Positions 1 to 64,000 of a stretch of DNA of 64,000 bases are shown piece by piece (the stretch's first letter is position 1; each line of letters opens with the position of its first letter). This stretch comes from Bacteroidota bacterium (GTDB lineage Bacteria > Bacteroidota > Bacteroidia > Bacteroidales > DTGW01), in NCBI GenBank assembly GCA_029550865.1, contig JAKPGM010000034.1:1-64000 (forward strand), written 5' to 3'. The notes under the pieces are model-generated. The model saw nothing but the letters and a program-made list of their open reading frames with translations, did no database searches and was not told where the DNA came from. The position numbers and the translations under genes are program-made.

Positions 1-104
1 AAGCAACGTGTTAATAACCAGAATAACTCTGACGAGTTATTTCCGTTTATTAACACTAAGAATTATTATTATTATTTTTATTTTTAAATTTTCAATTTAA
101 ATAA

Positions 105-302
105 CCCAATCTGTGGTCCAAAGGATGGGGAGTACTTAATACTGACTCTAATTATGTACCTGGTGAATTTACACATCCGGTACAGTCAGTATTGCCTAAA
201 GGACAATTTCCTCGTCGATTGGTTTTCCCCGACAGCGAAAGGAAATCTAATCCTAACACCCCGGCTGAAGTATCTGTAACAACTCCAACTTGGTGGCAAT
301 AG
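105..302 (+). pseudogene. C-terminal fragment of a SusD/RagB-like outer-membrane lipoprotein
   Basis: The frame ending at the TAG at 300-302 reads as the last 65 residues of a SusD-like nutrient-binding lipoprotein: it contains LPKGQFPRRLVFPDSERKSN and ends in TPTWWQ, the kind of tail seen in SusD-like proteins. The two lipoprotein genes that follow are the usual partners of such a gene. Upstream of 105 all three forward frames are closed (stops at 85-87, 98-100 and 102-104) within an AT-rich, low-complexity stretch, so the rest of the gene is not continuous with this piece inside the window. Either the gene is frameshifted or decayed, or the first ~100 bases are misassembled. Family assignment is good; pseudogene status is a guess. 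Confidence 0.5.
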
Positions 303-328
303 ATTTATAACCATAAAATATTTCAACT

Positions 329-1078
329 ATGAAAAAAATATTTAAAATAATATACCTGCTGTTACTGCCTATCATCTTTGTCGCAGTAACAACTTCGTGC
401 GAGAGGGAAAAAGAATCAGAAGGGATTTCTCGGATTACCTATTTCCCCGACTTTAAAATGTCAGGAGATGAAGTTATTGTTCTTAATAAAGGTGATAATT
501 TTACTGACCCTGGTATAAAAGCATATGAAAATGGGGTAGAAATCCCTGTAAAATCCACTGTTATTGGCGACTACTTTCCTGCATCCTCACTTGATGTTAA
601 TACTCCAAACAAATACATCATTACTTATCTTGCAACTAACAAAGATGGTTTCGATGGTACTGCTCAACGAATCGTTTATGTAATTTCAACAGGAGATTTA
701 ATAAATAATATTGAAGGGCTTTATACCTCAACTGTAGTTAGAAATGGAGTTCAAAGTCCTCAATATCAAGATCTTAAATATATAATGATTCGTAAAAGCG
801 GCGATAATGTATACGAAATTTCAGATGCCATCGGAGGTTACTACGATTTAGGTCGCAAATATGGCGCCGATTATCGTGCTACTGGTGCTCAAATAACGGC
901 CAACAATATTGCCACAAATGATTTTGATTTAGGACCTTCTTTTGGCGTTGGTGCTTTTGGTGGAGTAGCTACCATTACCTCATTCACAGTAGATGCTTCT
1001 AACAAAACCATTACATTCGTAACCGAATGGGACGCTGGTTATACATTTGAAGTAACACTAACGCAAGTTCAACCTTAA
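329..1078 (+). CDS. Surface lipoprotein with Ig-like DUF5011/DUF5012-type domain, SusCD accessory
   Basis: A 249-residue lipoprotein. Residues 1-24 form a signal peptide ending in the lipobox TTSC (Cys24). The mature start EREKESE is charged and acidic, consistent with the Bacteroidota signal for export to the cell surface. Residues ~45-120 look like the Ig-like DUF5011 domain (SGDEVIVLNKGDNFTDPG, then a YIITYLATNKDGFDGTAQR segment); residues ~125-249 form a beta-rich second domain of the DUF5012 kind. It starts 26 bases after the SusD-like tail and 12 bases before the next lipoprotein, so it should be co-transcribed. In Bacteroides thetaiotaomicron a SusCD complex with two such extra lipoproteins (BT2261-2264) was found with peptides bound, so peptide uptake is a reasonable inference here. 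No enzymatic role is expected. Confidence 0.75.
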   Translation: MKKIFKIIYLLLLPIIFVAVTTSCEREKESEGISRITYFPDFKMSGDEVIVLNKGDNFTDPGIKAYENGVEIPVKSTVIGDYFPASSLDVNTPNKYIITYLATNKDGFDGTAQRIVYVISTGDLINNIEGLYTSTVVRNGVQSPQYQDLKYIMIRKSGDNVYEISDAIGGYYDLGRKYGADYRATGAQITANNIATNDFDLGPSFGVGAFGGVATITSFTVDASNKTITFVTEWDAGYTFEVTLTQVQP

Positions 1079-1090
1079 ATTAAACGAACT

Positions 1091-1603
1091 ATGAAAAACT
1101 ACAAATATTTATTAGCATTTATTCTCCCCATTGTAATTTTGGTAAGCTGCGAAACAATGGAGGAACCCAAAATAGAATATTCACCTGTATACCCCCTTTC
1201 GGGCGAATGGTTTGTTAAGTTTGAAGCCGAAACTTCGCCCGGAACTTTCGAAGACATCTATCACCTGGGGTATGTTAAAATTCTTACCTACAACACTGCT
1301 TATAATTCTAAGGATACCATGTGGATAGATGATCTTGGAAACACCTGGAGTTTTAAAATTAAATGTCCTATAAATGTTACTGCAAGGACTTTTGGCATGA
1401 ACGACTCAATGGTTAATTACGATACCAACTACCCAATAAAAATTTATATACGAGAAGGTATTGTTCTTCAAGGAAAGGGTCGTTCTATTTCGGGTGTGGT
1501 TACCGATAGTATTAGTTTCCTTATTGGATTTGAAGATGATCCAGGAACTGTATACCGTATATCAGGACATCGCAGAACTGGATTTATTGAAGATGAGCCT
1601 TGA
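1091..1603 (+). CDS. Lipid-binding putative hydrolase family lipoprotein (Lipid_bd, PF12888 type)
   Basis: A 170-residue lipoprotein with a signal peptide ending in the lipobox LVSC (Cys20), followed by an acidic start (ETMEEPK). The body has the pattern of the family named lipid-binding putative hydrolase: YPLSGEWFVKFEAE, then TAYNSKDTMWIDDLGNTWSF and IKIYIREGIV. These proteins are almost always the last gene of small SusC-SusD-lipoprotein loci, as here. The family name is historical; I see no catalytic motif, and the protein is more likely a surface accessory of the uptake complex. A strong terminator follows. Confidence 0.75.
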   Translation: MKNYKYLLAFILPIVILVSCETMEEPKIEYSPVYPLSGEWFVKFEAETSPGTFEDIYHLGYVKILTYNTAYNSKDTMWIDDLGNTWSFKIKCPINVTARTFGMNDSMVNYDTNYPIKIYIREGIVLQGKGRSISGVVTDSISFLIGFEDDPGTVYRISGHRRTGFIEDEP

Positions 1604-1625
1604 TAAAGGATAATAACAATTTTAG

Positions 1626-1662
1626 CGAAAGCTGTCAAGTAATGACAGCTTTCGTTTTTTTT
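1626..1662 (+). terminator. Rho-independent terminator of the SusCD-type locus
   Basis: A perfect 12-bp stem (CGAAAGCTGTCA / TGACAGCTTTCG) with a 5-base loop is followed directly by eight T residues. It lies 23 bases after the stop of the last lipoprotein gene. Confidence 0.9.
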
Positions 1663-1772
1663 ACATAACAGCTGTCATTTTTTTATTACCTTTACACAAA
1701 CATTTAATTACACTTTACATTTTGAATGTTATAAAATATTCTTCGAGTTTGCATATCTTAAAAAATAATAGT

Positions 1773-1880
1773 ATGATAAAACGAGCTCATATAGCAATAT
1801 TCACAACCGAGTATGAAGATAATTTCATATACCTGCTTGATTTTGTGGCACAAAACATATTACATGCGAGTTCCGTCCGA
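1773..1880 (-). repeat. Dispersed extragenic hairpin repeat, family 1, copy A
   Basis: Read on the minus strand this stretch begins CGGAACTCGCATGTAATATG, runs through AAAATCAAGCAGGTAT, contains an imperfect palindrome centred near 1820 (GTATGAAGATAATTTCATAT on the plus strand) and ends near GCTCGTTTTATC. The same sequence, with changes, occurs at 12205-12313 and 23041-23128. It fills most of the gap upstream of the DUF3822 gene and has no coding frame. Confidence 0.75.
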
Positions 1881-1912
1881 ACTATTTAAAAACATCTAAA
1901 AATTATATTCGA

Positions 1913-2761
1913 ATGAAAATTGTCAATGCCATTGATCCCAACTTTTCGCTGGGCCCCGAAAAAAAATATGAACTATACCTCGAAGGTAATGCCCAATTTA
2001 TTCAAATGGCCATTTTTGATTCTACAACAAACACTTTTGTAGGGGTCAAACAAATTTTTGCCGAACCTAACGATGCAGATGTTGATATCCTTTCTACCCT
2101 GTTCAAAGAACAGGAAATTATCCAGGGCAAATTTCAAAGCATCACCTTTGGATATTCTTCGTTTCGGGCTATGCTGGTTCCCCAGTCACTCTTCGATGCC
2201 AATCATCTTGAGGACTTTCTTAAATTTCATCATAAGATTGACGATAACGAAAAAATAATGTTCCATTTTATACCACCAGCCGATGCCTTCCTCATATATA
2301 CCTGTCCAATAACTATGGAAAATACGCTTAAATCAAAATTTGAACAGGTAAACATCAAACATCATGCTATCCCATTTATTCAGCAGGCATTGGGCAAAAA
2401 TTCCGAAAGCCATCAACCCATAGTACACCTATTTTTAGGGCAGGAATTTTTCGATATGCTGGTCATGAAACAGGGTAAAATACTGCTATTCAATTCATTT
2501 TATTACCAGAAATATACCGACATACTGTATTTTCTCGTCAATGTTTCAAACCTTTTCTCTATCCCACCCCATCATTCCCATATGTTTGTCGAGGGGAATA
2601 TTGACCATACCCAATATTCCAACATTGTTAATGAATTGAAAACCGTTTTTCCATTCATCACCGAAGAAAACCTTCCTGAGAACCTACTATATGCGAAAGA
2701 AATTTTAGCTTTGCCAGCTCATCAGCTTCAAACATTAGTAGGATTGAAACTATGCGTATAA
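1913..2761 (+). CDS. DUF3822 family protein
   Basis: A 282-residue cytoplasmic protein with no signal peptide or membrane segment. The opening (IDPNFSLGPEKKYELYLEG) and the overall layout fit DUF3822, a Bacteroidota-specific family with an ASKHA/actin-like fold that is almost always encoded just before rsmD. Its last ten bases overlap the rsmD start (2752), implying translational coupling. Its function is unknown; the constant pairing suggests a link to ribosome maturation or simply conserved order. Confidence 0.8.
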   Translation: MKIVNAIDPNFSLGPEKKYELYLEGNAQFIQMAIFDSTTNTFVGVKQIFAEPNDADVDILSTLFKEQEIIQGKFQSITFGYSSFRAMLVPQSLFDANHLEDFLKFHHKIDDNEKIMFHFIPPADAFLIYTCPITMENTLKSKFEQVNIKHHAIPFIQQALGKNSESHQPIVHLFLGQEFFDMLVMKQGKILLFNSFYYQKYTDILYFLVNVSNLFSIPPHHSHMFVEGNIDHTQYSNIVNELKTVFPFITEENLPENLLYAKEILALPAHQLQTLVGLKLCV

Positions 2762-3282
2762 TTGGAGGAAAGTACAAAGGAAGAATTCTCAAAGGAAAAG
2801 TAACGGAGGCAAGACCTACGACCGATTTTGCCAAGGAAAGCTTATTTAATATACTGAACAACTATTATTTTTTTGAAGAAATTTCCGTACTCGACCTATT
2901 TGCAGGCACAGGCGCCATAAGCTTTGAATTTGCCTCAAGGGGTTGCCAGCAAATTGATCTGATTGAATGGAACCCTCATAACTATCAATTTATCTGTAAT
3001 AACATCAAGGAACTCGAACTAGCTCATATTAAACCCTTAAAAGCCGATGTGTTTCAATATCTTCGGACTTGCAATAAAAAGTATGATGTAATTTTTGCAG
3101 ATCCCCCTTACGAAATGGAGGGTATTGCCGAAATTCCCGATTTGATTTTTTCTCGTCAGATGTTAAAACCTGAGGGTATGCTCATCCTGGAACATTCGAA
3201 GAACATTGATTTTCAACAACATTCAAAGTTTTGGCAATACCGAAAATATGGTGCCGTGCATTTTTCATTTTTTTTGCCGTAA
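2752..3282 (+). CDS. rsmD: 16S rRNA (guanine(966)-N(2))-methyltransferase RsmD
   Basis: A 176-residue SAM-dependent methyltransferase that modifies G966 of 16S rRNA in the assembled small-subunit intermediate. It shows the RsmD start MRIIGGKYKGRIL, the conserved ARPTTDFAKESLFNIL, SAM-binding motif I DLFAGTGAISFEFASRG and the catalytic motif IV DPPYE, all in order. Length is normal. It overlaps the DUF3822 gene by ten bases. The following intergenic stretch holds the tRNA-Asp promoter. Confidence 0.93.
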   Translation: MRIIGGKYKGRILKGKVTEARPTTDFAKESLFNILNNYYFFEEISVLDLFAGTGAISFEFASRGCQQIDLIEWNPHNYQFICNNIKELELAHIKPLKADVFQYLRTCNKKYDVIFADPPYEMEGIAEIPDLIFSRQMLKPEGMLILEHSKNIDFQQHSKFWQYRKYGAVHFSFFLP

Positions 3283-3287
3283 AATCT

Positions 3288-3318
3288 TTTGTAGTTAAAA
3301 AAAATAATACTACATTTG
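3288..3318 (+). promoter_or_regulatory. Promoter of tRNA-Asp (Bacteroidota-type)
   Basis: TTTG at 3288-3291 and TACATTTG at 3311-3318 are separated by 19 bases, matching the Bacteroidota primary sigma consensus (TTTG, about 19-21 bases, TAnnTTTG). The tRNA begins 28 bases after the -7 element. Confidence 0.75.
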
Positions 3319-3346
3319 CACCGCTGAAAAACAAATCAGCTAAAGA

Positions 3347-3420
3347 GGTTCGGTAGTTCAGCTGGTTAGAATACATGCCTGTCACGCATGGGGTCGCGGG
3401 TTCGAGTCCCGTCCGAACCG
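3347..3420 (+). tRNA. tRNA-Asp (anticodon GTC)
   Basis: The 74-nt cloverleaf has a perfect 7-bp acceptor stem (GGTTCGG / CCGAACC) with discriminator G, a D arm with AGCTGGTTAGA, an anticodon loop CTGTCAC (anticodon GTC), and a T arm GCGGGTTCGAGTCCCGT. The 3' CCA is not encoded; the gene is followed by CTAAAC. Confidence 0.96.
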
Positions 3421-3460
3421 CTAAACTTAAAAAAAATATTAACTAATTCGCAATTTTGTT

Positions 3461-3468
3461 TATATTTG
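3461..3468 (+). promoter_or_regulatory. Promoter -7 element of the aromatic operon
   Basis: TATATTTG matches TAnnTTTG. It would start transcription a few bases before the leader ATG at 3483, giving a nearly leaderless leader-peptide mRNA. I see no good TTG at the expected -33 distance, so only this half is supported. Confidence 0.6.
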
Positions 3469-3482
3469 CAAAAAAGAATTAT

Positions 3483-3554
3483 ATGACCTGTTTTAGCCAC
3501 GTATATTTTTATTTCTTTTTTTGGTTTACTTCGGCAATACCGGGGCTAAAATAG
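3483..3554 (+). CDS. Leader peptide of the aromatic amino acid operon (Phe/Tyr-rich)
   Basis: A 23-residue frame, ATG 3483 to TAG 3552-3554. Residues 8-15 read YFYFFFWF and there is one more Phe at residue 4, so the peptide carries six Phe, two Tyr and one Trp. The run of aromatic codons (3504-3527) lies just downstream of the left arm of the first hairpin, and the stop codon falls inside its right arm. This is the geometry of a translation-sensing attenuator, comparable in logic to pheL of enteric bacteria. It precedes pheA and the other aromatic genes. There is no sequence homology to argue from; the support is composition, position and the RNA structures. Confidence 0.85.
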   Translation: MTCFSHVYFYFFFWFTSAIPGLK

Positions 3555-3604
3555 GTTTGACATAATAGTATCAAAAGTCCCGGTGAATGCCGGGATTTTT
3601 TTTT
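3488..3604 (+). promoter_or_regulatory. Transcription attenuator of the pheA-aro operon
   Basis: Three mutually exclusive pairings are visible. 1:2, the pause hairpin: CTGTTTTAGCC (3488-3498) with GGCTAAAATAG (3544-3554), one mismatch. 2:3, the antiterminator: GGCA plus ACCGGG (3533-3544) with CCCGGT plus TGCC (3579-3591). 3:4, the terminator: TCCCGG (3578-3583) with CCGGGA (3590-3595), followed by nine T (3596-3604). A ribosome stalled on the Phe/Tyr codons would block arm 1 and favour 2:3 (read-through); one that finishes at the stop codon would cover arm 2 and let 3:4 terminate. pheA starts 18 bases further on. Confidence 0.85.
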
Positions 3605-3621
3605 AATATAACAGTAATGAT

Positions 3622-4479
3622 ATGAGTACAAAAAAAGCTGTAAAACGGATTGCTATCCAGGGAGGATTCGGAGCATTCCATGAAATTGCTGCCAAACACT
3701 ACTTCGAAAATGAAGAAATAGAAATTGTTACGGCAAATACCTTTAAAGACCTTTTTAAATCGTTACGCAACAACCACGCCGACCTGGGGATTATGGCCAT
3801 AGAAAACTCGATAGCGGGTAGCATTTTGCCAAACTATACTTTGCTTCTCGAATCGAACATGAAAATTATCGGAGAAATTTACCTACGCATCAAGCAAAAT
3901 CTGGCCGCCTTGCCTGGAACCCGTATCGAAGACATAGAAGAAGTATATTCCCACCCCATTGCCCTGTTACAATGTCAGCTTTTCTTCGACAATTATCCAC
4001 ATATTAAGCTGGTCGACAGTATCGATACTGCTCTCAGTGCCAAAGAAATAGCGGAGAAGAAGCTAAAAAATCGCGCTGCCATTTGCTCAAAGCTGGCTGC
4101 CGAAAAATATGGTCTTGAAATCATAGCCGAGGGCATTGAAACCAACAAAACCAATTATACCCGCTTCTTAATACTTTCCGATCGTATTGGATATCATAAA
4201 GTTAGCAAAGTGCTCAATAAGGCTTCTTTAAGTTTTGCACTCAAACACGAAACAGGAAGCCTATCGAAAGTGTTATCTATATTGTCGTACTATGGTATAA
4301 ATTTAACGAAAATACAATCCATGCCCATACCTGGAAAAGATTGGGAATATCAATTTTTTGTAGATGTTACGTTTGACGATTATGTAATGTACCGGCAATC
4401 GCTCGATGCAATCAGGCCCTTTACATCGGGACTCGAGATCATGGGCGAATATGCCAAAGGTAAAACAGTGATGGAATAA
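3622..4479 (+). CDS. pheA: Prephenate dehydratase
   Basis: A 285-residue monofunctional prephenate dehydratase converting prephenate to phenylpyruvate, the committed step to Phe. The PDT domain (~8-190) has the start IAIQGGFGAFHEIAA, MAIENSIAGSI, and the catalytic NYTRF motif. A C-terminal ACT domain (~200-280) has GSLSKVLSILSYYGINL and so is the likely Phe-sensing site; the usual ESRP signature is replaced by KIQSMP. It has no chorismate mutase domain, which is supplied by the next gene 11 bases downstream. It is the first gene of the operon and is under the attenuator. Confidence 0.93.
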   Translation: MSTKKAVKRIAIQGGFGAFHEIAAKHYFENEEIEIVTANTFKDLFKSLRNNHADLGIMAIENSIAGSILPNYTLLLESNMKIIGEIYLRIKQNLAALPGTRIEDIEEVYSHPIALLQCQLFFDNYPHIKLVDSIDTALSAKEIAEKKLKNRAAICSKLAAEKYGLEIIAEGIETNKTNYTRFLILSDRIGYHKVSKVLNKASLSFALKHETGSLSKVLSILSYYGINLTKIQSMPIPGKDWEYQFFVDVTFDDYVMYRQSLDAIRPFTSGLEIMGEYAKGKTVME

Positions 4480-4490
4480 AGTTAGAAAAG

Positions 4491-5573
4491 ATGGAACCAA
4501 TGAATTTACAACCCTTCACCTTTGAAGGTATTTCAACAGATCGGCCGTTGGTAATAGCAGGCCCCTGCAGCGCCGAATCGGAAGCACAGATGGTACAAAC
4601 AGCCCAGCAACTGGCTGCATTGGGGATTAAAATTTTCCGTGCAGGGATATGGAAACCCCGTACACGCCCGGGAACCTTTGAAGGTTATGGTTCACTGGCA
4701 CTACCCTGGATGCAGAGTGTTAAAGAGGCAACCGGTATGCTTACCGCAACCGAAGTTGCAAATGTTAAGCACGTTTACGAAGCCTTAAAAGCCGGTATAG
4801 ATATCCTGTGGATTGGTGCTCGCACCTCTGCCAACCCCTTTGCTGTGCAGGAAATTGCCGACGCCCTGCGAGGGGTAGATGTACCTGTTATGGTTAAAAA
4901 CCCTGTCAACCCCGATCTCGAGCTATGGATTGGTGCCATCGAACGCCTATATATGGCCGGAGTAACCCGACTAGCTGCTGGACATCGTGGCTTTTCTACC
5001 TACGAAAAAACTGCCTACCGTAATGATCCTAACTGGCAAATACCCATTGAGCTTCGTCGTAGAATACCTAATATCCCTTTAATCATCGACCCAAGTCACA
5101 TCTGTGGTAAACGCTATACACTCTTCGAAATTACGCAAAAGGCAATGGACCTTAATTACGATGGTATAATCATCGAATCACACATCGATCCCGATCATGC
5201 TCTTAGCGATGCCAAGCAACAGTTACGCCCCGATCAGCTGGGTGAATTGCTTAAAAAACTGGTCATCCGAAAAGAATACATTGAAAACGGATCGCTGGTA
5301 ACCATCGAAGAACTTCGTTCCCAGATCGATAAAATTGACGATAAAATTGTAGAACTACTCGAAAAACGCATGCATATTGCCGAAGAAATTGGAAAAATTA
5401 AGAAAGAAAATAATATTGCTGTATTACAAACCAAACGATGGCACCAGATTATCACCCAACGCATGAAAGAAGCCAGGGAAAAAGGACTGAGCGAGCATTT
5501 TATCGAAAATATTTTTAGGGCTATTCACGAGGAATCCATCAATCACCAAACACGCATCATGAACGAAAATTAG
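4491..5573 (+). CDS. Bifunctional DAHP synthase / chorismate mutase (type I-beta DAHPS, AroQ mutase)
   Basis: A 360-residue fusion. Residues ~1-260 are a KdsA-like (type I-beta) 3-deoxy-7-phosphoheptulonate synthase that condenses PEP and erythrose 4-phosphate: IAGPCSAES, FRAGIWKPRTRPGTFEGYG, DPSHICGKR and the metal-binding IIIESHIDPDHALSDAKQQL. Residues ~268-355 are an AroQ-type chorismate mutase (IEELRSQIDKIDDKIVELLEKR, then the basic IGKIKKENN). This order, synthase first and mutase last, is the fusion described from Prevotella, where prephenate binding to the mutase inhibits the synthase. It therefore supplies both the entry of the shikimate pathway and the substrate for the upstream PheA. 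Confidence 0.93.
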   Translation: MEPMNLQPFTFEGISTDRPLVIAGPCSAESEAQMVQTAQQLAALGIKIFRAGIWKPRTRPGTFEGYGSLALPWMQSVKEATGMLTATEVANVKHVYEALKAGIDILWIGARTSANPFAVQEIADALRGVDVPVMVKNPVNPDLELWIGAIERLYMAGVTRLAAGHRGFSTYEKTAYRNDPNWQIPIELRRRIPNIPLIIDPSHICGKRYTLFEITQKAMDLNYDGIIIESHIDPDHALSDAKQQLRPDQLGELLKKLVIRKEYIENGSLVTIEELRSQIDKIDDKIVELLEKRMHIAEEIGKIKKENNIAVLQTKRWHQIITQRMKEAREKGLSEHFIENIFRAIHEESINHQTRIMNEN

Positions 5574-5582
5574 ACCCATTTC

Positions 5583-6623
5583 ATGGAAGAAATTGTACTG
5601 AAGACTGAAAATAAAATCTCGAAAATACTTATCGGGGAAAAAATTGAAAACTTAACTCATTATCTTCCTACGAATAAGAAGATTATAATCCTCACCGATA
5701 CTAACGTTCTCAAGCACTATCGACATAAGTTACCTCCTTATCCGATAATAGAAATAGGAACTGGCGAGGGAATAAAAAATTTAAGTACTATCGACTATAT
5801 CATGGGACAGCTTATACGGCACGAGGCCGACCGTAGCTCGTATCTGGTAGGAATAGGAGGAGGTATTGTATGCGACATTGCTGGTTTTGCTGCTTCTATA
5901 TACATGCGGGGCATTCGCTTTGGCTTTGTTAGTACTACCCTGCTCAGTCAAGTCGATGCCAGTGTGGGGGGTAAAAACGGGGTAAACTACGAAGGGTATA
6001 AAAATATGGTAGGGGTATTTAACCAGCCCGATTTTGTAATATGCGATACCTCGATGCTTACAACGCTGCCACGCGAAGAATACATAGGAGGATATGCCGA
6101 AATAATCAAGCATGGATGTATTCGCAGTCATGAATTATTTGAATTTCTCGAAAACAATGTATCCCGAGCTCTTGCTTACGATTCCCACGTTATCGAGCAC
6201 TGTGTAGCGCAATCGGTACGTATCAAAGCCGCAGTAGTTGAAAACGATGAACGTGAAAAAGGCGAAAGACGTATTCTGAACTTTGGTCACACCTTTGCCC
6301 ATGCCATCGAAAAAATCACAGCCTTGCCCCATGGAAAGGCTGTTTCCATTGGAATGAACTATGCTTCCTATATTTCCTATCAATTGGGAATGATTTCTGA
6401 AAATGATTATAGGCGAATTCGTGAGCTGATTACACGTTTTCAGCTTCCTACCAATTTTGACTTTGAACCCAATACCCTTGTGGATGCCATGCGGAAAGAT
6501 AAAAAACGCGAGGGCGACGACATTCACCTGGTTTTGCTCGAAGCTATCGGTAATGCCATAGTTAAACCTGTAACATACAATCAACTTAAAACATTCGTCC
6601 ATGATTTGTGTAAGCATCAGTGA
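5583..6623 (+). CDS. aroB: 3-dehydroquinate synthase
   Basis: A 346-residue NAD-dependent enzyme making 3-dehydroquinate from DAHP. It shows the nucleotide-binding GIGGGIVCDIAGFAASIYMRG, the SVGGKNGVN segment, GGYAEIIKHG, and the metal-ligand regions NFGHTFAHAIE and LPHGKAVSIGMNYA. Length is normal. It starts nine bases after the DAHPS fusion and its 3' end overlaps aroD by 23 bases. Confidence 0.95.
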   Translation: MEEIVLKTENKISKILIGEKIENLTHYLPTNKKIIILTDTNVLKHYRHKLPPYPIIEIGTGEGIKNLSTIDYIMGQLIRHEADRSSYLVGIGGGIVCDIAGFAASIYMRGIRFGFVSTTLLSQVDASVGGKNGVNYEGYKNMVGVFNQPDFVICDTSMLTTLPREEYIGGYAEIIKHGCIRSHELFEFLENNVSRALAYDSHVIEHCVAQSVRIKAAVVENDEREKGERRILNFGHTFAHAIEKITALPHGKAVSIGMNYASYISYQLGMISENDYRRIRELITRFQLPTNFDFEPNTLVDAMRKDKKREGDDIHLVLLEAIGNAIVKPVTYNQLKTFVHDLCKHQ

Positions 6624-7242
6624 ATCGAACTTTGAAAAATGCCTTGAACTGGTGAAAAAGTTTGAACTGGCCGAGGTACGTCTCGACTTGTGTCGTTTTA
6701 ATACATCACAAATCGAAAAGATATTTTCGTCGGGTCAACGTCTGATTGCCACCTATCGACCTTCGAAAGAAGTTACAGAAAAAGAACGAGCTGAAGGATT
6801 ACTGGCTGCCATTCGTTCGGGAGCAAAATATGTGGATGTTGAAATTGAAACCGATTATGCCTTCAAGCATAACATAATAACCGAAGCGGTTCTCCACAAC
6901 TGCGATGTTATCATTTCGTACCACAACTTTGAGCACACCCCAACCCTTGAACAGCTAAAAATCGTCATCAATCAATGCTTTGATATGGGGGCAAACGTAG
7001 CTAAGGTAGCCTGTATGGTAAACGAACCTTCGGATAATGCTCGATTGCTTGCACTTTATCAGTCAGGCAAGCGGATCGTTGCCTTGGGGATGGGCGAACT
7101 GGGAAAAATTTCACGCATAGCAGCACCATTCATGGGGGCAGAATTTACATTTGCTTCGGCAAATGATGAATTTTCGACTGCTCCGGGACAGATTAGCTAT
7201 TACAAACTCAACACCATTATCGAACTTCTTAAAAATTCATAG
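6601..7242 (+). CDS. aroD: 3-dehydroquinate dehydratase, type I
   Basis: A 213-residue type I (Schiff-base) dehydroquinase. Seen are AEVRLDLCRF, the general-base His in ISYHNFEHTP, the Schiff-base Lys in NVAKVACMV, and GMGELGKISR followed by the substrate-loop segment TAPGQIS. It overlaps aroB by 23 bases and is followed by aroC after two bases, so translation should be tightly coupled. Confidence 0.93.
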   Translation: MICVSISESNFEKCLELVKKFELAEVRLDLCRFNTSQIEKIFSSGQRLIATYRPSKEVTEKERAEGLLAAIRSGAKYVDVEIETDYAFKHNIITEAVLHNCDVIISYHNFEHTPTLEQLKIVINQCFDMGANVAKVACMVNEPSDNARLLALYQSGKRIVALGMGELGKISRIAAPFMGAEFTFASANDEFSTAPGQISYYKLNTIIELLKNS

Positions 7243-7244
7243 GC

Positions 7245-8237
7245 ATGAACTCTATTGGCACACTTTTTCGTCTGAGTATTTTTGGTGAATCGCATGGGAA
7301 ATGTGTAGGAATAGTGATTGACGGTGTACCAGCAGGTATTCCTCTAACAGAAGCCGACCTGGAAAAAGATTTAGCTCGGAGAAAAAGTGGGGCCAAAGGA
7401 ACAACCCCGCGCCAGGAGGCCGATCAGCCCCGCATCATGAGCGGTACCTTCAACGACCATACTACGGGAGCGCCCATCATGATTCTTTTTGAGAATACCA
7501 ATACCCGATCCCGCGACTACACTTTTTTGCTCGAAACTCCGCGTCCAGGGCATGCCGATTTTGTAGCTCACAAAAAATTTGGGGGATATGAGGATTATCG
7601 GGGGGGAGGACATTTCTCGGGACGTCTTACCCTGGGTATCGTAGCAGCTGGCGTCATTGCCAAAAAAATCATCCATCCCATCGAGGTACGTTCCACCCTT
7701 ATTGAGGCCGGAGGATCGCCCAACATTGAAGAAGCGGTGGAAAAAGCTATGGCCGATCGCGACTCTATTGGCGGTATTGTCGAAACCGTTGCAACCAACA
7801 TGCCCATAGGATTAGGGGAACCTTTTTTTGGCAACATCAAAGCTATCATTGCTCACTATATATTCTCGATTCCTGCCATCAAAGGCCTTGAGTTTGGTTC
7901 AGGCTTTGCTGCAGCCCGCATGCGTGGATCGGAACATAACGACCGATTCATCGACACTAGTGGCAAAACTGCCACTAACAATGCTGGCGGTATCAATGGG
8001 GGAATATCCAACGGCAACGACCTGATTTTTCGCGTAGCCGTTAAACCCACCAGTAGTATCCACGCTACCCAACACACCATGAACATGAAGACCGGAACAA
8101 TGACCGATCTCAATGTCGAAGGTCGACACGATACCTGTATCGCTCTCAGGGTTCCCGTGGTTGTCGAAGCTGCTACTGCCATTGCGCTGGCCGATTTGAT
8201 GTTGCAGGAACAAAAAGTCAAGCGAATTTTTGGCTAA
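7245..8237 (+). CDS. aroC: Chorismate synthase
   Basis: A 330-residue FMN-dependent enzyme converting EPSP to chorismate, last step of the common pathway. It carries the signatures FGESHGKCVGIVIDG, YRGGGHFSGRLTLG and GSEHNDRF, and the late conserved RHDTCIALRVPVVVEAATA. It is slightly shorter than the usual ~350-360 residues but both ends look intact. It is the last gene of the operon; aroA, aroE, aroK and tyrA are not in this window. Confidence 0.95.
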   Translation: MNSIGTLFRLSIFGESHGKCVGIVIDGVPAGIPLTEADLEKDLARRKSGAKGTTPRQEADQPRIMSGTFNDHTTGAPIMILFENTNTRSRDYTFLLETPRPGHADFVAHKKFGGYEDYRGGGHFSGRLTLGIVAAGVIAKKIIHPIEVRSTLIEAGGSPNIEEAVEKAMADRDSIGGIVETVATNMPIGLGEPFFGNIKAIIAHYIFSIPAIKGLEFGSGFAAARMRGSEHNDRFIDTSGKTATNNAGGINGGISNGNDLIFRVAVKPTSSIHATQHTMNMKTGTMTDLNVEGRHDTCIALRVPVVVEAATAIALADLMLQEQKVKRIFG

Positions 8238-8349
8238 CCCTGGCTAACTCGAAAATTGTCCAATAAATAGTAAGAATCATTAAAGATAGCCAGACGCACA
8301 GCCAATACGTCTATCGTATAGTTGCGCTATCCCATTATGGAATTTTTCA

Positions 8350-8381
8350 TTTGTTTAGCAACATCTTTTGCCATAAATTTG
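8350..8381 (+). promoter_or_regulatory. Promoter of the cyclase/HD gene
   Basis: TTTG at 8350-8353 and TAAATTTG at 8374-8381, 20 bases apart, fit the Bacteroidota consensus. Transcription would start near 8388, leaving a 5' UTR of about 65 bases. The rest of the 215-base gap after aroC shows no clear terminator. Confidence 0.65.
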
Positions 8382-8452
8382 TTACATGGGTAGCTTTTAT
8401 CTGCAAAATATCCTGAAAAACATTATTTTTCGCATCATATAATAATACCATT

Positions 8453-9865
8453 ATGTCCGAGAGTTATGAAGAATTGGTCAGGCGAATTGCAAAATTGGTA
8501 AAGCAAAACAAGGAGCTGAAAGAAGAAAATAACCGTTTGCATAGCCTATACGAAAAGCTGCAGGACGAAAATGAACAGTTAAAAAAACTGCTCGGAAAAT
8601 ATCAGGCCACCCTTGAACTGCCTGGAGAAAAAGATGAACAAAAAACCCTGCGCTTTCAAATGGCAACCGTTTTGTTTGCCAATATCCATGGTTTCTCTCG
8701 GCTGAATGATAAGATTGATTCGCAGAAAGTCATCGACCAGCTCGATTCTATCATGTTTCATTTCGAAAATGTAATTCACAAGTATAAAATTGAAAAAATA
8801 AAAACCATTGGCGATACCCTAATGTGTGCAGGGGGTATCCCGCAAAAAAACATCACCAACCCTGTTGAAGTCGTCCTGGCTGCCCTTGAAATGGTAATGA
8901 TAGTGGATGAGATTCAACATCAATCGGACAATGACAAGATATGGGAAATAAAAATGGGCATTCATACGGGGCCTGTTACTGCAACACTAGGAGGTAATAA
9001 AAAAAGTACGTACGAATTAAAAGGTGACACCGTAAACATTGCTACCCGCCTTGAATCGTCAGGAGTGCCAGGAAATATTATTATTTCGGCTAATACCTAC
9101 GAGCTGGTGAAAGAATTTTTTACTTGCGAATATATGGGTAAAATGCCCATCAAATATCATGGGGATATCGATATTTACCTGGTCAAGGGTATCAAACCTG
9201 AGCTTTCGGTAAACGAGCAGGGCAAAGTTCCGAACGACCTGTTCCGAACACGTTTTGGCTTATTACAATTCAATGATTTACAGGAAATCATCCTTGACCG
9301 GTTGGAAAAAGAGCTTCCACCCTACCTGTATTACCACAACGTCAAGCATACCGTCGATGTCATAACCGAAGTCGAGCTAATAGGCTGGGGCGAAGGCGTT
9401 AGCGACGAGGAAATACTACTGCTTAAGACAGCCGCCCTGTTTCACGACTCAGGGCATATCATTTCATACGACAACCACGAATACTTTGGAACCGTTCTGG
9501 CCAGGGAATATTTGCCAAAATTTAATTATACCAACGAGCAAATTGAAATCATTTGTGAGCTGATCATGGCTACTAAGTTGCCGCCTAAGCCCAAAAATCT
9601 GCTCGAAAAAATCATGTGTGATGCTGACCTGGACTATTTAGGGCGGTCCGATTTTATTCCGGTATCCAATACACTCTATCGCGAACTTAAAGAGCAAAAT
9701 AAAATAGGCAGCTTGAACGATTGGAACAAGCTGCAACTCAAATTTATCTCTGGACATCAGTATTTTACCCAAACAGCACTTAGCCTGCGCGAAGTAAACA
9801 AGCAAAAGCAGATTGAACGTATTATGCAACTCATTGAACCCGAACCAAATGAACCACAGCCATGA
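8453..9865 (+). CDS. Class III nucleotide-cyclase-like domain fused to a PDE-like HD domain
   Basis: A 470-residue soluble protein. Residues ~5-60 form a coiled coil, ~66-250 a class III adenylyl/guanylyl cyclase domain and ~285-420 an HD domain. In the cyclase domain the substrate-side KTIGD (Lys117, Asp121), GIHTGPV and the transition-state pair in DTVNIATRL (Asn195, Arg199) are kept, but the first metal-binding Asp is Asn77 (LFANIHGFS instead of the usual LFxDIxGFT). The HD domain has YYHNVKHTVDV (His295, His299), LFHDSGH (His331, Asp332, His335) and a late DADLD; the first motif is very like the HNxxHAxDV pattern of class I cyclic-nucleotide phosphodiesterases. The protein may both make and break a cyclic nucleotide, or the cyclase half may be only a sensor. 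It overlaps the next gene by four bases. Confidence 0.8.
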   Translation: MSESYEELVRRIAKLVKQNKELKEENNRLHSLYEKLQDENEQLKKLLGKYQATLELPGEKDEQKTLRFQMATVLFANIHGFSRLNDKIDSQKVIDQLDSIMFHFENVIHKYKIEKIKTIGDTLMCAGGIPQKNITNPVEVVLAALEMVMIVDEIQHQSDNDKIWEIKMGIHTGPVTATLGGNKKSTYELKGDTVNIATRLESSGVPGNIIISANTYELVKEFFTCEYMGKMPIKYHGDIDIYLVKGIKPELSVNEQGKVPNDLFRTRFGLLQFNDLQEIILDRLEKELPPYLYYHNVKHTVDVITEVELIGWGEGVSDEEILLLKTAALFHDSGHIISYDNHEYFGTVLAREYLPKFNYTNEQIEIICELIMATKLPPKPKNLLEKIMCDADLDYLGRSDFIPVSNTLYRELKEQNKIGSLNDWNKLQLKFISGHQYFTQTALSLREVNKQKQIERIMQLIEPEPNEPQP

Positions 9866-10164
9866 TAACTACCTGTGTATATGTAGAAGTAAAGCCCGAA
9901 TACGTAGAGGCTTTTATAGAGGCTACCTATAAAAACCATGCTGCCTCGATACAGGAGCCGGGTAATTTGCGCTTCGACGTCCTTCAGGATAAGGAAAATC
10001 CTACAAAATTTTTACTCTACGAGGCTTATGTAAATGAGGAATCGGCAGCAGCCCATAAAAATACACCACACTACCAACTATGGCGCGACACTGTGGAAAA
10101 AATGATGGCCAATCCGCGAAAGGGAGTTAAATACACCCTATTGTACCCAAAAGTATGCAGCTAA
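9862..10164 (+). CDS. ABM-domain protein (antibiotic biosynthesis monooxygenase-like, putative quinol monooxygenase)
   Basis: A 100-residue single-domain protein of the dimeric ferredoxin-like ABM fold: ITTCVYVEVKPEYVEAFIE, then EPGNLRFDVLQDKENPTKFLLYEAY and a helix HYQLWRDTVEKMM. Relatives include LsrG and small quinol or heme-handling monooxygenases, so the substrate cannot be named. It overlaps the cyclase-like gene (ATGA) and lies one base before the alcohol dehydrogenase, so the three form one transcription unit. Confidence 0.8.
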   Translation: MITTCVYVEVKPEYVEAFIEATYKNHAASIQEPGNLRFDVLQDKENPTKFLLYEAYVNEESAAAHKNTPHYQLWRDTVEKMMANPRKGVKYTLLYPKVCS

Positions 10165-10165
10165 T

Positions 10166-11332
10166 ATGAACAATTTTAGTATTGCCCCTACCCCACTGCT
10201 TTATTTTGGTCCAGGAGCTATCACACACCTACCTAACCTTATTGAACGATGGGGTAGCCGTGTATTACTTATTACCGGTAAAAATTCCTTCACCGCTTCC
10301 CCATGGCAAGAAAAAATTTTAGCCCAGTTGCGTTCGTTTCAGGTATTCCATGTACTTCATAGCGGGGAACCTACCGTTGATCAGGTCAACGACCTGCTTT
10401 TGCAATTAAGAACAGAATCTTTCGACTGTATAGTTGGTATTGGTGGAGGAAGTGTCCTTGACATGGGCAAAGCACTATCGGCCATGCTTACTGTGAACGA
10501 TACCATTGAAAACTATCTCGAAGGATTACCTACTTACCGACCCCATCCGGGAAGCAAAATACCTTTCGTAGCCATACCTACGACAGCTGGAACAGGTAGC
10601 GAAGCTACCAAGAATGCCGTGATTTCGCGTTACGGTGAAAACGGATATAAACGTTCGCTCAGACACAACAATTTCATTCCCAATGCGGCCATCATCGACC
10701 CTCAACTGCAGGTTACGTGTCCACCCCAGGTAACCGCTACCAGCGGAATGGATGCACTTACACAACTGATTGAATCGTATTTTTCGCCCCAGGCTAATCT
10801 TTTCACCGACATTCTGGCAGAAAAAGGCATTGAGCTTGCTGCACAATCATTGCTAAAAGTATATACCGACCCCCAGCATATCGATAGTCGTACCCATATG
10901 GCAATGGCTGCCTATTTGTCGGGAATTACGCTGGCTCATGCAGGACTGGGAGCTGTACATGGCTTTGCCTCAAGTATAGGAGGCTTATATAATGCAACTC
11001 ACGGTGCCATATGTGGATGTTTGCTTACACGAACCCTTGAAATAAACCTGCAAAAAATGCTTAAACTGCCCAACCAACCTTACCACCACAAAATATACAG
11101 ACTGGCACAAATACTCCAACCAACAGATTCCTTAAAAAATATTGAGCATGCAGCCGACAGTATCGTAAAAATCATCAATGACTGGGCTCAGCAACTTAAT
11201 ATACCTTCGTTACAAATGCTGGGGGTAGAGCAAGCTGCAATTGACAAAATTGCACGGCAAACCCAGATAAAAAATAACCCCGTTCCGCTCGATGAAGCCG
11301 AATTGAGAAACATACTCATGACAAGCTGGTAA
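10166..11332 (+). CDS. Iron-containing alcohol dehydrogenase family protein
   Basis: A 388-residue group III alcohol dehydrogenase. The NAD(P)-binding GIGGGSVLDMGKALSA and IPTTAGTGSE motifs are present. Of the four usual metal ligands, Asp is in SGMDALTQLIE and two His are in AVHGFASSIGG and NATHGAICG, but the first ligand His (normally DALTHxIE) is Gln. That Asp/Gln variant is a recognised subgroup rather than a one-off change, and may alter metal content. Substrate unknown. It belongs to the cyclase-ABM transcription unit and could act on a small aldehyde or ketone. Confidence 0.85.
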   Translation: MNNFSIAPTPLLYFGPGAITHLPNLIERWGSRVLLITGKNSFTASPWQEKILAQLRSFQVFHVLHSGEPTVDQVNDLLLQLRTESFDCIVGIGGGSVLDMGKALSAMLTVNDTIENYLEGLPTYRPHPGSKIPFVAIPTTAGTGSEATKNAVISRYGENGYKRSLRHNNFIPNAAIIDPQLQVTCPPQVTATSGMDALTQLIESYFSPQANLFTDILAEKGIELAAQSLLKVYTDPQHIDSRTHMAMAAYLSGITLAHAGLGAVHGFASSIGGLYNATHGAICGCLLTRTLEINLQKMLKLPNQPYHHKIYRLAQILQPTDSLKNIEHAADSIVKIINDWAQQLNIPSLQMLGVEQAAIDKIARQTQIKNNPVPLDEAELRNILMTSW

Positions 11333-11389
11333 TATTTGGTAAGAAATTTGTAAGGATATTTGTATTGAAAACTCTAAAATTGAAAATTT

Positions 11390-12076
11390 ATGTACTGGAT
11401 TATTTTAATTCTCACTTTTGGTTTTAGCTGGTATATTGGTTGGAAGCTAAAGAGAAAATTCAGGGAATATTCGGAAGTACCCCTCACTCAGGGGCTAAGT
11501 GGCAAAGAAGTAGCCGAAAAAATGCTGCGAGATAACGGCATTTACGATGTAAAGGTCGTATCGGTAGAAGGAACTTTGACCGACCATTATAATCCTGTAG
11601 ACAAAACTGTAAATTTAAGTCCCGATGTGTATTACGGTCGCAATATTGCAGCGGCAGCAGTGGCAGCACATGAATGCGGTCATGCTGTTCAGCATGCGCA
11701 GGCATACGCATGGTTGGGCTTACGTACGGCGCTGGTACCTCTTCAAAACATCAGCGCTCAATTGATGAATGCAATTTTTATGATTTTGTTCTTTGGTTCG
11801 TTGTTTATACATGGCTTGTTTCCGCTTGCGTTACCGATCATTATCGGTTGTTACTTTATTTTCACCCTCTTTGCATTCATTACCCTACCTGTTGAAATCA
11901 ATGCAAGCAAACGCGCTCTTGCATGGCTATACCACAGCGGTATTACCTCTAACCAGCAGCAGGCAATGGCTGCCGATGCCCTCAAATGGGCTGCTCGTAC
12001 TTACGTGGTAGCGGCTCTTTCCTCGCTTGCCATGTTGCTGTATTACCTGATGTTATTCCTGGGTAGAAGAGACTAA
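11390..12076 (+). CDS. Membrane zinc metallopeptidase, YugP-like (PF04298)
   Basis: A 228-residue membrane protease. One membrane segment lies at the N-terminus (~2-18) and others at ~118-165 and ~200-222. The zinc motif is AAHECGHAVQH (HExxH type), preceded by YGRNIAAAAVAAH. SLSGKEVAEKMLRDNGIYDVKV and VNLSPDVYYGRN before it are typical of the family. Function in the cell is not known; it is probably housekeeping membrane protein quality control. It begins 57 bases after the alcohol dehydrogenase and ends at a strong terminator. Confidence 0.88.
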   Translation: MYWIILILTFGFSWYIGWKLKRKFREYSEVPLTQGLSGKEVAEKMLRDNGIYDVKVVSVEGTLTDHYNPVDKTVNLSPDVYYGRNIAAAAVAAHECGHAVQHAQAYAWLGLRTALVPLQNISAQLMNAIFMILFFGSLFIHGLFPLALPIIIGCYFIFTLFAFITLPVEINASKRALAWLYHSGITSNQQQAMAADALKWAARTYVVAALSSLAMLLYYLMLFLGRRD

Positions 12077-12098
12077 TCCATTTCAAACATACCTTAAG

Positions 12099-12125
12099 AA
12101 AGCAGGATTTTTTCCTGCTTTTTTT
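12099..12125 (+). terminator. Rho-independent terminator after the zinc peptidase gene
   Basis: A 9-bp perfect stem (AAAGCAGGA / TCCTGCTTT) with a T5 loop runs into further T residues. Confidence 0.88.
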
Positions 12126-12204
12126 ATATCAAGAAATGCTGTCATCCATTATTTACCCATTATTTCCTCAGTATATCTGTAATTATTTGTAGCTGAAATT
12201 AAGC

Positions 12205-12313
12205 GTCGTATGGAACTCGCATGTTATGAAGTTTCTTATAAATGGCAAGTACGAAAATGAGATAAATATTTTCATACTCTTTTGTGAATACTGCCATACA
12301 TGCTCTTTTATCC
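12205..12313 (+). repeat. Dispersed extragenic hairpin repeat, family 1, copy B
   Basis: Begins TATGGAACTCGCATGTTATG, contains the inverted repeat AGTACGAAAAT ... ATTTTCATACT (12249-12279) and ends near GCTCTTTTATCC. It aligns over its length with copy A (minus strand, 1773-1880) and copy C (23041-23128). It ends a few bases before the promoter of the BP74-like gene. Confidence 0.75.
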
Positions 12314-12315
12314 AA

Positions 12316-12323
12316 TATATTTG
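12316..12323 (+). promoter_or_regulatory. Promoter -7 element of the BP74-like gene
   Basis: TATATTTG matches TAnnTTTG and would start transcription near 12330. This excludes the upstream in-frame ATG at 12226, which lies inside repeat copy B. Confidence 0.6.
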
Positions 12324-12402
12324 CAATAGCTTATTAACATCAGCCCCAATTAAATACGCAACTATTTTCAGTTTTGTCATCTTTCAAAAAACACTGAGAT
12401 AT

Positions 12403-13092
12403 ATGAAAAGGTCTTTTTGTACTTTGTTTATGATTGGAACCATGACACTATTGAGCCTCGCTCAGAGTTTAAGATATTTTGAGTTTAGTACACAATGTGG
12501 GCATGGCAACTGGCAAGACAGTTCATTTATTGCAGCTACCAGCGTACAAGAAGTTATCGATTCGGTAATAGCAGATTTACAGCGCCCGTACGAGCAAAGA
12601 AAGTTTATTACAGGCCCGATTGCACCAGGCCATGGAGGACACAACCATAATGCAAACCATTGGTTTAAATGGCATTATATTCCCAATGAATGGGTACTTA
12701 CCGAAATGGCTATTGAAATTTGTGACGGATGCCCCTACTCCGACTTAGACGCTGATACCTCTTACTGGATAAGAACTATAGGACGTTTCTGCCCCTGGAG
12801 CGGCAAACCCGTTCGAGAGGTAATGCCTCCCGATAACCATGTAAATACCCTACCCAAAGTTCAAATATTCCTTTTTCCCAATCCTGCACAAAAGACAGTG
12901 CGTGTTGCATATCCAGGCACATTGCCCGCAGTATTAGCCATTTATAGTATGACAGGACATACTCTGATTTTTAAAGCAAAGTTAAAAAATAACGAAACGA
13001 TAGACCTATCAAATCTTGAAATGGGACTATACCTGATACACATTTACAACAATGCTTTCTCAACGACGGAAAGATTATGGGTCAACAAATAA
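12403..13092 (+). CDS. Secreted BP74-like domain protein with T9SS C-terminal sorting domain
   Basis: With the ATG at 12403 the product is 229 residues and starts with a clean signal peptide (MKRSFCTLFMIGTMTLLSLA, cleaved near Gln21); the longer frame from 12226 would hide it and runs through a repeat. Residues ~23-145 match the N-terminal domain of BP74/calmodulin-binding-like proteins: YFEFS at the start, HWFKWHYIP, the core MAIEICDG, and FCPWSG near the end. The segment around HGGHNHNANH is rich in His and could bind metal. Residues ~155-229 are a type A T9SS sorting domain (FPNPAQKTVRV, NLEMGLYLIHIY), so it should be exported through the type IX system and attached to or released from the surface. 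Function unknown. Confidence 0.72.
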   Translation: MKRSFCTLFMIGTMTLLSLAQSLRYFEFSTQCGHGNWQDSSFIAATSVQEVIDSVIADLQRPYEQRKFITGPIAPGHGGHNHNANHWFKWHYIPNEWVLTEMAIEICDGCPYSDLDADTSYWIRTIGRFCPWSGKPVREVMPPDNHVNTLPKVQIFLFPNPAQKTVRVAYPGTLPAVLAIYSMTGHTLIFKAKLKNNETIDLSNLEMGLYLIHIYNNAFSTTERLWVNK

Positions 13093-13254
13093 ATGTGGAT
13101 AATACTGAATATGACTCGCGCTTGGTGAAACCACTATATAAAGCCTTATTTTTTGAATAGATTTTTATTATAAATAGCAATATTTATAGCTTTTATTTTT
13201 AAACAAATATATTATCCTACAGCTATTGGTTAAGATAATCCCTGAAATGTTCTA

Positions 13255-13715
13255 ACCACAGAGGGCGCAGAGTAGCACTGAGCTTTTTTTAATTATTCTT
13301 TATAAACTTATATACTTTTCTCCGTGTTCCTCTGTGTTCTCCGTGGTGAGTTTAAATTTTTAACCACAGAGGGCACAGAGAAACACAGAGGTTTTTAATT
13401 ATTCTTTATAAACTTATATACTTTTCTCCGTGTCCCTCCGTGCTCTCCGTGGTGAGTTTAAATTTTTAACCACAGAGGGCGCAGAGTAGCACTGAGGTTT
13501 TTTAATTATTCTTTACAAACTTATATACTTTTCTCCGTGCCCCTCCGTGCTCTCCGTGGTGAGTTTAAATTTTTAACCATAGAGGGCACAGAGTAGCACA
13601 GAGGTTTTAATTATTCCGTTTCAAAACTTGTATATTTTTCTCCGTGTCCCTCCGTGCTCTCCGTGGTGAGTTTAAATTTTTAACCACAGAGGGCACAGAG
13701 TAGCACTGAGGGTTT
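13255..13715 (+). repeat. Tandem array of ~107-bp hairpin repeats (ACCACAGAGG type)
   Basis: Units start at 13255, 13363, 13469, 13576 and 13683 (spacing 108, 106, 107, 107): four full copies and a truncated fifth. Each unit begins ACCACAGAGGGC..CAGAG and ends CTCCGTGGT, so the two ends of a unit are complementary and can form a long hairpin around an AT-rich middle. There is no open frame. The same ACCACAGAGG / CTCTGTGGT motif is known as a widespread extragenic repeat in environmental bacteria. It occupies most of the 765-base gap between 13093 and 13857; the rest of that gap is AT-rich with nothing I recognise. Confidence 0.92.
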
Positions 13716-13857
13716 TTGGTAATACCGTTTATTCTCAACGCGTTTATCTGTACATATTACAAAGAAAACAGAGTATACTTAAAAAAGATTGAATCCACCA
13801 AATAGCGTTTGGCATTGCCAAGAATTATCGTTTATTTTGCAAATCAAACAAAAAAGT

Positions 13858-15222
13858 ATGGCAAGAATACAATATTATTCGACCAATTTAAAGAGCGAAA
13901 AAGTTTCTTTCAGGGAAGCGCTTATTCGTGGTCAAGCTCCCGACAGAGGATTGTACATGCCCGATCAGATACCCGTACTCACCCCCGATCAGATAGAATC
14001 GTTTGCTGGTAAAAGTTATCCCGAAATAGCCGAAATCATATTAAAACTATACGTAAACGATGATATTTCGCAGGATGATCTATCACGATTGGTCAGAGAT
14101 GCTTACAATTTTGAAATTCCCCTCGAGAATGTTTACGATCGCATACATGTAATGCGGCTCGACCGAGGACCAACGGCATCGTTCAAAGACTTTGCTGCCC
14201 GGATGATGGGCAGATTGATGCAATATTTTCTCAAACTGGAAAACCGTCGAATGCTGATACTTACTGCCACCTCGGGGGATACAGGTAGCGCCATTGCCAA
14301 CGCATTCTATGGGCTCGATAACATTGAAGTAGTTATTCTATTCCCCGAGAAAGAAGTCACTGACCGGCAACGAAAGCAGATGACTACGTTGAACCAAAAT
14401 ATCACTGTGCTGGCCATCGATGGAAAGTTTGATGACTGTCAGGCATTGGTCAAACGAGCATTTGCTGACGAAGACCTATCGTTTTTACCCCTTTCTTCGG
14501 CCAACTCTATTAACATTGGACGTCTAATACCGCAGAGCATATATTATTTCTGGGCATGGTCTCAATTGGCCAACAATATAGACGATAAAATCATTTTCTC
14601 GGTACCATCGGGCAACTTTGGCAATCTTATGGGAGGTATCATAGCGCGACACATGGGGCTGCCAGTCGAACGTTTTGTTGTCTCGACCAATGAAAACGAT
14701 GAAGTACCTGTATATTTTGCCAAAGGTTCCTACCAGCCCCTCATTCCATCGCGCAACTGCATTTCGAGTGCTATGAATGTGGGTCACCCCAGTAACATGG
14801 CTCGTATCGTTGCACTATATGGAGGTATTATGGATGAAAAAGGAAACATCAGCAAACAACCAGATATCGATCGTTTAAAAAAAGATTTGTGGCCAGTAAG
14901 CATTACCGATTCCCAAACACGCGAAACTATTAAGAATGCTTACGAAAAATACCGTTTATTACTTGAGCCTCATGGCGCAGTTGCCTGGGCAGGGCTACAC
15001 CGCTTTTTTGAAGCACATCCAGAACTATATACTCCCTTTCAGCTATGTGTAACCCTTGAAACAGCCCATCCTGCTAAATTTCCTCAAGAGATTGAGCACA
15101 TACTGGGCATACAACCCGATTTGCCCGAAAGTATGTCACATCTTGACGAAAAAATCGAGCACATGATCCCCATGAGCAATCGTTACGAAGATTTTAAAAA
15201 TTATCTGTTGAAGCGCAAATAA
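13858..15222 (+). CDS. thrC: Threonine synthase
   Basis: A PLP enzyme converting O-phosphohomoserine to threonine. From the ATG at 13858 (MARIQYYSTN) the product is 454 residues, the normal length; the longer frame from 13789 adds a segment without homology. The PLP lysine is in GPTASFKDFAARMM; LTATSGDTGSAIANAF and the phosphate-binding SVPSGNFGNLMGG are also present. It starts an apparent three-gene unit with thrH (17 bases downstream) and a NUDIX gene. Confidence 0.95.
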   Translation: MARIQYYSTNLKSEKVSFREALIRGQAPDRGLYMPDQIPVLTPDQIESFAGKSYPEIAEIILKLYVNDDISQDDLSRLVRDAYNFEIPLENVYDRIHVMRLDRGPTASFKDFAARMMGRLMQYFLKLENRRMLILTATSGDTGSAIANAFYGLDNIEVVILFPEKEVTDRQRKQMTTLNQNITVLAIDGKFDDCQALVKRAFADEDLSFLPLSSANSINIGRLIPQSIYYFWAWSQLANNIDDKIIFSVPSGNFGNLMGGIIARHMGLPVERFVVSTNENDEVPVYFAKGSYQPLIPSRNCISSAMNVGHPSNMARIVALYGGIMDEKGNISKQPDIDRLKKDLWPVSITDSQTRETIKNAYEKYRLLLEPHGAVAWAGLHRFFEAHPELYTPFQLCVTLETAHPAKFPQEIEHILGIQPDLPESMSHLDEKIEHMIPMSNRYEDFKNYLLKRK

Positions 15223-15239
15223 ATAATTTTGAAAGTATT

Positions 15240-15839
15240 ATGGTATTTTTCTGTTCTGATTTAGAAGGTGTTTGGGTTCCAGAGGTTTGGATCAATGTGG
15301 CACGAATTACTGGTATCGATGAGTTAAAGTTAACCACCCGCGATATCAACGATTATGATAAGCTAATGCGCCATCGAATTGCCATACTGCACCAGCACAA
15401 AATTAGCCTTAAAGATATACAGCATGTGATTGGGCAAATAAAACCTCTCGACGGCGCAAGAGAATTCTTGCAGTGGATTCGAACGGTTAGTCAAATTGCT
15501 ATTGTGTCCGATACTTTCGTTGAATTTGCGGCACCGTTGATGGCACAGCTCGATTACCCTACCCTATTCTGTAATTCGCTGGTTGTCAACGACGATGGGA
15601 TGATAATTGATTACAAACTTCGACAGAAAGACCAAAAGCGTGAAGTGGTAAAAGCCTTAAAACAGCTTCAGTATCATGTAGTTGCTTTTGGCGATTCGTA
15701 CAACGATATTAGTATGCTACAGGAAGCACACCAGGGAATACTGTTTTCCCCACCCGAAAATGTTAAAAATGATTATCCATCATTCCCGGTTGCCAACAAT
15801 TATCAAGAACTGAAAAATTATATTCTTAAGTACCTGTGA
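15240..15839 (+). CDS. thrH: Bifunctional phosphoserine phosphatase / homoserine phosphotransferase ThrH
   Basis: A 199-residue HAD-family protein. Motif I is FCSDLEGVWVPEVW, the ThrH form (DLEG in place of DxDxT), motif II is in AIVSDTF, and motif IV is GDSYNDISML. ThrH moves phosphate from phosphoserine to homoserine and can so replace homoserine kinase (ThrB). Its place directly after thrC, with no thrB in the window, supports that role: it would make the substrate for threonine synthase. It overlaps the following gene through GTGA. Confidence 0.9.
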   Translation: MVFFCSDLEGVWVPEVWINVARITGIDELKLTTRDINDYDKLMRHRIAILHQHKISLKDIQHVIGQIKPLDGAREFLQWIRTVSQIAIVSDTFVEFAAPLMAQLDYPTLFCNSLVVNDDGMIIDYKLRQKDQKREVVKALKQLQYHVVAFGDSYNDISMLQEAHQGILFSPPENVKNDYPSFPVANNYQELKNYILKYL

Positions 15840-16471
15840 ATGCCGAATCGTATGTAGATTTAATTCAAAAACTCAAACAGTTTTTTTCGACGTCACCCAT
15901 GCCGGGGTCGGAGGTGCAAGAAACTATGGCACCTTCGTACAAAAAACATATTCCAGTAAAACACCCAATTGTAGATGCTGCAGTATTGTTGCTTTTGTAC
16001 CCTATCGACGACCAACCTTATTTTGTACTGATTAAACGAACGCCCGACGATTTATCCCCTCATGGAGGTCAGGTGAGTTTACCCGGTGGTAAATTTGAAA
16101 GTTCCGACATTACCTATCTTAATACCGCTCTGCGAGAAACTAGCGAAGAAATAGGCATCCCTGTCAATACAATTTATACAGTTGGTTCTCTGTCGTCGCT
16201 TATTATACCCGTTAGTGGTTATCGGGTATATCCCTTTGTAGGTTACCTCAATAACAAACCTGTGTGGTCGCCTAATAGCAGTGAAGTCAGCTACATTATT
16301 GAAGTTTCCATAAAAGAGCTCATCCAGCCAGAAAATGTCCACTATGAAACCATTATCTTTGAAGGGAACGAACATAGCATCCCTTATTTTAAACTGGTAG
16401 GAGAAAAAGTTTGGGGAGCTACTGCCATGATTTTAGCGGAATTTAAGGCCATCATCCTGCAAATACGCTAA
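15836..16471 (+). CDS. NUDIX hydrolase, CoA pyrophosphatase-like (NudL family)
   Basis: A 211-residue NUDIX protein starting at a GTG that overlaps the thrH stop. The NUDIX box is LPGGKFESSDITYLNTALRE followed by TSEEIGIP, in the CoA-ase form (D in the middle, ALRETxEEIG). LSPHGGQVSLPGGK is the UPF0035/NudL-type segment just upstream. It probably hydrolyses CoA or its oxidised forms to phosphopantetheine derivatives and 3',5'-ADP. It has no obvious tie to threonine synthesis beyond operon position. Confidence 0.87.
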   Translation: MNAESYVDLIQKLKQFFSTSPMPGSEVQETMAPSYKKHIPVKHPIVDAAVLLLLYPIDDQPYFVLIKRTPDDLSPHGGQVSLPGGKFESSDITYLNTALRETSEEIGIPVNTIYTVGSLSSLIIPVSGYRVYPFVGYLNNKPVWSPNSSEVSYIIEVSIKELIQPENVHYETIIFEGNEHSIPYFKLVGEKVWGATAMILAEFKAIILQIR

Positions 16472-16488
16472 CATACTTGATATTGGGT

Positions 16489-17154
16489 TCAAAATTTGTA
16501 GTGTATGCCCAAGGTAATGAGAGCGGGAATAGGAAGATAAAATGCCTTGTCACTGGCTCCTATTCCTAAAGTAAAATTAAATTGCGTCTGAAAAACTAAC
16601 CTCGAACTCAGGTTGAATGAACCCTGAATGCCTGGGCCTGCATACATGTAGGTAGAACGCTGAGTGAAAAGGGTACCGATACCCACTCGTAGCGGAAAAG
16701 CAACATTAAACCTCTTTCTAAAAATGCCAGGCGAGAAGCCCAATTCGAAATGTACAGGAAATTCCAGAGAGTCCTTACTAACCCCATAATTGTTAACTGC
16801 CAGTTGTAGTCCACCATGAAGGTTTCCCCACGGATTTTCCGCCTTAGCAGTACCAAACCATCTACGCATGTACAGAAAAACATTTCCTGAGTTAACATCA
16901 TCGCTGAGAACCACATGGGGTAATACGCCCATGTCGATATTGGCCTCCTTATTCTTCCACCGCAGGTATTCTCCGCTCACCCACAGTGCTTTCTCTGGTT
17001 CGACCAATGGCATGATGGCTCCCCCTACTACGCCTGATTCCTTATGATAAAAAGGGGAAGGAGCAGGACTTACATAGATGGGGCGGATGGGAACGCATCC
17101 ATACAGGCCCCCCAAAAGTAATATAACGAGGTTAGAGAACCATTTCATGTTCAT
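16489..17154 (-). CDS. Hypothetical outer-membrane lipoprotein
   Basis: I do not recognise the family. From the ATG at 17154 (or 17148) the protein has ~220 residues with a signal peptide ending in the lipobox LYGC. The 17175 frame start is a TTG and adds only hydrophilic residues. The rest is rich in beta-type alternation (LHGGLQLAVNNYG, FELGFSPGIF, VGIGTLFTQRSTYMYAGPG) and ends in GIHYKF, with the C-terminal Phe common in outer-membrane barrels. It is convergent with the NUDIX gene, with only 17 bases between them. Confidence 0.6.
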   Translation of the reverse strand: MNMKWFSNLVILLLGGLYGCVPIRPIYVSPAPSPFYHKESGVVGGAIMPLVEPEKALWVSGEYLRWKNKEANIDMGVLPHVVLSDDVNSGNVFLYMRRWFGTAKAENPWGNLHGGLQLAVNNYGVSKDSLEFPVHFELGFSPGIFRKRFNVAFPLRVGIGTLFTQRSTYMYAGPGIQGSFNLSSRLVFQTQFNFTLGIGASDKAFYLPIPALITLGIHYKF

Positions 17155-17384
17155 GCTGATGCCATTTCTACTCAAATTTAAGATTCGTAAATCCGAGATA
17201 GATTGTTAAAAAATGTTAAAATAATGCTCAGTCCAAGCTTGCTCACAATCACCAGATGATCCCATTGGAAAAATTTGTTGACGGTGCTCCAAAACAACGT
17301 AAATATTTTTCTATTGATTAACAAATAGTTAAAAACACATATACAGCAAGCCACATCAACGAGAAGAATCCTCTATTTTAGTAA

Positions 17385-18509
17385 TTAACGTTGAGGTAGC
17401 TTAACAACTTTCATCGGCAGATTATGCAATTGCGAAACGATATGCTCAAAATATTCCTTCATCCTTGTTTGGGCTTCGGAAGGAACAGGTAACGAAAAAC
17501 TATCTGGTAAAGGCAGGACATAGTATTGATATTTTCCGTCCAGAACACCTTTATACACCCAATAGGGACAATACTGAGTGTGCACCGAAAAGGCACGAAC
17601 CGAATCAGGTGAAACACGCCATTTTATCGTAAAAAAGGCCATAGCCCCTCCATCTCGATTGGGGTCTCGCTGATTGGAGATAAAATTTCCCAACGAGTAA
17701 AAGATAGGCACATTTTTTTTGCGAACTGTATCCATGATTTCTTCATAGGTCTGTACCACATGAGGATGCGAACCTACCACGATATCCATCCCAGACTGTA
17801 CCAAAAAACGGGCAAGGCTCTTTTGCTCGTCCGAAGGCGTTGGTTCGTATTCCCTACCCCAATGCAGAAATACTATCTTTACATCAACATGCATAGAATC
17901 GGCACGCTGGATATCCCGAAGTATCTGCCTGCGATTAATCACATTCACAACATTAGGCGAATCGACAGGTATGCCGTTTGTTCCATAGGTGTAATTGAAC
18001 AAAGCTATTTTTAACCCATGCTTCAATATTATCAACGGATACAGCGTATCTCGCATCCGTTCATCGATATAGGTACCCATGTGAGGAACCTTAAGGGAAT
18101 CCAGTACTTTTATAGTACGTTCCATCCCATACTTTCCCTTATCGTAACAATGATTATTGGCAGTAGCCAGAATGTCAAAACCAGCAGCAACAAGATCTCG
18201 AGCCAATGCATCAGGACTTGAAAAAAGTGGATAACCTGTATAGGGAGAACCAGCAAGGGTAGTCTCAAGATTGGCAATGGCAATATCCACACTATCGAGT
18301 ATAGGCTTTACAAACTGAAAACATGGAGTAAAATTATAGGTGCGTGTATTCGAATCGAATGCAGCATGCACCTGAGGCATGTGTCCCATGACATCGCCTG
18401 CAAATAAAATGGTGAGGCTATCTTCACAAAATTCGTCTTTACTCTGCCCCGAAACAATCGAAAAATGCAAAAACAAGGAAACCAAACAAAAAACAAAACA
18501 TCTCCCCAT
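17385..18509 (-). CDS. CapA family protein (PGA_cap metallophosphatase-like)
   Basis: From the ATG at 18509 the product is 374 residues with a signal peptide (MGRCFVFCLVSLFLHFSIVSG); the upstream frame start at 18581 is a TTG followed by non-signal sequence. It has the CapA-type metallophosphatase pattern: LFAGDVMGH, IANLETTL, ATANNHCYDKG, FLHWGREYE, GSHPHVVQ and SLGNFISNQ. CapA was named for poly-gamma-glutamate capsule export in Bacillus, but no capB or capC is nearby, so this is better seen as a secreted phosphoesterase of unknown substrate. Confidence 0.83.
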   Translation of the reverse strand: MGRCFVFCLVSLFLHFSIVSGQSKDEFCEDSLTILFAGDVMGHMPQVHAAFDSNTRTYNFTPCFQFVKPILDSVDIAIANLETTLAGSPYTGYPLFSSPDALARDLVAAGFDILATANNHCYDKGKYGMERTIKVLDSLKVPHMGTYIDERMRDTLYPLIILKHGLKIALFNYTYGTNGIPVDSPNVVNVINRRQILRDIQRADSMHVDVKIVFLHWGREYEPTPSDEQKSLARFLVQSGMDIVVGSHPHVVQTYEEIMDTVRKKNVPIFYSLGNFISNQRDPNRDGGAMAFFTIKWRVSPDSVRAFSVHTQYCPYWVYKGVLDGKYQYYVLPLPDSFSLPVPSEAQTRMKEYFEHIVSQLHNLPMKVVKLPQR

Positions 18510-18745
18510 AATTCCTGATTTTTTTTTCTCAAAGAAACAAAATCCTGTCCATAAAACAATAATGTTTGATCCTATATTCAAAAAAAGTCATGTTTGAAAT
18601 CTATGGTACTATTTTTGCAATAGTTGCTTATTCCATTTATAATTCGATGCTAACCACGGTATGTGATAATATATGCATAATGATGATAAAAAGCCTTTCA
18701 TGCAAAAAATTAGGAATATCACATCGTGTGAATTAAAATAATTGC

Positions 18746-18753
18746 TAACTTTG
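18746..18753 (+). promoter_or_regulatory. Promoter -7 element of gap
   Basis: TAACTTTG fits TAnnTTTG and would place the start near 18760, with a 48-base 5' UTR. A second match (TATTTTTG, 18610-18617) lies further upstream. The 298-base gap from 18510 to 18807 holds nothing else I recognise. Confidence 0.6.
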
Positions 18754-18795
18754 CCATTCATTTTTAAAAACAATAAATTATTGGTAACCACTTAA

Positions 18796-19815
<1,020 letters not shown>

Positions 19816-19836
19816 ACAATGACTTGATACTAAATA

Positions 19837-19868
19837 AAAGGCTATCCCGGGTGGATAGCCTTTATTTT
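19837..19868 (+). terminator. Rho-independent terminator of gap
   Basis: A perfect 11-bp stem (AAAGGCTATCC / GGATAGCCTTT) with a 5-base loop, followed by ATTTTTA. Confidence 0.88.
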
Positions 19869-19930
19869 TATCCCCTGATTTATCTTTTCAGAACGCATTT
19901 GTTAAATTTGCGTTCCTAAAAATCATCAAC

Positions 19931-21235
19931 ATGAGCAACATTGTAGCTATTGTGGGTCGGCCTAATGTAGGAAAATCAACGCTATTCAACCGACTAATTG
20001 GGTCGAGGGAAGCAATAGTGGACGAAACCAGCGGTACAACACGCGATCGGCATTATGGCAAAGCCGAATGGAATGGAAAAGAGTTTTCGGTCATCGATAC
20101 GGGCGGTTACGTAACCGATTCGGATGATATTTTTGAAAAAGAAATTAATCGACAGGTTGAGCTTGCCATCGACACGGCCGATTTAATTCTGTTTATGGTT
20201 GATGTTATCAGTGGACTAACCGAACTGGACAAAGCAGTTGCCGATTTACTGCGCCGTTCGGGGAAAAAAACCATTCTGGTAGCCAACAAAGCCGATAATA
20301 TCGAATTGGTACACCAGTCGTACGAGTTTTTGCAAATGGGATTCGAAGAGGTGATGCCTATTTCTTCCATGTCGGGAAGCGGTACCGGCGACCTGCTGGA
20401 TAAAATTGTATCCATTTTACCAGACACCCCTGTCGAAGACCCCGAGGATTTACCCAAAATTACCATTGTAGGACGCCCCAACGTGGGCAAGTCGTCACTG
20501 GTAAATGCGCTACTGGGCGAAGAAAGAAATATTGTTACCCCCATCGCTGGAACCACGCGTGATTCCATCTTTACACGATATAACAAATACAATTACGATT
20601 TTTACCTTGTCGACACAGCTGGCTTACGTAAAAAAAGTAAAATAAAAGATAATATTGAGTTTTACTCTGTGATGCGATCGATCCGAGCCATCGAAAAATC
20701 GGATGTCTGTCTGTTGCTACTCGATGCTACAGTAGGTATCGAAGCTCAGGATATTAATATTTTCCGTCTCTGTCAACAAAACAAAAAAGGGATAGTAATA
20801 TTGGTCAATAAATGGGACTTAATTGAAAAAAATACGCATACCACAGAAGAATACAAAAAAATTATACAACAACGAATAGCCCCATTTAACGATGTACCCA
20901 TCATTTTTACTTCGGCCCTTACCAAACAACGTATTCACAAGGCACTTGAAACAGCCATTATGGTATTTGAAAACCGGCGTCAACGAATCCCTACCTCACA
21001 ACTGAATGAGGTTATGCTTGCGGCTATTGAAAACTATCCTCCACCAGCAGTAAAGGGAAAGCTTATCAAAATCAAATATGTAACTCAACTTCCTACGCCA
21101 TATCCTTCGTTTGTTTTTTTTGCCAATCTTCCTCAATACATCAAGGAACCCTACAAACGATATCTTGAAAATAAGCTGAGGGAACATTACAACTTTTCCG
21201 GGGTTCCGATTCAGATCTTTGTAAGGCAAAAATAA
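19931..21235 (+). CDS. der: Ribosome biogenesis GTPase Der (EngA)
   Basis: A 434-residue protein with two GTPase domains in tandem and a KH-like C-terminal domain. Each G domain shows its P-loop ([12 protein letters not shown] near residue 8 and [15 protein letters not shown] near 178), DTGG or DTAGLRKKS at G3, and NKAD or NKWD at G4. It acts in 50S assembly and is essential in most bacteria. Length is normal. Confidence 0.96.
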
Positions 21236-21237
21236 AA

Positions 21238-21285
21238 AAAATCGACCCGATTCGTTGTAATACATACGGTTTTCGGGTCGATTTT
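21238..21285 (+). terminator. Probable terminator hairpin after der
   Basis: A 13-bp perfect inverted repeat (AAAATCGACCCGA / TCGGGTCGATTTT) with a 22-base loop, ending in four T. The loop is long and the T tract short, so efficiency is uncertain. Confidence 0.6.
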
Positions 21286-21302
21286 ATGGTACCTGTTAAT
21301 AG

Positions 21303-21381
21303 CACACGAATGACGCGGATTGAACGGATTAACGCTGATTTCATCCGTGACTATCCGTAGCATTCGTGGTATCCGTGTTCT
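21303..21381. repeat. Extragenic hairpin repeat of the ACACGAATGAC / ATTCGTGG type
   Basis: The left end (ACACGAATGACGCGGATT) and the right end (CGTAGCATTCGTGGTATCCGTGT) are partly complementary, with further CCGTG/CGGAT elements between them. It looks like one of the widespread CGGATT / ATCCGTG extragenic repeats of environmental bacteria. Only one copy is in this window. Confidence 0.6.
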
Positions 21382-21413
21382 ATTACTGTTTTTGAAATGA
21401 GCCATTTTTACGT

Positions 21414-21485
21414 ACTGGACAAAATCCTGGCTGTTTATTAGAAGATTAGACTAAAAACTGTCTTTTGTTAGCCTTTTCTATGAGT
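21414..21485 (+). repeat. Dispersed extragenic repeat, family 2, copy 1
   Basis: Begins ACTGGACAAAATCCTGGCTG and continues with TTAGAAGATTAGACTAAAA. It aligns over about 70 bases, almost without gaps, with 48693-48760 and, less well at its far end, with 38331-38400. It lies in the gap between der and nrfA. The terminator, the CGGATT repeat and this element together account for most of that 306-base gap. Confidence 0.65.
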
Positions 21486-21541
21486 ACGATACCTTTTTTA
21501 ACTATGCTGCAGCCTGAAAAATGTCCATTACACCTATAATA

Positions 21542-22987
21542 TTACATGCCCACTTTTTGTAGGAAGGCTGCTTTTTCCTGATTGAGTTTTGCCATATCCA
21601 ATCCTATTGCTTTTTGGGCTTTTTCTTTCGTAGAGATATCAGGAATAGGTACTTCATTCACGCCTTTAGCTGCTAATATTCTGGCTAATTGCAAGCGCGC
21701 ATCCTGTACCCTATCAATGCCAGATGCAATAATTCTCATCACTTCAAGGGGTGCATGGAAGGCCGCACCATGGCTTGCTGCTGCAAAATCCCAACGCCAT
21801 TGGGCATGGCGAATGAGTTGTAAAATTGGTTGCATTTCCTTTTCGGTAGCCCCTTTATCCCATGCAGCCTTTGCCTCGTAATGGGCTCGAACCAGCAAAC
21901 TTGCCAGGCGGTGACGTTCACGGGCTATCTTTTCCTGTCGTTCATATACGTTGCGTCTGAGTTCCTCTTCACTTTCGCGATGGCATACCTGACACGTTTT
22001 ATTGATGTGGTACAGTGGGCTAACGATGTGATGATTGGTATATTTTGTTCCACCCTCACTTACATAGGGCATGTGACAATCGGCACAGGACAAACCACGC
22101 TGAGCATGAATACCCATCATATAAAGCTCGTAATCAGGGTGCTGAGCTTTAAGCATGGGTGTTCGACTGAGCGGGTGAGTCCAATCCGAAAAAGCCAGTT
22201 CATCGTAGTATTTTTCAATGCTATCGACAGACATTCCTTTCGACCAGGGAAACACAAGATACTTCTTTTCGCCCTTAAAATAGTACTCCACATGACACTG
22301 TGCACACACCAGCGTTCGCATTTCCTGATGAGTAACCGTGTTGATATCTTTTCCCATGGTAGCCATAGCTTCAAGCAAGGCCGGACGCGTAATCTGAAGC
22401 TGCATGGTAGCAGGATCGTGACAATCGGCACAACCAATGGGATTCTTAATCTCGCTGAGAAACGATGACAATTTCTTGCCATAGAAACCCTCTATACCCA
22501 GCTTATTCATCTGTTTAAGCACATCGGGACTTTTGCAGGTCCAGCACGTTCCTGGCATGGGACCATCATCGGGTTTCATAGGCGCTCCGGTACGTAACGA
22601 TTTTAGCACATCTTCCACTGCATAATAGTGCCCCCTGCCCTGCTTATAATCCTTACTAAAAGGGTAGCCAGCCCAAAGAATTACCAATTCCGGCTCTTCG
22701 GCCAGCATATCGCGGGTGGCATTGCCACCATATTGCGTACGAAAACTGGTGTCGGAAGTGCGTAAATACGATTCGTATTCCTTTGGAAAGTATTTACCCC
22801 ATGCCTCCCATCTACCTTCAAAGGGTTCGATTTTTGCCGGTACAGCACGTACGGCAAGAGATTCTGCCCTTCGTTCCATTATTGAGGATGCCAGTAGGCC
22901 AAGAAAAAAAGTAATAGCCAGTGACGAAAAAAAGATTACCCATCCCATCCACGGCTTTTCTCGAATAATTTGATTAATGCTCTTCAT
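21542..22987 (-). CDS. nrfA: Ammonia-forming cytochrome c nitrite reductase, catalytic subunit
   Basis: A 481-residue pentaheme periplasmic enzyme reducing nitrite to ammonium with six electrons. The catalytic heme motif is the special CWTCK (Cys148-Lys152), where Lys replaces His as ligand; four normal CxxCH motifs follow (CADCH, CAQCH, CADCH, CQVCH). An N-terminal hydrophobic segment (residues ~14-36) serves as signal or anchor. It receives electrons from NrfH, encoded upstream on the same strand but separated by 141 bases that hold a family 1 repeat. Confidence 0.96.
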   Translation of the reverse strand: MKSINQIIREKPWMGWVIFFSSLAITFFLGLLASSIMERRAESLAVRAVPAKIEPFEGRWEAWGKYFPKEYESYLRTSDTSFRTQYGGNATRDMLAEEPELVILWAGYPFSKDYKQGRGHYYAVEDVLKSLRTGAPMKPDDGPMPGTCWTCKSPDVLKQMNKLGIEGFYGKKLSSFLSEIKNPIGCADCHDPATMQLQITRPALLEAMATMGKDINTVTHQEMRTLVCAQCHVEYYFKGEKKYLVFPWSKGMSVDSIEKYYDELAFSDWTHPLSRTPMLKAQHPDYELYMMGIHAQRGLSCADCHMPYVSEGGTKYTNHHIVSPLYHINKTCQVCHRESEEELRRNVYERQEKIARERHRLASLLVRAHYEAKAAWDKGATEKEMQPILQLIRHAQWRWDFAAASHGAAFHAPLEVMRIIASGIDRVQDARLQLARILAAKGVNEVPIPDISTKEKAQKAIGLDMAKLNQEKAAFLQKVGM

Positions 22988-23040
22988 AATATTATGTGTT
23001 TTTTTCTCCGAATATAATTATTAAACTGTTTTTTAATTTG

Positions 23041-23128
23041 GTCAGATGGAACTCGCATTTAATATGGTTTGTGCACTAAAATCAAGCAAGTATGAGAAAT
23101 TAATTTCATACTCGCTTATGTATTATGA
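23041..23128 (+). repeat. Dispersed extragenic hairpin repeat, family 1, copy C, inside nrfH-nrfA
   Basis: Begins GATGGAACTCGCATTTAATA, runs through AAAATCAAGCAAGTATGAG, and holds a near-palindrome AGTATGAGAAATT / AATTTCATACT. It is close to copy A read on the minus strand. It fills the space between the end of nrfH and the region just before nrfA, so the nrfHA transcript would carry its complement as a hairpin. Coordinates are good to a base or two. Confidence 0.75.
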
Positions 23129-23698
23129 TCATTTCATCAATTGTTTTAACCACATTGGAACCGCACTTCCCGGTAAGGGCACCATTACTTTTTCGGTGGC
23201 CGACAGGCTCTTCACGCGGCCATGGGGTGTTTCGCGGTGACAATTCCAGCAGGCTCTTGAACTAAACGCTTCATCATTGCCAGTCTTCCGCTCAATGTAT
23301 GCAAAAAGAGGGGCATGGCAACGTAAGCAATTATTCATCACAGCTTTCTGTCCTTCAGGTTTCATGATAATGGCCTGTGGTTCGGTACGCAGCGTAAAAA
23401 TAGTGGCATGTCGCAAACCATCCTTTGCCTTAAAAAAATACTTTTTAAACACATTCTCATGCGGTACATGACAGTCGTTACATACCTGTCGAGCATGCGA
23501 ACTATGCAACCAGGTAAGATACTCTGTGCTCATCACATGACAGTTAATGCAAGTCTCAGGTTTATCGGATACATACGACCATGCACGCGATAAATAAAAG
23601 GCATACAGCACAAAACCAAAAAATATCCCCGCCATCAGAATGGCAGCAAAAAGCCACTCTGACCGGGGAAAGAATTTGTTGATTATCCAGCGAAACAT
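23129..23698 (-). CDS. nrfH: Cytochrome c nitrite reductase small subunit, tetraheme quinol dehydrogenase
   Basis: A NapC/NirT-type membrane cytochrome that passes electrons from menaquinol to NrfA. From the ATG at 23698 (MFRWIINKFFP) it has 189 residues; the in-frame TTG at 23731 would overlap the preceding gene by 29 bases and adds nothing family-like. One membrane helix (about residues 16-38) is followed by four heme motifs (CINCH, CNDCH, CLRCH, CWNCH). The stop of the upstream dehydrogenase gene is five bases before the start. Confidence 0.93.
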   Translation of the reverse strand: MFRWIINKFFPRSEWLFAAILMAGIFFGFVLYAFYLSRAWSYVSDKPETCINCHVMSTEYLTWLHSSHARQVCNDCHVPHENVFKKYFFKAKDGLRHATIFTLRTEPQAIIMKPEGQKAVMNNCLRCHAPLFAYIERKTGNDEAFSSRACWNCHRETPHGRVKSLSATEKVMVPLPGSAVPMWLKQLMK

Positions 23699-23702
23699 AG
23701 TA

Positions 23703-24851
23703 TTATAAACGGCTAAGTAAAACCTTCTCAATCACTTCAGGTCCCATATCGGCACGTTCGCCCAACAGTTGATTGCGCTGACGGAAACGATCAACGATAA
23801 TTTGCACCGTGTCCTTTCCAACGCCGTAATCAGAAAGACGTGTTTTAATTTGCATTGCATGGAAAAATGCTTCGGTCATTGCAATGATTTGATCGATATT
23901 ATCGGCAGAAGGATTTTGAATTCCCAGCACACGATGCCCATACTGGATAAGCTTATCTTTTTTGTTTTCGCGCATCACATGCATCACCCCAGGCAATACG
24001 ATGGCAAGCGTTTTTGCATGATCGATACCGTGCAAAGCTGTAAGTTCATGTCCAATGGCATGGGTACTCCAGTCCTCCGGAACCCCTGCACTGATTAAAC
24101 CATTCAGCGCCATGGTTGTAGCCCACATAAAGGTAGCGGCATAGGTATAATTGGTTTTATTGTGCAGTACTTTGGGTCCCACTTCCATTAGCGTACGTAA
24201 CAGGCTTTCAGAAAATCCATCCTGCACACCAGCCCCAACAGGATAGGTTAAGTACTGCTCCATCACATGAACAAAGGCATCGACCACCCCATTGCTAATT
24301 TGCGTATCGGGCAACGTAAAACAGTACTGGGGGTCGAGAATTGAAAATACGGGCTTAACCAGCGGACTACTAAATGCTAACTTTTCCTTAGTAGAATACC
24401 TTGAAATTACAGCATTGCCATTCATTTCGGTACCCGTAGCCGGCAGCGTTAATACCGTACCCAGGGGTAATGCCTTCGTAACCTCAGCTTTTCCAGTTAA
24501 AATGTCCCAGGGATCCCCTGCAACAAATGGGGCAGCAGCAATAAATTTAGTACCATCAATCACCGAACCTCCTCCCACTGCTAACAAGAAAGAAATACCT
24601 TCCTTCTTAACAATTTCAACCGCTTTCATAAGCGTCTCGTACGAAGGATTAGGCTCGATTCCACCAAATTCAACATAGGTAAAGCCCTTTAGCGCTCCTA
24701 ACACAGCATCATACACACCATTTCGCTTAATGCTTCCCTGCCCATAAGTAAACAAAATCTTTGCATCGCGAGGCAATAGCCTTGATAATTGGGAAACCTG
24801 ATCTTTCCCAAACACAATTCGTGTAGGATTCTGAAATTCAAAATTTAGCAT
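23703..24851 (-). CDS. Iron-containing alcohol dehydrogenase, YqhD/butanol dehydrogenase-like
   Basis: A 382-residue group III alcohol dehydrogenase, probably an NADPH-dependent aldehyde reductase. It has AVGGGSVIDGTKFIAA, TLPATGTEMNGNAVIS (the YqhD form of the second motif) and the full metal-ligand set: Asp and His in VVDAFVHVMEQYL, two His in THAIGHELTALHGIDHAK. Unlike the other iron-type dehydrogenase here (10166-11332) all four ligands are kept. It is the first gene of a minus-strand unit with nrfH and nrfA, five bases before nrfH; the biological reason for this pairing is unclear and may be chance. Confidence 0.9.
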   Translation of the reverse strand: MLNFEFQNPTRIVFGKDQVSQLSRLLPRDAKILFTYGQGSIKRNGVYDAVLGALKGFTYVEFGGIEPNPSYETLMKAVEIVKKEGISFLLAVGGGSVIDGTKFIAAAPFVAGDPWDILTGKAEVTKALPLGTVLTLPATGTEMNGNAVISRYSTKEKLAFSSPLVKPVFSILDPQYCFTLPDTQISNGVVDAFVHVMEQYLTYPVGAGVQDGFSESLLRTLMEVGPKVLHNKTNYTYAATFMWATTMALNGLISAGVPEDWSTHAIGHELTALHGIDHAKTLAIVLPGVMHVMRENKKDKLIQYGHRVLGIQNPSADNIDQIIAMTEAFFHAMQIKTRLSDYGVGKDTVQIIVDRFRQRNQLLGERADMGPEVIEKVLLSRL

Positions 24852-24887
24852 AGGTATTGTTTTTTAAATTTTTGCTTAAATTTAGGA

Positions 24888-24895
24888 CAAAAATA
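24888..24895 (-). promoter_or_regulatory. Promoter -7 element of the dehydrogenase-nrfHA unit
   Basis: On the minus strand this reads TATTTTTG, a match to TAnnTTTG, 36 bases before the start codon at 24851. No clear -33 partner is seen. It faces away from the nuo promoter in a shared 152-base gap. Confidence 0.5.
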
Positions 24896-24959
24896 GCAAA
24901 AAAAATAATTTAAGTATTTCAGAACCCAAATTATTTTAATAATTTTGCACCAACAATAA

Positions 24960-24988
24960 TTGAACATATATAAATAATTATATATTTG
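24960..24988 (+). promoter_or_regulatory. Promoter of the nuo operon
   Basis: TTG (24960-24962) and TATATTTG (24981-24988) are separated by 18 bases, and nuoA starts 15 bases later. A second -7 match (TAATTTTG, 24940-24947) lies upstream, so two start sites are possible. Confidence 0.65.
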
Positions 24989-25003
24989 CAAAAATTTTGA
25001 CAC

Positions 25004-25354
25004 ATGGGAATAACCAGTTTGCTTGTACTTTTTCTAAGCGGCCTGGGGTTTGCTGCCTTAGCCATCGGGCTCAACAAAATTCTCTCCTACAGTCGTCCCA
25101 ACCCGATCAAAGCTGAACCATACGAATGCGGTGTACAAACACACGGAACCACATGGGTACAGTTTAATGTAGGATATTATCTTTTTTCGCTAGTATTTTT
25201 AATTTTTGATGTCGAGATAGTGTTTATGTATCCATGGGCGGTAGTGTTCAAACAGGTAGGACTTGTAGCTCTTATTGAAATAATCTTTTTCATTGCTATT
25301 CTCTTTTTTGGGTTGTTATACGCATACAAAAAGAAAGCACTTACATGGATGTAA
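25004..25354 (+). CDS. nuoA: NADH-quinone oxidoreductase subunit A
   Basis: A 116-residue membrane subunit of complex I with three helices (about 3-25, 60-82, 88-110). The conserved loop [13 protein letters not shown] between helices 1 and 2 and [12 protein letters not shown] in helix 2 identify it. It is the first gene of an 11-gene operon and overlaps nuoB by ten bases. Confidence 0.95.
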
Positions 25355-25884
25355 TTCAAAAACAATTTGACGACTTCCCAGGCGAAGTTTATCAAGACAA
25401 GAGCGGACATTCGAGTATCATCATAACACAGATTGACCGTTTTGCCAACTGGGCACGTAGCAATTCGTTATGGCCATTGATATTTGGCACAAGTTGCTGT
25501 GCTATTGAAATGATGTCGGCTGCTTCAGCGAAGTACGACTGGTCGCGATTTGGTTTTGAGGTAGCTCGAGCCTCCCCTCGTCAGGCCGATTTAATTATAG
25601 TAGCGGGTACGATTACCTTGAAAATGGCTCCGGTGCTGAAGCGACTATACGACCAGATGCCTGAACCTAAATACGTAATTGCGATGGGGGCATGCAATAT
25701 AACCGGTGGTCCCTTTATGCTGCATTCCTATTCGGTAGTCAATGGTATTGATAAAATTGTCCCTGTGGATGTTTATATCCCGGGTTGCCCACCACGTCCC
25801 GAAGCGTTATTGCACGGAATGATAAAACTGCAGGAAAAAATTAAAAACACAAAAGCGTACGTAATTGAAAAACCTAAAAAATAG
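25345..25884 (+). CDS. nuoB: NADH-quinone oxidoreductase subunit B
   Basis: A 179-residue peripheral-arm subunit that carries the terminal iron-sulfur cluster N2 next to the quinone site. The cluster ligands are visible: tandem Cys in [11 protein letters not shown], one in [11 protein letters not shown] and one in [14 protein letters not shown]. Length is normal. It overlaps nuoA and precedes nuoC by five bases. Confidence 0.96.
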
Positions 25885-25889
25885 CAGAC

Positions 25890-26369
25890 ATGTCGCAACC
25901 CGTAGAAGAAGCTATAAAAAAAATATTTCCAGAATTAACTTTGACCAGTTGGGCACAATTTCCTGCGATTGAAATAAGCAGGGACTCCCTTTTATCGGCA
26001 TGCGAAAAATTGACAACGCACCCCGATTTGCGTTTCGACATGTTGGTATGTTTAACAGCTGTCGATCGTACCCCTAGGCTCGAAGTGCTTTACCACCTGC
26101 GTTCCACAACACATGGTCACGAGCTAATAGTGAAAACCGAACTGGATGAATCTCAGCTTGAGATTCCCTCGGTGGTTTCTTTCTGGAAAGCTGCAGAACT
26201 GTTCGAATTGGAAGTGTACGATATGTTTGGAATTACTTTTACCGGACACTCCGATCTGCGACGACTTTTTATGCCCGATGACTGGGACGGATATCCCCTA
26301 CGCAAAAGCTATAAAGCCAGTGAGGTTGCCGATAATTATTTAAAGTCGCACCAACTATTGATTAATTGA
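25890..26369 (+). CDS. nuoC: NADH-quinone oxidoreductase subunit C
   Basis: A 159-residue 30-kDa-type subunit. The signature ELFELEVYDMFGITFTGHSD with RRLFMPDDWDGYPLRKSY is present. It is separate from nuoD, not fused as in enteric bacteria. Confidence 0.94.
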   Translation: MSQPVEEAIKKIFPELTLTSWAQFPAIEISRDSLLSACEKLTTHPDLRFDMLVCLTAVDRTPRLEVLYHLRSTTHGHELIVKTELDESQLEIPSVVSFWKAAELFELEVYDMFGITFTGHSDLRRLFMPDDWDGYPLRKSYKASEVADNYLKSHQLLIN

Positions 26370-26371
26370 AT

Positions 26372-27499
26372 ATGGAACAGCATATCGAAAGCCATATTAT
26401 ACAGTCTTCGGACGATGAATTTATCATTAACGTAGGGCCACAACACCCCTCCACCCATGGTGTCCTTCATTTACAGCTTAAGCTCGATGGGGAAAAAATT
26501 GTAGACCTGCGCCCTTTTTTGGGTTACATTCACCGGGGAATAGAAAAAATGAGCGAATCGCTTACCTATAAGCAATTTATATACCTTACCAGCCGGATGG
26601 ATTACCTTTCGGCACATATTAACAATCAGGCCTGTTGTTTGGTTATTGAAAAAGGATTACAAACCGAAGTCCCCGAACGTGCCAAAGTAATCCGTACCCT
26701 CATGGCAGAGTTGACACGACTGGCATCGCACCAACTCTGGTGGGGTTCTACCGGTCTGGATATGGGTGCCGTTTCCCCATTTTTCTATGCTTTTAGGGAA
26801 CGCGAAATGATTCTCGAAATTTTCGAAGAAACCTGCGGGTCACGACTAACCATGAATTATTGTGTACCAGGTGGTGTGATGAACGATATTCATCCCGATT
26901 TTGTAAGAAAAGTCAAGCAACTGATTAAACAATTCAGAGAAAACATTCATGAATACGATGAGTTGCTGACGGGTAATCCAATTTTTCAATCGCGAACACA
27001 GGGTATAGGATATTTATCGAAAGAAGATGCAATAGCGCTTAGCTGCAGTGGTCCGGTAGCAAGAGCATCGGGAATAAGCTGTGATGTGCGTAAGAAAAAT
27101 CCGTACGATGCTTACGATCGCGTATCATTCGACGAAATTATCGCCACAGAGGGCGACTGCTTTGCACGCTATCGCGTTCGACTGGAAGAAATGAAACAAT
27201 CGATGAATATCATCGAACAGCTTATCGACAACATACCTACAGGTGAATATCGAACAAAAATCAAAGGCATCATTAAATTACCCGTCGGCGAGTACTATCA
27301 AAGGGTTGAAACAGCCAGGGGTGAATTAGGGGTATATCTTGTAAGTGATGGTAGCAATAAGCCCTACCGCATAAAATTTCGTACTCCCAATTTTTCGAAC
27401 CTGGGGGCATTAAAACCTATGAGCCTGGGGGGTAAAATAGGTGACCTTGTAGCCATTATGGCCTCCCTCGATTTAATCATTCCCGATATTGACAGATAA
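26372..27499 (+). CDS. nuoD: NADH-quinone oxidoreductase subunit D
   Basis: The 49-kDa-type subunit that with NuoB forms the quinone site, related to the large subunit of NiFe hydrogenases. I use the ATG at 26372 (375 residues) because the frame start at 26366 is a TTG that overlaps the nuoC stop. GPQHPSTHGVLHLQ, FLGYIHRGIEKMSE and SRMDYLSAH identify it. Confidence 0.95.
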   Translation: MEQHIESHIIQSSDDEFIINVGPQHPSTHGVLHLQLKLDGEKIVDLRPFLGYIHRGIEKMSESLTYKQFIYLTSRMDYLSAHINNQACCLVIEKGLQTEVPERAKVIRTLMAELTRLASHQLWWGSTGLDMGAVSPFFYAFREREMILEIFEETCGSRLTMNYCVPGGVMNDIHPDFVRKVKQLIKQFRENIHEYDELLTGNPIFQSRTQGIGYLSKEDAIALSCSGPVARASGISCDVRKKNPYDAYDRVSFDEIIATEGDCFARYRVRLEEMKQSMNIIEQLIDNIPTGEYRTKIKGIIKLPVGEYYQRVETARGELGVYLVSDGSNKPYRIKFRTPNFSNLGALKPMSLGGKIGDLVAIMASLDLIIPDIDR

Positions 27500-27509
27500 A
27501 TGAAAATGT

Positions 27510-28571
27510 ATGATGATACATTGGATAGGACAAAAATTGAATGACATATTTGGCCCCTTATGGGCACCTTATGTTGGATACATACTGGTGGGACTGGTTA
27601 TTATTACGCTGGTAGTTGTAATGGCTGTTATTTCAATCTACCTCGAACGTAAGATAGCAGCCTTCATGCAAATGCGATTAGGTCCCATGCGCGTGGGTAA
27701 ATGGGGTACCCTTCAGGCTTTTGCCGATGTATTTAAGCTCATGTTGAAGGAAAGTCTTACCCCTGCCCAAGCCGATAAACAACTATTCCACATAGCCCCG
27801 TATCTGGTACTTACCGTGAGCTTTTTAGCTTTTGCCCCCATCGCATTTTCGCCCACATTACAATTATGGGACATGAATATTGGGGTACTCTATATCACCA
27901 GCATCAGCAGTGTGGGGGTCATTGGAATTTTAATGGCAGGATGGTCGAGCAACAACAAATATTCTCTCTTAGGGGCTATGCGTAGTGGGGCTCAGATTGT
28001 TAGCTACGAACTTTCGGCTGGCATTGCAATATTGACCATTGTCATGATGAGTGGGTCGTTAAGTGTTTCGGGCATTATACAATCGCAAGCCGATGGCTGG
28101 TGGATCTTCAAGGGACATATCCCTGCCATCATCGCATTTGTTATTTTTGCCATTGCCAGCACGGCCGAACTTAACCGTGCACCCTTCGACCTTGCAGAGG
28201 CAGAGCAGGAACTTACCGCAGGTTTCCATACAGAGTATTCCGGAATGCAGTTTGCCATGTTTTTCCTGGCCGAATATACCAACATGTTTATTGTTTCGAT
28301 GTTGGGTACCACCCTTTTCCTGGGCGGTTGGATGCCCCTGCACATAGCAAATTGGGAAACCTTTAACCACTTAATGGATAAAATACCTCCATTTTTGTGG
28401 TTTTTCGGTAAAGTATTTATCAGCCTTTTCATGATTATATGGTTTCGATGGACTTTCCCACGCTTGCGAATCGACCAATTATTAAAACTGGAATGGAAAT
28501 ACTTGCTTCCCATTGGAATGGTAAACCTGGTGATTGGTGCTATCGTAACCTGGTTGGGATGGATTTTTTAA
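27510..28571 (+). CDS. nuoH: NADH-quinone oxidoreductase subunit H
   Basis: A 353-residue membrane subunit with about eight or nine helices that docks the peripheral arm. ISIYLERKIAAFMQMRLGPMRVG and the acidic stretch AELNRAPFDLAEAEQELTAG followed by HTEYSG are the family signatures. Ten bases separate it from nuoD. Confidence 0.95.
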   Translation: MMIHWIGQKLNDIFGPLWAPYVGYILVGLVIITLVVVMAVISIYLERKIAAFMQMRLGPMRVGKWGTLQAFADVFKLMLKESLTPAQADKQLFHIAPYLVLTVSFLAFAPIAFSPTLQLWDMNIGVLYITSISSVGVIGILMAGWSSNNKYSLLGAMRSGAQIVSYELSAGIAILTIVMMSGSLSVSGIIQSQADGWWIFKGHIPAIIAFVIFAIASTAELNRAPFDLAEAEQELTAGFHTEYSGMQFAMFFLAEYTNMFIVSMLGTTLFLGGWMPLHIANWETFNHLMDKIPPFLWFFGKVFISLFMIIWFRWTFPRLRIDQLLKLEWKYLLPIGMVNLVIGAIVTWLGWIF

Positions 28572-28581
28572 AAAAGACCGT

Positions 28582-29073
28582 ATGAATGCAGCAAAACGAT
28601 ATTTTACCTCCATTTTTAAAGCTATCGTAGCTTTGCTCAAGGGGATGAAACTAACCGGTTCGTACCTGGTTCGTCCTTCGAAAATATTGACCCAACAATA
28701 TCCTGAAAATCGGGATACGCTGTATATTCCACAACGATTCAAAGGAAGGGTAGTCATGCCCCACGACGAAAACAATGAGCACAACTGCACTGCCTGTACG
28801 CTTTGCCAGCTGGCATGTCCAAATGGGTCAATACAGATTATCTCAAAAAATATTGACATGCCCGATGGAACTAAAAAGAAAGTGCTCGACCGATGGGTAT
28901 ACAATCTGGGAAGCTGTACCTTATGTCAGCTATGCATCGATGCCTGTCCCAGCGATGCCATTGTCATGGACAATGGTTTCGAATTTAGCGTGTACGATAA
29001 GTCGAAACTTATATATGAACTCAACCGCCCTGGTTCCAGGCTAAAAGAGAAAAAAACTGAGAAGCAGGCATAA
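28582..29073 (+). CDS. nuoI: NADH-quinone oxidoreductase subunit I
   Basis: A 163-residue subunit holding two 4Fe-4S clusters (N6a, N6b) through two classic motifs, CTACTLCQLACP and CTLCQLCIDACP. The N-terminal ~45 residues give the amphipathic helix that lies on the membrane. It follows nuoH by ten bases. Confidence 0.95.
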   Translation: MNAAKRYFTSIFKAIVALLKGMKLTGSYLVRPSKILTQQYPENRDTLYIPQRFKGRVVMPHDENNEHNCTACTLCQLACPNGSIQIISKNIDMPDGTKKKVLDRWVYNLGSCTLCQLCIDACPSDAIVMDNGFEFSVYDKSKLIYELNRPGSRLKEKKTEKQA

Positions 29074-29089
29074 TCAAAACTTGAATGCT

Positions 29090-29617
29090 ATGACACTTGA
29101 GCAAATACTTTTCTATACGATTTCGGGTTTGGTATTATTTTTTGCCTTTATGGTAATTGTATGTCGCCGCATTTTTCGATCGGCCATATATCTGCTCTTT
29201 TCCCTACTGGGGATAGCTGCCCTATACTTTATGATGGATGTTGAATTTATTGCGGCCATTCAAATTATCGTTTATGTAGGTGGTATTGTTGTCTTAATCA
29301 TTTTTTCCATCTTTCTCACCCATCAGGTAGGTGAAAAAATGCCGAAAAAACTTATTAAGCGCATTGTCCCAGCACTTATTTTATCGTTGGCTGGTTTTTT
29401 ACTCACCATCGATATGCTTGCACATCACAACTTCAACACCGGCATTAATCCCGAAAAATTTAATCCCACGGTTGAAAACATTGGACATCAATTGCTCGAT
29501 TATAAAAATTATGGCTATGTACTTCCTTTCGAAATTATAAGCTTTCTTTTACTGGCAGCCTTGATAGGAAGTATAGTAATTGCCATTCGCCCAAAACAAC
29601 AACAAGCTAAAAACTAA
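29090..29617 (+). CDS. nuoJ: NADH-quinone oxidoreductase subunit J
   Basis: A membrane subunit of five helices. The ATG at 29090 (MTLEQILFYTI) gives 175 residues; the frame start at 29081 is a TTG. SAIYLLFSLLGIAALY and IIVYVGGIVVLIIFSIFLTHQ, the helix with the conserved pi-bulge region, are seen. Confidence 0.93.
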   Translation: MTLEQILFYTISGLVLFFAFMVIVCRRIFRSAIYLLFSLLGIAALYFMMDVEFIAAIQIIVYVGGIVVLIIFSIFLTHQVGEKMPKKLIKRIVPALILSLAGFLLTIDMLAHHNFNTGINPEKFNPTVENIGHQLLDYKNYGYVLPFEIISFLLLAALIGSIVIAIRPKQQQAKN

Positions 29618-29622
29618 ATACT

Positions 29623-29937
29623 ATGGAAGGTATACCATTGCTACACATCCTCATCCTCAGTACTGCCCTGTTTTTCATTGGAATATATGGTTTTTTTACA
29701 AGACGCAACCTGATTACCATGCTTATTTCAATTGAGCTGATTCTCAACAGTGTAAATATAAACTTTGTAGCCTTCAATAAATACTTATACCCTCAACAAC
29801 TCGAAGGTATATTTTTCAATATTTTCATCATAGCCATTGCAGCAGCCGAAGTTTCGCTTGCAATAGCTATAATTATCAATCTATACCGAAAATTTAACAC
29901 GATTGATATAGAAGATACCAACACGATGAAGCATTAA
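29623..29937 (+). CDS. nuoK: NADH-quinone oxidoreductase subunit K
   Basis: A 104-residue three-helix subunit of the MrpC type. Conserved are FFIGIYGFFTRRNLITMLIS, the helix 2 glutamate in SIELILNSVNINFVAF, and the helix 3 glutamate in AAEVSLAIAIIINLYR. It starts five bases after nuoJ. Confidence 0.94.
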   Translation: MEGIPLLHILILSTALFFIGIYGFFTRRNLITMLISIELILNSVNINFVAFNKYLYPQQLEGIFFNIFIIAIAAAEVSLAIAIIINLYRKFNTIDIEDTNTMKH

Positions 29938-29953
29938 TAACCAGTAAACTTGA

Positions 29954-31879
29954 ATGGCAATGAATCTTAGCATACTTGTTTTGATATTACCCTTTCTCAC
30001 CTTTGTAGGTTTAGCATTTTTTGGCAAACGACTTTCGGGTATTACCGCTGGTATTATTGGAAGCATTTCTACAGGTATTATTTCCCTGATAGCAGCGTTT
30101 ATTGCCTTTAACTATTGGGTAATGTCGGATGGAAAATCAACGATGATACTATTTAATTTTCCCTGGCTTACCTTTAACGAACACCTGGCAATTAACATGG
30201 GTTTGCTGCTCGACTCACTTTCGATTATGATGGTAGCAGTGGTAACCTTTGTATCCTTCATGGTACATTTGTACAGCATCGAATACTTAAAAGGCGAAGA
30301 GAGATACGGAAGTTATTTTGCCTATCTCTCCCTGTTTACTTTCTCCATGTTGGGGTTGGTATTATCGGTCAATATTTTTCAGATATATGTTTTCTGGGAA
30401 TTAGTGGGTGTTTCTTCTTTTTTACTGATTGGCTTTTATTATCAACGACCCTCGGCTGTTGCAGCAGCCAAAAAAGCTTTTATTGTTACACGTTTTGCCG
30501 ACCTGGGTTTTCTGGTGGGCATTCTAATATTGAGCTTTGAAGCCAAAACCCTCGATATACCCATGCTTATCGAACGCCTGAGCTCACCTGATACTTTAAC
30601 ATCCGGAAACATAAAAATGCACATGGTAGGAGGGTTATCGGTAATATCCATTGCCATGTTTTTAATATTTATTGGTGGAGCTGGGAAGTCAGCCATGTTT
30701 CCCCTACATATCTGGTTACCCGATGCCATGGAAGGCCCAACCCCTGTATCTGCGTTGATTCATGCAGCTACCATGGTGGTCGCAGGGGTATATCTGGTGG
30801 CACGCTTATTTCCTGTATATTTTGTACTTACCCCTGAGGTGCTGCATATTATCAGCTGGGTAGGAATTATATCTGCCCTACTGGCTGCGCTGATTGCATG
30901 TACCCAAACCGATATTAAACGGGTGCTGGCCTACTCTACCATCTCGCAAATTGGATATATGATGTTTTCGCTGGGTATCACCGCATACAGCCATGGCGAA
31001 ACGCTGGGATATACCGCTTCGCTATTTCACCTATTTACCCATGCATTTTTCAAAGCCTTGCTTTTCCTTGCAGCAGGCGTCATCATTCATGCGGTGCATA
31101 GTAACGAGGTAGCGCAAATGGGCGGTCTACGCAAGTCGTTACCCACCACCCATATTGCTTTTCTACTGGCAACACTGGCCATTTCGGGTATCCCTCCGCT
31201 ATCGGGATTCTTTAGCAAAGAAGCCATACTAACCGCTACGCATCATGCCAACCCCGTTATTTTCTGGCTTGCCGTTATCGGCAGTAGTTTGACTACCTTC
31301 TACATGTTTCGCTTATATTATCTAATATTCTGGAACAAACCTGCTGAACATCACCGACACCACGAACATGCTTTGTTTAGCATTCCACTTATTATACTTA
31401 CGCTGGGAACCCTCCTGAATGGTTTCATCCCCTTTGGCCAATTTATTTCGGTCGGTTTGGAAAAAGTACAAATATCCTTTGAATTAGGTATGGCTGCAGT
31501 GCCCGTAGGGGGTTCGTTATTGGCCATTCTGCTGGCAACGCTATGGTATGCAAAATCTACTTCGTATCCCGATAAATTTGTATCTCTCTTAAAAAATTTT
31601 TATCGCTGGACCTATCGAAAATTTTATTTCGACGAACTATATCAATTTGTTACCCACAAAATTATTTTTAATCTCATCGGACGCCCCATTGCCTGGTTCG
31701 ACCGTAACATCGTCGACGGAACCATGAATGCCATGGCCTGGGGTAGTATGTATTTTTCGCAGGCTATTAAAAGAATACAATCGGGAAATGTGCAGTCCTA
31801 TACCATGTATTTTTTGGGTGGGGTGATTATTCTTTTAAGTATTTTACTGTATGCTTATGGTTATAATCTAATAAATTAA
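29954..31879 (+). CDS. nuoL: NADH-quinone oxidoreductase subunit L
   Basis: A 641-residue antiporter-like proton-pumping subunit with the long C-terminal lateral helix. VYVFWELVGVSSFLLIGFYY (helix 5 Glu), GGAGKSAMFPLHIWLPDAMEG (the channel Lys), and HAATMVVAGVYLVARLFPVY are present. A Met two codons inside is an alternative start. Confidence 0.95.
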   Translation: MAMNLSILVLILPFLTFVGLAFFGKRLSGITAGIIGSISTGIISLIAAFIAFNYWVMSDGKSTMILFNFPWLTFNEHLAINMGLLLDSLSIMMVAVVTFVSFMVHLYSIEYLKGEERYGSYFAYLSLFTFSMLGLVLSVNIFQIYVFWELVGVSSFLLIGFYYQRPSAVAAAKKAFIVTRFADLGFLVGILILSFEAKTLDIPMLIERLSSPDTLTSGNIKMHMVGGLSVISIAMFLIFIGGAGKSAMFPLHIWLPDAMEGPTPVSALIHAATMVVAGVYLVARLFPVYFVLTPEVLHIISWVGIISALLAALIACTQTDIKRVLAYSTISQIGYMMFSLGITAYSHGETLGYTASLFHLFTHAFFKALLFLAAGVIIHAVHSNEVAQMGGLRKSLPTTHIAFLLATLAISGIPPLSGFFSKEAILTATHHANPVIFWLAVIGSSLTTFYMFRLYYLIFWNKPAEHHRHHEHALFSIPLIILTLGTLLNGFIPFGQFISVGLEKVQISFELGMAAVPVGGSLLAILLATLWYAKSTSYPDKFVSLLKNFYRWTYRKFYFDELYQFVTHKIIFNLIGRPIAWFDRNIVDGTMNAMAWGSMYFSQAIKRIQSGNVQSYTMYFLGGVIILLSILLYAYGYNLIN

Positions 31880-31889
31880 AAATATCGAT

Positions 31890-33380
31890 ATGAACCTGTT
31901 GATGCTGATATGGATTCCCTTATTGACCCTTTTAACCATACTATTGCTTAAAAAGGATAAAACAATAAAAATTGTAAGCTTGATTGGTAGCGGTATTCAA
32001 TTGTTATATTCGCTGGTTCTCATTATTTCTTACTACCGCTATCGAGCCGCTGGGTGGACAGATGCATATCTTTTCGAAAATCGAATTACATGGTTTCCTT
32101 CGTTGTCCATCCATTTTTCAATGGGAGTAGATGGTATTTCCCTGATAATGATTGTACTAACAGCCCTGGTAGTTTTTTCGGGGATATTGGTTTCGTGGAA
32201 TATACAGACACGAATCAAGGATTTTTTTGCGCTGATAATACTTCTGAGTCTGGGTGCTTATGGTTTCTTTATTTCCACCAACCTGTTTGTACTGTTTTTC
32301 TTTCTTGAGCTTGCTGTTATTCCCAAATATTTGCTCATTGGCATTTGGGGAAGTGGGAAAAAGGAATACAGTGCGATGAAGTTAGCGTTGATGCTCATGG
32401 GAGGTTCTTCGCTTATACTACTGGGACTGCTGGGTTTTTATCATTATTCTGGCATATACGGGGGTACATCCACCTGGGATATCAAAGAACTGGTGCACCT
32501 ATCGTTGCCCATTGAAGTACAGCGAGTCCTTTACCTGTTGACCTTTACCGGATTTGGAATTTTTACGGCACTATTTCCCTTTCATACCTGGGCACCCGAT
32601 GGACACTCATCGGCTCCTACAGCGGCCTCGATGTTTCTGGCCGGGATATCGATGAAGCTGGGCGGATATGGATGCTTGCGCATTTCAACCTTTTTATTGC
32701 CCGAAGCTGCTCAAGAACTTTCGTGGATATATATCATACTTGCCTCCATTGCCATCCTTTACGGAGCTTTTGCCACCATGATGCAGAAAGATTTGAAGTA
32801 CATGAATGCCTACTCTTCTGTTAGTCATTGTGGTTTTGTGGTACTGGGTATAGCCATGTTAACCCGGGCTGGGTTGATGGGAGCTATTTTGCAAATGGTT
32901 TCGCATGGGGTGATGACAGCTCTTTTCTTTGCCGCAATTGGTATGCTATACGAACGAACCCATACACGAATGATCAATGAAATGGGCGGATTGATGAAAC
33001 CACTTCCTTTTATTGGTTCAGCATTCATTGTGGTAGGACTATGTTCGCTTGGGCTGCCCGGCTTGAGTGGCTTTATTGCCGAAGCTACTGTTTTTGTTGG
33101 TTCATGGGAAAGAACGGGATTGCTTTACCGCATAGCCACTATTGTTGCAGCAGCCTCCATCGTGGTTACTGCTGTATATATCCTACGGGCTCTGGGGTCA
33201 ACTTTGTGGGGTACCATCTCGCACAAAGAGTATGCTGTGCTAAAAGATGCAACATGGAACGAAAAAGCCGTTATTTTCTTGCTCATGTCGGGCATTGTCA
33301 TGATGGGCTTTTTCCCTTTCCTTTTTATTCAGCTACTTAACCATGATGTGTTGACTATTATGAATAATGTTATAAAGTGA
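31890..33380 (+). CDS. nuoM: NADH-quinone oxidoreductase subunit M
   Basis: A 496-residue antiporter-like subunit. It shows FFFLELAVIPKYLLIGIWG, the region FPFHTWAPDGHSSAPTAAS, and AGISMKLGGYGCLRIS. Fourteen or so helices are expected. It lies ten bases after nuoL and seven before nuoN. Confidence 0.95.
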   Translation: MNLLMLIWIPLLTLLTILLLKKDKTIKIVSLIGSGIQLLYSLVLIISYYRYRAAGWTDAYLFENRITWFPSLSIHFSMGVDGISLIMIVLTALVVFSGILVSWNIQTRIKDFFALIILLSLGAYGFFISTNLFVLFFFLELAVIPKYLLIGIWGSGKKEYSAMKLALMLMGGSSLILLGLLGFYHYSGIYGGTSTWDIKELVHLSLPIEVQRVLYLLTFTGFGIFTALFPFHTWAPDGHSSAPTAASMFLAGISMKLGGYGCLRISTFLLPEAAQELSWIYIILASIAILYGAFATMMQKDLKYMNAYSSVSHCGFVVLGIAMLTRAGLMGAILQMVSHGVMTALFFAAIGMLYERTHTRMINEMGGLMKPLPFIGSAFIVVGLCSLGLPGLSGFIAEATVFVGSWERTGLLYRIATIVAAASIVVTAVYILRALGSTLWGTISHKEYAVLKDATWNEKAVIFLLMSGIVMMGFFPFLFIQLLNHDVLTIMNNVIK

Positions 33381-33387
33381 TTCGACT

Positions 33388-34791
33388 ATGGATTTTACAC
33401 TTTTACGCTTTGAATGGGTATTGATTGGCATTATTGTCGTTCTATTGGTCGGCAAACTCACTGATATTGATAAGAAACCTTACTTTATTCCATTGATTAA
33501 CCTGTTACTTGTCGTCAATATCCTTTTAGGTTTTGTTCCCATGCCCCATGGTGAAGCCTTTGGTAATTTTTTTCGCACGAATTCGCTCATTGCTTTTGAA
33601 AAAAATATTCTCAATATAGCTTTGCTACTAATATCCGTCATGGGCAATGAATGGTTAAAAAAAACCACCGTACAGGCCGAACACTATATACTACTTCTTA
33701 CAAGCATGCTGGGTATATTTTTGATGCTCTCGAGTACACACATTTTGCCTTTTTACCTGGGACTTGAGATGTCCACCATACCGCTTGCTGCCCTGGCCAA
33801 TTTTGAGATGTCGTCTCAAAAATCGTCGGAAGCCGGTATAAAACTCATCCTGTCCTCAGCTTTTTCAACAGCCATCATGTTGTTTGGTATTTCTCTATTA
33901 TATGGTGTGAGCGGTAGCTTGTATTTCAACGATCTTGCCAACGCCATGCAAAGCCAGCCGCTTCATCTGGCAGCATTTATCTTCTTTATCTCGGGGGTAT
34001 TTTTCAAGATGTCGGTAGTACCTTTTCATCTTTGGACAGCCGACGTATACGAGGGTGCGCCCACTGCGGTAACCAACTACCTGGCATCAATTTCAAAAGC
34101 TGCCATTGTGTTTGTGCTTTTCAACGTTTTATTTAAAATATTTGGACACCTACAAGAGGGATGGACTCTCATCGTCTCACTGCTTGCTATACTGAGTATG
34201 ACCATTGGTAATCTTTTTGCTCTGCGGCAGGAAAACATCAAACGCCTCTTAGCATTTTCATCAATAAGTCAGGTAGGATACATTTTAGTAGCATATATAG
34301 GCTTTTCCCCTCATTCGCTGGGTGCAGTTTTTTACTTTATAATTGTTTACCTGTTGAGCAACATTACTGCCTTCGGAGTTGTAAGTATTGTCGAAAGTAC
34401 CACCGGCAGGGTCACCCTCGATGCATACAAAGGGCTATACCATCGCTTTCCTACATATGCTTTATTTATGGCAATTGCGCTATTTTCATTGGCAGGAATA
34501 CCGCCTACGGCAGGTTTCTTTGGCAAATTATTTTTGCTAACAGCAGGTATCCAGCCTATGTACTATTGGGTACTCGTTGTAGCCGCTATCAACCTTATCC
34601 TATCACTTTACAACTACTTGCGCATTGTTCGTATCATGTTTATCGAGAATGGAGAGAACAGAATAGAAAGTATCTCAACGAATCGTCTCATTTTGGTTAC
34701 CATGGCAACGTGCGTTCTGTTGATTCTGGCATTTAGTTTCTTTCCTCAGGTATACCAGTGGGGCATCGCATGGTACGGTTTTGTCCGATAA
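33388..34791 (+). CDS. nuoN: NADH-quinone oxidoreductase subunit N
   Basis: A 467-residue antiporter-like subunit and the last gene of the operon. LGLEMSTIPLAALANFE, the channel region FFKMSVVPFHLWTADVYEGAP followed by TAVTNYLAS, and AGIPPTAGFFGKLFLL identify it. There is no nuoE, nuoF or nuoG before, within or after the operon in this window. Confidence 0.95.
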   Translation: MDFTLLRFEWVLIGIIVVLLVGKLTDIDKKPYFIPLINLLLVVNILLGFVPMPHGEAFGNFFRTNSLIAFEKNILNIALLLISVMGNEWLKKTTVQAEHYILLLTSMLGIFLMLSSTHILPFYLGLEMSTIPLAALANFEMSSQKSSEAGIKLILSSAFSTAIMLFGISLLYGVSGSLYFNDLANAMQSQPLHLAAFIFFISGVFFKMSVVPFHLWTADVYEGAPTAVTNYLASISKAAIVFVLFNVLFKIFGHLQEGWTLIVSLLAILSMTIGNLFALRQENIKRLLAFSSISQVGYILVAYIGFSPHSLGAVFYFIIVYLLSNITAFGVVSIVESTTGRVTLDAYKGLYHRFPTYALFMAIALFSLAGIPPTAGFFGKLFLLTAGIQPMYYWVLVVAAINLILSLYNYLRIVRIMFIENGENRIESISTNRLILVTMATCVLLILAFSFFPQVYQWGIAWYGFVR

Positions 34792-34868
34792 TAGAATTTA
34801 ATGTCAAAATAACACGTTTAATGCAAATAAAATCATCGCGATAATCTCTTGCAATGCCTTAATTTATA

Positions 34869-34899
34869 TTGAATTTAAATTTCTTTTAACATACCTTTG
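34869..34899 (+). promoter_or_regulatory. Promoter of rpoD
   Basis: TTG (34869-34871) and TACCTTTG (34892-34899), 20 bases apart, match the Bacteroidota consensus closely. The gene starts 23 bases after the -7 element. No terminator for nuo is obvious in the 131-base gap. Confidence 0.75.
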
Positions 34900-34922
34900 C
34901 ATGCGTTTTTAAAGGTATAGCA

Positions 34923-35783
34923 ATGAGACAGTTAAAAATCACCAAGTCTATTACTAATCGAGAAAGTGCTTCTCTTGACAAGTATTTACAGGAAATAGGA
35001 AGAGAAGAACTTATCACAGTAGAAGAGGAGGTTGAGCTTGCGCAACGCATTAAAAAAGGTGATAAAGCTGCATTAGAAAAGCTTACACGCGCCAATTTAC
35101 GTTTTGTAGTTTCTGTTGCCAAACAATATCAGAATCAAGGTTTAACATTACCCGACCTCATCAATGAAGGGAATCTGGGATTGATGAAGGCAGCTGAGAA
35201 ATTTGATGAAACACGAGGATTTAAATTTATCTCATACGCCGTATGGTGGATACGTCAATCGATATTACAGGCTCTTGCCGAACAAGCTCGCATTGTACGC
35301 TTGCCGCTTAATCAGATTGGTTCCTTGAATCGCATACACAAGGCCTATGCACTCTTTGAGCAGGAACACGAACGTGCACCTACTCCCGAGGAACTGGCTC
35401 AGCTACTCGACATGCCCAAAGATAAGTTGGCCGAAACCATGCGTGTGTCGGGCAAACATGTTTCGGTCGATGCTCCTTTGCTCGATGGCGAGGATAGCAC
35501 CTTACTCGATGTAATGTCGAATCCCGACTCCCCGCTTGCCGACCGAGCCTTGATTCGTGAATCACTTACCAAAGAAGTAGAACGTGCTCTTGAAACCCTT
35601 ACCGAACGTGAACGTGAAATCATTAAATGCTTCTTCGGAATTGGTTGTACAGAAATGTCGCTCGATGAAATTGCCGAAAAATTAGGACTCACTCGCGAAC
35701 GCGTTCGACAAATCAAAGAAAAAGCTATCCGACGCTTACGTCATTCCAATCGGAGTAAATTTTTGAAAGATTATCTTGGATAA
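34923..35783 (+). CDS. rpoD: RNA polymerase primary sigma factor, RpoD/SigA family
   Basis: A 286-residue sigma-70 factor of the short Bacteroidota type, which lacks region 1.1 and the large non-conserved region. Region 1.2 ([16 protein letters not shown]), 2.1-2.4 ([45 protein letters not shown]), region 3, and 4.1-4.2 ([35 protein letters not shown]) are in order. This is the factor expected to read the TTG/TAnnTTTG promoters found throughout the window. Confidence 0.95.
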
Positions 35784-35807
35784 ATACATGTGCTCTCTTC
35801 TCATTAC

Positions 35808-35841
35808 AAAGAACCGAAAGCAATCGGTTCTTTTTTTTTTT
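35808..35841 (+). terminator. Rho-independent terminator of rpoD
   Basis: A 10-bp perfect stem (AAAGAACCGA / TCGGTTCTTT) with a 6-base loop, followed by a run of T to 35841. Confidence 0.92.
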
Positions 35842-35992
35842 ATCTAAAAATTAAACCAGTGCCATCCTGTATTACATGTTTTCTTCAGAGGTAACAACAT
35901 GTTTGAGGTTTTTTAATAAAAATCATACCTGGTTTCAAATACAATTTTTAAATAATCAATCTTTTTATTAACTTTCGATAAAATCCACCTAT

Positions 35993-37702
35993 ATGTTTGA
36001 TACCCGCCGAACCATACGTTGGTATTTTAAAAATTCAATCCAGATCTGGGGAATGCTTTGCTTTTTTATGGGAGGTGGACTGTTTCTGTACAACTATTTT
36101 GCCAACACCATTAGCATCGACCGTGCAATACTTATCATCGTCTTATCCCTGGGTATGTGGGTAGCAGGCAGAATCATTTTGTTGGCTACTCGTAAAGAGG
36201 TTGAAAATGAATTAGAACAGCTTATCGAATACGAAAGTATGCTGGAAAAAGAAATATCGTTGACCGACCTGATACAAATGATACCCTTACCGGCTATGTT
36301 GATCGAAATGCAAAAAGAAATAAAGGTCAAAGACGTGAATGAGGCAATGGCCAGGATATTGGACAGAAAAAGTGAAGAGATACTCGACGTTCAATTGAAC
36401 GAACTAGGCATACTCTCTCCTGAAAATATTCAAATGCTCATCAATACAGGCAAAATATCGAATGTAAAAATTGATTTAAAAAAACAAACCTATGCACTCT
36501 GGGGAAATTACAGCATGGTAAAGGATGTGCCAACGGCAATATTGCTTTTTATTCCTCAAGATGCAGAGAATAAAGAGCAACCGCCTTTGATGTTTGACGC
36601 TAACTTTTACCACAACCTGGGACACGATATTTTTGATGCAATCAATGCCATCATTGGTTTCACAACACTTTTGGACTATGAAAGCAGCAACCCGGATAAA
36701 AAACAACAATATCTTAATATCATTCAGGTAAATGCACGCAAGATTCAATGGCTTATTTCAAATTATTTGCAAAGCCATTTCAATGAAAATTACCCATTGC
36801 GGACCGCTACCGACATTGAGAATCTGAATATGTTACTCGACGATATTCAACTTCGATTAACCCGAGAAATTCCTGATTTTTCAGCTCATATCCAACTCTC
36901 CTTATCAAAATCCTATAGCGATGAAGAAGCCTTTTTAATCATCGATAATCAATTAATTTATCAGCTGTTTCTCAATCTTTTCATGTTTCTATACGATGAT
37001 AAAAACCAACTCCAGATCAATATTAGCTACGATATAGATGCCATGCATGTGAAATTTATCGTTAAGGTTACTTCGGCTTTCCCTCTGGAACTATATGCTT
37101 CAAAGGTAGCAGCATTATTCAAAGCCTCTAAAACACAGATATCGTATCCGCAAGAGCTTAACCTTCACATATTTAAAAAGATTATTCAATATATAGGCGG
37201 ACAAACCGAGGTAATTTTACCCAATGACGATACCACCATTATAACTTTCACGGTACCAGCCCAGGCGTATTCGTCCAGTACGAATTCTATCTCCAACACA
37301 CTACCTATTTTTGACAAAACTATCCTGTCCGACAAGCATATTTTGGTAGTAGAGGATATCGATTATAATCGCATGCTTTTAAAAGAATATCTCACCGATA
37401 CCGGTGCTATCATACATTTTGCCAGCACAGGGCAGGAAGCATTAGAACTTTGTCGCCTACATCCATACATGGATGTTATCTTATTGGATATTCAACTTCC
37501 CGATACCGATGGCTTTCAGCTTATTGATGAACTTAAAAAAAACTGTCCACATGTTGTCGTAATTGCCCAAACTGCATATACCAGTGTATACGATAAAAAA
37601 AGAGCATTAGAAGCTGGTTTTAACTTCTACCTTTCAAAACCCTTAAAACAGGATATATTACTCAAGGCACTTACTAGGGCTGTTCAAAAACATGTGAATT
37701 AA
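35993..37702 (+). CDS. Membrane hybrid sensor histidine kinase with degenerate ATPase domain and C-terminal receiver
   Basis: A 569-residue protein: two membrane helices (about 17-38 and 44-64), a short coiled coil (66-90), a PAS-like domain (~90-190), a HisKA-like helix with His211 in NLGHDIFDAINAIIGF, a region where HATPase_c should be (~290-420), and a receiver domain (~445-565) with Asp499 in ILLDIQLPDTDGF and Lys549 in LSKPL. The ATPase region lacks a recognisable N box (NLFMFLYDD where NLxxNAxKF is expected) and has no DxGxG box, so ATP binding is doubtful. It may be a pseudokinase that receives phosphate from another kinase, or a phosphatase/scaffold. It stands alone with no response-regulator gene beside it. 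Confidence 0.78.
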   Translation: MFDTRRTIRWYFKNSIQIWGMLCFFMGGGLFLYNYFANTISIDRAILIIVLSLGMWVAGRIILLATRKEVENELEQLIEYESMLEKEISLTDLIQMIPLPAMLIEMQKEIKVKDVNEAMARILDRKSEEILDVQLNELGILSPENIQMLINTGKISNVKIDLKKQTYALWGNYSMVKDVPTAILLFIPQDAENKEQPPLMFDANFYHNLGHDIFDAINAIIGFTTLLDYESSNPDKKQQYLNIIQVNARKIQWLISNYLQSHFNENYPLRTATDIENLNMLLDDIQLRLTREIPDFSAHIQLSLSKSYSDEEAFLIIDNQLIYQLFLNLFMFLYDDKNQLQINISYDIDAMHVKFIVKVTSAFPLELYASKVAALFKASKTQISYPQELNLHIFKKIIQYIGGQTEVILPNDDTTIITFTVPAQAYSSSTNSISNTLPIFDKTILSDKHILVVEDIDYNRMLLKEYLTDTGAIIHFASTGQEALELCRLHPYMDVILLDIQLPDTDGFQLIDELKKNCPHVVVIAQTAYTSVYDKKRALEAGFNFYLSKPLKQDILLKALTRAVQKHVN

Positions 37703-37729
37703 CAGTGATGAGCACCAGGTAATATTGGA

Positions 37730-38242
37730 TTACATTCTTAGTTTTTTCAGCTCTTCTTTCATTCGGGCAATATCTCTTAACCAATCCTCGATATCGTGCT
37801 CATGTTCAAGCTCTTCATTGAGAATCTGGACTGCTATCTGATAGGTCGAATGATCTTTTCCAACGGTAAAGTCGGCAATTTCTTTATATCGTTGAATGGC
37901 ACAACGTTCACCTTTCAAATTTTGTTCAAGTATAACTTCAACATAAGGATCAGTAGGGTCTTCGTATGCACAACGTGCTAACTTAGTCCAGTCTGCAGGA
38001 TTTGTAACCGGTGTTCCACCTAATTGGATAATCCTGCCAACGATCAATACTGCATGACCTAATTCCTGATCAGCATGCAATAATAATTCGGGCTCTATTT
38101 CACTTCGCATAGGACCTTCCATTAACCGAGCTCCAATCCAATACTGGTAATAGGCAAGCCATTCTTCAGCAAGCGCTGCATTCAACATTTTTAATAATTC
38201 ATCCACATTAACGGATGAAATTTGAACTCCCTGTGCTCCCAT
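37730..38242 (-). CDS. Ferritin-like protein, DPS-like thioferritin type
   Basis: A 170-residue four-helix protein with bacterioferritin-like di-iron residues: Glu in AALAEEWLAYYQYW, the E..H pair in HADQELGHA, Glu in LEQNLKGERC and the E..H set in LNEELEHEHDIEDW. Two Cys, C91 (LARCAYEDP) and C114 (GERCAIQRY), 23 residues apart, fit the cysteine pair described for DPSL (thioferritin) proteins of Sulfolobus and Bacteroides fragilis. These act as small cages using peroxide to oxidise iron. It stands alone on the minus strand. Confidence 0.75.
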   Translation of the reverse strand: MGAQGVQISSVNVDELLKMLNAALAEEWLAYYQYWIGARLMEGPMRSEIEPELLLHADQELGHAVLIVGRIIQLGGTPVTNPADWTKLARCAYEDPTDPYVEVILEQNLKGERCAIQRYKEIADFTVGKDHSTYQIAVQILNEELEHEHDIEDWLRDIARMKEELKKLRM

Positions 38243-38330
38243 AGCTTTTTTGCGATAAAATTAACACTTTTACAGTGTATAAACCACTTTTAAACGTTAT
38301 TTATTCAACGTCTAAATTAGAATGGGACAC

Positions 38331-38400
38331 AATGGACAAAATTCAGGCTATTTTTTAGACAATTAGTTGTAAAGGCGTATAGAAAGACTAATTATCAGTA
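38331..38400 (+). repeat. Dispersed extragenic repeat, family 2, copy 2
   Basis: Begins ATGGACAAAATTCAGGCTAT and continues TTTTTAGACAATTAGTTGTAAAGGC. The first 45 bases match 48693-48737 closely; beyond that the similarity fades. It lies upstream of the ferritin-like gene (minus) and after the end of rmuC (minus). Confidence 0.6.
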
Positions 38401-38476
38401 GATGCCTTCCGCCTTAAACCCACATTCTCTTCAGTAATAGCAAAGAAACTGGGGAATCATCACTGCTGTAATACAA

Positions 38477-39787
38477 TTACTCCTCATCTAATGCTCTGTT
38501 CAACAAATTGTCGGGAAAACTTTTGCTGGTCTTAGCCCCCAGAAGTTTTAACTGTTCTGCACGTTTAATAACGTTTCCACGCCCCTGGGCAAGGCGTTGC
38601 ATTGCGTTCTGGTAATGTTGCTGAGTCATTTGTATTTTTTTGCCCAGTTCAATAAGCTCTTCGACAAAGCGGGTTAATTGGTCGTAAAGCTCTCCACCTA
38701 CCCGAGCTATTTCCTCGGCGTTACGATTTTGCTTTTCCTGCCGCCAGATACTTTCTACCATCTTCAAAGCTGCAATAAGATTGGTAGGACTTATCAAAAG
38801 GATACGTTTATCGTAGGCCTCGTTCCATATCCCCGCTTCCTGCTGCATTAGAAGTAAATATGCTGGTTCAATTGGAATAAACAGCATTACAAAATCGAGG
38901 GTTCGCAGTTCAGGGATATTCTGGTATTGCTTTTTCGATAATTCATCGATATGCTTTCGCACCGACATTATGTGCTCCCTGAGAGCAGCACGTCGATCTT
39001 CCTCTGTTTCGGCCGAAACATATCTGTCGTATGCGGTAAGGGAAACTTTCGAATCAACCACAATACTACGATTACCCGGATACAGGATAACCACATCGGG
39101 ACGAAGCCGATTACCCTCGGCCGAAGTGAATGAGGGCTGTATAAAATATTGTTGATCACGAATAAGCCCCGATTTCTCTAAAATACTTTCCAGTAGCATT
39201 TCGCCCCAGTTGCCCTGGGTCTTGGTATCACCCTTAAGTGCTCGTACCAGATTTCTGGCCTCTTCGCTGAGCAACTGATTCATTTCGGCCAAACGTTTTA
39301 CTTCCTCTTTGAGCGAAAAACGCTGCTGGGCTTCTTTATCATAAGTCTCTTCAACCTTTTTCTCAAATTCCTTTATCTTTTCCCCTAAAGGCTTTAATAT
39401 TTCATCCAGATTGACCTTATTTTGTTCGGTAAATTTTTTGGCTTTTTCTTCCAGAATATCATTTGCAAGATTGCGAAATGTCACTGTTAGTTTTTCCTGC
39501 ATATTTTCCAGTTCTGCCTTCTGTTCGTCCAGTTTTTGTTTCAGAAAGCTATGTTGTGCCTCCAATGTACTATTCTGCCTGATTAAATCGGTAATTTGTT
39601 GCTGTTTGTCGTCCAGTTGTTTCTGAAGACTCCCATAATCATTCTCGATCTTTAAAAATTTTTCTTCGGCTACCCTAATTTCTGTACGATATTTGCTATG
39701 TAGAAGGACAAAAGTTAGCAAACAACCAGCCAAAAAAGCAGTTAAAATATAGACAATTAGCATAGTAAATTGATGTTTAAATAACAT
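38477..39787 (-). CDS. rmuC: DNA recombination protein RmuC
   Basis: A 436-residue RmuC homologue. An N-terminal membrane helix (residues ~9-27) is followed by a long coiled coil (~35-190) and the nuclease-like RmuC domain (~195-380) with TQGNWGEMLLESILEKSG, RPDVVILYPGNRSIVVDSKV (a PD-(D/E)xK-type core) and FIPIEPAYLLLMQQ. In E. coli its loss changes inversion frequency at short inverted repeats. Start could also be Met9. Confidence 0.92.
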   Translation of the reverse strand: MLFKHQFTMLIVYILTAFLAGCLLTFVLLHSKYRTEIRVAEEKFLKIENDYGSLQKQLDDKQQQITDLIRQNSTLEAQHSFLKQKLDEQKAELENMQEKLTVTFRNLANDILEEKAKKFTEQNKVNLDEILKPLGEKIKEFEKKVEETYDKEAQQRFSLKEEVKRLAEMNQLLSEEARNLVRALKGDTKTQGNWGEMLLESILEKSGLIRDQQYFIQPSFTSAEGNRLRPDVVILYPGNRSIVVDSKVSLTAYDRYVSAETEEDRRAALREHIMSVRKHIDELSKKQYQNIPELRTLDFVMLFIPIEPAYLLLMQQEAGIWNEAYDKRILLISPTNLIAALKMVESIWRQEKQNRNAEEIARVGGELYDQLTRFVEELIELGKKIQMTQQHYQNAMQRLAQGRGNVIKRAEQLKLLGAKTSKSFPDNLLNRALDEE

Positions 39788-39834
39788 CCCAAAAATAAAT
39801 GAAATTTGCGGGATGGATTGAAAACCAAAAGTAA

Positions 39835-40533
39835 ATGACTCAAAAAAAATACAAACATTTATTTTTCGATATCGATCGTACCCTTTGGGATTACGAAACT
39901 AATGCTGTAGAAACGCTCATCGATATGTACCACAAGCGAAACCTCGATAGTTACGGGGTATCGCTGCAGAAATACCTGGATGAATTTTACTACTGGAACG
40001 ATTACTATTGGGAACAGTTCATGGCAGGCGAAGTAAGCAAAGATACCCTACGTGACGATCGTTTTTTTAAAACGTTAGATGCACTGGGTATTCAAAATCG
40101 TGAATTAGCGCTTACCCTCTCGGCCGACTATATTGAAATTAGTCCTACTAAAACTAAGCTTTTCCCTAAAGTTAAAGAAACGCTTGCCTATCTTAAAGAA
40201 CGCTATCATTTACATGTCATTACCAATGGTTTCAATGAAGTACAATATCAAAAACTTGAGAACAGCGGTATTCGTCATTTTTTTGAGCGTATCATAACTT
40301 CCGACAGTGTCGGATATCGAAAACCCCATACCAAAATTTTTGAATTTGCTTTGACCTCTGCCAATGCGCGGAAAGTTGAATCCCTCATGATTGGCGACAA
40401 CTGGGATATCGACATCCTGGGTGCAAGAGAATTTGGTATAGACCAGGTATATTTCAATCCCCATCGCATCGTGCATGAAACCAAAGCCACATACGAAATC
40501 TTTCAATTCGAAGAGTTGGTAAATATCCTCTAA
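39835..40533 (+). CDS. HAD hydrolase, YjjG family pyrimidine nucleotidase-like
   Basis: A 232-residue HAD protein. Motif I is FFDIDRTLWDYE, the YjjG/YfnB form; motif II ITNGF; motif III in GYRKPHTKIFEFAL; and motif IV MIGDNWDIDILGA. The C1 cap is helical. It probably dephosphorylates nucleoside monophosphates, perhaps as house-cleaning of non-canonical pyrimidine nucleotides; the substrate is not certain. It is divergent from rmuC. Confidence 0.87.
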   Translation: MTQKKYKHLFFDIDRTLWDYETNAVETLIDMYHKRNLDSYGVSLQKYLDEFYYWNDYYWEQFMAGEVSKDTLRDDRFFKTLDALGIQNRELALTLSADYIEISPTKTKLFPKVKETLAYLKERYHLHVITNGFNEVQYQKLENSGIRHFFERIITSDSVGYRKPHTKIFEFALTSANARKVESLMIGDNWDIDILGAREFGIDQVYFNPHRIVHETKATYEIFQFEELVNIL

Positions 40534-40638
40534 AATTCTACACCAAATATTGCCAGAGAAACTGGTAGATTTAACAAAAGAAAAGAGCATAATTTTAGCT
40601 AACCACATTCCGCCCCTCGACTAAACAATCCAATAGGT

Positions 40639-42165
40639 TTAGAAAGGCGTTTCATCGTCAAATGCGGTATTGGGCTTAAAATCATCGGCGGGTGAAATAG
40701 TTTCCTCGTTCATTCGCGAACTTTTGGTAATAATAGGTCGCACAGCCACATTTTCGTCGATAGGTACTATTTCATCGAGCTCCACAAAACGAGCAATTTC
40801 GTCGCGGAAGCGAAGTCGTACATCGCCCACAGCCCCATTACGATGCTTGGCTACAATTATTTCGGCAATACCAACGGTCGAGTTTCCATCATCGTCGACC
40901 AGCATACCATATTTTTCGGGACGATGAATAAAACAAACTACATCGGCATCCTGCTCAATAGCACCCGATTCGCGAAGGTCTGAAAGTTGCGGACGTTTAT
41001 TGCCGGTACGACTCTCAACCGCACGATTCAACTGCGAAAGTGCAATGATAGGAACATTAAGTTCTTTAGCAAGTCCTTTCAACGAACGCGAGATGATGCT
41101 AACCTCCTGTTCGCGGTTGCCCTTTAAATCCGGTGGACCAGTCATCAGCTGCAGATAGTCAATAATTACCACGTCGATGTTGAATTTTTTCTTCAAACGC
41201 CGACATTTTGCCCTTAACTCAAATATGCTAATCCCAGGTGTATCGTCGATATAAATCGGGGCGCTTTCCAGTGCCTTTATTTTAGCGTTCAACTGTCGCC
41301 ATTCCTCCAGTCGGAGCTTCCCCTTACGAATGTTGGTCGATGGGATTTCGGTTTCGATAGAAATAAGGCGATTAACCAGCTGCATCGACGACATTTCGAG
41401 CGAGAATATAGCTACCGACCGGTTATATTCAACGGCCATATTGCGAGCCATAGAAAGAACAAAAGCTGTTTTACCCATTGAAGGGCGAGCTGCAACAATA
41501 ATCAGGTCGGAGTTTTGCCAGCCCAGGGTCATATTGTCGAGCTTGGTAAATCCCGAAGGGACTCCACTCAAATGGTCCTCGCGTTTACCTGCTTCCTCAA
41601 TCTGCTTTATTGCTTCAGAGATAAGCAGATTAATGGGTACCGACTCCTTTTTAATGTTACCCTGCACCACCTCAAATAACTGGGCTTCAGAAAAATCGAG
41701 CAAATCATTCACATCTATCGATTCGTCGTAAGCTCGAGTTTGAATTTCGGACGAGATGCGAATAAGTTCGCGCTGAATATACTTCTGTTGTATAATACGG
41801 GCATGAAATTCGATGTTGGCCGAGGTGGCCACCCGCGAGGTTAACTGAGCTATATAATAGGCTCCTCCTACCTCGTCGAGGGTCCCCTGTCGTTTTAGCT
41901 CCTCGGTGACGGTAAGTATATCTATTGGTCGATCGCTTGTAAAAAGATCTATTATGGCCTTGTAAATCTTCTGGTGAGCCTCGACATAAAAACTTGAAGG
42001 ACTAAGAATATCTATTACTGAAATAATAGCATCCTTTTCCAACATGATGGCCCCCAACACTACCTCTTCCAGCTCAACATTCTGAGGGGGCATTTTCCCT
42101 AAATCAAGGGGTAGCACAGCAGGTGCTGATGTTCTGTCTGTCTTGCTTTTAGCTGATTTGGCCAT
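40639..42165 (-). CDS. dnaB: Replicative DNA helicase DnaB
   Basis: A 508-residue hexameric helicase. The N-terminal domain starts at PPQNVELEEVVLGAIMLEKDA; the RecA-like motor has Walker A AARPSMGKTAFVLSMA, Walker B in DVVIIDYLQLM, and SQLNRAVESR with LSDLRESGAIEQDADV. No intein is present. The C-terminal ~40 residues form a low-complexity tail. Confidence 0.96.
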   Translation of the reverse strand: MAKSAKSKTDRTSAPAVLPLDLGKMPPQNVELEEVVLGAIMLEKDAIISVIDILSPSSFYVEAHQKIYKAIIDLFTSDRPIDILTVTEELKRQGTLDEVGGAYYIAQLTSRVATSANIEFHARIIQQKYIQRELIRISSEIQTRAYDESIDVNDLLDFSEAQLFEVVQGNIKKESVPINLLISEAIKQIEEAGKREDHLSGVPSGFTKLDNMTLGWQNSDLIIVAARPSMGKTAFVLSMARNMAVEYNRSVAIFSLEMSSMQLVNRLISIETEIPSTNIRKGKLRLEEWRQLNAKIKALESAPIYIDDTPGISIFELRAKCRRLKKKFNIDVVIIDYLQLMTGPPDLKGNREQEVSIISRSLKGLAKELNVPIIALSQLNRAVESRTGNKRPQLSDLRESGAIEQDADVVCFIHRPEKYGMLVDDDGNSTVGIAEIIVAKHRNGAVGDVRLRFRDEIARFVELDEIVPIDENVAVRPIITKSSRMNEETISPADDFKPNTAFDDETPF

Positions 42166-42182
42166 GAAATTTTTGATTTCAA

Positions 42183-42190
42183 CAAAAATA
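42183..42190 (-). promoter_or_regulatory. Promoter -7 element of dnaB
   Basis: On the minus strand this reads TATTTTTG, 17 bases before the dnaB ATG, which would give a very short 5' UTR. Confidence 0.4.
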
Positions 42191-42252
42191 AAAAATATCT
42201 ATGCTATCTACGCACATTATTTTGTTAATCCAAAAAATAAAAATTTAAGATA

Positions 42253-42260
42253 TAACTTTG
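42253..42260 (+). promoter_or_regulatory. Promoter -7 element of the GDCCVxC gene
   Basis: TAACTTTG matches TAnnTTTG, 58 bases before the ATG at 42319. The nearest TTTG upstream (42221-42224) is 28 bases away, longer than usual. Confidence 0.5.
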
Positions 42261-42318
42261 CATGAAGTCTTTATTTTTAGTACTCTAAGCGACAAAAATA
42301 ATTTGTTAGAATTTGCTT

Positions 42319-42528
42319 ATGATTCAATTACAATCTCTCATCACCTGTCCGCATTGTGGCTTTAGTAAGCTTGAAACGATGCCCACCGATACCTGTGTCT
42401 TTTTTTATGAGTGTACCAACTGTAAACAGGTACTCCGTCCTCGTCAGGGCGATTGCTGTGTTTTTTGTTCGTACGGAAGTGTAAAATGCCCTTCAAAACA
42501 AGAAGGGCATGGCACATGTTGCAGTTAA
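42319..42528 (+). CDS. GDCCVxC-domain small protein (Cys form of a family that includes selenoproteins)
   Basis: A 69-residue cysteine-rich protein. The ATG at 42319 (MIQLQSLITCPHCG) is preferred to the TTG at 42313. Two zinc-ribbon-like CxxC pairs (CPHC and CTNC) are followed by the signature RQGDCCVFCSYGSVKCP and a C-terminal CC. The family is annotated as a (seleno)protein because some members carry Sec in the signature; here TGC and TGT Cys codons are used. The function is unknown; thiol redox or metal binding is likely. It ends 37 bases before the convergent SGNH hydrolase gene. Confidence 0.8.
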   Translation: MIQLQSLITCPHCGFSKLETMPTDTCVFFYECTNCKQVLRPRQGDCCVFCSYGSVKCPSKQEGHGTCCS

Positions 42529-42565
42529 ATAAAGCAACAACTTACAAGGCAACAACTCAGCAAGA

Positions 42566-44551
42566 TTAATGAACAATTACAAGGGGAAATTGTAAAACTC
42601 TGGTTTTTCCCGAAACTACTAACCGGTAATTGCCTGCCGATAAGTAGGGGATTTTAATTTGCATCAAGGGTGTAGTAATGGGATTAGTCCGTAAACATAT
42701 TTTACCATCAAGGGTAAAGATTTCAAGGGTAATAACACGATCCAACTGGTCTGCGCCGACCAGGTAAAAATAGTCGCGTACAGGATTTGGAAACAATAGT
42801 ATTGAACGGTTGCCATAGGTATCGACTCCCGAAACCGAGGCTACGACCTGGATGGTATCTTCTATGCTATTATCAAAGCCATCATTAACAACCAATCCAA
42901 ACAAATAAGTACCCTCTGAATCGACTTTAATAGGAATACGAGAGCCATTGGGTTTTCCCAGAATTACCTTGCTATTGGCAGGTTGCTGAATAAGGCGCCA
43001 CGAGAAGGTAAGGTCATCATTATCTGCATCCCAGCTTCGGTAAGCATTTAGGAAAAAAGTAGTATTGATTTTTACGCTTGTATCATTTCCTGCATAGGCT
43101 ACTGGTAGATGATTTTCATCACGAACCTCAATGGTAATCACTTTCAACGTACTGGTATCATACGCATCGCAAACCTGTAAACCTATCTGATACAGACCCG
43201 CCAGGTTAGGGCGTACGGTAATAGAATCGGGTGATAGCTGACTTATATTGAGCTGACTATTTGCAGGTTGTAAAAGAGTTTTCCAGAGAAAATGCAGCAG
43301 GCTATCCCTATCGGGATCGTAACTTTTCGAAGCAGTTAATGTTCCAGTAGTATTTTTAATAAGCTTGATACGGTCGGTATTGGGCACCGCAATAGGAGCT
43401 ACTCGGCCGATATTTCCGGCTTTCAATACATTTAGCAAATAAAAAGTATGACCTGAGCTACCAGCAGGAAGGCTTTCAGAGATTTTGATGTGTAACTTAT
43501 GTTTTCCATCAGGTAATTGATCCTGAACCATTCCAAACACGGTAGCGGGTCCCCAGGTTTGGGTCCAATAGGCTTCAAAGGTTTTGTGCGGATAACCATC
43601 GACCCACATCTCAGCAGCACCCCACTGGGTATTATTGTGTTTCGAAAACAATACTGCAATGCTATTTCCTTCGACCTCAAACACTATTTCGTCACCAGGA
43701 TTCTTTGCCATCCAGCCGGTACCAGAGTTAACCCAACCCGTTGAGGTTTCGGGAACCAGTGTACTATTCGTGTACATATAGGTACGATCGTAAGTATCGG
43801 TAACATAGGGGTTGGGAATTACCGTATCCACGGTAAGCATTTGATTGGTGTCTGGTACGTTTAAATATACCTTTTCCAGCTCATCCGTAATAAAAGTTGC
43901 AATATATTGCATACCCACATCATTGGGGTGAAGCCCATCGACAAAAATATTCTCGAGGCTAATGCCATCCTGGCTGACTGCCGCATCAATCAAATCGGCA
44001 AAACTAATCAAGGGAACCTTGTAGTAGTTGCCAATTATTTCGTGCGAAGCTTTTGCAGTTGTTCCGTTCGACTGTTTAAGCATCAACATCATGACAGCAG
44101 GATGTCCAGGAGCCTTTAGCAGCTGACGAATAAGACCTTCCATACTGGTAGTAGCCCAGGTGCCCTGTGCATCATTGACCGAAAATTCCACAATCACCAG
44201 GTCGGGGTTATATTTCAGCACATCACGTTGGAGACGGAACATACCAATATCCGAACCCGTACCACCAATTCCGGCATTTATCATTTTAAAATGGGCAGAG
44301 GGAAACTTAGCCTGCCACCAGGCAGTCACACGATTAACCCAACGATTTGCTTCTGTAGAAGCAGCATAGCCCTGCGTTATAGATCCCCCCAGATAAGCAA
44401 GAGTAACCGTGTCCCCATGTAATGCTTTCAGGAATACATTATACAAGCGGGTTGTATCGTAACCTCCTGTATTGTAACTTTTTAATTGTTGGGATTGCGT
44501 TACAGTTACAATAAAACCCATCAGCAATGTGACCAAAAATATTTTTCTCAT
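42566..44551 (-). CDS. Secreted SGNH/GDSL hydrolase (carbohydrate-esterase-like) with PKD-like domains and T9SS tail
   Basis: A 661-residue exported protein. After a signal peptide (about 1-20) the SGNH domain (~30-230) has block I LGGSITQGYAAS, block II INAGIGGTGSD, block III VEFSVNDAQG and the Asp/His pair in FVDGLHPNDVG. A beta domain (~270-385) that may bind carbohydrate follows, then two K319-like PKD repeats (SYDPDRDSLLHFLWK and RSWDADNDDLTFSWR, each before a QQPAN/LQPAN segment), and a type A T9SS sorting domain (LLFPNPVRDYFYL, YLSAGNYRLVV). It is probably an esterase removing acyl groups from polysaccharides outside the cell, consistent with the xylanase and galT genes nearby. Confidence 0.85.
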   Translation of the reverse strand: MRKIFLVTLLMGFIVTVTQSQQLKSYNTGGYDTTRLYNVFLKALHGDTVTLAYLGGSITQGYAASTEANRWVNRVTAWWQAKFPSAHFKMINAGIGGTGSDIGMFRLQRDVLKYNPDLVIVEFSVNDAQGTWATTSMEGLIRQLLKAPGHPAVMMLMLKQSNGTTAKASHEIIGNYYKVPLISFADLIDAAVSQDGISLENIFVDGLHPNDVGMQYIATFITDELEKVYLNVPDTNQMLTVDTVIPNPYVTDTYDRTYMYTNSTLVPETSTGWVNSGTGWMAKNPGDEIVFEVEGNSIAVLFSKHNNTQWGAAEMWVDGYPHKTFEAYWTQTWGPATVFGMVQDQLPDGKHKLHIKISESLPAGSSGHTFYLLNVLKAGNIGRVAPIAVPNTDRIKLIKNTTGTLTASKSYDPDRDSLLHFLWKTLLQPANSQLNISQLSPDSITVRPNLAGLYQIGLQVCDAYDTSTLKVITIEVRDENHLPVAYAGNDTSVKINTTFFLNAYRSWDADNDDLTFSWRLIQQPANSKVILGKPNGSRIPIKVDSEGTYLFGLVVNDGFDNSIEDTIQVVASVSGVDTYGNRSILLFPNPVRDYFYLVGADQLDRVITLEIFTLDGKICLRTNPITTPLMQIKIPYLSAGNYRLVVSGKTRVLQFPLVIVH

Positions 44552-44653
44552 TTTTTAACGATTAAAAGTGAGAATACAAAAATAGGGGGGTGATCACACG
44601 CAGATGGTAGAAAAATGAATATAACTGGAAGGAGAAATGTAACAAAATCAAGA

Positions 44654-44714
44654 TAAAAGAAAAAGTTTGTAAAAAAAGATGGAAAATCTTTCGATTCCCA
44701 TCATTTTTACAAAC
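44654..44714 (-). terminator. Long hairpin between galT and the SGNH gene, probable galT terminator
   Basis: Arms GTTTGTAAAAAAAGATGG (44665-44682) and CCATCATTTTTACAAAC (44698-44714) pair almost completely. Read on the minus strand the hairpin is followed by TTTTTCTTTTAT, as for a terminator of the upstream galT, though it is also in the 5' region of the SGNH gene and could act there. Confidence 0.55.
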
Positions 44715-44825
44715 TACTCACTAACTACAACTAACCACTAAACTATGAAAACAAAACTACTCACTACTGTTCTAAAAAAATACAAACATCGTGCCAAAAT
44801 ATTTTTTTAAGCAATAAAAAGGCTT

Positions 44826-45839
44826 TTAAACATTTCTGAGTCTCATCGCAGCCTCATCGGGCATGACAGGATTGATAATATTGCCCCCACCCGATTCAAA
44901 TCCAGCCAGGTATTTCATTTTATCGGGGGCTCGCAAGGGTGGATAAAATTCAATATGGAAATGAAAAAGCGCATTATCGGGATGCTTATCGCAAGGCGCA
45001 TTTTGTAGCATGGTAATGTTTGGAAACGACATTTGGTAAAGCCTATCAAATTTGGTAAGCATGGTTTTGTGAATTTCTGCAAGCGCTTTTAGCTGCGTTT
45101 CGGAAAGGGCAGCAATACTGGGCACCTGTTTTCGCGGAACAATGTAGGTTTCGTAAACAAAACGAGCAAAAAAAGGCACAAAAGCCACAAAATGTTCGTT
45201 TTCGTAAACTATTCTTTTCCCATACTGCAACTCTTCCTGTAACAAATCTTCCAGCAAATGACTTCCCTGTTCACGAAAATATTCAGCAAAAGAATTGCGT
45301 TGCCGTTCTACAATGCGGGGAACAAAGTTAGTTGCATAGATTTGCCCATGGGGGTGCGGATTTGATACCCCAATAACTTTACCCTTATTCTCAAATATCA
45401 GAACATTTTCAACTTTTTCGTGCTTTGAAAGAGTTTCATATTCTGTTTTCCACAGACGTACCACAGCTTCTACTTCCTCGAGTGGTAGCTGGGCAAGTGT
45501 AACATTATGCCGTGGGGTATAACAAATCACCCTGCATGTCCCATGAACAGGACGTACCTTTTGAAACTTACTGTCGTGCTGTACATCAGGTGCATCAAAC
45601 GAAAAAGATGCAAAATCGTTGGTAAAAGCCCAGGGTCCTTTATAATCAGGATTTTTTACCCCCGAGGCGCGTGTCACGCCAGGACACAGATAGCAATTTG
45701 GATCAAATTCCGGTCCATCATCACTTAAAGCCTTCACCGTCTCTCCCGACCAGGGTCGTTCACTGGTTACTGCTGCCAATATTACCCACTCCTGAAGCAA
45801 TGGATGCCACCTTCGCTCCCATTTTCCCTGTAAATTCAT
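44826..45839 (-). CDS. galT: Galactose-1-phosphate uridylyltransferase
   Basis: A 337-residue HIT-superfamily enzyme of the Leloir pathway moving UMP between glucose 1-phosphate and galactose 1-phosphate. The active-site SNPHPHGQIYA carries the nucleophilic His; a zinc site is suggested by CYLCPG near the N-terminus, and the C-terminal domain has FHFHIEFYPPLRAPDKMKYL. galK and galM are not adjacent, and no linked regulator is seen. Confidence 0.93.
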   Translation of the reverse strand: MNLQGKWERRWHPLLQEWVILAAVTSERPWSGETVKALSDDGPEFDPNCYLCPGVTRASGVKNPDYKGPWAFTNDFASFSFDAPDVQHDSKFQKVRPVHGTCRVICYTPRHNVTLAQLPLEEVEAVVRLWKTEYETLSKHEKVENVLIFENKGKVIGVSNPHPHGQIYATNFVPRIVERQRNSFAEYFREQGSHLLEDLLQEELQYGKRIVYENEHFVAFVPFFARFVYETYIVPRKQVPSIAALSETQLKALAEIHKTMLTKFDRLYQMSFPNITMLQNAPCDKHPDNALFHFHIEFYPPLRAPDKMKYLAGFESGGGNIINPVMPDEAAMRLRNV

Positions 45840-45885
45840 AACCTTCTATTTTGTTTTTATCTGAAATAGATATATTTTTCGGCTG

Positions 45886-45893
45886 CAAAAATA
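45886..45893 (-). promoter_or_regulatory. Promoter -7 element of galT
   Basis: On the minus strand this reads TATTTTTG, 46 bases before the galT ATG. No -33 partner is seen. The 211-base divergent gap to the PAP2 gene is otherwise AT-rich and unmarked. Confidence 0.45.
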
Positions 45894-46050
45894 GTATTTT
45901 TTGATAAAAAGTGTATAAAATACATTTATATTGATTCTATTTTGATTAAGCAAATCATGGATGAATAGCATCAACTATAAAGCAGCATAATTTTTACCAA
46001 CAGACATGTGAAAAACTTATTGCATGCCATTAAAAAATTAAAGTTCACAG

Positions 46051-46719
46051 ATGAAGAGATCATTGGGACATTTTTCTAAGGTATCTGTTTTTTATACGTT
46101 ATATGTTGTTTTTTTTACAGCACTTGCTTTCATCCTATTGATCATCCCTAAAGTCGAATCGCATTTGTGGTTAAATCGCTTAAACAGTCCATTTTTTGAC
46201 AAATTCTTTTTCTACATGACAGAACTGGGTAATGGGGTATTTGTAGTCATTATTGCAGTATTCCTTATGTTTTATCGTTACCGATATGCAATAGGGGTTT
46301 TTGCCACCTTTGCTATCTCGGAAATAATAACCCAGTTAATCAAACATCTTACCGACCTTCCAAGACCCATTAAATATTTTGAAAACATCGCCAACCTTCA
46401 TGTGGTTGAAGGTGTAAAAATGCTTAGCTCTCATAGTTTTCCCTCGGGTCATTCGGCCAGTGCTTTTGCCCTGTGTTTAAGTCTGGCTATTATTCTAAAA
46501 AATCGCTGGTGGCAGGTATTTATGTTCATTTTAGCTATAACCATCGCATACAGTCGTGTTTACCTTTCACAGCATTTTCTGGTAGATATTTGGGCTGGTT
46601 CAGCGATTGGAACTTTAGTATGCGCCTGGTACTGGAATTATGAGCAAAAATTTCAATGGAACTGGCTTGATAAATCACTATTATCGAGAAATCATACACA
46701 TAACAAACAAAATTATTAA
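46051..46719 (+). CDS. PAP2 family membrane phosphatase
   Basis: A 222-residue membrane protein with about six helices. The three phosphatase motifs are visible: KHLTDLPRP (KxxxxxxRP form), SHSFPSGHSASAF and SRVYLSQHFLVDIWAG. It is likely an undecaprenyl-diphosphate or lipid-phosphate phosphatase. It lies five bases before the symporter gene, so the two are co-transcribed. Confidence 0.87.
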   Translation: MKRSLGHFSKVSVFYTLYVVFFTALAFILLIIPKVESHLWLNRLNSPFFDKFFFYMTELGNGVFVVIIAVFLMFYRYRYAIGVFATFAISEIITQLIKHLTDLPRPIKYFENIANLHVVEGVKMLSSHSFPSGHSASAFALCLSLAIILKNRWWQVFMFILAITIAYSRVYLSQHFLVDIWAGSAIGTLVCAWYWNYEQKFQWNWLDKSLLSRNHTHNKQNY

Positions 46720-46724
46720 TACCT

Positions 46725-48500
46725 ATGAATCGAGAAAAACTCAAATTGTCGGAAAAAATTGGCTATGGTTTTGGCGATGCAGCATCGTCGATGTTCTGGA
46801 AACTGTTTGGAATGTACATCATGTTCTTTTATACGGATATATTTGGTATTCCAGCAGCCGTAGTGGGGACCATGTTTTTAGTCACTCGTATTGGTGACTC
46901 ATTTTTCGATCCGCTGGTTGGCATACTATCCGACCGAACCGAAACGCGATGGGGAAAATTTCGTCCCTACCTACTCTGGATGGCTCTACCCTTTGGCATT
47001 ATTGGGGTATTGACTTTTACCACTCCTCCCTTCGATACCACTGGAAAAATAATATACGCCTACGTCACCTTTTCGCTGATGATGCTGGTATACTCGATGA
47101 TAAATGTGCCCTACGCCTCGTTGATGGGGGTAATGACTGCAGACGGAAAAGAACGTACTACCCTGGCAACCTACCGTTTCATATTTGCCTTTGGCGGTAG
47201 TTTTCTGGTATTGGGCTTATTTCAGCCGTTGTTCGATAGTTTCGGTACGAAAACTCTTTATCAATTTACCCAACCTAAAGAAATCGTTTTATCGCAGAAG
47301 GACTCTTCTGCAAATGTTACCGAAAAAGTCTATGCCTGGGAAAATAAGGCATTGCCCACCGAAGGAACAACTATCGATTCTTTTATCTATGTAACAGTCA
47401 AAATCAGTACTCGTTCTAATGAAGCATTTAAGCTTGGCATTTACGATGTAACTAACAATCAGTTCAATTGGGTACAATTCCCTGAAGGAAAAGATACGCT
47501 GGGACTCATACGGGATGGTTCGTGGAGTAAGGTTCAGCTTAATCTTAAACGTTTACTGCCGAATTTTTCAACTGATAAATTAAGCAACTACCAGCTAGTC
47601 TTTAGCGGTTCGAGCAATATAAAAGTTGGGAAAGCTGCAATCCAGGAAATCAACTACCAGTATGGGACCCAAAGGGCTGTAATGGTTATTGCGGTAATTG
47701 CGGTAATCATGTTTTTACTAACCTTCCTGCTCACCCGTGAACGAATAAAACCATTAGTGGAAAAGTCCTCGCTAAAAGATGATTTAAAAGATCTAATGCG
47801 AAATACGCCATGGTTTATCCTGCTGGGAGCCAGTATTTCTACCATCTTTTTCAATACCATTCGCGATGGTGCAGCCGTGTACTACTTCAAATATTATTAT
47901 CAGGGGAAAGGCGAACTTCTTTTTAATTCCATCAATTTGAGTTTAGCCATCAGCACCGTTTACCTTTTGCTGGGTCAAGCTGCCAATATTGTGGGGGTAG
48001 TACTAGCGAAGCCAGTATCAGACAAATTTGGCAAAAAAAGCACCTTCCTGACTGCCATGCTGGTAGCTACTGTTCTTAGCTTTTTATTTTACGGACTCGA
48101 CAAAACAAATTTGACTATGATTCTCATATTCCAGCTGTTTATCAGTATTTCGGCTGGTATAATTTTCCCGCTGGTATGGTCGATGTATGCCGATACTGCC
48201 GACTACTCAGAATGGATTAATGGACGAAGGGCTACGGGACTTGTTTTCTCGGCCGCTTCCATGTCGCAAAAACTTGGAGCCTCCATTGGTATTGCTCTGG
48301 CAGGGTGGTTATTGGCACTTTTTGGTTACCATGCCAATGTAGCGCAAACGATTGAAACCCAAAATGGTATACGTATGATGCTGAGCTTCTTCCCGGGTAT
48401 TGGTGCCCTACTTGCTGCAGTATTCATGTATTTTTATCCATTAAATGAGAAAAAATTGAAAGAGATAGAAGAGGAACTCGAAAAACGTCGAAACAAGTAG
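46725..48500 (+). CDS. GPH-family sugar:cation symporter (MFS) with large periplasmic insertion
   Basis: A 591-residue transporter; GPH/MelB proteins usually have about 450-500. The N-terminal half has the family start KIGYGFGDAASSMFWKLF, the TRIGDSFFDPLVGILSDRT motif and RWGKFRPYLLW. Between helix 5 (~153-170) and helix 6 (~317-335) sits an extra segment of about 145 residues (170-314) that is polar and beta-rich (IDSFIYVTVKIST, KLGIYDVTNNQFNWVQF, YQLVFSGSSNIKVGK). By the normal topology this loop is periplasmic. The second half (LMRNTPWFILLGASI, PLVWSMYADTADYSEW, TGLVFSAASMSQKLG) is normal. The substrate is probably a sugar or glycoside. Confidence 0.87.
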   Translation: MNREKLKLSEKIGYGFGDAASSMFWKLFGMYIMFFYTDIFGIPAAVVGTMFLVTRIGDSFFDPLVGILSDRTETRWGKFRPYLLWMALPFGIIGVLTFTTPPFDTTGKIIYAYVTFSLMMLVYSMINVPYASLMGVMTADGKERTTLATYRFIFAFGGSFLVLGLFQPLFDSFGTKTLYQFTQPKEIVLSQKDSSANVTEKVYAWENKALPTEGTTIDSFIYVTVKISTRSNEAFKLGIYDVTNNQFNWVQFPEGKDTLGLIRDGSWSKVQLNLKRLLPNFSTDKLSNYQLVFSGSSNIKVGKAAIQEINYQYGTQRAVMVIAVIAVIMFLLTFLLTRERIKPLVEKSSLKDDLKDLMRNTPWFILLGASISTIFFNTIRDGAAVYYFKYYYQGKGELLFNSINLSLAISTVYLLLGQAANIVGVVLAKPVSDKFGKKSTFLTAMLVATVLSFLFYGLDKTNLTMILIFQLFISISAGIIFPLVWSMYADTADYSEWINGRRATGLVFSAASMSQKLGASIGIALAGWLLALFGYHANVAQTIETQNGIRMMLSFFPGIGALLAAVFMYFYPLNEKKLKEIEEELEKRRNK

Positions 48501-48520
48501 TCTATCAAAGATAACACATA

Positions 48521-48547
48521 AAAAAGGGGCACAGTTGCCCCTTTTTT
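48521..48547 (+). terminator. Rho-independent terminator after the symporter gene
   Basis: A perfect 11-bp stem (AAAAAGGGGCA / TGCCCCTTTTT) with a CAGT loop and further T. Confidence 0.92.
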
Positions 48548-48692
48548 AATATCAGGACATATTATTGTGCAAATTCTGACGATGATGATAATTAGATTGT
48601 CCTTATTGCAGATGCGTGTGGTACTACATTTTTTCCGACAGGCACACTCAATGCATCTAACTGTTCTCAGCTGCATGATGGTTTTTGGCGTA

Positions 48693-48760
48693 ATGGACAA
48701 AATTTAGGCCAGTTTGTAGACGATTAGTCGTAAAGGCTGGCTTTTGTCAGCTTTTACGTA
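48693..48760 (+). repeat. Dispersed extragenic repeat, family 2, copy 3
   Basis: Begins ATGGACAAAATTTAGGCCAG and continues TAGACGATTAGTCGTAAAGGC. Its second half can fold (GTAAAGGCTG with CAGCTTTTAC). It matches copies at 21414-21485 and 38331-38400. It sits in a 504-base gap (48548-49051) that holds nothing else I can name apart from AT-rich sequence before the xylanase gene. Confidence 0.65.
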
Positions 48761-49051
48761 TTGACTTTACATGGATATATGTCACATTGCACTTGCGACT
48801 TAAATCTACCAATATGTTCATGCTGGTTATTGCAAAACTTTCCGAACATATAAAATCCAGAATATTTCACCATTTTGACTGATTTTTTTCAATTTCCAAT
48901 TATTTGTAAAACAACAACTTAACAACACAAAGTGTCATAAGGACAATTTTCCAAAAAATTCGGACAAAATTCCAAGTGCCCCCTTCAAACCAACCTTAAT
49001 TTTACGTACGAAAATTTCACTAATTACTAACCAATTAAAAATTTTCAAACT

Positions 49052-49738
49052 ATGAAAAAAACAAACTTAATGCAATTGGTGGGCATGATGGCTGTAGCCA
49101 TGCTGGTATTTGCAGGGTGCTCGAAAGAAGAAGCAGTCACTCCTAATGCGCCCAAGAGTCATCTGAAAGGAAGCTACACCTCGGGAACAAACAATGGTTA
49201 TTTCTACTCCCTTTATTGGGAAGGCGGTTCTGCCAGCATCTCATTCCCCAATGGAGGAGGCAACTTCCAGATCAATTACTCCAACGTGAATGACGTAGTG
49301 GGTGGAAAGGGATGGAACCCTGGTGGAACATGGACAGTAGGGTACAACATTGGTTACCTGAGTGGAAGCTACAACTTTGTAGGAGTGTATGGCTGGACAA
49401 CCAATCCACTCATCGAATTCTACGTAGTTGAAAAAGGTTCTGTAACAGGTTCTACTCGAATTGGAACAATGAGCAGCGATGGACATACCTATACCGTATA
49501 CAAGAATCAAAGGGTAAATGCTCCATCCATCCAGGGGACCGCTACTTTCTGGCAGTATCTGAGCAACTGGGGTGGCGCTCCTACAAGAAGCAACCAAAAA
49601 ATTACCATGTCGAACCATGTAAACTACTGGAGAAGTAGAGGTGGACAGGGCTTCGGTAGCTTCAACTATATGGTATTTGGTCTTGAAGCATGGGGCGGCA
49701 AAAGTGGTGCTATCAACGCAACCGTTTGGAGACAGTAA
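49052..49738 (+). CDS. Endo-1,4-beta-xylanase, glycoside hydrolase family 11, lipoprotein
   Basis: A 228-residue lipoprotein: signal peptide with lipobox FAGC (Cys23), then SKEEAV. Residues ~38-228 are a single GH11 jelly-roll domain: NGYFYSLYWEGG, VGGKGWNPG, FVGVYGWTTNPLIEFYVVE with the nucleophile Glu122, RVNAPSIQGTATFWQYLSNW (the thumb loop region), and MVFGLEAWGGKSG with the acid/base Glu212. Both catalytic residues are kept, so an active retaining xylanase anchored to the membrane, perhaps surface-exposed, is expected. No carbohydrate-binding module is attached. It has its own terminator. Confidence 0.92.
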   Translation: MKKTNLMQLVGMMAVAMLVFAGCSKEEAVTPNAPKSHLKGSYTSGTNNGYFYSLYWEGGSASISFPNGGGNFQINYSNVNDVVGGKGWNPGGTWTVGYNIGYLSGSYNFVGVYGWTTNPLIEFYVVEKGSVTGSTRIGTMSSDGHTYTVYKNQRVNAPSIQGTATFWQYLSNWGGAPTRSNQKITMSNHVNYWRSRGGQGFGSFNYMVFGLEAWGGKSGAINATVWRQ

Positions 49739-49755
49739 AAAGTTATGCAAATTCA

Positions 49756-49786
49756 AAAGGCCGGTCGGTGGGGCCGGCTTTTTTTT
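49756..49786 (+). terminator. Rho-independent terminator of the xylanase gene
   Basis: AGGCCGG pairs with CCGGCTT (one G-U), followed by eight T. Confidence 0.85.
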
Positions 49787-49914
49787 ATGTTCGCATTTTT
49801 TTAACTTCAGTATATCTGAAGTTGTTATGTAAAATATTGCCCATTATTTACATTTATCTGCAATAAACATAATTTTACAGCGAAAAGAATCTTGTTCACA
49901 AAACTATATCGAAA

Positions 49915-50751
49915 ATGATGAGAAATGTTACTGCTATTTTTAGCATTATTTTTTTGACTTTTCTTTCGGGCTGCTCTGTTTCCGACAATAACTCGAACAT
50001 GGTACTCGTTAAGGGGGGAGCGTTTAAAAATAAAAATTCTGCCTTCTATGGGAAGGACATAAAAATTGAAGATTTTTATATAGGGCGTTACGAGGTAACC
50101 CAGAAAGAATGGAAAGCGATTATGGGATACAATCCGTCAAAATTTAAGGACGATAATCGACCAGTAGAAATGGTAAGCTGGTACGAATGTATTGAGTACT
50201 GTAATAAGCGAAGTGAAAAAGAAGGGCTAAAGCCATACTACAATATAGACACAACAAAAAAAGATCCCCATATTACCAATCCTTTCGACAGCATACGTTG
50301 GACTGTCACCATCAATCCCGATGCCAATGGGTATCGTTTACCCACCGTAGCCGAATGGGAATATGCTGCCAGCGGTGGACGAAAAAGCAAAAACTATGAA
50401 TACAGCGGAAGCGATAACATAGATACCGTAGCGTGGTACTGGCGCAATGCAGGAAAAAAATACTTAACCGGACTATGGGCTTGGTCGGATATAGAAAATA
50501 ATAGATGTTCCACACAACCTGTGGGAAAAAAATTGCCCAATGAATTAGGTCTGTATGATATGTCGGGGAATGTAAGGGAATGGTGCTGGGACATGCGCCA
50601 ACCAATGAATCCCGATGATTTGCAGGGTAGAACATGGAAAGGCGGAGGATGGATTGGCGCTGAGTTTTGCTGTGTTATTTCGTTCACCGGTAGTCTCGAA
50701 GGCAGTGGAAAGGGACCCGATCAAGGATTCAGGGTTTGTCGCAATCGTTAA
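49915..50751 (+). CDS. Formylglycine-generating-enzyme (SUMF1/FGE) fold lipoprotein
   Basis: A 278-residue lipoprotein with lipobox LSGC near Cys20. The FGE-sulfatase domain covers most of it: MVLVKGGAF, IEDFYIGRYEVTQKEW, RPVEMVSWYECIEYCNKRS, GYRLPTVAEWEYAASGG, GLYDMSGNVREWCWD and GFRVCRN. Most bacterial proteins of this fold are not true sulfatase activators; no sulfatase gene is in the window. A role in binding or assembly at the envelope (compare GldJ/GldK) is as likely as enzymatic activity. Confidence 0.85.
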   Translation: MMRNVTAIFSIIFLTFLSGCSVSDNNSNMVLVKGGAFKNKNSAFYGKDIKIEDFYIGRYEVTQKEWKAIMGYNPSKFKDDNRPVEMVSWYECIEYCNKRSEKEGLKPYYNIDTTKKDPHITNPFDSIRWTVTINPDANGYRLPTVAEWEYAASGGRKSKNYEYSGSDNIDTVAWYWRNAGKKYLTGLWAWSDIENNRCSTQPVGKKLPNELGLYDMSGNVREWCWDMRQPMNPDDLQGRTWKGGGWIGAEFCCVISFTGSLEGSGKGPDQGFRVCRNR

Positions 50752-50798
50752 TTTGTCGAAACGTCAAGATAAAAAAAACATCTTTTAGGAAAATAATA

Positions 50799-50834
50799 AA
50801 GCGGGGCACTTCAATAAGCTTCATTGCCCCGCTT
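50799..50834. terminator. Bidirectional terminator between convergent genes
   Basis: A perfect 10-bp stem (AAGCGGGGCA / TGCCCCGCTT) with a 16-base loop, placed between the FGE-like gene (plus) and the minus-strand cluster. T tracts are short on both sides. Confidence 0.7.
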
Positions 50835-50856
50835 GTAATTTAAAAAACTATAGGAC

Positions 50857-51822
50857 TTACTTCCAAAGTTCAATGTTAACTTCCTGCTCAGGCTGATTAT
50901 TTCCAAAAGCAATACCTACCTGTCGAGCAGCTTCGATACGCTGTTTTTCAAGATCTACCGCCGAGTCGAAAACCTTCATTTGAAAGTCCCAGTCGCGTTT
51001 TTCCAGTTCCAGCATTTTGGCTTTAACTTCTTCGACCAGTGCATTCACCTCGGGCATGCAGGCAGCTTCGGGGTCGATACCACTGAGAAGCTTGGCTACC
51101 TGCTGAGCGCCATCGGCATTGGGTTGACCCGCCCAGGCTGCTTTGGCGGCATTCAATTTCTCCACACAGGCTTTATCGGCGTATTTCTTGTAAATTGGGC
51201 CTACTGCACTTAAAACATTGTGGTAGCAATCCTTGCAAACATCAGGTACCGACATAAGTTCAAACAAAGCTTCTTCATATCGGTTCTGGCTGGCAAGGCT
51301 TTCAGCTTTTTTAAGAATAAAATCACACTGCGAATTGTAGTATTCAATAATCTTTCGTTTACCAGTTTCGACCATATTTTTCAGCTCTGGTGCAGTAGGT
51401 TTAATATTTTTCAGGCATTCAATGTAAGCCTTAGTCTCGTTGGTCCCCACCCCTTTGGCCTGTATAGAAGCCGATGCATACTTGGTCTTTGTTTGTGCAT
51501 CGCCAACATAGAAAGTCACCTCAAGGGTCATAGCCGTCATAGGGGGTGCAGTGGCTATAATATCTTTTGACAAAACGGTAACATTGGCCGTAATGATAAA
51601 TCTCGGATTGATGGCATTACCACCAGCACCCGTCTGTGTAGCAATTTGATCAAGTTTATTGCGCAACATGTTACGGGCTGCTTCGGGCATACCCGAAATA
51701 TTAGGTACATAGGCATGTAAAGCTATTCGAGCGTAATCGTCGGCTTTTGACTCATAGTTCTGAGCCACAAGCCCTGAAACCATACCTATTAGTCCTGCGA
51801 CAAAAAACATAATTTTTTTCAT
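50857..51822 (-). CDS. Secreted protein of unknown function, possible assembly factor
   Basis: I do not recognise the family. 321 residues; signal peptide about 1-20 (cleaved near LVAQ). The first half (~35-150) is an alpha/beta domain, with INPRFIITANVTVLSKD, TLEVTFYVGDAQT and IQAKGVGTNETKAYIECLKN; the spacing of strands and helices is like the TolB-N/CsgG/FlgT-type domains, but that is inference. The second half is helical with paired Cys (VCKDCYHN, DKACVEKL, PEAACMPEV) and looks TPR-like. It is the last gene of the minus-strand cluster and is separated from the previous one by a hairpin, so it may be made at a lower level or separately. Confidence 0.65.
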   Translation of the reverse strand: MKKIMFFVAGLIGMVSGLVAQNYESKADDYARIALHAYVPNISGMPEAARNMLRNKLDQIATQTGAGGNAINPRFIITANVTVLSKDIIATAPPMTAMTLEVTFYVGDAQTKTKYASASIQAKGVGTNETKAYIECLKNIKPTAPELKNMVETGKRKIIEYYNSQCDFILKKAESLASQNRYEEALFELMSVPDVCKDCYHNVLSAVGPIYKKYADKACVEKLNAAKAAWAGQPNADGAQQVAKLLSGIDPEAACMPEVNALVEEVKAKMLELEKRDWDFQMKVFDSAVDLEKQRIEAARQVGIAFGNNQPEQEVNIELWK

Positions 51823-51876
51823 AGAAGTAAATTTAAAATTTCACTTATTGGTATTCAGTACATGGTTTAAGGCATA

Positions 51877-51906
51877 AAAGGCCGTTGCGTTCAACGGCCC
51901 TTTTTT
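51877..51906. terminator. Hairpin with flanking T tracts inside the minus-strand cluster
   Basis: GGCCGTTG pairs with CAACGGCC around a 4-base loop. T tracts occur on both sides (six T on the plus strand, four on the minus). It lies between the DUF6175-like gene and the 321-residue gene and may act as a partial terminator. Confidence 0.55.
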
Positions 51907-51934
51907 AGTACCACATGCCAATAACAATGCATAT

Positions 51935-52891
51935 TTATTTTTCACCAATCACCAACGTAGCCTGACCCAGCCCTTTGATCATCAACTTGCTGGTAAGATT
52001 ATAAGGCGGATTTTTCAAGTAATTTTGCAAGCCGCGCAAGTATGCACGTGCATCCATAGCCTTTCCATTAGCATCGTATAGAGGAATACGTACCTGTTCA
52101 AAGAGCATAAAGTTGGCGGTTGCATCGGTGGTGTTAAAACGACCTTTTACGGTATTGTTCTGGAACCACTCTTCGATAATCTGCCCTAATTCTTTTCCAT
52201 CGTATTCGGTTTCGAAGTCGTCGGGCCAGCTATCGAATTTTTTAATTCGAACAATTATTTCACGGCCATTGGCAAACATGTCGTCGAAATGAGCCTGCAG
52301 CTGATTGTTAAAATTGTCGATATGAGCCAATACTGCTTCTTCGAGGAGGACAGGAAGTTCAGCCGAGAAGGAAGGCGCGCCGGTTCCCGATGCCGAAGCT
52401 ATCTGTTTGCCAGTGTAGGCATCGATACCTTGCAACACGAATGTTACCGACTTCTTAGGACCGGTTGTATTAACAGCCCAGGTCACCTGAAGGATAATAT
52501 CGGCTTTGGCCGATTTATACAGTTTATCGATAGGGCTTTCGGCTACACCGCTTCCGGTTTTACTGGTTAACATGGCATCCTCGGCGCTTTCCTGCGATAG
52601 CTTTTTTAATTCCTGTTCAAGGAGCTTACAGGGAAAACCACGGTCGGCCATCAGCTGGCTAATCTTGGCAATAACAAGGATAAGATCGCTACTTCCCTGA
52701 AGTGCTTTTTTGTAATCGGGTAATTCTTCAATCGTGCCCTGATTGTCGAATTTAAGCATAAACCCATTCTGCTTACACCAGTTGTCACTGGGAACCACCA
52801 TAAGAGTAGGCTTTTTAGCCTGACCCGAGAGTATTCCAAAGCTTAAAATTGCCGAAGCAAATAGCAAAAATATTTTTCTCATCTTCATCAT
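51935..52891 (-). CDS. DUF6175-like secreted protein
   Basis: 318 residues with a signal peptide (FLLFASAILSFGILSG). From memory it resembles the family called DUF6175. The core has LMVVPSDNWCKQNGF, LILVIAKISQLMADRGFPCK, KADIILQVTWAVNTT, VTFVLQGIDAYTGKQIASAS: a helix-strand order like that of the N-terminal domains of TolB, LpoB and CsgG, whose shared theme is envelope assembly. No catalytic motif is seen. Start could be any of three Met codons at 52891, 52888 or 52882. It follows the 179-residue gene by 23 bases. Confidence 0.65.
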   Translation of the reverse strand: MMKMRKIFLLFASAILSFGILSGQAKKPTLMVVPSDNWCKQNGFMLKFDNQGTIEELPDYKKALQGSSDLILVIAKISQLMADRGFPCKLLEQELKKLSQESAEDAMLTSKTGSGVAESPIDKLYKSAKADIILQVTWAVNTTGPKKSVTFVLQGIDAYTGKQIASASGTGAPSFSAELPVLLEEAVLAHIDNFNNQLQAHFDDMFANGREIIVRIKKFDSWPDDFETEYDGKELGQIIEEWFQNNTVKGRFNTTDATANFMLFEQVRIPLYDANGKAMDARAYLRGLQNYLKNPPYNLTSKLMIKGLGQATLVIGEK

Positions 52892-52914
52892 TTTTTTGGT
52901 TTAAATACTATGCA

Positions 52915-53454
52915 TCAAAAACCAGCATCAAGTGCCTTGATAATTCCTGCTTTTTCCAGGTCTTTGCGCAGCTGGTCCTTCATAACCGAAACCACTACGC
53001 CAATTTTGTATTCTTTTCCCACCTTCAGACGATCCTCGGAATCGATCGAGCCATCGTTTGACAGGGAAACATAGCGCATATAATCACCGCCATCGGCAAA
53101 AAATTTATCGAAAAATTCACTGTATTCGTCTTCAACTGCAGGAGAGCTTGCCAGCGGTTTTTGGGAGGTACAACCACGACCGCCACCTGCAAAACCTTTG
53201 AAGATGACTCCATGTACCGCATTTTTCTTCGATTGTTCAATAGCAACTTTAGGTTTTTTTGAATAGGTCCATACCTTAATGAGGTATGTCCCCTCCACGC
53301 CAGTTCCTACACATTCTATCTCGTACCGGAATGCTTCCATGTCGCGCATAGCTTTCTTCTTAGCTCTTGCCTGCGACAAAACCGGCGATGCGCTCATCAG
53401 CAAAAACAATGCGCTTAATGCTAAATACCATCCTGTTTTTTTCATAATCATCAT
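52915..53454 (-). CDS. Secreted protein of unknown function, LPP20/FlgT-like pattern
   Basis: 179 residues with a signal peptide (about 5-27, cleaved near VLSQ). The mature part starts AKKKAMRDMEAFRYEIECVG and continues with a strand (TYLIKVWTYS), KKNAVHGVIFKGFAGG and a C-terminal strand KEYKIGVVVSVMKDQLRKDL. The helix-strand pattern with an AxxxAKKNAV-like segment recalls LPP20 and FlgT N-terminal domains, but identity cannot be claimed by eye. It lies between the barrel gene (17 bases) and the DUF6175-like gene (23 bases). Confidence 0.62.
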   Translation of the reverse strand: MMIMKKTGWYLALSALFLLMSASPVLSQARAKKKAMRDMEAFRYEIECVGTGVEGTYLIKVWTYSKKPKVAIEQSKKNAVHGVIFKGFAGGGRGCTSQKPLASSPAVEDEYSEFFDKFFADGGDYMRYVSLSNDGSIDSEDRLKVGKEYKIGVVVSVMKDQLRKDLEKAGIIKALDAGF

Positions 53455-53471
53455 GATTTAAGTTATAAATT

Positions 53472-55184
53472 TTAGAATTGGAATCTTAGACCCAGGGTTA
53501 ACTGTCCCGATTGACGTTGTTCTTTAAACAAATCCATTTCACCAGTGGTTAGACTTTGAATATCATTATTGGATTCATAGTCTGTCATCAATATGGGATT
53601 CATGGTGTATGTAGCTAAAAGCTGAATGTTATAACGTAAATTTACTCCTAAACGAGCTCCTGCTTCGACAAAAGTAGACTCGTACTTATCTTTTTCCTTA
53701 CTGGTGGCCACATTTTGATAGGTTTCCACGCCATACCCTACAAAAGGCACCAATACAAAATTCCGGAAGAAATTAATATCCTTGCTGATACCCGCCGAAT
53801 ATGAATATATAGCAAATATAGGATCGTTGGGATTTTGGGCTATATCAAGTACAAAGTTACTGGTTGCCAGATTTGCCATACCATATATTTTAATGCCCGG
53901 TGGATACGAACGCGATACTTTTCCGAGGTAAAGCGAAGTATTAATTTCAAGCATTACGCTAAGTCCTTCACCCACGGCGCCCGATGTAGAACCATAACCA
54001 AAAGTAAGACCAAAGCCCCAGTCGGGATTTTCCTGCATAAGCATACCTTGATATAGTTTTCGGCCAGCTACCTGATAAAATTTCGAAGGTTCGGTCTGTC
54101 CGGTGGCAATGCCTCGATTATCGGTAATTTTGTTAGTGGCACGAACTACCCCTTTACGTACTGCTTTTTTCTCACCCTTCGAGTTTACTTCAAACTCATA
54201 CACAAAGAAACGTTTATCGACCGATAATCCTTCTTTCAAACCCACCTTTGCCTGAATAGGTTCGGTCGAAAAAACAGGAATTTTAACCTTAAAGTCCTCG
54301 TTACGTTGTGCCAGCTGAGTATCAGCTTCGTCGACAACCTTTGAAAATAATCGCTCAAAAAGTTGATCGTCGGTAAGCGAACCAAAAATATTGCGGGAAT
54401 GGTCCTTGTATTGGGTCGAAGACACATATCCAAAAGCCGTGCTCACTTTATCGACAAATACGATGGGAAAGTTTGTCTTATTGAAGGCTTCTACCCGAGC
54501 AGGATCGAAGTTCGAAGCATCGGTCCAGAGATTATTGTAAAACACTGCCGCTACCGAGTCGGTCCAGTCGAGTTTAAATAGATAACAATCGTACCATGCA
54601 TAGTAACCTTCCTCCTCAGCTGGTTGCCCTTTTGCGCGAGCATATTCGTCAGCCGTCATAATTTTTTTAATGTCATAAACCAGGATATAGCTTCGATCGA
54701 GCAAATTTTCACCCGCATCCTGCAGAAGAGCCATTTTTCGCTCCGAAGCCTTAGCCTTGATAACCTCGGCATCGGTAGCATTGTACATGCCTCGCTCGGC
54801 TATAAGATCCATACTAAACTCACCTTTTTCGTTGCGGTTGAACCACTTGGCGACCACCTCACGGGAGACTTTGTTGGTTAGATACTCTTGCAACTTCCGT
54901 TCCTGAACATTTCCATTCACCTCTTCGATCCTAATAACCCTTGTTGCCACATTATGGTCGTTATACTTGGCGGGCACTGGAAATTTTTCGAACAATACCT
55001 GCATGCGATCGGACAATGCACCCCCTCGAGTCAAATAAATTATGGTAAGCGAGGGGCGCATATAACGCCGACCAGGATTATTGTCGCGACTGTTTACCTT
55101 TGTGCTCTGCACATCCTGACTCATTGAAGCATTTGCTATCAAAACAAGTACAGAGAATAACATCAACTTAAGCTTAATTTTCAT
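53472..55184 (-). CDS. Outer-membrane protein with N-terminal soluble domain and C-terminal beta-barrel
   Basis: Unrecognised. From the ATG at 55184 the product is 570 residues with a signal peptide (MKIKLKLMLFSVLVLIANAS, then MSQ); the ATG at 55229 adds 15 residues ahead of it. Residues up to ~385 form a soluble domain with SLTIIYLTRGG, ILVYDIKKIMTADEY and a beta module ending FYQVAGRKLYQGMLMQ. The last ~175 residues look like an eight- to ten-strand barrel (DWGFGLTFGYGSTSG, VMLEINTSLYLGKV, TFVEAGARLGVNLRYNIQLLATYTM) and end in LGLRFQF with a C-terminal Phe. It is the first gene of the minus-strand cluster and could be its outer-membrane anchor or pore. Confidence 0.68.
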   Translation of the reverse strand: MKIKLKLMLFSVLVLIANASMSQDVQSTKVNSRDNNPGRRYMRPSLTIIYLTRGGALSDRMQVLFEKFPVPAKYNDHNVATRVIRIEEVNGNVQERKLQEYLTNKVSREVVAKWFNRNEKGEFSMDLIAERGMYNATDAEVIKAKASERKMALLQDAGENLLDRSYILVYDIKKIMTADEYARAKGQPAEEEGYYAWYDCYLFKLDWTDSVAAVFYNNLWTDASNFDPARVEAFNKTNFPIVFVDKVSTAFGYVSSTQYKDHSRNIFGSLTDDQLFERLFSKVVDEADTQLAQRNEDFKVKIPVFSTEPIQAKVGLKEGLSVDKRFFVYEFEVNSKGEKKAVRKGVVRATNKITDNRGIATGQTEPSKFYQVAGRKLYQGMLMQENPDWGFGLTFGYGSTSGAVGEGLSVMLEINTSLYLGKVSRSYPPGIKIYGMANLATSNFVLDIAQNPNDPIFAIYSYSAGISKDINFFRNFVLVPFVGYGVETYQNVATSKEKDKYESTFVEAGARLGVNLRYNIQLLATYTMNPILMTDYESNNDIQSLTTGEMDLFKEQRQSGQLTLGLRFQF

Positions 55185-55341
55185 ATAGCTTGATTTTAAG
55201 GTTAATAAAAAATAATTTAAGTTCATCATTAAAGAGTTATCTTACCTTACAGTGCTACTATAAATATTTAAATGCAATTCATCAAACACGAATTTAAATA
55301 ATTTTATTGAGTTAGCACGTAAAATAAGTCTCAATTTATAG

Positions 55342-56598
55342 CTAATTTATACAAAATGTGGTATGCCTTTGCTTTTCACGATAATATTGAAGAATTTCTT
55401 TTAAGTTCAAATGATAGACATGGTTAGAGGTATCAACTAAAAATTCAAGGCTCGCTTCGCGTATGTGTATTCTGTCAAGGCCATGCTGGTGTGCAAAACG
55501 AATAAATTGTAAAACCTTTAAGCCATCGAACCAATGGAATAATCTTTTCACAAAAGATTGTTCATTACGAGCATTTTTTCTTGCCTGCTCCACCACATCA
55601 GACCAATGGTATTGTTCAAGAAAACTCTTCAGCAATGCATGATAGGTTATAGGTCTATCAGCAGTATAAAAAGCTGATAATGCTGTGAAAAAATCTTTGA
55701 GTATAAAAAATACCTGAGGGTTCCAGGTGTAGAGATATTCGTCCGAACCACTCGTAATTTTATTGATTGCAGCACCCGTACCAAAAGGCACACGATTTGA
55801 CAAACGGGGGGCAGGGTATACTGCAGTAGAATTAAGTTCCCCATAACCACCCAGGAGCATCATTTTATTCAAAAAATAAAAGTCTTCTCCTGCTTTTCGT
55901 CGGTTCATTCCACCCTGCTTAACATAGGCAGACGCTTTCACAGCAAAAGCCGACCCAATCGTATGAAAGGCAAAAGGGAAACCCGCATAACGAAGTCCCT
56001 CGACATAATACCTCAAATACAGCTCATAAATGGCAATAGCCTCATAAATATCCGGGCTATACTCGTCGCCATCCAACGGATGCTCAAAATAAATTGAACA
56101 GGTATGAATGTGCGGCTGATGGTTAAAAAAATTAAAAATATCCAACAGGTAGTTCTGTTCGCAGGTGCTATCGGCATCAAGGCTTACTATAATTCCATCG
56201 GGTTTATTAATTTTTTCGAAGCGGCGGACTGCCTCATCCATCAATATTTTCCGTGCCAAACCTACTCCTGCATCGGATGAAGGTAATGCGTACAAGAGGG
56301 GATAAAAGCGCAAGGAAAAAGTGCTAAATTTTTTAGCCCATTCGCACAATTGATTATACTGACGATAATGGTAGTCCGCAAGCGCTTCTTCTGAAGCAGG
56401 ATAATTGATTAAGATAAGTATTTCTGTTACTACGGGTGGCAAAATACATTTCCTTATACTTTCCAGCGTATATAACAACTTATCTTCCCGATATGCTGGT
56501 ACCGTTACTATGATTGAAGTATCATAATCGGGTTCGGACTCGACTATGCCATTTTTTAAATATACGTAACGCTCAAAATATCTGGCGGCAAAACTCAC
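55342..56598 (-). CDS. Glycosyltransferase family 2 protein
   Basis: A 418-residue GT-A glycosyltransferase without clear membrane helices. Start is a GTG overlapping the stop of the OmpH-like gene. SIIVTVPAYREDKLLYTLES is the nucleotide-binding start, IIVSLDADSTCEQNYL carries the DxD-type metal motif, and GGMNRRKAGEDFYFLNKM is the acceptor-side ED motif. The sugar and acceptor cannot be told. Confidence 0.85.
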   Translation of the reverse strand: MSFAARYFERYVYLKNGIVESEPDYDTSIIVTVPAYREDKLLYTLESIRKCILPPVVTEILILINYPASEEALADYHYRQYNQLCEWAKKFSTFSLRFYPLLYALPSSDAGVGLARKILMDEAVRRFEKINKPDGIIVSLDADSTCEQNYLLDIFNFFNHQPHIHTCSIYFEHPLDGDEYSPDIYEAIAIYELYLRYYVEGLRYAGFPFAFHTIGSAFAVKASAYVKQGGMNRRKAGEDFYFLNKMMLLGGYGELNSTAVYPAPRLSNRVPFGTGAAINKITSGSDEYLYTWNPQVFFILKDFFTALSAFYTADRPITYHALLKSFLEQYHWSDVVEQARKNARNEQSFVKRLFHWFDGLKVLQFIRFAHQHGLDRIHIREASLEFLVDTSNHVYHLNLKEILQYYREKQRHTTFCIN

Positions 56599-57203
56599 CG
56601 CTGTTTTTTGTTTTGTCTATATTTTTCGTTCAAACCCTTTATCACATCAGCGGTAATATCGAGCGAATCATTTACATACAGAAGATTGCCCCCGAAAACG
56701 TGGCTCATGATATATACATATTTGCCATCCTTGTTATATTCTTTCAGATACTCAACAATATTATTCCCCAGTCGATTATTCAGTACACGTGTTTCTTCGG
56801 CCAGCTCATTCTGCATGCTCTCGCCCAGCCGCAATAAATTCTGTTGATCGGCATACAATTGTTGCTCAATACGTTGACGCTCAGAAGTAAGCAATAACCC
56901 TTTCTGCACCTTATCCTGATAGTCCATTACTTTTCGCTCGTACTGACTTTTTTTACTATTCAATTCGTTTTCCATTTTGCGTTGCTTGTCAGCAATCTGC
57001 GCCTTTAAATCAAGATACTCGTCGTAATGAGCATACAATGTATCCATATTAACAAACGCAATGCGAACATCTTTCACCGACGCAACTGACGAAGCAGAAG
57101 AAGCAATGGTCTTCACCTGAGATTTTAAAGAAAAATACAGAAAAAACAGTATCCCTATGGCTACAGCAAGTACAATATTGATGATGAGAGAAAGGTTTTT
57201 CAT
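56595..57203 (-). CDS. OmpH/Skp-like periplasmic chaperone
   Basis: 202 residues: an uncleaved N-terminal hydrophobic segment (about 6-27), then IAFVNMDTLYAHYDEYLDLK, the typical start of OmpH, a long coiled coil (~65-135) and a C-terminal strand-helix (DGKYVYIMSHVFGGNLLYVND, then LDITADVIKGLNEKY). Skp-like proteins hold unfolded outer-membrane proteins. It is first of a two-gene unit with the glycosyltransferase. Confidence 0.85.
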   Translation of the reverse strand: MKNLSLIINIVLAVAIGILFFLYFSLKSQVKTIASSASSVASVKDVRIAFVNMDTLYAHYDEYLDLKAQIADKQRKMENELNSKKSQYERKVMDYQDKVQKGLLLTSERQRIEQQLYADQQNLLRLGESMQNELAEETRVLNNRLGNNIVEYLKEYNKDGKYVYIMSHVFGGNLLYVNDSLDITADVIKGLNEKYRQNKKQR

Positions 57204-57490
57204 ATGATTTTATTTTCAGTTAATAAACTTTTTCATTTGAACCGACGCAAACATAATAGTTTTTTTCTAATATACCAAGATAAGCGCAACTCAGTTGAAA
57301 CAATCTGGTAAAGTTGAATCGCAAAAGAGCCAGAAAATAATTTTACCAAAAACTTTCAACAAGCACCAAACTCATTACATTTTGATTTTCAATAGTTTGT
57401 AAAAACTGTTGATCGTTGAAAACTGATGATAAAAAAGATTGGGATTTTATCAAAAAAATAGTTACTTTGAGCCAAGAATACAGGGGTTTC

Positions 57491-57533
57491 AAGGAAAGCA
57501 AAAGTGACGAATAATTTTGTTATTGCTTTCCTT
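57491..57533. promoter_or_regulatory. Inverted repeat flanking a promoter-like -7 element
   Basis: AAGGAAAGCAA (57491-57501) and TTGCTTTCCTT (57523-57533) are perfect complements with 21 bases between, and TAATTTTG (57512-57519) lies in that spacer. It could be an operator around a promoter or an RNA hairpin. It is the only structure I see in the 492-base gap from 57204 to 57695. Confidence 0.4.
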
Positions 57534-57695
57534 CGAACAAAACAAAATTTAAATTAGATTGTATATAACGTAAAATAGTTAAAGTCACACATTATCAGAA
57601 GCTAACAACAAATTGATGTTCTGTTTTTTAGGATATTAACGCTAAAAAAGCACACATTGATAAAAGTGGCATTGACATTTCGATAATTGAGTAGT

Positions 57696-58244
57696 ATGAA
57701 GATATACACAAAAACAGGCGATAGGGGCGATACTTCGCTTATAGGTGGAAGACGGGTATCGAAATCCGACATTCAAATAGAAGCTTATGGTACCATTGAT
57801 GAACTAATAGCTTTTGTTGGATACTTGCGAGATAACGCTCCCAACGAAGCCGATGCTTCCTTTTTGATTCAAATACAGGACAAGCTAATGATTGTTGCGG
57901 CGCTTTTATCGAGGGATGAAAAAAATCCAAATGTTGTTTTGCCTGCATTAGCAGATAACGACATTCTGTTGCTGGAAAAAGAAATTGATAAGATTGAAAA
58001 TGTCATTCCTCCTCTTACGGCATTTATCTTACCGGGAGGGCATCCAGGAGTATCACTTTGCCATGTAGTACGCACAGTATGTCGAAGAGCCGAGCGTAGT
58101 GTCATTGCTATGGCACTGAATTTGCAGGTAGACGAAGTGATAATTCGATATCTTAACCGACTTTCGGATTATTTTTTTGTTCTCACTCGTAAGTGGGCGA
58201 AGGATTTGAATATTCGTGAAATAGAGTGGCACCCCGACTTGTAA
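57696..58244 (+). CDS. Cob(I)yrinic acid a,c-diamide adenosyltransferase, PduO type
   Basis: The enzyme that adds the adenosyl group from ATP to cob(I)alamin. The ATG at 57696 (MKIYTKTGDRGDTSLIGG) gives 182 residues; the frame start at 57687 is a TTG. The N-terminal KTGDRGDTSL ATP loop, ELIAFVGYLR and the helix HVVRTVCRRAERSVIA are PduO/MMAB signatures. It implies the cell uses adenosylcobalamin. Confidence 0.92.
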   Translation: MKIYTKTGDRGDTSLIGGRRVSKSDIQIEAYGTIDELIAFVGYLRDNAPNEADASFLIQIQDKLMIVAALLSRDEKNPNVVLPALADNDILLLEKEIDKIENVIPPLTAFILPGGHPGVSLCHVVRTVCRRAERSVIAMALNLQVDEVIIRYLNRLSDYFFVLTRKWAKDLNIREIEWHPDL

Positions 58245-58310
58245 GTGTAAAAAATTTTAATATTTTTGTAAACTTTTTTAAAAAAAGCAAAAAATTAAAA
58301 CCTAAAACAT

Positions 58311-58532
58311 ATGTACTGGACATTGGAATTAGCCTCAAAACTTGAAGATGCGCCCTGGCCTGCAACTAAGGAAGAGCTGATTGACTATGCCATTCGTTCG
58401 GGCGCACCCCTTGAAGTAATTGAAAACTTACAGGAAATTGAGGATGAAGGGGAAGTGTATGAAAGTATTGAAGACATTTGGCCCGATTATCCAAGCAAGG
58501 AAGACTTTTTCTTTAACGAAGACGAATATTAA
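58311..58532 (+). CDS. DUF2795 small acidic protein
   Basis: A 73-residue acidic protein: WTLELASKLEDAPWPATKEELIDYAIRSGAPLEVIENL is the DUF2795 core in outline, followed by a tail rich in Asp and Glu (EDEGEVYESIEDIWPDYP). Bacteroidota genomes usually carry this short form; its role is unknown. The stop codon lies at the left edge of a strong terminator. Confidence 0.8.
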   Translation: MYWTLELASKLEDAPWPATKEELIDYAIRSGAPLEVIENLQEIEDEGEVYESIEDIWPDYPSKEDFFFNEDEY

Positions 58533-58560
58533 AAAATCCCACGCCCATGTGGGATTTTTT
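58531..58560 (+). terminator. Rho-independent terminator of the DUF2795 gene
   Basis: A perfect 12-bp stem (AAAAAATCCCAC / GTGGGATTTTTT) with a 6-base loop. The left arm includes the end of the stop codon. Confidence 0.9.
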
Positions 58561-58676
58561 ATTTTATTACAATTTTGTTTCTTTTTCCAACCATCCAGGA
58601 TTTTGCTTTCAATCATTTCTCCGCAATTCTAATCAATTTAGAAAATATTTTTAATGGTAACCTCCGCAAAAGGTAC

Positions 58677-58684
58677 TACTTTTG
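58677..58684 (+). promoter_or_regulatory. Promoter -7 element of feoAB
   Basis: TACTTTTG matches TAnnTTTG and lies at the right side of a small inverted repeat (GCAAAAGGTA / TACTTTTGC). It would give a 5' UTR of about 90 bases. Confidence 0.5.
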
Positions 58685-58779
58685 CCGTTTCTAATCAATC
58701 ATGTCACAAATAAAAACATTGGTGGAAAACCTAAAAGTGATTTGTTTGTTATTTTGGTTACATAATTTTTACAAGTATT

Positions 58780-61308
58780 ATGAGACTCTCTGAATTAAAT
58801 ATGGGCGAATCGGCCATCATTGTAAAAGTTTTGGGGACTGGTGCGTTTCGCAAACGCATCACAGAGATGGGATTTGTTAAAGGCCGAAAGGTTACGCCCA
58901 TAAAAGCGGCGCCTCTCAACGACCCCATCGAGTATTCGCTGCTGGGTTATTCTGTAACCCTTCGAAAAAACGAAGCCAGTTTCATCGAGGTAGTAAGTCC
59001 AAAAGAAATTGACCATACCCTGTTTACCCCCACCGTCAATGGTTTTCATACCCTCGAACAAACAGAGGAAGAGTTATTAAAGCAAACAGCCAAAGAAAAA
59101 GGAAAAAACATTCAGGTTGCCCTGATTGGTAATCCCAATTGTGGAAAAACTACCTTATTTAATTTCGCAAGTAACTCCAGAGAGCATGTGGGTAATTACG
59201 GCGGCGTAACTGTTGAATCGAAAACTGCCGTTTTTCATCATAAGGGATATACGTTTCATCTAACTGATTTGCCGGGTACCTATTCATTATCTGCATATTC
59301 GCCCGAAGAACTATTTGTTCGAAACTTTATCTTTGAAAACACCCCCGATATCATCATCAACGTTATTGATGCCACTAATTTAGAGCGCAATCTATATCTT
59401 ACCACTCAACTCATCGACCTGGATATAAAAATGGTCGTTGCACTCAATATGTACGATGAGTTGCAGGCAGGAGGGGATAAGTTAGACTATCCGCACTTGA
59501 GTCGAATGCTCGGTGTACCTTTTGTTCCAACCATCAGCACAAAGGGCTATGGCATTCGTGAATTATTCGATAAAGTGATTAATGTATACACCGACAAGGA
59601 CAAAACCTATCGGCATGTTGATTTAAATTATGGGGATGAAATCGAACAATCGATTTGTAAAATACAAAAACCCATTCGGCACAATACCGAACTCACTGCC
59701 GTTATTTCGTCTCGCTTTCTGGCAATAAAATTGCTCGAAAAAGATAAGCAAGTTCAGTCCTTAATAGCAAGTTGTGAAAATGCCAGCGATATTACGGCAA
59801 TTACATCGTCGGAAATACATCGACTCGAAGTATTATATGCCGAAGACTCGGAAACACTTATTACCGACACACGTTATGGAATAATAGCTGGTGCCTTGAA
59901 AGAAACTTATGTACCAGGGAACTTACCCAAACGGAAATTATCCGATGCCATCGATACCATACTTACCAATAAGGCATTGGGTTTCCCCATATTTTTTATT
60001 TTCTTGTATTTGATGTTTCAGGCGACCTTTAGTCTGGGTGCTTATCCGCAAGAATGGATTGAAAATTTGGTAGGACTCATTGGCCAGTGGGTTAAACAGC
60101 TTATGCCTGCAGGCCCACTCACAGATCTTATTGCCGATGGTATCATTGGTGGCGTGGGTTCGGTTTTGGTTTTCCTTCCCAACATTATACTTCTTTTCAT
60201 GTTTATCTCATTCATGGAAGATACGGGCTATATGGCCAGGGTGGCATTTATCATGGATAAGTTAATGCACAAAATAGGACTACATGGGAAATCATTTATT
60301 CCACTCATCATGGGTTTTGGCTGTAATGTACCTGCCATCATGTCGACACGAACCATTGAAAACCGTAATAATCGGATACTCACCATCCTAATTACGCCAT
60401 TTATGTCGTGCAGTGCACGCTTACCGGTGTATATTTTGTTTGTTTCGGCTTTCTTCCCACAGTATGCAGGAACAGCGCTTTTCATTATATACCTAACAGG
60501 CATTGCGCTTGCTGTAAGTATGGCCTTATTGTTCAAGAAGACTCTTTTTAAAGCCGACGACCTACCCTTCGTTATGGAACTTCCTCCATATCGCTTGCCT
60601 ACTATGCGATCGATCCTTAAGCACATGTGGTTTAAGTCGCAACAATACCTTCGCAAGATGGGTAGCGTTATTCTGGTAGCATCAATTATTATCTGGGCAT
60701 TGGGATATTTTCCTAAAAATGTATCCTATTCCCGCAATTATGCAGACGAAATAAAAACTATTGAAACCCATTACAATACATTACTTGCTACGGCTTCTAA
60801 CCCAGATGAAATTTTGAAAGAAAAAGAAGCTAAGCTTGCCGAAATATCGTTGGCACAGCAGAGCGAACATCAAGAAAAATCATACATTGGACGCATTGGG
60901 AAGTTTATCGAACCGGTTATGCTTCCATTGGGGTTCGATTGGAAAGTGAGCGTTTGCCTTTTATCTGGTATTGCAGCTAAAGAAGTAATTATCAGCACTA
61001 TGGGTGTTATGTTTCAGGCAAACGACCAGGAAGAAGAAGGCAAATTTTCTTTACAGGAAAAGCTTAAACAACACACATACAGCTCTGGGGTGAAGAAAGG
61101 ACAGTTAGTCTTTACTCCGCTTACTGTGATTGCATTGCTCATGTTTGTACTCATATATTTCCCCTGTGTTGGGGTAATGGCTGCCATCAGCAAAGAGACC
61201 GGAAGCTGGAAATGGGCATTTTTTGTAATATTTTACACAACAACCCTGGCATGGATATTGTCCTTTATCATATATCAAACTGGAACATTTTTAACATCGT
61301 TAATATAA
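58780..61308 (+). CDS. feoB: Ferrous iron transport protein FeoAB fusion
   Basis: An 842-residue fusion. Residues 1-75 are a FeoA (SH3-like) domain (LSELNMGESAIIVKVLG, RITEMGFVKGRKVTPI). From ~110 it is FeoB: G1 GNPNCGKT (117-124), the switch GNYGGVTVES, G3 DLPGTYSLSAYSPEE, G4 NMYD, then the membrane part with two Gate regions, including FGCNVPAIMSTRTI with its conserved Cys. It imports Fe(II) under anoxic conditions. The fused FeoA is frequent in Bacteroidota. The FeoB-associated gene follows after seven bases. Confidence 0.95.
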   Translation: MRLSELNMGESAIIVKVLGTGAFRKRITEMGFVKGRKVTPIKAAPLNDPIEYSLLGYSVTLRKNEASFIEVVSPKEIDHTLFTPTVNGFHTLEQTEEELLKQTAKEKGKNIQVALIGNPNCGKTTLFNFASNSREHVGNYGGVTVESKTAVFHHKGYTFHLTDLPGTYSLSAYSPEELFVRNFIFENTPDIIINVIDATNLERNLYLTTQLIDLDIKMVVALNMYDELQAGGDKLDYPHLSRMLGVPFVPTISTKGYGIRELFDKVINVYTDKDKTYRHVDLNYGDEIEQSICKIQKPIRHNTELTAVISSRFLAIKLLEKDKQVQSLIASCENASDITAITSSEIHRLEVLYAEDSETLITDTRYGIIAGALKETYVPGNLPKRKLSDAIDTILTNKALGFPIFFIFLYLMFQATFSLGAYPQEWIENLVGLIGQWVKQLMPAGPLTDLIADGIIGGVGSVLVFLPNIILLFMFISFMEDTGYMARVAFIMDKLMHKIGLHGKSFIPLIMGFGCNVPAIMSTRTIENRNNRILTILITPFMSCSARLPVYILFVSAFFPQYAGTALFIIYLTGIALAVSMALLFKKTLFKADDLPFVMELPPYRLPTMRSILKHMWFKSQQYLRKMGSVILVASIIIWALGYFPKNVSYSRNYADEIKTIETHYNTLLATASNPDEILKEKEAKLAEISLAQQSEHQEKSYIGRIGKFIEPVMLPLGFDWKVSVCLLSGIAAKEVIISTMGVMFQANDQEEEGKFSLQEKLKQHTYSSGVKKGQLVFTPLTVIALLMFVLIYFPCVGVMAAISKETGSWKWAFFVIFYTTTLAWILSFIIYQTGTFLTSLI

Positions 61309-61315
61309 AAAAACA

Positions 61316-61489
61316 ATGGACTGGCAGGAAATTGGGGTTTATATCATTGTAGCACTTGCCGTGGGCTATACCCTTTATCATATTGTAAGAGCATTTCAGC
61401 AAAAAGCATACAGTCCGGGCTGTGCTCATTGCAATGGAAGTTGTCAGGTTAAACCTGCAAAAAACAGTATGATTCATGCCAAAAAATAA
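61316..61489 (+). CDS. FeoB-associated Cys-rich membrane protein
   Basis: A 57-residue protein. One membrane helix (about 6-25, IGVYIIVALAVGYTLYHIV) is followed by a short Cys-rich tail, GCAHCNGSC, and basic residues. Size, layout and position just after feoB fit the family called FeoB-associated Cys-rich membrane protein (PF12669). It may act like FeoC as an iron-sulfur or thiol regulator of FeoB. Confidence 0.85.
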   Translation: MDWQEIGVYIIVALAVGYTLYHIVRAFQQKAYSPGCAHCNGSCQVKPAKNSMIHAKK

Positions 61490-61510
61490 AAGAGAGCCAT
61501 TAGCTCTCTT
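61490..61510. terminator. Small hairpin between convergent feo and RRM genes
   Basis: AAGAGAGC pairs with GCTCTCTT around a 5-base loop. There is no T tract on the plus strand (TCGTTGG follows), but the minus strand continues into TTTATTTTTT, so it may serve the RRM gene. Confidence 0.5.
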
Positions 61511-61541
61511 CGTTGGCATATTCCCATAAAGCAGGTATATA

Positions 61542-61796
61542 TTATTCGGCCTGTGTATTAGCTTTGTTAACCTTGACATTACGGCCTGCAAGTTCTTTAC
61601 CATTTAAATTCGACATAGCTTCACTTGCATCGGCTTCACTGTCCATTTCAACAAAACCATAACCTTTTGACTTTCCTGTCCGCCTGTCGGTAATAATTTT
61701 TACGGAAAGCACCTGACCAAATTTGCTGAATGCCTGCTTGAGCTCCTCTTCCTTCATAGAGTAAGAGATGTTGCCTACATAAAGTGTTACACTCAT
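61542..61796 (-). CDS. RRM-domain RNA-binding protein
   Basis: An 84-residue single RNA recognition motif: RNP2 LYVGNI at residues 5-10 and RNP1 KGYGFVEM near 44-51, with the short tail KVNKANTQAE. Bacteroidota have several such small RRM proteins; some (for example RbpB in Bacteroides) act as global RNA regulators. The target is unknown. It stands alone. Confidence 0.9.
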   Translation of the reverse strand: MSVTLYVGNISYSMKEEELKQAFSKFGQVLSVKIITDRRTGKSKGYGFVEMDSEADASEAMSNLNGKELAGRNVKVNKANTQAE

Positions 61797-61926
61797 AGAA
61801 AAGAAATTTTGAAATTAAAGACATTAAACAAAGTTATACTAATAAAATTGTAAAACAAGATTTTGTTAAAAAAAATTACTGCTTGCACTCCTGATATGCT
61901 TCACAGGCAACACCCCATAAAAATAA

Positions 61927-62925
61927 TTAGGCAAGTGTAGCAACCATAATGGCTTTGATCGTATGCAAGCGATTTTCAGCTTCATCAAAAACAATTGAAT
62001 GTTTCGATTCAAAAACATCTTCGGTAACCTCTACTCCATCCATTCCGTACTTTTCATATATTTTAGCACCTACTTTGGTTTCACGATTATGATAGGCAGG
62101 TAGACAATGCATAAATTTTACTTGCGGATTACCCGTCAGTTCCAGCACATGTTTATTGACCTGATAGGGTCGCATCAATCGAATTCGTTCCTCCCAGGCA
62201 GCCTCAGGTTCGCCCATCGAAACCCAAACATCGGTATAGAGAAAATCAACGCCTTTTACAGCCTCTTCTACATTTTCGGTAAGGGTAATACGGGCTCCCG
62301 TCTCTTTGGCTATTTCCATACAGGTTTTTACCAGTGCTTCCTGTTGATGGAATTGTTTTGGGGCGGCTACCCTGAAATCCATGCCCATCTTGGCAGCACC
62401 CACCATCAGCGAGTTGCCCATGTTGTTGCGTGCATCGCCCAAATAGCAAAAGCTAATTTTATTCAATGGCTTATCGCTGTGTTCCTGCATGGTAAGCAAA
62501 TCGGCCAGGACCTGCGTGGGATGAAATTCGTCGGTAAGCCCATTCCATACGGGAACGCCAGCATATTTTGCAAGTTCTTCCACAATAGCTTGTGAAAAGC
62601 CACGATATTCGATACCATCGTATAACCTTCCCAAAACCCTGGCTGTGTCTTTTATAGATTCTTTATGTCCTATCTGGCTACCTTCAGGACTCAAATAGGT
62701 AACATGGGCACCCTGATCGTATGCAGCCACCTCAAAAGCACAACGCGTACGGGTGGAAGTCTTCTCAAAAATCAGAGCGATATTTTTCCCTTTTAATCGT
62801 TGTTGTTCGGTTCCGGCTCTCTTTGCAGCCTTTAACTCTCTGGATAAGTCCAATAAATACTTTATTTCCTCGGGTGTAAAGTCGAGTAGCTTTAAAAAAC
62901 TACGATTGCGTAAATTAACTGACAT
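61927..62925 (-). CDS. argF: Ornithine carbamoyltransferase
   Basis: A 332-residue transcarbamylase making citrulline from ornithine. The carbamoyl-phosphate site [27 protein letters not shown] and MHCLPAYH are seen, and the ornithine-loop motif is DVWVSMGEP, with the SMG of true ornithine enzymes. Many Bacteroidota instead have the N-acetyl- or N-succinyl-ornithine enzymes, whose loop differs, so this detail matters. It resembles the E. coli and ArcB type. It lies 62 bases after argS but not in the usual arginine cluster. Confidence 0.92.
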
Positions 62926-62987
62926 AGCTTAAATCTTATTTTGAACAAATATAGGTGAAAAATTAGACGATTTACATATTTTTCTTT

Positions 62988-64000
62988 TTACATTCTTTCC
63001 GGCATTTCAATACCCAAAAGATTCATAGCGTGTTTTAGAATTCCGGCCGTAACTGCTGCAAGGGAAAGACGAAATTGTCGCCGCTCTTCGTCGGGCACTT
63101 TCAAGATAGAAAGCTCATGATAAAACTGATTAAAGGCCTTAGACAATTCGTAACAATAATTGGCAATAACTGCAGGACTGAGCTCTTCTACTGCCTGAGC
63201 CATCGTATTTCTAAATTCATAGATCAACTGAATAAGTTCTTTTTCTTTCTCATCGAGAGAATCAATTTTTTCGATGTTCACAGGACGTATCGTAAGGTTC
63301 ATCTCATTGGCTTTTCGCAATACCGAATGAATCCGAGCATGACTATATTGTATGAAGGGACCTGTATTGCCATTAAAATCGATTGATTCCTTAGGGTCGA
63401 ATACCATGTTTTTTTTAGGGTCAACCCTTAAAATAAAATACTTTAGAGCTCCCATCCCTACTATCCGGATGATTTCATTCTTTTCTTCTTCAGAAAGCCC
63501 GTCGAGTTTACCCTGCTGTTCGGATATCTGGCGTGCTGTGGTAATCATATCGGCTATCAAATCATCGGCGTCGACCACGGTACCTTCCCTCGATTTCATT
63601 TTACCTTCGGGCAGTTCCACCATACCATAAGAAAGGTGAACTATTCTATCGGCCCAGGCAAAACCCATTTTCTTTAGGACGGCTATCAGCGCCTGAAAAT
63701 GATAATTTTGCTCGTTACCTACTACATATATATGCTCATCGATAGGATACTCAGTAAAGCGTTGATGGGCTGTTCCAATATCCTGCGTCATATAAACCGA
63801 GGTTCCATCGGCTCTCAGTAACACTTTATGGTCGAGACCAAAATCGGTTAAATCGGCCCACACCGAACCATCTTCTTTCTGATACAGGATACCCTTTTCC
63901 AGCGCCTCCAGAACAAGCTTTTTGCCAAGCATATAGGTCTCGGACTCATAATAGATTCGATCGAACTCAATACCCAATTTTTGATAGGTTTCGTCAAATC
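62988..64000 (-). CDS. argS: Arginyl-tRNA synthetase, C-terminal part (continues beyond the window)
   Basis: The last 337 or so residues of a class I synthetase. The frame stays open to the window edge (FDETYQKLGIEFDRIYYESE), so the gene starts outside; the TTG at 63977 is internal. Visible are VGNEQNYHFQALIAVLKKMG, the KMSKS-region variant GKMKSREGTVVDADDLI, NGNTGPFIQYSHARIHSVLR and the DALR anticodon-binding domain (~240-337) with NYCYELSKAFNQFYHE. The HIGH motif lies upstream, beyond the edge. Confidence 0.95.
   Translation of the reverse strand, partial: FDETYQKLGIEFDRIYYESETYMLGKKLVLEALEKGILYQKEDGSVWADLTDFGLDHKVLLRADGTSVYMTQDIGTAHQRFTEYPIDEHIYVVGNEQNYHFQALIAVLKKMGFAWADRIVHLSYGMVELPEGKMKSREGTVVDADDLIADMITTARQISEQQGKLDGLSEEEKNEIIRIVGMGALKYFILRVDPKKNMVFDPKESIDFNGNTGPFIQYSHARIHSVLRKANEMNLTIRPVNIEKIDSLDEKEKELIQLIYEFRNTMAQAVEELSPAVIANYCYELSKAFNQFYHELSILKVPDEERRQFRLSLAAVTAGILKHAMNLLGIEMPERM

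Follow-up and report, generated by a model that had tools for sequence, protein, structure and literature searches.

The window analysed here is a 64,000-nucleotide stretch of DNA from a Bacteroidota bacterium, which carries on its forward strand a run of genes for aromatic amino-acid biosynthesis behind a tRNA gene.

3347–3421, + strand: tRNA-Asp, its end some 60 bases before the leader described below
3622–4479, + strand: pheA, prephenate dehydratase with an ACT domain, which opens the operon (PF00800, PF01842)
4491–5573, + strand: DAHP synthase–chorismate mutase (PF00793, PF01817)
5583–6623, + strand: aroB, 3-dehydroquinate synthase (PF01761, PF24621)
6601–7242, + strand: aroD, type I 3-dehydroquinase (PF01487)
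7245–8237, + strand: aroC, chorismate synthase (PF01264)

The 23-base overlap of aroB and aroD (6601–6623) suggests that the two are translationally coupled. Directly 3' of the operon, at 8453–9865, Pfam identifies an adenylate/guanylate cyclase domain fused to an HD domain; this gene occupies the position that tyrA holds in the relatives L031, L035 and L038.

The region ahead of pheA (3461–3621, + strand) contains the following elements.

3461–3468, + strand: Bacteroidota-type −7 promoter box, TATATTTG, of the form TAnnTTTG (sequence)
3483–3554, + strand: leader open reading frame, MTCFSHVYFYFFFWFTSAIPGLK and a stop codon (sequence; codon signature across 188 leaders)
3504–3527, + strand: control (aromatic) codons YFYFFFWF, codons 8–15 (sequence; kept in relatives)
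3485–3498, + strand: pause stem, left arm (folding; swap test)
3544–3557, + strand: pause stem, right arm, with the stop codon inside (folding; swap test)
3530–3547, + strand: antiterminator, left arm (folding; swap test)
3576–3594, + strand: antiterminator, right arm, overlapping both terminator arms (folding; swap test)
3573–3604, + strand: intrinsic terminator, a 12-bp stem at 3573–3600 with nine T at 3596–3604 (folding and sequence)

The leader ORF lies 15 nt beyond the end of the promoter box and comprises 23 codons, from the ATG at 3483–3485 to the TAG at 3552–3554. All eight codons of 3504–3527 are aromatic, and the ORF as a whole encodes six Phe, two Tyr and one Trp, the composition given in an earlier, sequence-only reading and exact on recount. 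The pause stem is 14 bp long (3485–3498 with 3544–3557). The antiterminator (−28.0 kcal/mol) had been described as 10 bp; that helix is present, but a further helix of 7 bp brings the structure to 17 bp. The terminator, sited between the leader ORF and pheA, has an energy of −16.1 kcal/mol, and its T run was found as claimed. Bases 3544–3547 belong to both the pause stem and the antiterminator, and the antiterminator draws on both arms of the terminator, so that the three structures are mutually exclusive; mapping of the shared bases and arms, and of the stop codon within the pause stem's right arm, agrees with the arrangement first proposed. The folding z-score of the leader region is −3.36, and the window holds one attenuator unit only.

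Such an arrangement is not readily produced by chance. Among 2,000 dinucleotide shuffles of 3421–3621, none contained a leader with an ATG start and at least eight aromatic codons in ten, and none contained an equally good terminator. The entire window was also scanned, on both strands, for leaders rich in any amino acid with a terminator behind them; the pheA leader was the single match. In 188 distinct leaders the aromatic blocks show 897 TTY codons in frame against one TTR, while the other two frames of the same blocks contain 81 and 454 TTR, a contrast somewhat inflated because the leaders were chosen for aromatic codons. Both synonymous codons are in use for Phe and for Tyr, with TAT and TAC about equal (334:306), and the start codon is ATG in 181 leaders and GTG in seven. 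A chance T-rich ORF is ruled out by the frame-specific codon signature together with the shuffles.

To see how far the element extends, upstream regions of pheA were drawn from order-level relatives, 80 named records and a phylum-wide sample, a leader being scored as present at six or more aromatic codons in ten. Among the order-level loci with sufficient upstream sequence, 90 of 98 have a Phe/Tyr-rich leader before pheA. Those below the threshold include L029, with a shorter FYFY leader and a terminator, L248, from a small 1.2-Mb genome, and L208 and L229, where pheA follows close behind what appears to be another gene. In the phylum-wide sample, 28 of the 30 same-class genomes examined have the leader; in one exception (L142) pheA adjoins an apparent aroA end and is probably internal to an operon. 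Outside the class the leader was found at three of 38 loci. The remaining 35 all fell below the threshold and serve as a negative control, indicating a low false-positive rate for the search. The Phe/Tyr pheA attenuator is therefore a class-wide feature. Culturable species such as B. fragilis (L056) and B. xylanisolvens (L064) carry it. In 137 of 185 units a TAnnTTTG motif is found in the 60 nt preceding the leader ATG, where shuffling would give 6.7 such units.

The three carriers outside the class (L115, L134 and L138, from genomes G073, G125 and G192, respectively) have PheA scores like those of the class itself, and other genomes in their families have a different pheA and no leader. On these sequence grounds, gene and attenuator may have been transferred together. 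Nine relatives (L008, L028, L058, L087, L099, L103, L114, L143 and L181) have two leader-plus-terminator units in series before pheA, with Trp in the gene-proximal unit of L008, L087, L099 and L181. In a tenth (L277, reverse complement, 20–260) tandem units stand before a detached AAT-tyrA-DAHPS operon.

The pairing of the arms was examined by a swap test on 184 units, in which the duplex energy between the 3' part of the leader and the terminator hairpin was compared within species and over all swaps. A leader and its own terminator pair with a mean of −16.95 kcal/mol, compared with −13.08 for permuted pairs (s.d. 0.21, z = −18.4, 0 of 20,000 permutations), whereas a composition control with one partner reversed gave z of about −3; the units are related by descent, so that the permutation p-values overstate certainty. 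For the pause stem the same test gave z = −8.4 against −3.7 for its composition control. The median terminator energy over the 184 units is −16.3 kcal/mol. Own pairs being far better than swapped ones and the composition controls weak, we conclude that the arms evolve together. By inspection, the pause stem of the window survives changes in both arms relative to the genus neighbour L002. Both of the comparisons among relatives that had been proposed as checks are thus favourable: aromatic codons are kept across the 188 leaders, and covariation of the arms is seen from species to species.

We put at about 93% the probability that the leader is a ribosome-mediated transcription attenuator of the pheA–DAHP synthase/chorismate mutase–aroB–aroD–aroC operon, governed by the availability of charged tRNA-Phe and tRNA-Tyr. 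This reading is based on the anatomy, the coding signature of the leader, the species-specific complementarity of the arms, the co-occurrence of codon type with operon content, and equilibrium folding as a function of stall position. In the model that we infer for the transcription start, for ribosome stalling and for the cellular response to amino acids, the transcript would begin a few bases 5' of the leader ATG. When both Phe and Tyr are in good supply, the ribosome would reach the stop codon at 3552–3554 and cover the left arm of the antiterminator (3530–3547); the terminator at 3573–3604 would then form and RNA polymerase would halt ahead of pheA. If Phe or Tyr were scarce, the ribosome would stall at codons 8–13 and break the pause stem, leaving 3530–3547 free to pair with 3576–3594 as the antiterminator, and the polymerase would continue. 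In the absence of translation the pause stem would form and termination would follow.

Equilibrium folding of the RNA ahead of the ribosome, with the footprint taken to reach 12 or 14 nt beyond the first base of the A-site codon, is consistent with this model. With the ribosome at codons 8–13 of the window leader the terminator has a probability of 0.00–0.08; with the ribosome at codon 15 or later, at the stop codon or absent, the probability is 0.98–0.99. The Trp codon (codon 14) is borderline, its outcome varying with the footprint assumed. Stalls at Phe and Tyr codons are therefore predicted to give read-through, and a stall at Trp weakly at most. When the full leaders of 185 relatives were folded in the same way, read-through was obtained at about 21% of aromatic stall positions, compared with 2% at stop codons; for many relatives, then, the model needs the order of co-transcriptional folding.

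We were interested in which amino acids are sensed. Each of the 181 leaders standing before an operon with AAT, DAHPS, tyrA or aro genes has Tyr in its block. Six loci in four families have a solitary pheA, followed by none of the aminotransferase, DAHPS, tyrA or aro genes; in five of them the block is free of Tyr (MTRFFTHFFFFFTQQ, MRRNSFRFFFFFAFFFCNGRNGVSYLY, MKHDTFRFFFFFAFFFCNGRNGVSYSY, MITINNSFFFFFFRSDPEKGL and MTYKNNNGFFFFFFGSKPGEGLL) and in the sixth it has a single Tyr. The association of Tyr absence with operon content has a Fisher p of 3e-9, counted by leader and uncorrected for kinship. The detached genes were looked up in one genome from each of the four split-operon families, and each time they have attenuators of their own with Tyr codons: MIKNISVFAYFYYYFYFSKK at AAT-DAHPS-tyrA in G032, MNNTFGYYAFYYYFFYNN at tyrA-DAHPS-aroB-aroD in G022, MAPVHTYYAWSFFFFYFQNKRGHAV at tyrA in G041 and, at AAT-tyrA-DAHPS in G249, MTTYTFSYFYYWFRTP and MVNFEFYYGFYYYLD in series. 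Among intact operons, the Tyr fraction shows only a trend with the presence of tyrA (p = 0.10). Judged from the sequences compared, Tyr codons accompany the DAHPS and tyrA genes, and the codons track operon content.

The split-operon comparison supports the suggestion, made in the sequence-only reading, that the operon would sense both Phe and Tyr. That reading had also remarked on the Tyr codons, since the operon lacks tyrA. It does lack it, but the puzzle falls away: DAHP synthase and the shikimate enzymes encoded in the operon supply the synthesis of Phe, Tyr and Trp alike, and mixed codons are to be expected. In the host genome, the assembly of which is incomplete (83.7%), no leader was found at its own tyrA, located elsewhere, and no His leader at its hisG locus. 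At the locus of a trpE-type gene in this genome (L282, G000:C59) there is a Trp leader with WWWW, MNNRRNNIWWWWRFLLLNREEG, at 733–801, together with a terminator; from this leader, attenuation appears to be used elsewhere in the host genome.

An alternative assignment would have the leader sense Phe alone, with the Tyr (and Trp) codons incidental companions sharing the T-rich codon shape. Phe does account for five of the eight block codons, and tyrA lies outside the operon and is itself leaderless. We nevertheless consider this assignment unlikely, given that Tyr is in every one of the 181 leaders before AAT/DAHPS/tyrA operons and absent or single before solitary pheA, and that detached tyrA operons have Tyr-containing leaders; the near equality of TAT and TAC, moreover, means that the Tyr codons are no by-product of T runs. 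It is also conceivable that the leader acts by Rho-dependent termination, by translational coupling to pheA, or because the nascent aromatic peptide, and not an uncharged tRNA, arrests the ribosome. Leader peptides that work through Rho, coupling or arrest exist in other systems, and the aromatic peptide is hydrophobic and, within some groups, well conserved. Against this, 184 units have an intrinsic terminator that is strong and an antiterminator that co-varies. The order of aromatic residues is free between families while codon class tracks operon content, a pattern more in keeping with the counting of codons than with a specific arrest peptide; we regard these modes of action as improbable.

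Least credible, to the point that we consider it refuted, is that the hairpin is the ordinary terminator of tRNA-Asp (3347–3421) beside a chance ORF. The proximity of the tRNA end might suggest this, and the nearest relative (L002) has a tRNA gene at the same place, but no tRNA was found at eight other loci of the same scan that bear the element, and both conservation and covariation are seen in the leader, the promoter box and the antiterminator. We retain ribosome-mediated attenuation in response to Phe and Tyr supply as the explanation for the pheA leader.

The enterobacterial pheL region has a Phe-rich leader peptide, a pause stem, an antiterminator and a terminator before prephenate dehydratase. 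The window shows the same layout before the same type of gene as pheL-pheA (RF01859), and differs in its mixed Phe/Tyr(/Trp) codons, its common aromatic operon and its Bacteroidota-type promoter box. Against RF01859 (Phe_leader) it scores 21.4 bits, below the gathering cut-off of 55, and at both gathering and loose thresholds Rfam offered no family for the pheA element; the best weak matches were enterobacterial Leu, Phe and Trp leaders plus unrelated sRNAs. RF01692 (Bacteroid-trp; PMC2864571) is likewise a candidate cis-regulatory RNA of Bacteroidetes, though named for tryptophan genes, and gave no match in the window or in the nine relatives searched.

Attenuators of this kind had been called little studied in the phylum. 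This holds, yet a 5' element at pheA has already been flagged in Flavobacteriaceae: the relevant section of a transcriptome study of Flavobacterium psychrophilum (PMC9723704) describes 'strong clues' that leader peptides attenuate amino-acid operons, and a conserved structured 5' element at pheA in that species and other Flavobacteriaceae, without an Rfam match. The gene and phylum are the same as here; codon content, alternative structures and the wider reach go beyond what that section describes. In B. thetaiotaomicron, short ORFs in long 5' UTRs are reminiscent of leader peptides (PMC7366714), and an attenuation survey (Lopatovskaya 2010, cited in PMC4833913) may mention the pheA element earlier. 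The double units of some relatives are comparable with the tandem attenuators of Salmonella mgtCBR (PMC3641672), an operon for an Mg2+ transporter and MgtC rather than for amino-acid biosynthesis; the window has a single unit. Ribosome-mediated attenuation is thus known, while the pheA element is unregistered in Rfam. To the extent that this could be checked, the novel results are the distribution of the element throughout the class, the covariation test, the agreement of codons with operon content and the tandem units in nine relatives.

We think it rather probable that the class-wide family senses several inputs, and that evolution retunes its control codons when the operon is broken up or reordered: the joint operon would carry Phe and Tyr codons, at times with Trp, a solitary pheA Phe codons alone, and detached tyrA/DAHPS genes a Tyr-containing set, with some lineages combining signals through two complete attenuators in series. 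The split operons provide a natural experiment on codon specificity. Because Rfam has no family for it, the pheA attenuator is missed in genome annotation. Our results indicate that attenuation of the trp/phe type is standard for aromatic biosynthesis in a major bacterial class that includes the gut Bacteroides, where it has hardly been described and where translation is independent of Shine–Dalgarno sequences, and culturable Bacteroides allow a direct test of the mechanism.
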